32,583 nucleotides of DNA from Porticoccaceae bacterium (lineage in GTDB: Bacteria; Pseudomonadota; Gammaproteobacteria; Pseudomonadales; Porticoccaceae): contig JABJEX010000054.1 of the NCBI GenBank assembly GCA_018663035.1, positions 1-32,583 of the forward strand, written 5' to 3'. Below are positions 1-32,583 of the stretch, piece after piece. The notes under the pieces are model-generated. The model was not told the DNA's origin, did no database searches, and saw only the letters and a list, made by a program, of their open reading frames with translations. The stretch's first letter is position 1. The number at the start of each line of letters is the position of its first letter. A program made the translations under genes and the position numbers.

Positions 1-130
1 CTGGCGCCTGCATGGCCGCTTCTATCCGCTTGAATGCCTTTTAAAACCTCTATTGGGATGGTTTGCGTACATCTGGTGTTCTGAGGTAACCAGCGAGTCA
101 TTTTTTCCTTGACTCAGCGGTCGATGTGAA

Positions 131-159
131 TTGAATTTGAGGATTGATGACACTATACT
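131..159 (+). promoter_or_regulatory. Predicted sigma70 promoter of the sdh-suc operon
   Basis: A TTGAAT (131-136) and a TATACT (154-159) are separated by exactly 17 bp, a good match to the -35/-10 consensus. It lies about 120 bp upstream of the sdhC start, leaving a long 5' leader. No other pair in the first 279 bases looks as good. The rest of the leader holds a short GAGTCA/TGACTC hairpin (95-100/110-115) and nothing else recognisable. Prediction by eye only. Confidence 0.5.
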
Positions 160-279
160 GCTGCGCCATCAAATAGCCGGTCTGAGCTGTTTCGAACCTA
201 GCTTGTACTGTTTTTGTGTTGACGTTATTTAAATCCATTTCCGTTGCTGCGGATCTTCTTTAATAAGGTATTTCCTGTC

Positions 280-657
280 GTGGATAACAAAAGACCAGTA
301 AATCTCGATATTGGGACTATTAAGCTTCCAATAACTTCCTATGTATCTATCTTGCACCGTGTATCCGGTGTGGTTATGTTTTTCGCTGTCGCAGTACTGC
401 TGTGGATGCTGGAGAGCAGCTTGGCATCAGAGCAGAGCTTTAACGAACTGGGGGCGCTGTTTGCTAACCCAGTCTGTCAGTTCGTGATCTGGGCAACTCT
501 CGCTGCATTGGCCTATCACCTAATAGCAGGTATTCGACACCTAATCATGGATATGGGTTTTGGTGAAGACTCATTCGCTGCTGGCCGCAACAGCGCCTGG
601 GCGGCATTAATTTTGGCGGCGTTGCTTATTAGCCTTATTACTTGGTGGATTCTCTAA
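280..657 (+). CDS. sdhC: Succinate dehydrogenase cytochrome b556 subunit SdhC
   Basis: Membrane anchor of complex II, which binds haem b and ubiquinone in the inner membrane and passes electrons from succinate to the quinone pool. The 125-aa protein starts KRPVNLD and has the family signature SILHRVSG. Ser23 and Arg27 match the quinone-site Ser27/Arg31 of E. coli SdhC, and His80 in AYHLIAGIRH matches haem ligand His84. Three hydrophobic helices are visible. I chose the GTG at 280 because the protein then begins like its homologues and AAGGT lies 10 nt upstream; the same frame stays open to a TTG at 244, which would add 12 atypical residues. The stop overlaps the sdhD start (TAATG), so the two are translationally coupled. 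First gene of the operon. Confidence 0.96.
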   Translation: MDNKRPVNLDIGTIKLPITSYVSILHRVSGVVMFFAVAVLLWMLESSLASEQSFNELGALFANPVCQFVIWATLAALAYHLIAGIRHLIMDMGFGEDSFAAGRNSAWAALILAALLISLITWWIL

Positions 658-1025
658 TGGTTACTTCTGTTACTAGCTTTGGCCGCAGTGGCCTCTCAGA
701 TTGGATGATCCAGCGTATTAGCGCTTGGATCATGACCGCCTATGTGGCGTTTATGGTTTGTTATTTTGTGGGCAACCCAGAGCTAACCTATGCACAGTGG
801 GCAGAGTTAAACAGTTCGCTAGCAATGCGTATGTTTAGCTTGGTTACTATTCTCAGTATTGCCGCCCATGCCTGGATCGGTATGTGGTGTGTTTTAACTG
901 ACTATGTGACCCTAAGATTGGTTGGGCCAAAGGCAACTGCGATCCGTATCTTTTTTCAACTAGGCATGATTGCAATTACTTTGCTCTACGTGGTCTGGGC
1001 TATCGATATTCTCTGGGGAATTTAA
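657..1025 (+). CDS. sdhD: Succinate dehydrogenase hydrophobic anchor SdhD
   Basis: Second membrane anchor of complex II, pairing with SdhC to form the haem b and ubiquinone sites. The 122-aa protein has three membrane helices. Asp82-Tyr83 fall at exactly the residue numbers of the quinone-site pair in E. coli SdhD, and His71 sits in the AAHAWIG segment at the haem. The ATG at 657 overlaps the sdhC stop codon; an in-frame TTG at 642 is inside sdhC and unlikely. sdhA follows after 4 bp, with a GGGGA just inside the sdhD end as its probable ribosome binding site. Confidence 0.95.
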   Translation: MVTSVTSFGRSGLSDWMIQRISAWIMTAYVAFMVCYFVGNPELTYAQWAELNSSLAMRMFSLVTILSIAAHAWIGMWCVLTDYVTLRLVGPKATAIRIFFQLGMIAITLLYVVWAIDILWGI

Positions 1026-1029
1026 CTAA

Positions 1030-2802
1030 ATGGCTAACATTAGAACGATGAGTTTTGATGCCGTAATCGTCGGTGGTGGCGGTTCTGGCATGCGCGCTGC
1101 ACTTCAGCTGGCGCAATCCGGTTACAAAACAGCAGTAATTACTAAAGTTTTTCCCACGCGTTCGCACACTGTATCTGCTCAGGGCGGAATTACCTGTGCG
1201 ATTGCCAGTGATGATCCCAATGATCAGTGGCAGTGGCATATGTATGACACGATTAAAGGCTCTGACTATATTGGCGATCAGGAAGCCATTGAGTATATGT
1301 GCCAAACTGGCCCAGAGGCCATCTTTGAGCTTGAGCATATGGGCTTGCCGTTCTCCCGCACAGAAGAGGGCCGTATTTATCAGCGCCCATTCGGTGGCCA
1401 GTCTAAAGACTTCGGTAATGGCGGTCAGGCAGCGCGCACCTGTGCAGCGGCAGATAGAACCGGCCATGCACTGTTGCACACCCTGTATCAGGGTAATCTG
1501 AAAAACGAAACCACATTCCTCAATGAATGGTATGCGGTTGATATTGTGAAGAACGAAGACAACGCGGTTGTTGGTGTTGTGGCAATCAATATCGAGTCCG
1601 GTGAAACGGTCTATGTAAAGTCTAAAGCTACTGTATTCGCCACGGGTGGAGCAGGGCGAATCTATGCCTCTACTACTAACGCACATATCTGTACCGGCGA
1701 CGGCGTAGGCATGGCTCTGCGCGCGGGCTTCCCGGTGCAGGATATCGAGATGTGGCAGTTCCACCCAACCGGTATTCACGGTGCAGGTACTCTGGTAACA
1801 GAGGGTTGCCGTGGTGAGGGTGGCTATCTAATCAACAAAGACGGCGAGCGCTTTATGGAGCGTTATGCGCCCAATGCCAAAGACCTTGCTGGACGCGATG
1901 TGGTTGCCCGCTCTATGGTGCTGGAAATCCTTGAAGGTCGTGGCTGTGGTGAAAATGGTGACCATGTGTACCTCAAGCTCGACCACCTTGGCGAAGAGAC
2001 TTTGAACGCCAAACTGCCAGGTATTTTAGAGCTGTCGCGCACCTTTGCTCATGCCGATCCGGTCAAAGAGCCAATCCCAGTGGTGCCTACCTGTCACTAT
2101 ATGATGGGTGGTATTCCCACCAATGTTGATGGCCAGGCACTGACTATCGACAAAGACGGCAATGATCAGGTTATTCAGGGCTTTTACGCCTGCGGTGAAG
2201 CGGCCTGTGTATCTGTGCACGGCGCCAACCGCCTAGGCGGTAACTCGCTGCTGGATCTGGTGGTCTTTGGTCGCGCTTCCGGTATGTTTATCGAGAAGCA
2301 GCTGCGAGAAGGTATCAACCTTAAAGATGCCAGAGAGAGCGATATTGAAGCTGCTATGGTGAGTCTCAACCGCATTAACAACTCAGCAGGTGGCGAGAAA
2401 GCCTCTGTGCTGCGTGCCGAACTGCAAACCATTATGCAGAACTACTTCGGTGTATTCCGTCGCGGTGACTTTATGAAAGAGGGCATTGAGAAGCTCAACG
2501 CTCTGCGTCCGCGGATTGAGAATGTGGCCTTGGAAGACAAGAGCAACGCCTTTAACACTGCGCGTATCGAAGCGCTGGAGTTACAGAACCTGTTTGCTAC
2601 CGCAGAGGCTACAGCTATTGCCGCTGAGGGTCGCACAGAGAGTCGCGGTGCACACGCTCGCGAAGATTTCCAAGAGCGCGACGATGAAAACTGGCTCTGT
2701 CACTCGGTGTATTTCCCCGAGACAAAGACGCTGGGCAAGCGCGGGGTTAATTTTAACCTCAAGACGCGTGAAGCATTTGAACCTAAAGTACGAACCTATT
2801 AA
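1030..2802 (+). CDS. sdhA: Succinate dehydrogenase flavoprotein subunit SdhA
   Basis: Catalytic subunit of complex II on the cytoplasmic face. It oxidises succinate to fumarate with covalently bound FAD. The 590-aa length is normal. An N-terminal dinucleotide-binding motif GGGGSG lies at residues 15-20. The covalent-FAD histidine is His46 in the [10 protein letters not shown] segment, matching E. coli His45. The substrate-site HPTGIHGAG and the TEGCRGEGG stretch follow in mid-protein, then the [13 protein letters not shown] flavin motif and the C-terminal helical domain. No interruption or missing active-site element was seen. It is third in the operon, between sdhD and sdhB. Confidence 0.98.
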
Positions 2803-2817
2803 TTGGGCTGATTGAAC

Positions 2818-3522
2818 ATGTTGAATGTAAGTATTTATCGCTATAACCCAGAAGTGGATTCTGAGCCTTATATGCAAGACTTTAAGGTCGACACCCAGGG
2901 CAAGGATGTGATGGTTCTGGATGTGCTGGAAAAGCTAAAGGCCGAAGACCCCACGTTGACGTTTCGTCGCTCCTGCCGAGAGGGTGTCTGTGGCTCGGAT
3001 GGTGTCAATATCTCGGGTAAAAATGGTCTGGCCTGCATTACGCCCCTCTCAGAGGCGGTAAAAGGTAACAAGCTTGTGATTCGTCCTCTGCCTGGCCTAC
3101 CGGTGATTCGTGATCTGGTCATTGATATGAGTCAGTTCTATGCTCAGTACGAGAAAATTCAACCGTACATGATCAATAACACACCAGCACCGGCTATTGA
3201 GCGTCTGCAGTCTCCTGAAGAGCGTGCCAAACTTGATGGTCTGTACGAATGTATTCTGTGCGCATGCTGTTCGACGGCCTGCCCGTCGTTCTGGTGGAAT
3301 CCCGATAAGTTTATTGGTCCATCTGGTCTGCTGCAGGCATACAGATTTCTCGCGGATAGCCGTGATACAGCGACTGAAGAGCGTCTGGCAAATCTCGATG
3401 ATCCGTTCAGTGTATTCCGCTGCCACGGCATCATGAACTGCGTACAGGTTTGTCCTAAAGGGTTAAATCCTACCAAGGCGATTGGTCATATTCGCAGTAT
3501 GCTTATCAGAAGCGCCACCTAA
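2818..3522 (+). CDS. sdhB: Succinate dehydrogenase iron-sulfur subunit SdhB
   Basis: Carries electrons from the SdhA flavin to the membrane quinone site through [2Fe-2S], [4Fe-4S] and [3Fe-4S] clusters. The 234-aa protein has the [2Fe-2S] ligands Cys53, Cys58, Asp61 and Cys73 in CREGVCGSDG...LAC, with Asp at the third position as in E. coli. The ferredoxin half has CILCACCSTACP, and the last cluster motif is CHGIMNCVQVCPKG. I chose the ATG at 2818; an in-frame TTG two codons earlier would only add two residues. It closes the sdhCDAB part of the operon and is followed by a structured 136-bp gap before sucA. Confidence 0.97.
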   Translation: MLNVSIYRYNPEVDSEPYMQDFKVDTQGKDVMVLDVLEKLKAEDPTLTFRRSCREGVCGSDGVNISGKNGLACITPLSEAVKGNKLVIRPLPGLPVIRDLVIDMSQFYAQYEKIQPYMINNTPAPAIERLQSPEERAKLDGLYECILCACCSTACPSFWWNPDKFIGPSGLLQAYRFLADSRDTATEERLANLDDPFSVFRCHGIMNCVQVCPKGLNPTKAIGHIRSMLIRSAT

Positions 3523-3532
3523 ATAGGTGATC

Positions 3533-3585
3533 AGCCTTAATTGCAAGGCTAAATCCTCCAAACGGCCAGTTTTTACTGGCCGTTT
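3533..3585 (+). other. Tandem hairpins between sdhB and sucA
   Basis: Two inverted repeats follow the sdhB stop. AGCCTT (3533-3538) pairs with AAGGCT (3545-3550), and a perfect 10-bp stem AAACGGCCAG (3560-3569) pairs with CTGGCCGTTT (3576-3585) around a TTTTTA loop. No U-run follows on either strand, so a simple rho-independent terminator is unlikely. I infer a partial terminator or an mRNA processing/stability structure that could set the sdh:suc ratio. Confidence 0.5.
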
Positions 3586-3658
3586 GTGTAAATGGGGTTT
3601 AGAATACTGCGCTTAAAAATTGGCGTAATACGTAGTCTTAACAAGGGGAATACCTGCA

Positions 3659-6493
3659 ATGCCTGAGGGCTTAATGGAGCAATTTTTGCGCTCCTCCCAC
3701 TTCTCCGGTGGAAACGCGGCGTACATTGAAGAACTCTACGAAACTTATTTGCATGAGCCCAATAGCGTGCCAGAGGAGTGGAGCAGCTTTTTTGACTCTC
3801 TCCCCCGCACCAATGGCTCTGTGACCCCTGACATTTCTCACGCCACAATTATTCAGCACTTCGAGCTTCTCGGTCGCCGTCAGGCCAGACCCACACCTGC
3901 GCCAGGCTCCGGTGGCATTCACCTAGAGCACGAGCGCAAACAGGTAAAGGTTGTTCAATTAATTAGCTCCTACCGTTTTCGCGGGCATCAGAAGGCTAAT
4001 CTTGATCCTCTGGGTATTATGCAGCGCGAGGATGTGCCAGATCTGCATTTGCACTTCCATGGGCTGACTCAAGCAGATCTAGATACCACATTCCAAACTG
4101 GCCCTCTGTATATGGGCAAGCCTGAAGCGACTCTGCGCGAGATCGTAGAGGCCCTGGAAGAGACCTACTGCGGCCATTTAGGCCCTGAGTTTATGCATAT
4201 CACCAGCTTTGCTGAAAAGCAGTGGCTGGCCCAGCGCTTTGAATCTGTGCGTTCCAAGCCTACCTACGGTGACGAAGCTCGTATCGACGTGCTTAGCCGC
4301 CTGACAGCGGCAGAGGGTCTAGAAAAGCATCTGGATTCCAAGTATCCGGGGACCAAGCGCTTTGGCCTTGAGGGTGGCGAGAGTCTGATTCCGCTGCTTG
4401 ACTTTCTGGTTCGGCGCTCTGGAGAATACGGCTGTAAAGAGATTGTGATGGCCATGGCACACCGTGGTCGCCTCAACGTGCTAGTGAATATCCTGGGCAA
4501 AAATCCTTCCGAGCTATTTGAAGAGTTCGAAGGCAAGCGACTGGTCAATACCAGTGGTGATGTGAAATATCATCAGGGCTTTTCATCAAATGTGATGACT
4601 CCCGGTGGTGAAGTCCATATGGCGCTGGGCTTTAACCCCTCACACCTAGAGATTTCATGCCCAGTGGTTATTGGCTCCGGCCGTGCTCGTCAGGATCGTC
4701 GTGAAGATCCCACAGGTCAAAAGGTTGTTCCTATCCTGATGCATGGTGATGCGGCATTTGCGGGGCAGGGTGTGGTTATGGAAACCTTCCAGCTGTCGCA
4801 AACTCGCGCATACAAGACTGGCGGTACTATCCATATTGTGATTAACAATCAGGTTGGCTTTACGACCAGCCGTCAGGACGATGCACGGTCTACAGAATAC
4901 TGCACCGATATTGCCAAAATGGTCGGCGCACCGATACTGCACGTCAATGGTGACAACCCAGACGCAGTGATGTTCGCGGCTATGTTAGCCATGGACTACC
5001 GCTATGAGTTTGGTAAAGATGTGGTTATAGACCTAGTCTGTTACCGCCGCCGCGGCCATAACGAGACCGATGAGCCATCCTCAACTCAGCCGTTGATGTA
5101 TGACGTGATCCGCAAGCATTCAACCACCAGAACCCTCTACGCTCAAAAGTTGGTTGCCGAGGGTGTGCTGGAGCAAGATAAGGCCAATGAAATGGCCAAT
5201 GATTACAGAGCCAGCCTAGATAAGGGCGACTTTGTGGTTCATAACCTGGTGCGTGAGCCTGACACGGGCCTATTTGTAAACTGGGAGCCCTACCTAGATC
5301 ATGACTGGCGCACGCCGGCCAATACAGGTATTGATCTCAAGGCTCTGCAGGACGTCGCAGCGCGCATCACCTCGATTCCAGACGGCATTCAGGTGCAGCG
5401 TCAGGTTGCTAAGATTTATGATGACCGCCGCAAGATGGCTGGTGGCGCACTGCCACTCAACTGGGGAATGGCTGAACTGCTAGCCTATGGCACGTTGCTG
5501 CACGAGGGCTACCCAATTCGTATTACTGGCCAGGACGTGCGCCGCGGGACGTTCTCCCACCGCCACGCAGTGGTACTCAACCAGAAAGACGGCGAAGCCT
5601 ATCTGCCTATGGCCAATTTGGCTGACGATCAGCCGCGATTTGATATCTATGATTCGGTGCTTTCAGAAGAGGCTGTACTGGCCTTTGAATATGGCTATGC
5701 CACCACAGCGCCGAAAGGACTGATTATCTGGGAAGCTCAGTTTGGTGACTTTGCCAATGGCGCTCAGGTGGTGATCGACCAATTTATCGCCAGTGGTGAG
5801 CATAAGTGGGGCCGTTTATCAGGCCTGACCATGATGCTTCCCCATGGGTTTGAAGGTCAGGGCCCAGAGCATTCATCGGCTCGTTTAGAGCGATTCTTGC
5901 AACTGTGCGCTGAGCACAATATGCAGGTGGTTATTCCTACAAGCCCTGCGCAGATCTTCCATCTGTTGCGTCGGCAGGCGATTCGTCCCATGCGTCGTCC
6001 GCTGGTGATTATGAGCCCAAAATGGATTCTGCGTCACAAGCTGGCGACCTCTTCGTTGGAAGAGCTGGCCAATGGCGAGTTCCAGAATGTGTTGGATGAC
6101 GATGTAGATGTCGCTAAAGCTCGTCGTGTGGTGCTCTGTTCTGGCAAGGTCTATTACCATTTGCTGGAAGAGCGTCAGGAGCGGGGCATTGAGGATATAG
6201 CGCTGATCCGCTTGGAACAGCTCTACCCATTCCCCGATGCTGAGCTGGAAGAGATTCTGCGTCCTTACAGTAATATCGAAGATATTATCTGGTGTCAGGA
6301 AGAACCTATGAATCAGGGCGCTTGGTATAGCAGTCAGCACCATATGCGGCACATTATTCAACGCTTAAAACCAGAATTACACCTCAGCTATGTGGGCCGC
6401 GAAAGTTCAGCGGCACCTGCAAGCGGATATATGTCTGTTCATTTAGAAGAGCAGAAGCAATTTATTAATCAAGCATTAACCCTAGACTCTTAA
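3659..6493 (+). CDS. sucA: 2-oxoglutarate dehydrogenase E1 component SucA
   Basis: Thiamine diphosphate-dependent E1 of the 2-oxoglutarate dehydrogenase complex. It decarboxylates 2-oxoglutarate and succinylates the lipoyl group of SucB. The 944-aa length is typical. The N-terminal segment has the family pattern of [20 protein letters not shown] and [24 protein letters not shown] and the GDAAFAGQG cofactor motif (around residue 363) followed by NNQVGFTTS mark the ThDP site, and the C-terminal transketolase-like domain includes [11 protein letters not shown] strong AAGGGG lies 10 nt before the ATG. The hairpin-bearing gap upstream shows no convincing separate promoter, so it is probably read from the sdh promoter. 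sucB follows after 19 bp. Confidence 0.98.
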
Positions 6494-6512
6494 AAAAACC
6501 AGGAATAGATTA

Positions 6513-7706
6513 ATGGCCACTGAAATTAAGGCACCTACCTACCCAGAATCTGTACAAGAGGGCACGCTGGCGACTTGGCACAAGAATGTTGGCGACAGCG
6601 TCAACCGCGATGACCTAATTGTCGATATTGAAACCGACAAAGTGGTTCTTGAAGTGGTGGCTCCAGCGACAGGAATTCTGTCCGAAGTGCTAAAAGCTGA
6701 GGGCGATATTATTCTTAGCAATGAAGTGATCGCGCGCATCGAAGAGGGCGAGGCGGCCAGTCCCGCAGCGACCTCCGCAGCCAAGAAGCAAGAGGCAGAT
6801 GTGCAGGTTGCAGATACCTTAGTTAACCCCGCTGCCAAAAAGCTAGCCGATGAGCGCAACATTGATTTGTCTCAGGTCGCAGGAACCGGCAAAGGTGGCA
6901 GAATCACTAAAGAAGATGTGGTTAATTTCACGCCAGCACCTGCAGCTACCAGTGCGGCTCCTGCAGCGGCAAGCCTAGCAGAAGAGGCTATGCCAGCAGG
7001 CGAGCGCGTTGAGCGTCGTGTGGCCATGACAAGAATGCGCTCACGCATTGCTGAGCGCCTGTTAGATGTGACTCAGACCACTGCCTCTCTTACAACCTTT
7101 AACGAAGTGGATATGTCGGCTCTGATGGGATTGCGCAAGCAGTATCAGGACGAATTTACCAAGACCCATAATGGCACTCGTTTGGGCTTTATGGGCTTCT
7201 TTGTAAAAGCGGCAGTAGAGGCTCTTAAACGATTCCCGCTGGTGAATGCCTCGATTGATGGCACTGATATTGTCTACCATGGTTTCCAAGATATTGGTGT
7301 TGCAGTGTCTACCGAGCGCGGCCTGGTTGTGCCAGTGTTGCGCAATGCGGAGAACATGAGCATTGCCACTGTTGAAAACAGCATTGTCGACTATGCCGGT
7401 AAGGCCCGAGATGGCAAGTTAAGTATTGAAGAAATGACTGGTGGTACCTTTACTATCACCAATGGCGGCGTCTACGGCTCACTGCTGTCTACGCCGATTA
7501 TCAACCCACCTCAGACCGCTATTCTGGGCATGCATACCATCCAGCAGCGTCCGGTAGCCGTCAATGGCCAGGTTGAGATTCGTCCAATGATGTATCTGGC
7601 GCTGTCCTATGACCACCGCCTGATTGACGGCAAGGAAGCAGTACAATTCTTGGTTGCGATTAAACAATTAATCGAAGATCCAGCTAAGATTCTACTTGAA
7701 ATTTAA
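6513..7706 (+). CDS. sucB: Dihydrolipoyl succinyltransferase E2 SucB
   Basis: Core of the 2-oxoglutarate dehydrogenase complex. It moves the succinyl group from lipoyl-lysine to CoA. The 397-aa protein has a single N-terminal lipoyl domain with Lys43 in ETDKVVLEV, an Ala/Pro-rich linker, a peripheral subunit-binding domain (about 105-140, containing [14 protein letters not shown]), a second Ala/Pro linker and a C-terminal catalytic domain. The active-site YDHRLIDG puts His368 and Asp372 in the expected places. An AGGAA ribosome binding site precedes the ATG. lpd follows after 30 bp, so E1, E2 and E3 are encoded in order. Confidence 0.97.
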
Positions 7707-7736
7707 CACGTAAGTTACTGAAAAATAGGTATTTAG

Positions 7737-9176
<1,440 letters not shown>

Positions 9177-9200
9177 GTCCAGTTAACAATACCTTATAAC

Positions 9201-9220
9201 CCCCGGGCCCAAGCTCGGGG
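9201..9220 (+). other. GC-rich hairpin between lpd and sucC
   Basis: CCCCGGGC (9201-9208) pairs with GCTCGGGG (9213-9220) through eight base pairs, one of them G-U, closed by a CCAA tetraloop. It stands 36 bp before the sucC start and has no U-tract. I infer an mRNA stability or processing element inside the operon, not a terminator. Confidence 0.45.
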
Positions 9221-9256
9221 AAACATCCATCCGAAACATTTAACGGGAAGAGAAGT

Positions 9257-10423
9257 ATGAACCTGCACGAATATCAGGGTAAGCAGCTGTTTGCTGAGTA
9301 CGGTCTGCCAGTGTCTAAAGGGATTGCTGCAGAAACCGCGCAAGATGCCGTGGCGGCTGCTGATACTATCGGCGGCGACAAGTGGGTTGTAAAGGCCCAG
9401 GTCCACGCTGGTGGCCGAGGAAAAGCTGGCGGCGTAAAGCTGGTTAGCTCCAAAGCCGAAATCGAAGAGTTTGCCAACAACTGGTTAGGTAAGAACCTGG
9501 TGACCTACCAGACAGATGCCAATGGCCAGCCGGTTAGCCGTATTCTGGTTGAGACCTGCACCGATATTGACCAAGAGCTGTATTTGGGCGCTGTGGTCGA
9601 TCGCGCGACTCGTCGTATTATCTTTATGGCCTCCACCGAAGGCGGTGTTGAGATCGAGAAGGTTGCAGAAGAGACTCCCGAAAAAATTCTAAAAGCCATT
9701 ATCGACCCTCTGACTGGCGCACAGCCTTACCAGGGCCGTGATCTGGCCTTTAAACTGGGCCTTAAAGGGGTTCAGATTAAGCAGTTTGTGCAGATCTTTA
9801 TGGGTCTGGCCAAGATGTTTAAAGAGAAAGACTTGGAACTGTTGGAGATTAACCCACTGGTTATCACCGACGAAGGCAATCTGCACTGCCTGGATGCCAA
9901 GGTAATTATCGATGGGAACGCGCTGTACCGTCAGCCCGCTATCAAAGCTATGCACGATCCCTCCCAGGAAGATGCTCGCGAAGCTCATGCGGCCTCATTT
10001 GAACTGAACTATGTGGCCCTCGATGGCAATATTGGTTGTATGGTCAACGGCGCTGGCCTGGCTATGGGTACTATGGATATTGTGCACCTGCACGGAGGTT
10101 CTCCCGCTAACTTCCTCGATGTAGGCGGTGGTGCAACCAAAGAGCGTGTTGTTGAAGCCTTTAAAATTATTCTCTCTGACACCAATGTTAAAGCGGTACT
10201 TATCAATATCTTTGGCGGTATTGTGCGCTGTGACCTGATCGCCGATGGTGTGATTGGTGCAGTTGAGGAAGTGGGCGTGAAGATTCCAGTGGTTGTTCGC
10301 CTTGAGGGTAACAATGCTGAACTGGGTACTAAAAAGCTGGCCGAATCTGGTCTGGCTATTATTGCAGCAACCAGCTTGACGGATGCCGCGCAACAAGCTG
10401 TTAAAGCCGCAGGAGGTAACTAA
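9257..10423 (+). CDS. sucC: Succinyl-CoA synthetase beta subunit (ADP-forming)
   Basis: Beta subunit of the enzyme that converts succinyl-CoA to succinate with substrate-level synthesis of ATP or GTP. The 388-aa length is standard. It opens with the family start [16 protein letters not shown] and has the ATP-grasp glycine-rich segment [22 protein letters not shown] and the C-terminal flavodoxin-like half with [19 protein letters not shown] and [10 protein letters not shown] carry the phosphate and CoA interface. GGGAAGAG provides the ribosome binding site. The gene ends in an AGGAGG that serves sucD, one base away, so the two subunits are made together. Confidence 0.98.
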
Positions 10424-10424
10424 T

Positions 10425-11297
10425 ATGTCTATCTTAATCAATGCTGACACTAAGGTTATCTGTCAGGGCTTTACTGGCGGGCAGGGTACTTTTCACTCTG
10501 AGCAGGCGCTGGCTTATGGCACTAAGATGGTTGGTGGTGTAACCCCAGGTAAGGGCGGCACTGAGCATTTGGGTCTGCCGGTATTTAATACTGTTGCAGA
10601 GGCTGTGGAAGCCACAGGCGCAGAAGCCTCGGTTATCTATGTTCCTGCACCATTTTGTAAAGATTCTATTCTTGAAGCTGCTAACGCTGGCTTAAAGCTG
10701 GTTGTCTGTATTACTGAAGGCATTCCTACACAGGATATGCTGGATTGTAAGGTTGTTTGCGACACCTTGGGTGTCCGTCTGATTGGACCCAACTGCCCAG
10801 GCGTTATCACCCCAGGCGAATGTAAGATCGGCATTATGCCAGGTCATATTCACCTGCCCGGTAAGGTCGGCATCGTTTCCCGTTCAGGTACTCTGACTTA
10901 CGAAGCGGTTAAGCAGACTACTGACTATGGTTTTGGCCAGTCTACTTGCGTAGGTATTGGTGGCGACCCGATTCCTGGTTCTAGCTTTATCGATATTCTT
11001 GAGCTGTTTGAGAAAGACCCAGCTACCGAGGCCATTGTTATGATCGGTGAGATTGGGGGTACGGCGGAAGAAGAAGCAGCGGCTTATATTAAAGCCAATG
11101 TCACCAAGCCTGTTGTGTCTTATATTGCTGGTGTTACTGCACCTGCTGGTAAGCGTATGGGCCATGCTGGTGCGATTGTTTCTGGCGGTAAAGGTACTGC
11201 AGATGAGAAGTTTGCGGCGCTGGAAGATGCTGGTGTTAAGACGGTTCGTAGCCTGGCTGATATTGGGGCTGGCTTGAAAGAAATTACTGGTTGGTAA
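10425..11297 (+). CDS. sucD: Succinyl-CoA synthetase alpha subunit
   Basis: Alpha subunit carrying the phosphohistidine intermediate and the CoA-binding Rossmann fold. The 290-aa protein starts [18 protein letters not shown] as in the family. CoA-site residues lie in [10 protein letters not shown], and [20 protein letters not shown] is the central conserved stretch. The active-site histidine is His247 in [12 protein letters not shown]. The start is the ATG at 10425, directly behind a strong AGGAGG; a longer frame upstream is inside sucC. It is the last gene of the operon and is followed by a good terminator. Confidence 0.98.
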
Positions 11298-11318
11298 GTT
11301 CTTTAAGGCAATTTAAAG

Positions 11319-11343
11319 AAGCGGCTTTCGGGTCGCTTTTTTT
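11319..11343 (+). terminator. Rho-independent terminator after sucD
   Basis: AAGCGGC (11319-11325) pairs with GTCGCTT (11332-11338) around TTTCGG, and a T-run reaching 11343 follows. The hairpin begins 22 bp after the sucD stop. It has both the stem and the U-tract that the intercistronic hairpins of this operon lack, so it is the likely operon end. Confidence 0.85.
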
Positions 11344-11432
11344 ATGTCTTGGGTTTTGTGCGGCGGTTGTTGTAGCCATGCTTTTATCTTAAGGGTGGGG
11401 GAGTGGTATCTCTTTAGTTGGTGCCGAGCCCC

Positions 11433-11591
11433 AATAGTCCCTGCCAGTGCCCTTGCGATCGGTCCCATGGGTACAGGAATTTTCAGCGTTCAGACAACTC
11501 GCTTCGCTCAGACAAGTCTTCTCTCAATCTGAAAATACCTGCACCCATAAACGGGCCCTGATTGATCGCAAGGGCACTGGCAGGGACTATT
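11433..11591. repeat. 159-bp non-coding inverted-repeat element
   Basis: The outer arms 11433-11460 and 11564-11591 are perfect 28-nt reverse complements. Inside them a second pair, 11467-11486 and 11529-11548, matches at 18 of 20 positions. The pairs are separated by unequal bulges (6 nt on the left, 15 nt on the right, the latter containing GGGCCC). A 42-nt apical part has two copies of CAGACAA (11491-11497, 11509-11515) flanking CTCGCTTCGCT. It fills most of the 349-bp gap between the sucD terminator and the efflux permease. It encodes no recognisable protein and no flanking target-site duplication was seen. It may be a MITE or REP/BIME-type repeat, or a large bidirectional terminator. Confidence 0.8.
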
Positions 11592-11692
11592 TGAATTATC
11601 TACTCTTGTTAATTTTTTTTGTTGGAAGTTTAAAGAGGAGCTTGCTTGGAATCGGGCCGGGTCGTTATGGTCGAGCATTCTGGGGAGATGTT

Positions 11693-12751
11693 TTAATTTC
11701 TAATACCTGTGTATTTATTTGCCAAGCCATAAACCATAAGTCCCGCCAGCAAAATACTAGCCCCATAGGTCAACGGTGTATTTACCATCTCGTGGGCCTG
11801 CTGCGCCTGCGCTAAAAAGTCCATGTCCCAGAGTGCGGCCAGATAGTTGGTTAGATAGCCAAAGGCAAAACCCACTACCACAACACTGAGCAGATAGATT
11901 GCTAGCGTGCGGTTGCCCAGTTCGGTTTTTACCAGGCCCATAGTCGCTATATTGGTGGCGGGGCCCACCAGCATAAATACCAGCGTCGCGCCCGGTGATA
12001 CGCCGGAAAACAATAAGCCCGCTGCAATGGGTGTGGAGGCGGTGGCGCAGATATACATGGGTACACCCACCAGCGCCATGACCACAAAGGCTAGCAAGCC
12101 ATCGCCCCATTGCAGTAGGAATTCATTGGGTACATAGGTTTTTATTATTGCGGCAAAGCCGAGTCCAATCACAAGCCATAGGGCGATATCTCTCACCAGA
12201 TCTATGTAGGTAAAGCGCAGGCCTGCTAGCAGCTTATCCGCTGCTGTGGATTGCTTTACAGCTGGTTGTTCAGTGCTGCAGCAGGGCTCTGGCTCTGGGG
12301 TGTTGCTGGCGCAGCAAGTGCCCGCAGGTTGGGCACTGGCACTGGCCGGAATACTATTCTCTTTGCCGACTAATATACCGGCAGTGATAGCGCTGGTGAT
12401 GGCAGCAATAGGCCGAATAATCGCCATAAATGGCCCTAACAACGCGTAGGAAATAGAAATGCTATCCACACCTGTCTCTGGTGTTGATATCAAAAAGGAG
12501 GTGGTGGCGGCCTTGGATGCGCCACTGCGACGCAGCCCGAGCGCAGCGGGGATTACGCCACAGGAGCAAAGGGGTAGGGGGGCACCAAACAGAGCGGCTT
12601 TAACGGTGGCGCCAGGGCCTGAATCACCTAGATGTTTTGCCAGCAATTGGCTAGGCACCAGCACTTTTATTACTGCAGCTACGGTCAGCCCAAGCATCAG
12701 CCAGGGAGCCGACTCCATAAAAAGGGCAACAAAGTTTTCCAGTAGCAGCAT
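11693..12751 (-). CDS. SO_0444-type Cu/Zn efflux permease
   Basis: Integral membrane permease of the DUF318/ArsP-like family, closest by eye to the SO_0444 Cu/Zn efflux group. The 352-aa protein has two homologous blocks of about four to five helices. The first holds GAPLPLCSCGVIPAA (Cys62, Cys64), the likely metal-binding turn, and the second the parallel GVPMYICATASTPIA. They are joined by a hydrophilic loop with two cysteine pairs, Cys146-147 and Cys157-158, that looks like a soft-metal site. GAGGA precedes the ATG by about 9 nt. No MerR or ArsR regulator gene is adjacent. Substrate is inferred from the family; copper, zinc or arsenicals are all possible. Confidence 0.8.
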   Translation of the reverse strand: MLLLENFVALFMESAPWLMLGLTVAAVIKVLVPSQLLAKHLGDSGPGATVKAALFGAPLPLCSCGVIPAALGLRRSGASKAATTSFLISTPETGVDSISISYALLGPFMAIIRPIAAITSAITAGILVGKENSIPASASAQPAGTCCASNTPEPEPCCSTEQPAVKQSTAADKLLAGLRFTYIDLVRDIALWLVIGLGFAAIIKTYVPNEFLLQWGDGLLAFVVMALVGVPMYICATASTPIAAGLLFSGVSPGATLVFMLVGPATNIATMGLVKTELGNRTLAIYLLSVVVVGFAFGYLTNYLAALWDMDFLAQAQQAHEMVNTPLTYGASILLAGLMVYGLANKYTGIRN

Positions 12752-12923
12752 GGGTTTGGGTCCTCGTTTGCTCAGTTCACAATCAGCAGCTAGTGCTTCA
12801 AATAGGGAGCCCTAACCTTTCTAGTGGGGTACCGTCAGCTTTTTGCTGTGCCTATGGATACAGTCTAGTGGCAACCCTGGCTTTTGTATATTGGTGATCT
12901 TTTATATGAGCCCTGTGCGTCAA

Positions 12924-13655
12924 TTACTCTGATTGTGGTGGCTGATTGGGTTCTGGGTTATCTTTTAGTGCGGCCTGTAAGGCGTCACGCAGAGTTTCAT
13001 AATGTTGAATAACTAGTTGGTATCTCAGCTGATTCTTTTTGGCTTTTTGCCGGTAATGACCGACCGTTCTTTGCCAGTAATCTCGATGCACTGGGTCTGT
13101 CCAGTCCCACATCTGTTGGCCCGTTGCTCGCAGTGGTTGATCGGCTTTCTTAGAGGCGTAGATGGCTTCATAGAAACGATTTTTATCACAGATGATACGC
13201 TCCTCTTTGAGCCTGTAGCCCTGGGCAATCAGCACCTCTCGCACTGCATAGTTGCCATGAACTGAGCATAAAAGCAGATCGAAGGCTGTCTCTGGCGCTG
13301 AGGCACAGAGGCTTTTGATAAATTCGATGCTCTGGTCTGGGCCAACCCCGGCAATTATAAATAGCTGTGAATCCTCGGCGGGTACCTGAATATTTTTAAT
13401 ATCATCGCAGCGAACCTGCCAGCTGTAATGGGCTGGAGGGAAGTCCTCAATAAGGCGGTCTGTTAGTTTAGCCATAATGTTTTCGAGTACATCGACAAAG
13501 ATAACCTGATCAGCAACGCCATCATTAAGCAGAGACATACCGAGTTGGCCATGGTCGCAGCAGCAGTCCCAAATCGTTTGGTAGGGGGGCTGAATCATGG
13601 CGGCTAAATGCCTCAGCCTGCTGTTGGCTCTGAGAATCGGTTTGTTGATACCCAT
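12924..13655 (-). CDS. trmK: TrmK-like tRNA (adenine-N1) methyltransferase
   Basis: SAM-dependent methyltransferase of the COG2384/TrmK family. Characterised members methylate N1 of A22 in tRNA; the gammaproteobacterial branch is less studied. The 243-aa protein has an N-terminal RLRHLAAMI segment and a Rossmann core. SAM motif I is DCCCDHGQLG (from residue 30), where the family usually has D-x-G-x-D-H. An acidic VDVLENIM follows, and IIAGVGPDQ stands where TrmK has its GMGG motif. The C-terminal part (about 165-243) is basic and helical, ending in a Pro/Gln/Asn-rich tail. It is a single gene between the permease and the monooxygenase. The run of three Cys in motif I is unusual. Confidence 0.75.
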   Translation of the reverse strand: MGINKPILRANSRLRHLAAMIQPPYQTIWDCCCDHGQLGMSLLNDGVADQVIFVDVLENIMAKLTDRLIEDFPPAHYSWQVRCDDIKNIQVPAEDSQLFIIAGVGPDQSIEFIKSLCASAPETAFDLLLCSVHGNYAVREVLIAQGYRLKEERIICDKNRFYEAIYASKKADQPLRATGQQMWDWTDPVHRDYWQRTVGHYRQKAKKNQLRYQLVIQHYETLRDALQAALKDNPEPNQPPQSE

Positions 13656-13712
13656 AACGGCGAGTCGCTGGCCCTAATTTAGTAGGTCGGAGAGGCTATT
13701 GTAGTTGCTGGG

Positions 13713-15188
13713 CTAGCGTTCTGTGGCGACACTAAACTGCAAGGCTCCATCGGCGTCTATTGGCTTCCCAAATAGTGCTCGTTCTTTGCGGAAGTTCTGG
13801 CTATTCACCCAGGGATCCTGGTCTCCCTGTCGTGGCTGTAGATGCATGCTGCGCTGCATATAGCCGGCGGGAAAGTCAGCAATCCAGTCTTTGGTGGGCA
13901 TATCTTTTAAGGCTTCTGGCACCACTGGCATCATCTTGGTGGTCTGGGTGCTGCTCATATGATTCAGTGCCCGGCAGACCCATTCAGCGGTCAGGTCTGC
14001 ACGCAGTGTCCAGGAGGCGTTAATGTAGCCAAATACGGTCACCATATTGGGGACATCTGAAATCATTAGGCCTTTGTAGGTGGTCTGCTGCGAGAAGTCG
14101 ATGGTCTCGCCATCAACGGTGAACGTTGCACCACCCATCACTAGTAGCCTCAGCCCTGTGGCACTGACCACAATGTCTGCCTCTAGATGCTCGCCATTCT
14201 CTAACTCGATGCCGTTTTCTGTGAAGCGTTTTATATGTTCGGTCACCACATCGGCGGCGCCGCTTTTAATGGCCTCAAATAGATCTTTATCAGGCACCAA
14301 GCAGAGACGCTGATCCCATGGGAAGTATCTAGGGGTAAAGTGTTTATCGACGTTATAGTCCTTGTTTAGCTCTCTGCGTACCTGAGCAATAAAAAAGCGT
14401 TTGGCCAGATGGGGAAAACTCTGAGCCAGCTTAAAGAGAGCTTCCTGAAACAGGGTATTTCTGAGTCTGGTAATACCATAGGCCCAGGATGAGGGCAGTA
14501 TTTTGCGCAGACCATTAGCAAACCAGTCCTCAGAGGGTCTGGTGAGTACGTAGGTTGGCGAGCGCTGCAACATGGTTACCTTTTTGGCCATATCAGTCAT
14601 AGCGGGAACCATGGTCATGGCGGTAGCCCCAGAGCCCACAATCACGACATTTTTACCTTTATAGTCGAGATCTTTAGGCCAAAACTGTGGGTGAACCAGC
14701 GTACCTTTGTAGCTGTCCACCTCTGGAAACTGCGGATCATGAGGCTGTTCATAATTGTAGTAGCCCGAGCACATATACAAAAAATTGCAGGTCATTTGCA
14801 CTGGGGTGTCGCTATTGTCCTGCCTGATTTCGAGCGTCCACAGTGACTGCTTTGAACACCAGTTCGCACTTATCAGGCGATGGCCGAAGCGAATGTGCTG
14901 CTCAATATTATTTTCTGCGGCGGTTTCACGGACATAACTGAGAATAGCAGGGCCATCTGCAATGGCTTTTTTGCTTTCCCAGGGTTTGAAGCTGTAACCC
15001 AATGTGTGCATATCGCTATCGGAGCGAATGCCTGGATAGCGGAAAAGATCCCAGGTGCCACCTATGGCCTGACGTGATTCCAGCAGCAGATAGCTGCGAT
15101 CTGGGCATTTATGGCTGATGTGGTAGGCAGCACCGATGCCGGTGAGGCCGGCACCTACGATAATGACGTCGCTGTGTTCTGGGCCCAT
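13713..15188 (-). CDS. EthA-like flavin-containing Baeyer-Villiger monooxygenase
   Basis: FAD/NADPH monooxygenase likely to insert oxygen next to a carbonyl or to oxidise sulfur. The 491-aa protein has an FAD motif GAGLTG (12-17), GGTWDLFRYPGIRSDSDMH (43-61), the Baeyer-Villiger fingerprint in the form YKGTLVHPQFWP (160-171, with His166 and Trp170, Tyr replacing the usual Phe) and the NADPH motif GSGATA (185-190). The pattern is very close to mycobacterial EthA. It starts 2 bp after the stop of the SDR gene, so the two are probably one transcript and may act in sequence: the dehydrogenase makes a ketone and the monooxygenase converts it to an ester. Substrate unknown. Confidence 0.85.
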   Translation of the reverse strand: MGPEHSDVIIVGAGLTGIGAAYHISHKCPDRSYLLLESRQAIGGTWDLFRYPGIRSDSDMHTLGYSFKPWESKKAIADGPAILSYVRETAAENNIEQHIRFGHRLISANWCSKQSLWTLEIRQDNSDTPVQMTCNFLYMCSGYYNYEQPHDPQFPEVDSYKGTLVHPQFWPKDLDYKGKNVVIVGSGATAMTMVPAMTDMAKKVTMLQRSPTYVLTRPSEDWFANGLRKILPSSWAYGITRLRNTLFQEALFKLAQSFPHLAKRFFIAQVRRELNKDYNVDKHFTPRYFPWDQRLCLVPDKDLFEAIKSGAADVVTEHIKRFTENGIELENGEHLEADIVVSATGLRLLVMGGATFTVDGETIDFSQQTTYKGLMISDVPNMVTVFGYINASWTLRADLTAEWVCRALNHMSSTQTTKMMPVVPEALKDMPTKDWIADFPAGYMQRSMHLQPRQGDQDPWVNSQNFRKERALFGKPIDADGALQFSVATER

Positions 15189-15190
15189 GG

Positions 15191-16120
15191 TTATGCAGTC
15201 TGCTCGCCAACTACTGTGGTTTCGCAGGGCATGCCTTTAATAGGCTTTTTGTTGCGCAGCAGGGTCAGGGGTAGGGTGAATAATGGAAACAGTGTCTCGT
15301 AGTGCATAGGTGTTAGGCGCTGGCAGAGGTCCATGAGTTTAGCGTCGGTGCCAACCATAATTCGGCTGCGGTTTTTACGCACGCCATTCAGAATAATCTG
15401 CGAGGCGCGACTGGCATGCATACCATTGTTGCGGAAGAAGGCGGCCAGTTCCTCCTGACTATCTCCTAGTCCCATGACCTTGCCTACCAGACGTTGCAAG
15501 GAGCTTGCAGACTCTTCACTTTTGTTCATGCGCGCATTGGTCACTATGTTGGTACCTATGTGCCCAGGGTGCACACAGTGAATCTGTACGCTGCTGTTTT
15601 TCATTTCTTTGACTAGGCTTTCGGTAAAGCCTCGCACGGCAAATTTAGCGGTGTGATAAACCGACTGTCGCTCCAGGGCAATCATGCCAAAGATCGAAGA
15701 CGTATTGATAAGAGCCGCTTCAGGGCGCTGCTTTAGATGGGGCAAAAAGGCACGGCTAGAGTTAATAACAGCCTGCAGATTAATATTAAACACCCAGTCC
15801 CAATCATCTTCGGACATATCCTCAAAGGTTGAATCAACCGTCACTCCAGCATTGTTAAACACCAGATCAACAGCGCCGTGTTCGGCAATAACCTGTGCGG
15901 GCAGAGCTTCAATGACAGCTTTGTCGGCGACATCTAAAATATGGCTGGATACCTTAACTTGGTAGCATTTAAGCATGGCCACAGTTTCGGCCAGTGTAAC
16001 TTTATTGACCTCACAGAGGGCTACATTGGCGCCTGCCCGCGCTAATAAGATGGCCAGGTAGCGACCCATGCCTGATCCGGCACCAGTGATAACGGCAACT
16101 TTGTTGGAAAAATCTTTCAT
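15191..16120 (-). CDS. Short-chain dehydrogenase/reductase
   Basis: Classical NAD(P)-dependent SDR of 309 aa. The cofactor motif TGAGSGMG is at 12-19 and NNAG at 89-92. The catalytic set is a Ser of TSS (140-142), Tyr155 and Lys159 in YHTAK. A 60-70 residue C-terminal extension beyond the standard fold is present, as in SDRs found beside EthA-type monooxygenases. I chose the ATG at 16120 because GGGGA lies about 9 nt upstream; an ATG five codons earlier lacks a ribosome binding site. The 185 bp upstream carry a TTGAC/GTCAA inverted repeat (16241-16259) but no clear promoter. Oxidation of an alcohol substrate for the partner monooxygenase is inference. Confidence 0.85.
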   Translation of the reverse strand: MKDFSNKVAVITGAGSGMGRYLAILLARAGANVALCEVNKVTLAETVAMLKCYQVKVSSHILDVADKAVIEALPAQVIAEHGAVDLVFNNAGVTVDSTFEDMSEDDWDWVFNINLQAVINSSRAFLPHLKQRPEAALINTSSIFGMIALERQSVYHTAKFAVRGFTESLVKEMKNSSVQIHCVHPGHIGTNIVTNARMNKSEESASSLQRLVGKVMGLGDSQEELAAFFRNNGMHASRASQIILNGVRKNRSRIMVGTDAKLMDLCQRLTPMHYETLFPLFTLPLTLLRNKKPIKGMPCETTVVGEQTA

Positions 16121-16305
16121 TGATATTGTCCCCATGGTTAGCGTTCTAGTGACTGAGGCGGTTTAGCCGCTACAGGTGACGCTTTGATTTGCTTATCCTA
16201 CTACAGTAGAGGGGGTCGCTGTAGCCTAGGGGAAGGATTTGTTGACCCAAGAGTCAAACTTGAAGGTTTGGAATCTGAGGCTGGCGATTGGAGTCTGTTA
16301 GATGA

Positions 16306-19300
16306 TTACCTAAAGTTCCGCGATTTAATTGTTACGCCGTCGCTACCCCGGGTGCGAGACAGCAGTTCAGAGCAGTCAGTTAACTCCTGGGCAATTACAT
16401 GCACCACGGCGCCATCGGTTTCTACAACGCCTTTGACCATAAGTAGCTGAGCTTTTAATAATGCCTGACGGCAGCTTTTTTGGACACTTTGCCAGACCAC
16501 TACATTACTGTTGCCGGTTTCATCTTCCAGGGTTAGAAATACCACTCCAGAGGCAGTGCCGGGTCGCTGTTTGCCAGTCACTAGTCCGGCAATACGCACA
16601 AAACGGCGATGGCCTAGTTCGGCGAGTTCACTGTGTCGCTTGCAGCGTTGAAAAATTGGAAACTGCTCTCTTAGAAGGCTCATAGGGTGCCGACCTAGGG
16701 ACAATCCGGTATGGCTGTAGTCGGCATAGAGTTCTTCGGTTTCGCTGGGGGCTCTAAGTTGCGGCTGTTGCTGATCGGCAGGTAATAGCTGTTCGCTAGG
16801 CTCTGTAGCTAGGGCCTGCCAGTGGGCTTGGCGACGATTGCTGCTCACAGGGGCAAGGGCGCCGGCACTACTGAGCAGGCTGAGATCGGCCTGAGATAGC
16901 TTGGCTTTGCGGGCTAGCTGGGGGATGCTCATTAACTGCCGATCGGAAGCCACGATTCTCTGTGCCGCCGCGCGGGAAAAGCCTTTAATTAGACGAAAAC
17001 CCAGACGTAGAGCTGGGTTTTTAGGGTCTCCCTCAAGGCTGTGATCCCATTGGCTGTTGACCACATCTATAGGCCTTACTTCTATACCCTGACGCTGTAC
17101 ATCCTGCACTAACTGCGAGGGGCTGTAGAAGCCCATGGGTTGGCTGTTCATGATGGCGCAACAAAACGCAGCTGGGTAATGGCATTTTAACCAGGCAGAG
17201 ACATAGGCGAGCAGTGCAAAGCTTGCGGAATGAGACTCGGGAAAACCATAGACTCCAAAGCCCTGAATCTGGCGGAATAGCCGCTCGGCAAAATCTAATG
17301 TGTAGCCACGAGCCAGCATGCCGTCGGTCAATTTTTGCTGAAAACCCAGTAGCTTATTATTGCGTTCACCACCTTTACCCCAGCTGGCCATGGCGCGGCG
17401 TAGCTGATCGGCTTCGCCACCGCTAAAGCCCGCAGCTACCATGGCCAGTCTAATAACCTGTTCCTGAAACACTGGAATACCCAATGTGCGCTCAAGTACC
17501 TCTTTAATGTCTGGATGAGGATAGCTAACCTGCTCTAAACCCTGACGGCGCTTTAGATAGGGGTGTACCATGCCCCCCTGTATGGGGCCGGGGCGCACTA
17601 TGGCAATTTCAATAACCAGATCGTAAAAACACCGTGGTTTAAGTCTGGGCAGCATGGCCATCTGCGCCCGAGATTCAATCTGAAATACCCCGACGCTATC
17701 AGCCCGACAGAGCATGTCGTAGGTAGCACTGTCGTCTTTGGGGATATTTTGCATGCTGAGTTCGGGGCCCTGATACCTGTGAATAAGATCAAAGCAGCGA
17801 TGAATCGCTGTCAGCATGCCCAGCGCCAAAATATCAATTTTAAGTAATCCCAGAGCTTCAATATCCTCTTTGTCCCACTGAATCACTGTGCGCTCTGGCA
17901 TGCTGGCATTTTCTACCGGTACCAGAGTGCTGATGGGGCTTTTGGTGATAATAAAGCCTCCAACATGCTGAGACAGGTGCCGGGGGAAGCCTAGAATTTC
18001 CTGTAGTAGATTATAAAAATGCTCTGCCATATCACCTCTGGCGCCGGCTTTTTCAAACTGCGCCTGCAGATCTGCATTGCGGTCCCACCAGGACAGAGAC
18101 TGGCTGAGTTGTTCGATAAACAGAGAGTCTAGTCCCAGCGCCTTGCCGACATCTCGCACTGCGCTGCGCGGCCTGTAAGTAATGACAGTGGCGGCTAGAG
18201 CGGCCTGTTCACGACTGTAGCGACGGTAGATATATTGAATGACTTCCTCGCGGCGTTCATGTTCAAAGTCGACATCTATATCTGGGGGTTCATTGCGCTC
18301 GGTGGAGATAAAGCGCTCAAATAATAATGACACCTGATCCGGTGAAACCTCGGTGATAAAAAGGCAGTAGCAGACAACAGAGTTGGCAGCTGAGCCTCGG
18401 CCCTGACAGAGAATATTGCGGCTGCGAGCAAAGGCCACTAGATCCTGAACGGTTAAGAAATAACATTCGTATTGCAGCTCAGCTATGACTTTGAGCTCAT
18501 AATCAATCTGCCGACGCACCGCTGTACTAAGCCCCTTGGGCCAGCGTTTCTGTGCTCCCTGTTCGGTTAACAGGCGTAGCTGTTCTGAGGCTGTTAGGTG
18601 CGGGGGCACTACGTTGTCAGGGTACTCGTAGCGCAACTCCTCGAGGCTAAACTGGCAGCGTTTTGCGATAGCTAGAGTCTCATTGAGCAGCGCTGCTGGG
18701 TAGAGCCTCTGGATATGTTCGAGACTACGCAGACGGCGCTCTGCATTGGGGAAGCGCCGGTCGCCAAGCTCCATCACTGAACAACTGTGACGAATGGCCG
18801 TTAATGTGTCCTGGAGAGCGCGGCGCTCTTTGCTGTGCATATGTACGTCGCCACAGGCAACCATGGGCAGTTGCCAGAGAGCGGCGAGATTGCGGTAATA
18901 GTAATATCTATAGGTTTCATCACCGTCTAGTAAATGCTCTACGCCAATCCAGAGTCGCTCTCTAAACCAGTGGCTCAGTCGTTCACCGACCTCATGATCT
19001 GGTTCTAGATCGCCACTGGGCAGCCAGATTAAGAGGCTGTTTGGGAGGTTGCCGCTAAGGTCAGTCCATTGCAGGCTGTATTCGCCTTTACGACTGCGCC
19101 GGCGGGCTAGAGTAATCAGTTCGGAGAGTTCAGCATAGGATTGGCGATTGCTAACCAGAACAATTAAACGCTGACCTTCAAGTTTAAATTCTGCCCCGAT
19201 AATTAATTGTAAACCGCAGTTTTGTGCTTCTATATAAGCCTTAACTACACCGGCCAATGAACATTCGTCGGTAATTGCCAGTGCGCTGTAACCCAAGCTG

Positions 19301-19386
19301 GCAGCAGTCTGGACTAATTCCCAGGGGTGGGAAGCCCCGCGCAGAAACGTAAAGTTGCTAACGCAATGAAGTTCGGCATAGGCCAT
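16306..19386 (-). CDS. dnaE2: Error-prone DNA polymerase DnaE2 (ImuC)
   Basis: Second C-family DNA polymerase alpha subunit, used with ImuA and ImuB for SOS mutagenesis and lesion bypass. The 1026-aa length is typical of DnaE2 and shorter than replicative DnaE. An N-terminal PHP domain begins at His7 (SNFTFLRGASHP) with AITDECSLAG (37-46). The palm has PDIDVDF (368-374), with Asp371/Asp373 matching the catalytic pair of DnaE, and Asp518 in KIDILALG as the third acid. Helix-hairpin-helix and OB-fold segments follow. A perfect LexA box lies 30 bp upstream of the ATG. The gene is split from imuAB by about 2 kb. No good ribosome binding site is seen before the ATG. Confidence 0.96.
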   Translation of the reverse strand: MAYAELHCVSNFTFLRGASHPWELVQTAASLGYSALAITDECSLAGVVKAYIEAQNCGLQLIIGAEFKLEGQRLIVLVSNRQSYAELSELITLARRRSRKGEYSLQWTDLSGNLPNSLLIWLPSGDLEPDHEVGERLSHWFRERLWIGVEHLLDGDETYRYYYYRNLAALWQLPMVACGDVHMHSKERRALQDTLTAIRHSCSVMELGDRRFPNAERRLRSLEHIQRLYPAALLNETLAIAKRCQFSLEELRYEYPDNVVPPHLTASEQLRLLTEQGAQKRWPKGLSTAVRRQIDYELKVIAELQYECYFLTVQDLVAFARSRNILCQGRGSAANSVVCYCLFITEVSPDQVSLLFERFISTERNEPPDIDVDFEHERREEVIQYIYRRYSREQAALAATVITYRPRSAVRDVGKALGLDSLFIEQLSQSLSWWDRNADLQAQFEKAGARGDMAEHFYNLLQEILGFPRHLSQHVGGFIITKSPISTLVPVENASMPERTVIQWDKEDIEALGLLKIDILALGMLTAIHRCFDLIHRYQGPELSMQNIPKDDSATYDMLCRADSVGVFQIESRAQMAMLPRLKPRCFYDLVIEIAIVRPGPIQGGMVHPYLKRRQGLEQVSYPHPDIKEVLERTLGIPVFQEQVIRLAMVAAGFSGGEADQLRRAMASWGKGGERNNKLLGFQQKLTDGMLARGYTLDFAERLFRQIQGFGVYGFPESHSASFALLAYVSAWLKCHYPAAFCCAIMNSQPMGFYSPSQLVQDVQRQGIEVRPIDVVNSQWDHSLEGDPKNPALRLGFRLIKGFSRAAAQRIVASDRQLMSIPQLARKAKLSQADLSLLSSAGALAPVSSNRRQAHWQALATEPSEQLLPADQQQPQLRAPSETEELYADYSHTGLSLGRHPMSLLREQFPIFQRCKRHSELAELGHRRFVRIAGLVTGKQRPGTASGVVFLTLEDETGNSNVVVWQSVQKSCRQALLKAQLLMVKGVVETDGAVVHVIAQELTDCSELLSRTRGSDGVTIKSRNFR

Positions 19387-19416
19387 AAATTACACAACGA
19401 CTATTAGAGAAATAAA

Positions 19417-19436
19417 TACTGTATAAATAAACAGTA
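19417..19436 (-). promoter_or_regulatory. LexA (SOS) box of dnaE2
   Basis: TACTGTATAAATAAACAGTA contains a perfect CTGT-N8-ACAG with an AT-rich core and symmetric TA flanks, the gammaproteobacterial LexA consensus. It lies 30 bp before the dnaE2 start. The only comparable site found in the window is the one in front of imuA. Confidence 0.92.
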
Positions 19437-19484
19437 TAGTATCAGTGTTGAGTAATTACTAGAGGTGCTAGCTATCCAGGGTTG

Positions 19485-19781
19485 TTAGTAATCCAGACGG
19501 TTTGATAGGGCTGCATCAACAGCTAAGTGCCGGTGGTGTCTTTTGAGTAGTTTTTTGAGTTGGCTGTAAACTAACTAATGACAGCTATGCTTGTTGGCAA
19601 GTTTAGTTTCAAGCTGGTTATAGTCCCATTGGTAGCGATTAATGACTCTATTGTGACCACTATTATCTACTCTCTGCTGATCGTTGTGAGTGCCGAGTAA
19701 GCTGTGCAGGTAAATGCTAGGAATGCCCTCGAGTACTAGCATAATAGTCTGTGCTTTACAGAGAAGTTTGTAGAAAGCGTG
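19485..19781 (-). pseudogene. Remnant of a GH13 sucrose/glucosylglycerate phosphorylase gene
   Basis: Read on the minus strand, the frame encodes TIMLVLEGIPSIYLHSLLGT, then segments such as NSGHNRVINR and WDYNQLETKL. I recognise this as the region late in the catalytic barrel of GH13 subfamily 18 phosphorylases (pattern GIPxIYxHSLLGTxND...RxINR..LDY..L). An in-frame TAG (19575-19577) interrupts it. The same frame then continues with VYSQLKKLLKRHHRHLAVDA, which aligns with the next family block (VF..Y..LL..RR.HPAFHPDA). Only about 90 of some 560 residues survive. Nothing of the N-terminal barrel is seen upstream, so it is a decayed fragment. A working enzyme would have phosphorolysed sucrose or a related glucoside. 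An ATG at 19820 leaves 81 codons open but gives no functional protein. Confidence 0.72.
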
Positions 19782-19908
19782 CCAAGTCCGCTGTGCAGCT
19801 ATGGATATTTGCTGAAGCAACTTTTATGATTGAGAAAAACACGGCATTAGGCATCGTTAGATCCTATCGCCCATGCCGTTATAACAATAAATCTAAGGGG
19901 AAATTAAC

Positions 19909-21441
19909 ATGTCAAATACACAGACTGCAGATATTGGCTTGGGCCAAACTATTCTTCGCCGCGCGGCCATTACACCAAATGCTCGGGCACTGACCTTTGA
20001 AGGCCAGACCTGGACCTGTGCTGAACTTGGCGAGCGGGTGAGACGTCTGGCATCTGTGTTGCGCGACGGCGGTATTAAGGCTGGCGACCGTGTTGGCTAT
20101 ATAGGTCTAAACCATCCGGTGTTTTTGGAGACTCTCTATGCCTGTGGTTGTCTGGGTGCCATATTTGTGCCGCTCAATTTCCGCCTCACTGGCCCAGAGG
20201 TGCGTTTTATTGCCAATGACGCTGGTATTAGCACCATGTTGGCTGATGACATGCTGCGCCCGCTGATTGATGAAGAGAAGGAAAATTTACACTGTTCACG
20301 CTTTATTACCATAGAGACCGATGCGGATAACTGGGAGCCTCTAGCTCCGCTTATGGCCGCTGCTGATCCTATTGCGGCTAGCGAGAAGGTCGCGGTCGAC
20401 GATGTGGCCTTTATTATGTATACCTCTGGTACTACGGGCCTGCCTAAAGGCGCCATGCTTACTCATGGCAATATTTTCTGGAACAGTATCAACGTGTGCT
20501 TTGGCGAAGATACTATGGATAGCACTACACTGACCTGTGCGCCGTTGTTCCATATTGGTGGCCTGAATGTTACAACTCTTTTGTCTCTAGCCAAGGGCAT
20601 TGAGGTTGTGTTGTTGCGAGCCTTTGATGCGGGGCAGGTTCTGGCGTTAATCGAAGAGCATAAGATCAGCACCATGTTCGGAGCGCCGACCATGTTTCTG
20701 ATGATGGCGCAGCATGAAAATTTTGCCAGCACAGATCTCTCCAGTATCAGCACCCTAACCTGCGGTGGTGCACCGGTACCGGTGCCACTGATCAAGACCT
20801 ATGGTGAGCGCGGGGTAAATTTCTGTCAGGGCTATGGCCTAACGGAGACAGCGCCCTTTGCTAGCCTGCTGGCCAGTGATTTGGCGATGGTTAAGGTGGG
20901 TTCAGCAGGTAAGGCACCTATGTTTACCCAGGTGCGCATTGTCGATGGGGACAATAACCCTGTTGCTGCCGGTGTTCATGGCGAGGTCTGCATTAAGGGC
21001 CCCAATGTGATGAAGGGCTACTGGAACCGCGAAGATGCTACTGCCGAAGCTATTGATGATCAGGGTTGGTTCCACAGTGGCGATATTGGTTATTTAGATG
21101 ATGAAGACTTTCTATTCCTCTGCGATCGCGTCAAAGATATGGTGATCACCGGTGGTGAGAACGTTTATCCAGCTGAAGTTGAAAGTGTTCTCTACGGTCA
21201 CAAGTCTGTTCTGGAAGTGGCGGTGATAGGCCTTCCCGATGACAAATGGGGTGAGGCGGTGACTGCAGTGGTGGTTCTGGAAGAGGGTGCCGAGCTGAGC
21301 CTCGAAGAGCTGCGTGATTTTGCGGGAGAATCTTTGGCGCGCTACAAGCTGCCGAGTCGTTTGCACTTTATGGATCTGTTGCCAAGAAACCCAGCCGGTA
21401 AGGTACAGAAATTCAAGATTAACGAGCAGCTGGGGCTTTAA
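19909..21441 (+). CDS. AMP-forming acyl-CoA synthetase (FadD-like)
   Basis: ANL-superfamily ligase that activates a carboxylic acid to its CoA thioester through an acyl-adenylate. The 510-aa protein has the phosphate loop YTSGTTGLPKGAML (171-184), APLFHIGGLN, GYGLTET, the hinge GWFHSGDIGYLDDEDFLFLCDR, GGENVYPAEVE, and catalytic Lys498 in NPAGKVQK. AAGGGG lies 8 nt before the ATG. It is alone on the + strand, between dnaE2 and imuB, which are both on the minus strand. It ends 14 bp from the imuB stop. Substrate is not determined; activation of the acid consumed by the downstream acyl-CoA dehydrogenase/atu genes is plausible (an AtuH-like role). Confidence 0.9.
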   Translation: MSNTQTADIGLGQTILRRAAITPNARALTFEGQTWTCAELGERVRRLASVLRDGGIKAGDRVGYIGLNHPVFLETLYACGCLGAIFVPLNFRLTGPEVRFIANDAGISTMLADDMLRPLIDEEKENLHCSRFITIETDADNWEPLAPLMAAADPIAASEKVAVDDVAFIMYTSGTTGLPKGAMLTHGNIFWNSINVCFGEDTMDSTTLTCAPLFHIGGLNVTTLLSLAKGIEVVLLRAFDAGQVLALIEEHKISTMFGAPTMFLMMAQHENFASTDLSSISTLTCGGAPVPVPLIKTYGERGVNFCQGYGLTETAPFASLLASDLAMVKVGSAGKAPMFTQVRIVDGDNNPVAAGVHGEVCIKGPNVMKGYWNREDATAEAIDDQGWFHSGDIGYLDDEDFLFLCDRVKDMVITGGENVYPAEVESVLYGHKSVLEVAVIGLPDDKWGEAVTAVVVLEEGAELSLEELRDFAGESLARYKLPSRLHFMDLLPRNPAGKVQKFKINEQLGL

Positions 21442-21499
21442 ACCCAGCTGACAGATCAAGCAAATAGGCCATGGACAAACCAGCGTCTGTCCATGGCCT
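21427..21499. terminator. Two hairpins at the converging acyl-CoA synthetase/imuB ends
   Basis: CAGCTGGG (21427-21434) pairs with CCCAGCTG (21443-21450) around the synthetase stop codon. AGGCCATGGACA (21466-21477) pairs perfectly over 12 bp with TGTCCATGGCCT (21488-21499) inside the last codons of imuB. The genes converge with a 14-bp gap. Neither stem has a proper U-run, so a bidirectional terminator or a transcription-collision buffer is an inference. Confidence 0.45.
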
Positions 21500-22946
21500 C
21501 TCTAAATAACCAGTAGCGTGCACCTTTGCTATCACATGCCAGATAGTAATCGCGCTGCTGCTCGTTCTGCCACCAATTGCCACAGAGCCGCTGTGGCCCA
21601 CTGATTAGTTTTAATGGCCTGTGCCAGTACAGCTGCTGGTTGCGTATCTGTACAGGTACAGGTTTGTCTAATAGCCACAGAGGCTGTGGCGTCTGTTTCC
21701 CATAACTGACATCTATCTGAGTCGCAGTGGTTGTCTGTTGGTTGGCCAGGCCCAGGGTTCCGGCCTGTTCTGGTAGATTCTCTTGTTTTAGTACTGGCTG
21801 AAATAAAGCCTCTGCACCCAGTCGGGCATTAAGGCTATCGATTAGGTCTGAAGAGGAGCGGTTATCTGTTTGTTCGCCGAATAAATCCAGATTAAACATA
21901 CCCGCAGGTGCCTCTATAAACTGGTCTGCATAGAGAATGATCTGTTCGATACTGCGCGGTAGTTCTTGGCGCTCTAGTTGTAGACGACTGAGATTGAGTA
22001 GCATCGACCAGCTGTTTTGACTGCTGGAGAGTCGGATAGACATTTGCTTGGACTCTCCTATTAGAGGCTCAAAGCGCCAGTGCATCTCTAGGCAGTGACA
22101 TTGCCGTGCAATCATGTACTGGCAGAGACGCTGGAGTAGCGTTTTCATAGGAAACAGCAGGCTCTCTTTGTTAAAAATCCCCTGGGGGTTGTGAATCAGG
22201 TCGTAAAAGCTACTGGGTGGCTGGAATCTTGTTGCTGTAAAGGGGCGTTGATTGTTGAGTTGCTGAATAGTTGCCATCAATTCAGCATCGAAACGCTCAC
22301 TTAGCGCACTGCGCGGCAGGGCCAGTAAGTCAGCCAGGCTGGTCAACCCCAGCTGCTTAAAGCTCTGCTGCTGTTTGCGGCTGGTCTCTAGTTTATAGAG
22401 TGCTGTACCTTGCAGGCTCTGCTGTATCTGTTGGCTGCTGGGCAAATGGGTTTGGAAGCTGGGTTTGCAGAGCAGGCGTGCGGCGAGCGGGTTCTCAGCT
22501 AGACCGTTAACTGCAGTAATTCCCTGCTGCTGAAGCTTGTTTTGCAGTTCGCACAACAGAGCATCATAGCCTTTAAAAAGTCGGTCGCAGCCGGAAATCT
22601 CCAGCCATAGGCCCAGTTCTTTATGGATAATAACTTCGGGGCTAAAGCTATAGGCCAGCAGTGCTAGCTGTTGCAGGCGCTCCTGTTCCTGTTCTGCGCG
22701 TCTGCTTAGGGTCAGTAACTCAGGGCACAGGGCGAGAGCGGTAGATAGGGACAGTTGTTTTCCTACACCCCAGGCTGAGGCCTGACTGTTGCAGCAGAGT
22801 ACCTGCTGAACATTTTTTTGATGGCCAATTACCGCTATAGGTTTGCTCTGCTGTTCTGGCGTCAACTGGGGTAATAGAGTCTCAAGACTCAGCAGAGGGA
22901 ACTGCAGATAGAGCCAGATTTCCTGGCGCTTGGAAGAGCTGGCCAT
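21456..22946 (-). CDS. imuB: ImuB, catalytically dead Y-family polymerase homologue
   Basis: Scaffold of the ImuABC mutasome that links DnaE2 to the beta clamp. The 496-aa protein has a Y-family polymerase fold (about 8-400) but lacks catalytic acids. The segment WLYLQFP (11-17) has no Asp where active enzymes have the first metal ligand, and LGLWLEIS (111-118) replaces the usual SxDE-A-Y-LD pattern. A C-terminal region with PQPLWLLDKPVPVQ follows, typical of ImuB. The start ATG directly abuts the imuA stop. The transcript would run from the LexA-controlled imuA promoter. Glutamine-rich and low in acidic clusters, but the length and motifs are normal for the family. Confidence 0.92.
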   Translation of the reverse strand: MASSSKRQEIWLYLQFPLLSLETLLPQLTPEQQSKPIAVIGHQKNVQQVLCCNSQASAWGVGKQLSLSTALALCPELLTLSRRAEQEQERLQQLALLAYSFSPEVIIHKELGLWLEISGCDRLFKGYDALLCELQNKLQQQGITAVNGLAENPLAARLLCKPSFQTHLPSSQQIQQSLQGTALYKLETSRKQQQSFKQLGLTSLADLLALPRSALSERFDAELMATIQQLNNQRPFTATRFQPPSSFYDLIHNPQGIFNKESLLFPMKTLLQRLCQYMIARQCHCLEMHWRFEPLIGESKQMSIRLSSSQNSWSMLLNLSRLQLERQELPRSIEQIILYADQFIEAPAGMFNLDLFGEQTDNRSSSDLIDSLNARLGAEALFQPVLKQENLPEQAGTLGLANQQTTTATQIDVSYGKQTPQPLWLLDKPVPVQIRNQQLYWHRPLKLISGPQRLCGNWWQNEQQRDYYLACDSKGARYWLFREAMDRRWFVHGLFA

Positions 22947-23657
22947 TTAATTGCCAGACCCGGATGCAGAGATGCTGCCATAGGCATGGTGCTGACCCGT
23001 AGGCAGCTGATTGAGAGCTATACGCTGAGTAGAGTTGTGGTCTAAATTCAGTTCTAGTCGGTCTCCCGGCGCTTTGCCGCGCAGTTTGCGCACAGTGAGT
23101 TGCAATTGATTTACCGACTGACTGTCGAGCTCCAGACGAAGCGCTGCTGGCGAAGGGTCTGTGAGGGTTTTGATCGAGCTAAACAAGAAAGCTGCTCTGC
23201 TGCTGTCTGCCGCCGCCAACTGCAACTTGCGTAGATCTGTATAACGAAGATGCTGCTCACCACTCCAGGCCAATAGCAGGGCACCATTGCGGATGGACTG
23301 CTCGGCCACCCAGAGCCACTCTGTGGGGTTTTTGCTGCGCACTATTAACAGCCTGTCTAGGGCGATGCCAGCTGCAGCCAGTCTTGGGGCATAGGGTTGA
23401 TAGGGCGGATCTAACCACAGGCAGAGTTGGTTGCTGCTGCTCTGTTCTTTAACAATGGGCAGCAGCAGGCTTAGTTCACCTATACCAAGTCGTCTAGGAA
23501 GTAATTCAGTCAGTGCGGCTGTCGGCCAGCCACCCTGTAATAGCAGATCCAAACTGTTGTGGCCTGTGCCTAGGGTGCGGCGCGGTAGACGCAGGTTGCG
23601 ACCGCGCCAAGTGTCCTGACGGGTCAGCAGGCTGGAGATTATTTCTGTATTCGCCAT
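22947..23657 (-). CDS. imuA: ImuA, SOS mutasome accessory protein
   Basis: RecA/SulA-like accessory protein needed with ImuB and DnaE2 for induced mutagenesis. The 236-aa protein has the family N-terminal pattern GTGHNSLDLLLQGGWPTAALTELL (about 30-53), with GIGE where the degenerate Walker A region lies, WLDPPYQPYAPRLAAAGI, and a LRKLQLAAADSSRAAFLF core segment. It is first in a two-gene unit with imuB. A perfect LexA box sits 38 bp upstream of the ATG. No strong ribosome binding site is visible. Confidence 0.88.
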   Translation of the reverse strand: MANTEIISSLLTRQDTWRGRNLRLPRRTLGTGHNSLDLLLQGGWPTAALTELLPRRLGIGELSLLLPIVKEQSSSNQLCLWLDPPYQPYAPRLAAAGIALDRLLIVRSKNPTEWLWVAEQSIRNGALLLAWSGEQHLRYTDLRKLQLAAADSSRAAFLFSSIKTLTDPSPAALRLELDSQSVNQLQLTVRKLRGKAPGDRLELNLDHNSTQRIALNQLPTGQHHAYGSISASGSGN

Positions 23658-23695
23658 GTAGAGAGATATGCTGGGTTAAATAATAGATTCTATAA

Positions 23696-23715
23696 TACTG
23701 TTAATATATACAGTA
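23696..23715 (-). promoter_or_regulatory. LexA (SOS) box of imuAB
   Basis: TACTGTTAATATATACAGTA is a perfect CTGT-N8-ACAG palindrome with an AT-rich core and TA flanks, 38 bp before the imuA start. Its flanks and layout match the dnaE2 box, so both parts of the split mutasome should respond together to DNA damage. The start of the araC gene is about 100 bp away on the other side. Confidence 0.92.
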
Positions 23716-23782
23716 GTTTGTTAAATGTCATCTATAAATACAGGTTTATTGCAGGCAGCTTAAGGTGGTAAAGTAGCGCTTA

Positions 23783-23802
23783 AAGCCCAATTGAAGCCCA
23801 AT
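23783..23802 (+). repeat. Tandem AAGCCCAAT repeat before the araC-type gene
   Basis: AAGCCCAAT occurs at 23783-23791 and 23794-23802, an 11-bp period, ending 16 bp before the ATG. One helical turn between copies could suit a regulator half-site pair; autoregulation is speculation. No clear promoter or ribosome binding site is seen in this 161-bp gap. Confidence 0.4.
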
Positions 23803-23818
23803 AAAAATTACATTTCCT

Positions 23819-24853
23819 ATGGCCGCAAACTCTGTCTCTGACCAGCTAGTAGACCCCAACTGGAGCATTTATGCCGCGCCAATTAATACGCTGTTGCAGG
23901 TGGCCGAACAGTTGGGTGTGGACAGAAATACCCTGTTACTGGCCTGTGGGTTGGATGAGAGCGAACTAAAAATTCCCGAGCGCCGCTTTCCGGTAAACAG
24001 CTATTTTCGGCTTTTTCAGTTGGCGGCAGATACCACCAATGATCCAGATTTTGGGCTCAGGGTAGGGCGAGTGACCTATCTAAAGGGGCTCAATCTACAG
24101 CTCTATCTGTCTACAGTATGTGAATGTTTTCGCGACTATCTAAATTTAATTCCCAGCAGTCTGAGGCTGCGTGGTGACATAGGCCAGATGGCCGCATACC
24201 GGACTGATGATCAGGTGGAATTGCGCTGGGAGCCGCTGCTGCCAGAGATTGGTCGCAAGCGCTTGATCTGTGACGAAATGCTATCTGCCTCTGTGGGTAT
24301 TTTTAATTCGCTCTGTGTTATGCCTGTGGCGGTTACAAAGGTGAGTTTTACCTATTCTAGGCCTCAGGATATTACTAAGCTTGAGGAGACCTTTGGTCGC
24401 AACCTATCCTTTGAGCAGCCTTATAGCAGTCTATTTTTTAGTCGACAGGCATTAGATTTTCCGATTCTTAAACAGGATTATCAGGATGGCCCAGATCAAA
24501 AGCATAGGTTCCGCGAACTGTTTGAAGACAACGACCCCTCGGATCAATTACTGGCTACTCTTAAACAGTCTATTGTGCAGTATTTACCTGAGGGTGGCGT
24601 AACCATAGATAAGCTTGCCAGTAAGCTTAATATCTCTAGGCGAACGCTCCAGCGTCGTCTCGCAGACCGCAATACGAATTTTCTGCATATTCTTCAGGAG
24701 GTGCGCTCCAAGGTGGCGCTGCGCTATCTCTCAGATGAGCGTCTGGGTATTACCGAGATTGCTTTTCTACTAGGTTATGCGGATCAGGGTTCGTTCTCCA
24801 GTGCTTTCAAGAGCTGGCATGGCGTTTCACCTCGCGATTACAGGCGCAAATAA
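23819..24853 (+). CDS. AraC-family transcriptional regulator
   Basis: 344-aa one-component regulator. The N-terminal two-thirds matches the arabinose-binding-like domain of the OruR/ToxR-like group (about 25-210, with RFPVNSYFRLFQLAADTTNDPDFGLRVG). The C-terminal domain (about 250-342) has two helix-turn-helix units, KLASKLNISRRTLQRRL and ITEIAFLLGYADQGSFSSAFKSWHG, ending in the SPRDYRR signature. It is followed after 110 bp by the acyl-CoA dehydrogenase on the same strand and heads the catabolic cluster. I infer it senses an acid or acyl-CoA intermediate and activates that cluster, including the direct-repeat promoter before atuA. Members of this group often control lipid or aromatic catabolism. 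Confidence 0.9.
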   Translation: MAANSVSDQLVDPNWSIYAAPINTLLQVAEQLGVDRNTLLLACGLDESELKIPERRFPVNSYFRLFQLAADTTNDPDFGLRVGRVTYLKGLNLQLYLSTVCECFRDYLNLIPSSLRLRGDIGQMAAYRTDDQVELRWEPLLPEIGRKRLICDEMLSASVGIFNSLCVMPVAVTKVSFTYSRPQDITKLEETFGRNLSFEQPYSSLFFSRQALDFPILKQDYQDGPDQKHRFRELFEDNDPSDQLLATLKQSIVQYLPEGGVTIDKLASKLNISRRTLQRRLADRNTNFLHILQEVRSKVALRYLSDERLGITEIAFLLGYADQGSFSSAFKSWHGVSPRDYRRK

Positions 24854-24963
24854 TCGCGGCTTGTTTGGCGTTATTTCCCAATTAAATGGCACTTATTCCC
24901 TTGCTGGGGTTTGTTGCTGTGCCTACCATCCTGTACAGATACATTACATACACAGGTTTTTCT

Positions 24964-26136
24964 ATGTCGTTGGACTTTGACAGTGCCAGACTACCCAATC
25001 GCAACCTAACGCCAGAACACCAAGAGTGGCGTGCACAGTTGCGCCGATTTATTGATCGCGAGATTGTGCCTTATGCAGAAGACTGGGATGAAAAGGGTTC
25101 AATACCTGATGAGCTGTGGACCAAGGCTGCGGAGGTTGGCCTCTTGGGGTTAGGTTATCCAGAGGAGTTTGGGGGCGTCTCTGAGGGCATAGATCTCTGG
25201 TATAGCATTATTGTTAACGAGGAGATGGCTCGGGTTGCAGTGGGCGGTGTGGCGGCCACATTGCTGGTACATGGAATAGGTTTGCCACCAGTGATTAATT
25301 TTGGCTCTGATGAGCTCAAGCAGATGGTGGCTCCGCCTGTTTTAGCAGGCACCAAGCGAATTTCTCTGGCTATTACTGAGCCCGGTGGAGGCTCTGATGT
25401 TGCCCAGCTGCAAACAACGGCGCGACTGGATGGCGATCATTATGTGGTCAATGGTTCTAAAACCTATATTACTGGCGGTATGAACGCTAACTGGTTTACC
25501 ACGGCGGTACGCACTGGTGGTGATGGAGCTGCTGGCGTATCTACGCTGCTTATTCCAGCGGATGCGCAGGGCGTTTCACGCACCGCACTGGATAAAAAGC
25601 AGGGCTGGTGGTGTTCGGATACTGCAACCATTTACTTTGAAGATGTGCGCGTGCCTGCGGGTAATTTGCTGGGCCAGGAGAACAAGGGCTTTAGCGTGAT
25701 TATGAATAATTTTAACGCTGAGCGTTTGGCGATGGCGGCGGCGATGGAGGCTCTGTCTAGAGTCTGTCTTGAGGATGCGGTAGCCTGGGCTCGCGAGCGG
25801 AAAACCTTTGGTAAGCGGCTTGCAGACCATCAGGTTATCCGTCATAAAATTGCTGAGATGAAACAGCGAATTAATGCCACGCAGGCCTATTTATTGATGA
25901 CCTGCGAGCAGGTTCAGGCTGGCACTGAGAATGCGGGTGATATAGCTCTGTTAAAGGTGCAGAGTAGCCAGACTATGGAGTTTTGCGCGCGCGAGGCGAT
26001 GCAGATTTTAGGTGGGATTGGCTATATGCGCGGCAATAGGGTAGAGCGAATTTATCGCGAGGTTCGGGTTAATGCTATCGGCGGCGGGTCTGAGGAGATT
26101 ATGCGGGATTTGGCCGCTCGTCAGTTTGCGCTTTAA
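24964..26136 (+). CDS. Acyl-CoA dehydrogenase (AtuD-like candidate)
   Basis: FAD enzyme that introduces the alpha-beta double bond into an acyl-CoA. The 390-aa protein has the three-domain pattern: an N-terminal helical part, then LAITEPGGGSDVAQLQTTA and VNGSKTYITGG for flavin/substrate binding, then ARERKTFGKRL and the C-terminal QILGGIGYMRGNRVERIYRE. Where many family members have the catalytic Glu in YEG[TS], this one reads IGGGSEE, so the base must lie elsewhere or be one of the two following Glu. I chose the ATG at 24964 because the upstream 26 codons of open frame have no family resemblance. It is probably the citronellyl-CoA-dehydrogenase-type step (AtuD) for the atu genes downstream, but separated from them by SCP2 and MFS genes. 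Confidence 0.88.
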   Translation: MSLDFDSARLPNRNLTPEHQEWRAQLRRFIDREIVPYAEDWDEKGSIPDELWTKAAEVGLLGLGYPEEFGGVSEGIDLWYSIIVNEEMARVAVGGVAATLLVHGIGLPPVINFGSDELKQMVAPPVLAGTKRISLAITEPGGGSDVAQLQTTARLDGDHYVVNGSKTYITGGMNANWFTTAVRTGGDGAAGVSTLLIPADAQGVSRTALDKKQGWWCSDTATIYFEDVRVPAGNLLGQENKGFSVIMNNFNAERLAMAAAMEALSRVCLEDAVAWARERKTFGKRLADHQVIRHKIAEMKQRINATQAYLLMTCEQVQAGTENAGDIALLKVQSSQTMEFCAREAMQILGGIGYMRGNRVERIYREVRVNAIGGGSEEIMRDLAARQFAL

Positions 26137-26157
26137 GGGTTGACTGGCTGCGAGATG

Positions 26158-26203
26158 CTATGTGAACAGGGCCCTGGTTGATCTCAGGGCGTTGCCCACA
26201 TAG
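26158..26203. terminator. Two-tier hairpin between converging dehydrogenase and SCP2 genes
   Basis: CTATGTG (26158-26164) pairs with CACATAG (26197-26203), and an inner GCCCTG (26171-26176) pairs with CAGGGC (26185-26190). It lies in the 102-bp gap between converging genes and could stop transcripts in both directions. There is no U-tract, so confidence is limited. Confidence 0.4.
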
Positions 26204-26238
26204 TAACTGGCAGATACTGGGCGAGGCTAGCAACGACC

Positions 26239-26538
26239 TTATGACAGCAGCGGTACTAGTTTCATTGCGATGCCCATATCACCCTGAATTTTAAGCTTGC
26301 CGGACATAAAGGCAGAGGTGCCGTCTAGCTTTCCTGCAGCCATATCCATAAAGTTCTCAATGCTAATGGCTATGGTGCAGCCGGCATCGGCGTCCTCATT
26401 GCTTAGTATATTGGGTACCTGTGTGGCATCTAGCACTAGAATGCCGTTATCACCGAAATCAAATTTCAAGACTGCACCCAACCCACAATCTTCCCCAATT
26501 TTTTCTTTTAAACCGGCTGTAACTGCTTCCAACGACAT
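26239..26538 (-). CDS. Stand-alone SCP2 sterol-carrier domain protein
   Basis: 99-aa protein that is essentially one SCP2 domain, a small hydrophobic-tunnel fold that binds sterols, fatty acids or acyl-CoAs. Visible family features are LKFDFGDNGILVLDA, the AGCTIAISIENFMDMAAGKLDGTSAFMSGKLKIQGDMGIAMKL block (about 53-95) and the hydrophobic C-terminal helix. AGAGGG lies about 8 nt before the ATG. It is the only minus-strand gene in the catabolic cluster and diverges from the MFS transporter over a 221-bp gap. I infer a carrier role for a hydrophobic acyl substrate of the neighbouring enzymes. Confidence 0.85.
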   Translation of the reverse strand: MSLEAVTAGLKEKIGEDCGLGAVLKFDFGDNGILVLDATQVPNILSNEDADAGCTIAISIENFMDMAAGKLDGTSAFMSGKLKIQGDMGIAMKLVPLLS

Positions 26539-26759
26539 GGAGATACCCTCTGTTATTAATTTTTAGTCTGAATAGGACGGTAATGTTTACCCCTGCGAGA
26601 CAATTTATTGGTATTGATCTATGGATGCAAGTTAAACAGGTCGGCTGCAAATTATCACCTGAGTGACCGCTTGCATACTGCTGTGACCCTGATAATCTAA
26701 TCGTAACAGTCTGCATTCTGTTGGGCTGACCAAGCCATATAAAAATAATAAGGGTATCC

Positions 26760-28073
26760 ATGCACCAGTCACTAGCGCCACCGCAAGCATCACCAAAAGC
26801 CACGGGCATACTGCTGTTTCTGCTGCTGCTGAATATTCTCAATATGGTCGACCGCACTCTGATCACTAGTTTTGGTACAGCCATCATCAATGACCTAGGG
26901 CTAAGTGATTCTCAGTTTGGTTTGTTAACTGGGCCTATTTTTGTGTTCTTTTATTCGATTATGGGTCTGTTTATGGGGGCGCTGGCTGACCGCGTGCATC
27001 GCCCGCGTTTAATCGCGGCTGGTCTGGTCTTGTGGAGTGCGCTGACAGCGGTCTCTGGTGTGGCCAAGAGTTTTGCGCAAATTGGTATAGCGCGATTGTT
27101 TATAGGTGTTGGGGAGTCTGCGATGGCACCCTCAGCTATCTCTATGATTTCCGATATGTTCCCCAAGGCCAAGCGGGGCACTGCTACTGGAATTTACTAC
27201 TTAGGTGTGCCTTTGGGCGCCGGTGCCAGCTTTGTTGTTGCTGGGATTCTCGGGCCAATGATTGGCTGGCGCAACTGCTTCCTGTTGCTGGGTGGTCTGG
27301 GTCTGATATTGGCGGTGGTGCTGTTTTTTATCAGGGATCCAGAGCGTGGCGCCATGGAAGAAAAGGGCGGCGATGTCGAACAGCAGGAAAGTCTGATAAG
27401 CGGCAATTGGCGATCTATAGTCTCTGATGTGTTTCGGGTTGTGAAGTCTACGCCAGCCCTAGCTTGGACTATGCTGGGGGCGGTATTTCTGCACATTCCC
27501 CTGGGTGCTGGGCAGTTTGCTATTGTCTGGCTGGAGCGTGAGAGAGGCTTTGGTATTGGTGAAATAAGCGCCACCTATGGGCTTATTTACATAGTCTTTG
27601 GTACAGCGGGCACGTTTTTAGGGGGCATACTCAGCGACTGGTATCAGGCCCGATATAAGGGGGGGCGGGTGAGATTTTTGGCCCTCCTTATGCTTGGGGT
27701 GACGCCATTGCTTATTTCATTTCGGTTTGTAGAGCCATCCTCCGCGCTGTTTTACATAGGAATGGCGGCCGGTATGTTTAGCGTCAGCTCATTTTATGGC
27801 CCCGCATTTTCGACAGTCCAGGATCTGACGCCGGTGCGCCTGCGAGGTGTTATGACTGGACTGTTGCTGGTTGCTTCAAATCTGCTTGGGCTGGGTATAG
27901 GTGCGGTTATGACTGGGGTTTTAAGTGATGTTTTCTCCGCAAATCAAGTCTTTGAGCCGCTCACTAAGGCGCTGTTAAGTGCTGATCTTCTCTCTGCAGC
28001 AGCCCCCTTTAGCTTTATTATGGCCTCGATCTACCTTGAGCGTATGAAGCTGGCATCGGGATCTCAGGCTTAG
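26760..28073 (+). CDS. MFS transporter (Spinster/hexuronate-type)
   Basis: 437-aa major facilitator with about 12 membrane helices in two halves and a hydrophilic central loop (about 196-220, GAMEEKGGDVEQQES). The first half has DRTLITSFG in helix 1, the loop 2-3 motif GALADRVHRPRLI and the GESAMAPSAISMISDMFP stretch of the Spinster-like group. The second half has a weaker copy, GGILSDWYQARYKGG. An AAGGG lies before the ATG. In the upstream gap a weak TTGCAT-N16-TAATCT pair (26671-26698) could be its promoter. Its position between the acyl-CoA dehydrogenase/SCP2 pair and the atu operon suggests uptake of the organic-acid substrate; the substrate cannot be read from the sequence. Confidence 0.85.
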   Translation: MHQSLAPPQASPKATGILLFLLLLNILNMVDRTLITSFGTAIINDLGLSDSQFGLLTGPIFVFFYSIMGLFMGALADRVHRPRLIAAGLVLWSALTAVSGVAKSFAQIGIARLFIGVGESAMAPSAISMISDMFPKAKRGTATGIYYLGVPLGAGASFVVAGILGPMIGWRNCFLLLGGLGLILAVVLFFIRDPERGAMEEKGGDVEQQESLISGNWRSIVSDVFRVVKSTPALAWTMLGAVFLHIPLGAGQFAIVWLERERGFGIGEISATYGLIYIVFGTAGTFLGGILSDWYQARYKGGRVRFLALLMLGVTPLLISFRFVEPSSALFYIGMAAGMFSVSSFYGPAFSTVQDLTPVRLRGVMTGLLLVASNLLGLGIGAVMTGVLSDVFSANQVFEPLTKALLSADLLSAAAPFSFIMASIYLERMKLASGSQA

Positions 28074-28097
28074 GTTGGGATCCATTGCGTAGACATT

Positions 28098-28143
28098 TGG
28101 CATAGGCTCTTATATTGCTGGCATAGAATCCAAAGAGTATCTG
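28098..28143 (+). promoter_or_regulatory. AraC-style direct-repeat operator and promoter of the atu operon
   Basis: TGGCATAG occurs twice in the same orientation, at 28098-28105 and 28119-28126, exactly 21 bp apart (two helical turns), the spacing typical of AraC-family half-sites. The second copy overlaps a TTGCTG -35-like hexamer (28115-28120) that is 17 bp from a TATCTG -10-like hexamer (28138-28143). This is the layout of a class II activator promoter. It lies 55-100 bp before atuA. Recognition by the nearby AraC-type protein is inference. Confidence 0.45.
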
Positions 28144-28197
28144 CCTTCAAATCAGTAGTATCTAGATGTCTTATCGCTGTTTTGGAGAAAATAGCCC

Positions 28198-30021
28198 ATG
28201 GTAGAGAAAACCCTGCGCATCGCTGGCGCCAGCGGCTTTTGGGGTGACGCAGCCCGCGCCACGCCGCAGCTCCTCAAAGAAGGCAATCTGGACTTTATCG
28301 TCTACGATTACCTCGCCGAAATTACTATGTCGATCATGGCCCGAGCCCGGGCTAAGAATCCAGACCATGGCTATGCCCTAGACTTTGTCACTGCGGCTAT
28401 GAAGCCGAACCTTAAAGAAATTGCTCGTCAGGGCGTAAAAATCGTCTCTAACGCTGGTGGAGTCAACCCCCAGGCCTGTGCCAATGCGCTGCGCGCTGTG
28501 ATTACAGAGATGGGTTTAGATCTAAAAGTCGCCTGCGTGCTGGGGGACGATATGATCTCCCAGCGAGATCAGTTGGCAGCCGAGGGTTATAGCGAAATGT
28601 TTACCGGCGCGCCGTTTCCAGCTACCGATAAAATTGCCAGCATTAATGCTTATCTGGGTGCCTTTCCGGTTGCTGCGGCACTCGAAAAGGGAGCAGATAT
28701 TGTGGTGACTGGCCGCTGTGTCGACAGTGCAGTGACATTGGGTGCCTGTATCCATCAGTTTGGATGGGGGCGAGATGATTTTGACAAGCTGGCCATGGGT
28801 TCATTGGCCGGTCATATTATCGAATGCGGCCCCCAGGCTACGGGTGGCAATTTTACTGATTGGGAAGAGGTTGAGGGTCTAGAGACCATTGGCTACCCAA
28901 TTGCTGAGGTGCGTGCAGATGGCAGCTTTGACTGCTCTAAGCCAGAGGGCACAGGAGGGCTGGTAAGCCGTGCCACTATTGCCGAGCAGATGCTCTACGA
29001 AATTGGTGACCCCCAAGCCTATAGACTGCCTGATGTGATCTGTGATTTCTCCGCTGTTAGGCTACAGCAGATCGAGGACAACCTAGTGCGTGTAACAGGT
29101 GCAACTGGCCTGCCAGCGCCTGATTCATACAAGGTTTGTACTACTTACGCCGATGAGTTTCGCGGCGGCACCAATATGACATTTTATGGGCTGGATGCAG
29201 ATCGCAAGGCCAAGAAGTTAGCCAATGCCATTTTTGCGGCGTCTCGGCGCACCTTAAACCAGTTTGGTATGGCCGATTTTAGTGAAACGAGCGTTGAGTT
29301 GATTGGCGCCGAGAGTCAGTTTGGTAGCAATGCTAGGGTCACTGATTGTCGTGAGCTGGTGATGAAGATTGCCGCCAAGCACCCAGATGCTGCCGGTATT
29401 GGCATTATGCTCAAAGAGGCCGTGGGTCTGGGTCTGGCGACTCCGCCTGGGCTCTCTGGTTTTGCTGGAGCCAGACCCAGCCCATCACCTGTGGTGCGAC
29501 TATTTTCCTTTGCACTGCCCAAGGGTACGGCAAAGATTCAGGTCGATATAGATGGTGTTGTTTTTGATGTGCCGGATACTCAGGGTACTGCGCTAGATCA
29601 CTCTGCGTTGATTAGGCCTGACGCCCCAGCGCTCCCTGTATTGGATACTGATTCTACGGTCTCTGTGCCCCTGATTAAGCTGGCTTGGGGTCGCAGTGGT
29701 GATAAGGGTGATAAGGCCAATGTTGGGATTATTGCGCGGCGATCAGAGTATCTTCCCTATATCTATGCTGCGCTTACCGAGCAGGTTGTGGCGGACTGTT
29801 TTGCACACTTTTTGCCTCCCGAAGCAGCCGGCAAGACCGCCCAATATGTGCAGCGGTATTTCATGCCTGGCTCTGATGCGATTAATTATCTGATTCAGGA
29901 TGTGCTGGGTGGTGGTGGCATGGCCAGTATTCGCAACGATGCACAGGGCAAAGGCTATGCACAGCTGTTATTGGCAATGCCGGTTACTGTCAGTGCGGCG
30001 ATTGCGCAGCAACTCAAATAA
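28198..30021 (+). CDS. atuA: AtuA-like protein (DUF1446)
   Basis: 607-aa member of the AtuA/DUF1446 family. AtuA is needed for growth on acyclic terpenes in Pseudomonas, but its reaction is unknown. The main domain (about 5-450) begins IAGASGFWGDAARATPQLL and contains DFVTAAMKP, VSNAGGVNPQACANAL, DIVVTGRCVDSAVTLG and ECGPQATGGNFTDW. A second, small C-terminal domain (about 490-600, with LAWGRSGDKGDKANVGI and FLPPEAAGKTAQYV) is the AtuA-associated ferredoxin-like fold, present here as a fusion. GGAGAA precedes the ATG. It is the first gene of the atuA-atuC-atuE-atuF operon, with 28 bp to the carboxylase gene. Confidence 0.88.
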   Translation: MVEKTLRIAGASGFWGDAARATPQLLKEGNLDFIVYDYLAEITMSIMARARAKNPDHGYALDFVTAAMKPNLKEIARQGVKIVSNAGGVNPQACANALRAVITEMGLDLKVACVLGDDMISQRDQLAAEGYSEMFTGAPFPATDKIASINAYLGAFPVAAALEKGADIVVTGRCVDSAVTLGACIHQFGWGRDDFDKLAMGSLAGHIIECGPQATGGNFTDWEEVEGLETIGYPIAEVRADGSFDCSKPEGTGGLVSRATIAEQMLYEIGDPQAYRLPDVICDFSAVRLQQIEDNLVRVTGATGLPAPDSYKVCTTYADEFRGGTNMTFYGLDADRKAKKLANAIFAASRRTLNQFGMADFSETSVELIGAESQFGSNARVTDCRELVMKIAAKHPDAAGIGIMLKEAVGLGLATPPGLSGFAGARPSPSPVVRLFSFALPKGTAKIQVDIDGVVFDVPDTQGTALDHSALIRPDAPALPVLDTDSTVSVPLIKLAWGRSGDKGDKANVGIIARRSEYLPYIYAALTEQVVADCFAHFLPPEAAGKTAQYVQRYFMPGSDAINYLIQDVLGGGGMASIRNDAQGKGYAQLLLAMPVTVSAAIAQQLK

Positions 30022-30049
30022 AAAATAAGAATAATCTGGAGATACAGCC

Positions 30050-31672
30050 ATGGCAGTATTTGCCTCAAAAATAAATACCAGTTCGGCGACCTACCTAAAG
30101 CAGCGGGCAGAGATGCTTGAGCTGGTGGATAAGCTCAATGAGCTCAACGGTCGCGGTCGAGCGATCTCTGAGCAGCGCAAACCGCGCTTTGATAAGCGCG
30201 GGCAGTTAACCCCGAGAGAGCGATTGGCGCGCTTACTTGACCCTGGCATGCCATTTTTGGAAATAAGCAATCTCGCCGGCTATAAACTGGACACCAAGGA
30301 TGAGGCTAAATCGATTCCTGGGTCTACGGTAATCTCTGGTATCGGGTTTATTTCCGGGGTCCGCTGTGCCGTAGTGGTAGACGACAGTGGCATTTTAGCT
30401 GGATCAATGACCACAGCTGGGGGCTACAGAATTCGACGGGCTCAGCAGATTTCTCTGGAGCAGAAGCTGCCCTTTGTGCATCTGGTAGAGAGTGCTGGTG
30501 GCGATCTGATGAACTATACAGTCGAGGGCTTTAGTGCGGGTGGCGATCTATTTGGCACTCTGGCTAAATTGAGTAAAGAGGGGATCCCGGTGGTCTCTAT
30601 ATTGCATGGCTCCTCGACTGCTGGAGGCGCCTATATGCCGGGTTTAAGTGATTATGTCATCGCGGTTAAGGGCACCGGGCGGGCGTTTTTGGCTGGACCT
30701 CCGCTGCTCAAGGCTGCTACAGGTGAAATAGCGACAGAAGAGGAGCTAGGCGGGTCTGAAATGCATGCCACCACCTCTGGCTTGGCAGAATATCTGGCGG
30801 AAAACGATGGCCATGGTATTCAGATCTGCCGCGAAGTGGTCGCGAGGTTGCAGTGGAATGACAACTGCCAATTGCCTGAGCCCAAGCAGTTTGCCGAGCC
30901 GATCTATGATCCAGACGAACTGGCGGGAGTCATACCGGTGGACTATCGCACTCCTTACGATATGCGAGAGCTGGTGGCCCGTGTCGTGGATGGCTCTGAT
31001 TTTCTTGATTTTAAACCGCGCTTTGGGGTCTCCACAGTCTGTATTCAGGCAGAGATCTATGGTCAGGCGGTCGGTATTATTGGTAATAATGGCCCAATTG
31101 ACCCCCAGGGTGCCAATAAGGCCACGCAGTTTTTGCAGCTGCTAGATCAGGCCAATATTCCCGCGCTGTTTTTCCAAAATACCACAGGCTACATCGTTGG
31201 CACCAAGTCTGAACAGGCGGGCATGATAAAGCACGGCTCAAAAATGATTCAGGCAGTGCGCAATATTGAAGTGCCACGCATCACTTTTATGACTGGGGCT
31301 AGTTTTGGTGCAGGTAATTACGGCATGTGTGGGCGCGGCTATGACCCCGATTTTTTATACACCTTTCCCAACGCCAAGATGGGAGTTATGGGGGGCGAGC
31401 AGGCGGCTAAAACCATGTCGATGGTGGCTCGAGGTAAAGCAGCAGCCATGGGCGTTAAGCCAGATGAAGAGGCGCTGGCGGCCCAAGAAAAACAGCTGGC
31501 CCATGTTTTTGACTCCCAGTCTGATGCTTTCTATTGCTCGGGCCATCTGATGGACGATGGCATGATCGACCCCCGCAATATGCGTAAAACCCTGGGTTTG
31601 TTGCTAGAAACTGTGCGTGAGGCGCGCCACAGAACTGTGCGTCCAAATAGCTTTGGTATTGCCCGTCTGTAA
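30050..31672 (+). CDS. atuC: Acyl-CoA carboxylase beta subunit, AtuC-like
   Basis: Carboxyltransferase subunit of a biotin-dependent acyl-CoA carboxylase, in the geranyl-/methylcrotonyl-CoA carboxylase family, acting with the biotin-carrying subunit encoded next to atuE. The 540-aa protein has two crotonase-like halves. The first has KRGQLTPRERLARLLDPG, HLVESAGGDL and GSSTAGGAYMPGLSDYVI; the second has NNGPIDPQGANKATQFLQL, FQNTTGYIVG, the MTGASFGAGNYGMCGRGYDP oxyanion region and MGGEQAAKTM. The segment FGTLAKLSKEGIP is shorter than the FFNQ-containing stretch of methylcrotonyl-CoA carboxylases, which supports a larger substrate such as geranyl-CoA. GGAG precedes the ATG. Specificity is inferred, not proven. 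Confidence 0.88.
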   Translation: MAVFASKINTSSATYLKQRAEMLELVDKLNELNGRGRAISEQRKPRFDKRGQLTPRERLARLLDPGMPFLEISNLAGYKLDTKDEAKSIPGSTVISGIGFISGVRCAVVVDDSGILAGSMTTAGGYRIRRAQQISLEQKLPFVHLVESAGGDLMNYTVEGFSAGGDLFGTLAKLSKEGIPVVSILHGSSTAGGAYMPGLSDYVIAVKGTGRAFLAGPPLLKAATGEIATEEELGGSEMHATTSGLAEYLAENDGHGIQICREVVARLQWNDNCQLPEPKQFAEPIYDPDELAGVIPVDYRTPYDMRELVARVVDGSDFLDFKPRFGVSTVCIQAEIYGQAVGIIGNNGPIDPQGANKATQFLQLLDQANIPALFFQNTTGYIVGTKSEQAGMIKHGSKMIQAVRNIEVPRITFMTGASFGAGNYGMCGRGYDPDFLYTFPNAKMGVMGGEQAAKTMSMVARGKAAAMGVKPDEEALAAQEKQLAHVFDSQSDAFYCSGHLMDDGMIDPRNMRKTLGLLLETVREARHRTVRPNSFGIARL

Positions 31673-31701
31673 CTCTGGGCTACGAATAATTGAGAGTAAC
31701 T

Positions 31702-32517
31702 ATGACTGATTTATCAAAGAGCAAATTACCGGCTACCCAGTCTCTGCTGTTAGAGCGGAATGACTCTGTGCTTAAAATTTGGTTTAACCGCCCGCAGGCT
31801 AAGAATGCGCTGTCGGCAGAAATGACTGAGGAGTTACATCTGGTATTGGATGCTGTGCACCAAGACCGCAGCCTGCGCACCATAGTGTTGCGTGGCGCGG
31901 GCGGAGTGTTCTGTGCCGGTGGCGATATCAAAGGGTTCAAATCAGGTATGCAGGCCACTGATGCTGATGAGGTAGCGGCGAGCAATCGCAGCTTTGGCGA
32001 CCTGATGATTAAACTCAATGAGCAGCCTCAGGTGGTGATTATTCTGGTCGAGGGTGCGGCTATTGGCGGTGGTTTGGGGCTAGCCTGCGTCGGCGATGTG
32101 ACACTGGTCACTGCCGATGCTCGGTTCCGTTTAAGCGAGACCAGCCTGGGAATACCGCCAGCACAGATTGCCCCCTTTGTAACCGAGCGAGTGGGCTTGA
32201 CGCAGGCGCGACGGCTAATGCTGACCGGGGCAAAATTTAAGGGGGAAGAGGCTGTGGCTATGGGAATTGCGCATGCCGTGGCCGCGGATGCAGCGGAGTT
32301 GGAAGCTCAGTGCGAGACCATACTGGCGCAGATTAAAGCCTGTGCACCAGGCGCTAATGCGGTTACCAAAAGTATTTTGTTTGAGTCATTGCGTCGTCCC
32401 CGTGCCGAGGCTTTGGATTTTGCCGCTCTGGGATTTGCTCAATGCATGCTCAGCCCTGAGGGTCTAGAAGGGGTAGCAGCGTTTGTCGAAAAACGACCTG
32501 CCTCTTGGAACAAATAA
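31702..32517 (+). CDS. atuE: Enoyl-CoA hydratase, AtuE-like
   Basis: 271-aa crotonase-fold enzyme likely to hydrate the carboxylated enoyl-CoA (isohexenylglutaconyl-CoA in the terpene pathway, or 3-methylglutaconyl-CoA in leucine breakdown). Oxyanion-hole segments are VFCAGGDIKGFK and EGAAIGGGLGLACVGDVTLV; RLSETSLGIPPAQIAPFV is the region of the catalytic residues, with one Glu at SET. I chose the ATG at 31702 with GAGAG upstream; an in-frame TTG 12 nt earlier is less likely. It lies 29 bp after atuC and 14 bp before the biotin carboxylase gene, consistent with one operon. Confidence 0.85.
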   Translation: MTDLSKSKLPATQSLLLERNDSVLKIWFNRPQAKNALSAEMTEELHLVLDAVHQDRSLRTIVLRGAGGVFCAGGDIKGFKSGMQATDADEVAASNRSFGDLMIKLNEQPQVVIILVEGAAIGGGLGLACVGDVTLVTADARFRLSETSLGIPPAQIAPFVTERVGLTQARRLMLTGAKFKGEEAVAMGIAHAVAADAAELEAQCETILAQIKACAPGANAVTKSILFESLRRPRAEALDFAALGFAQCMLSPEGLEGVAAFVEKRPASWNK

Positions 32518-32531
32518 CAGGAATTCTATTA

Positions 32532-32583
32532 ATGAAACCCTTCAACAGTATTTTGATTGCTAACCGCGGTGAGATTGCCTGCC
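32532..32583 (+). CDS. atuF: Biotin carboxylase subunit (AtuF-like), 3' end outside window
   Basis: Only the first 17 codons are present. They read MKPFNSILIANRGEIAC, the conserved start of the biotin carboxylase domain of acyl-CoA carboxylase alpha subunits. AGGA lies about 9 nt before the ATG. By position and partner it should be the biotin-carboxylase/biotin-carrier subunit that works with the AtuC-like protein. Everything beyond the window edge is unseen, so AtuF versus a methylcrotonyl-type subunit cannot be decided here. Confidence 0.8.
   Translation, partial: MKPFNSILIANRGEIAC

Follow-up and report, generated by a model that had tools for sequence, protein, structure and literature searches.

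A dispersed family of intergenic palindromes with variable paired arms in SAR92 and other Pseudomonadales, probably maintained as single-stranded structures

Dispersed palindromes are common in bacterial genomes, and it is usually unclear whether they act as DNA or as RNA. REP sequences are palindromes of 20-40 nt that carry a tetranucleotide tag and go together with RAYT transposases. Integron attC sites fold on one strand only and have arms that are variable in sequence but complementary. Concerning longer elements, the passages of PMC3446304 that deal with the Bacillus cereus group (refs 40, 49 and 50 therein) describe bcr1-bcr18 as intergenic repeats with about half of the copies in transcripts, bcr1-3 being called MITE-like and bcr10 and bcr18 being predicted functional RNAs with a conserved secondary structure. 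ERIC, YPAL, NEMIS and similar palindromic MITEs are also intergenic, measure 70-300 bp and lie near genes, and the known examples are transcribed and influence their neighbours (PMC3733652).

The family reported here was found through one copy in the window, that is, the whole stretch of 32,583 nucleotides analysed, from a Porticoccaceae bacterium. Like the bcr repeats it is intergenic, and like REP/REPIN sequences with RAYT it consists of intergenic palindromes, the copies often forming divergent pairs or lying between inverted REP-like repeats. However, the bcr repeats belong to another phylum and have no known sequence relation to the present family, in which stems are unrelated among copies and loops are conserved. 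In ERIC, YPAL and NEMIS the terminal repeats are conserved, whereas here the interior is conserved and the paired arms are hypervariable. A reading as REP fails on the length of the unit, about 165-195 nt with two stems, and on the Y1/RAYT domain, which does not track with the element (see below). The tail CACCCAAC resembles the RYYYAAC motif of attC, but membership in that class was rejected because the conserved part is wrongly placed: attC sites have conserved end boxes and vary inside, while in the present family it is the ends that vary and the interior that is conserved.

In the window, the inverted repeat noticed by the first-pass annotation is real. The outer arms (11433-11460 and 11564-11591), 103 nt apart, are complementary at 28/28 positions, the inner arms (ATGGGTACAGGAATTTTCAG and CTGAAAATACCTGCACCCAT) match at 18/20, and the loop has CAGACAA twice. 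Folded as DNA the hairpin reaches -51.3 kcal/mol (z = -11.1), a value equalled by 0 of 200 shuffles; folded as RNA, the minus strand gives -103.7 kcal/mol versus -90.5 for the plus strand. The open reading frames called mechanically across the hairpin imply no annotated gene. The features of the locus are as follows:

10383..11297, plus strand: sucD, upstream of the element (listed open reading frame; the actual start may lie further inside)
11315..11342, plus strand: intrinsic terminator belonging to sucD and distinct from the element
11417..11432, minus strand: short 3' tail of the unit, GGCACCAAC (family consensus CGCACCCAACA)
11433..11591, minus strand: hairpin element, with RNA orientation from 11591 to 11433 (strand taken from G-U versus A-C counts and RNA folding)
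11433..11460, minus strand: 3' outer arm of P1, pairing with the 5' outer arm 11564..11591
11461..11469, minus strand: 3' side of helix P2 (GGGACC region), 99% of alignment cells paired
11469..11489 (approximate), minus strand: 3' strand of the inner stem P3, CTGAAAATTCCTGTACCCAT, from the inner-arm match and the alignment
11490..11519 (approximate), minus strand: apical module GAGAgaagaCTTGTCTGAGC-[hairpin]-GCGAGTTGTCTGAACG, where conservation within the family is highest
11520..11540 (approximate), minus strand: 5' strand of the inner stem P3, ATGGGTGCAGGTATTTTCAG, from the inner-arm match and the alignment
11540..11563, minus strand: 5' side of the core (AATCA bulge, P2 strand GGGCCC, GTTTA bulge), placed by eye from the alignment
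11564..11591, minus strand: 5' outer arm of P1, differing among copies and complementary to the 3' arm in each
11592..11611, minus strand: short conserved stretch flanking the unit at its 5' end, GAGTAGATAATTCA (GTACYGCGATARTYCA as the consensus of class A)
11693..12751, minus strand: permease-like gene, convergent with sucD

No candidate passed in a sigma-70 promoter scan at the element. TGCGATAAT in the 5' flank might be read as a promoter, but this was discarded, given that it holds partly in class A and not in class B and that the scan found none. Farther along the window (16306-19386 and 21456-23657), translations read by eye suggest dnaE2-like, ImuB-like and ImuA-like genes, with an acyl-CoA synthetase-like gene between.

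The host genome (2.02 Mb in 104 contigs) and its relatives were then searched for further copies. The host has two, the one in the window and one on another contig, near the RNase P RNA gene (rnpB, identified by Rfam at the orthologous site). The two have in common a core of about 111 nt with 84% identity, in which loops and bulges match, whereas there is no relation between the outer arms of one (AATAGTCCCTGCCAGTGCCCTTGC) and those of the other (GAAGTGTTCGGGTAGATCCTTGA), each pair being complementary; the third-best arm match in this genome, with 3 mismatches, appears to be coding and was considered a chance match. BLAST with the core gave matches in 21/95 genomes, all of the same genus, and in 0 of the other 45 genera. 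An exact 22-nt pattern was present in 53 stretches of named records, all from SAR92/Porticoccaceae or closely named Pseudomonadales MAGs, and the carriers include HTCC2207, MOLA455 and SAR92 H231. With a covariance model, the family was detected in 22/50 genomes of the SAR92 genus and in four further Porticoccaceae genera, one of which has about 30 copies. Model match counts may score one palindromic copy on both strands; counted by hand among the matches listed, the distinct places are at least 17 in the complete genome G022 and at least 13 in G041, where three units also form a tandem array with a 190-nt period. A second model, in the opposite orientation, matched 44/391 genomes of the order, belonging to 13 genera, the weakest of these matches being short and confined to the inner stem and apical core (two families); outside the order but in the same class, it gave weak matches in three further genomes only.

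The curated models of Rfam 15 produced only weak chance matches, none at the gathering score. No match was found in an exact scan of viral contigs, nor in plasmids and phages with a 38-nt core query, which is weak because short, and the open-access literature searched describes the family nowhere. The element is a copy of a dispersed repeat family that is apparently undescribed, as judged against Rfam 15 and the open-access literature. The first-pass annotation had proposed an undescribed MITE/REP family, with the proviso that a single copy, kept at the same site in all relatives, would speak for a local structure. Instead, there are two copies in the genome and many in relatives, at sites that are only partly common, and the proposal holds as regards a dispersed, apparently undescribed repeat; it fails for REP on length and Y1, and no consistent traits of a MITE (terminal repeats, duplication, transposase) were found in the SAR92 loci examined.

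Read as RNA on the minus strand, the consensus of the family is P1 - AATCA bulge - P2 (GGGCC/GGYCC) - GYTTA bulge - P3 - GAG.GA..CTTGTYTGAGC-[hairpin]-GCGAGTTGYGCGAACGC - P3' - P2' - P1'. Bulges and loops are the best-conserved columns; variation is greatest in the outer arms, and outer and inner stems alike have nearly no fixed sequence. The GGTCC/GGGCC segments inside the "bulges" in fact pair. The CAGACAA repeat of the window is not a feature of the family, which has GCRCAACTCGC...GCTCARACAA. The core with AATCA, P2 and GTTTA (11540..11563) is kept in SAR92 and in other Pseudomonadales families; the apical module takes in those families the form GCGAGGACTGTCTGAGC-[hairpin]-GCGAGTTCCGCAGCGC, and CAATCAGG is kept there too.

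In an alignment of 44 sequences, two-sided changes were found in 48/56 base pairs and 95.3% of the cells pair, with a covariation score of 0.715, versus 0.08-0.15 (maximum 0.148) when the partners are slid. The family thus has the covariation for a common fold that is expected of a structured RNA. Where copies occupy orthologous sites, the two arms have changed jointly in place; 24 comparisons, overlapping in sequences, gave 66 double Watson-Crick changes, 46 via G-U, 12 via A-C and 32 otherwise. From this analysis it is evident that the picture of outer arms kept identical around diverged inner parts, drawn by the first-pass annotation from the window, has to be reversed, since the arms diverge among copies with two-sided changes while loops and bulges are conserved. 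Its suggestion of a mobile or gene-converting repeat, or of selection on the outer stem, agrees with a dispersed family and with outer-stem selection, but not with arms kept identical by conversion. We also considered that the unrelated arms might have arisen at insertion, through duplication of the target flank in inverted form; this was rejected, as arm classes are partly common to copies and the arms covary at fixed sites.

The two strands are not equivalent. On the plus strand, RNAalifold showed almost no G-U pairs and many A-C mismatches. Strand-neutral counts on single elements gave minus-strand G-U:A-C ratios of 166:31 in SAR92 (77:17 and 89:14 in its two arm classes). For other Porticoccaceae the ratio is 44:4, and for other families it is 94:22. 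Because copies are related, the counts cannot be treated as fully independent, but every group shows the same direction. Because stem mismatches are far more often G-U on the minus than on the plus strand, we take the selected single strand to be the minus one (11591 to 11433), with the tolerance of G-U on one strand that is expected of a structured RNA. The selected form would be one strand, most likely RNA, an ssDNA hairpin being less likely. Here the strand can be read from sequence alone, through the tolerance of wobble on one strand, which recurs in three taxonomic groups.

Taken together, we think it probable that the element is a dispersed intergenic repeat spread by duplication or mobilisation, each copy being maintained as a folded single strand of nucleic acid, most likely an RNA, which in the window would be read from the minus strand. 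The fold would comprise P1 (24-28 bp), an AAUCA bulge, a 5-bp P2, a GYUUA bulge, P3 (about 20 bp) and, as apical module, UGUYUGAGC-[hairpin]-GCGAGUU. As the stems would serve only as scaffolds, their sequence could drift and compensating changes would repair the pairing; recognition would fall to the bulges and the apical module, presumably through a host protein or RNase that binds them, and the copies may be transcribed and may affect RNA ends. In SAR92 the copies are located downstream of genes. According to gene calls that are simple ORFs, 27/51 SAR92 copies lie between convergent genes and, where the neighbouring genes are co-directional, the RNA strand is antisense in 21 cases and sense in 1; this near-absence of sense copies fits an RNA form that would disturb the operon transcript. 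The rule of orientation is much weaker in other families, where the opposing gene is on the RNA 3' side in 27/38 and some copies lie in divergent promoter regions. A more specific version, put forward tentatively, is an undescribed multi-copy ncRNA family across Pseudomonadales families, with sequence-free stems, bulges and apical module as a protein- or enzyme-binding core, and RNA or strand-specific ssDNA driving the spread. Since the family occurs in several bacterial families, lacks a match in Rfam 15 and has hosts in culture (HTCC2207, MOLA455), transcription and protein binding are directly testable.

A selfish DNA element, MITE-like or REP/REPIN-like, could produce part of this pattern by transposing as folded ssDNA, its structure being selected only at that time and its old copies being dead. 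We regard this as rather unlikely. It would agree with a family that is dispersed, non-coding and multi-copy and that varies between species, with copies often placed between inverted copies of other palindromic repeats and with the near-identical copies of one genome, G057; a strand bias would also be possible, as an ssDNA hairpin would show a similar tolerance, of G-T. However, copies fixed at orthologous sites keep their pairing through two-sided changes. Comparison of flanks revealed sites common to species, such as leuB-asd in up to 9 genomes, sucD in at least 5, the rnpB locus in 4, and others, besides some unique copies. At a further site the element is present in G022 and absent in G041, whose gene is 93% identical, and G036 apparently retains one arm; therefore the element has been both gained and lost. 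The Y1 domain of RAYT and HUH transposases (PF01797) occurs in 5/22 genomes with the element and 3/28 without it, and is absent from the element-rich G022 and G041, while reverse transcriptase (PF00078), expected of an RNA mobilised by reverse transcription, is present in 1/50 genomes of the genus; both enzymes were consequently rejected as drivers, the first for not tracking with the element and the second for being nearly absent. Terminal inverted repeats are not conserved in all copies, as the outer arms differ and only G057 has flanking TTGGTGCCA...TGGCACCAA. The sites compared gave no clean empty site and SAR92 no consistent target duplication, and a related full-length transposon with transposase was not seen among the loci examined.

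Still less probable is a local 3'-end element of the convergent sucD/permease pair, either a bidirectional terminator or a hairpin stabilising the mRNA. The position between convergent genes, frequent in SAR92, would suit it, and so would the sucD 3' site, which carries the element in seven genomes (G000, that is the host, G016, G017, G018, G022, G039 and G041). On the other hand, many relatives lack the element there; it is absent from the other sucD loci examined, some of which are short. sucD has its own terminator just upstream (11315-11342), and the element, as already supposed at first reading, is not needed to end the operon; the window has no T-run terminator belonging to the element. 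Other copies, moreover, lie between co-directional genes in antisense orientation, and some of those in other families are found in divergent promoter regions. At the sucD 3' regions L170, L171, L180 and L195, a second repeat family occupies the site in some species without the present element; it has long perfect arms that differ among copies and a conserved loop, GACTCGCTGTGAATACRTCCCTGTAAGCTC...GAGGGTC, and it also lies on the 5' side of most of those G057 copies whose flank is long enough (L197, L207, L209 and others).

A fold without function is very improbable. In this reading, template switching at the replication fork would correct long palindromes and keep their arms complementary whatever their sequence. 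It would account for arms near perfect in every copy and for some orthologous pairs in which double changes are many and intermediates nearly lacking (double changes to intermediates 7:0 for L053/L085 and 12:1 for L082/L053), a pattern that could also come from template switching or gene conversion of DNA. However, it should leave symmetric mismatches, whereas across three taxonomic groups G-U outnumbers A-C roughly fivefold on one of the strands, it does not predict that unpaired positions are the best conserved, and two leuB-asd copies split by another repeat (L077, L078) have lost the complementarity of their arms. With arms that are hypervariable yet always paired around a conserved core, the family lends itself to telling selection on a fold apart from correction of palindromes at the DNA level.

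Other palindromic repeats often adjoin the copies, as in bacterial mosaic elements. In SAR92, palindromic repeats GTCATCCCGACAGAGCGCAGCGACGAGGGATCTC flank many copies (for example L022, L049 and L052) at a near-constant distance, often inverted on both sides, and in G328 the copies L252-L256 lie between inverted GGGGACGTAGACCGCCTCCGTCCCC repeats resembling REP sequences. At one intergenic site of two close relatives (L133 in G017 and L144 in G016) the element has opposite orientations, by inversion in place or independent insertion. For L009 versus L010 and L130 versus L139, similar flanks stop aligning at the end of the element, which may mark rearrangement breakpoints. Inverted pairs of copies were observed at L125, L126 and L127 and at several loci of other families (L258, L262, L263, L264, L269), in the latter with the RNA 5' ends facing each other; the pair at L125 flanks a gene for an MBL-fold-like protein.
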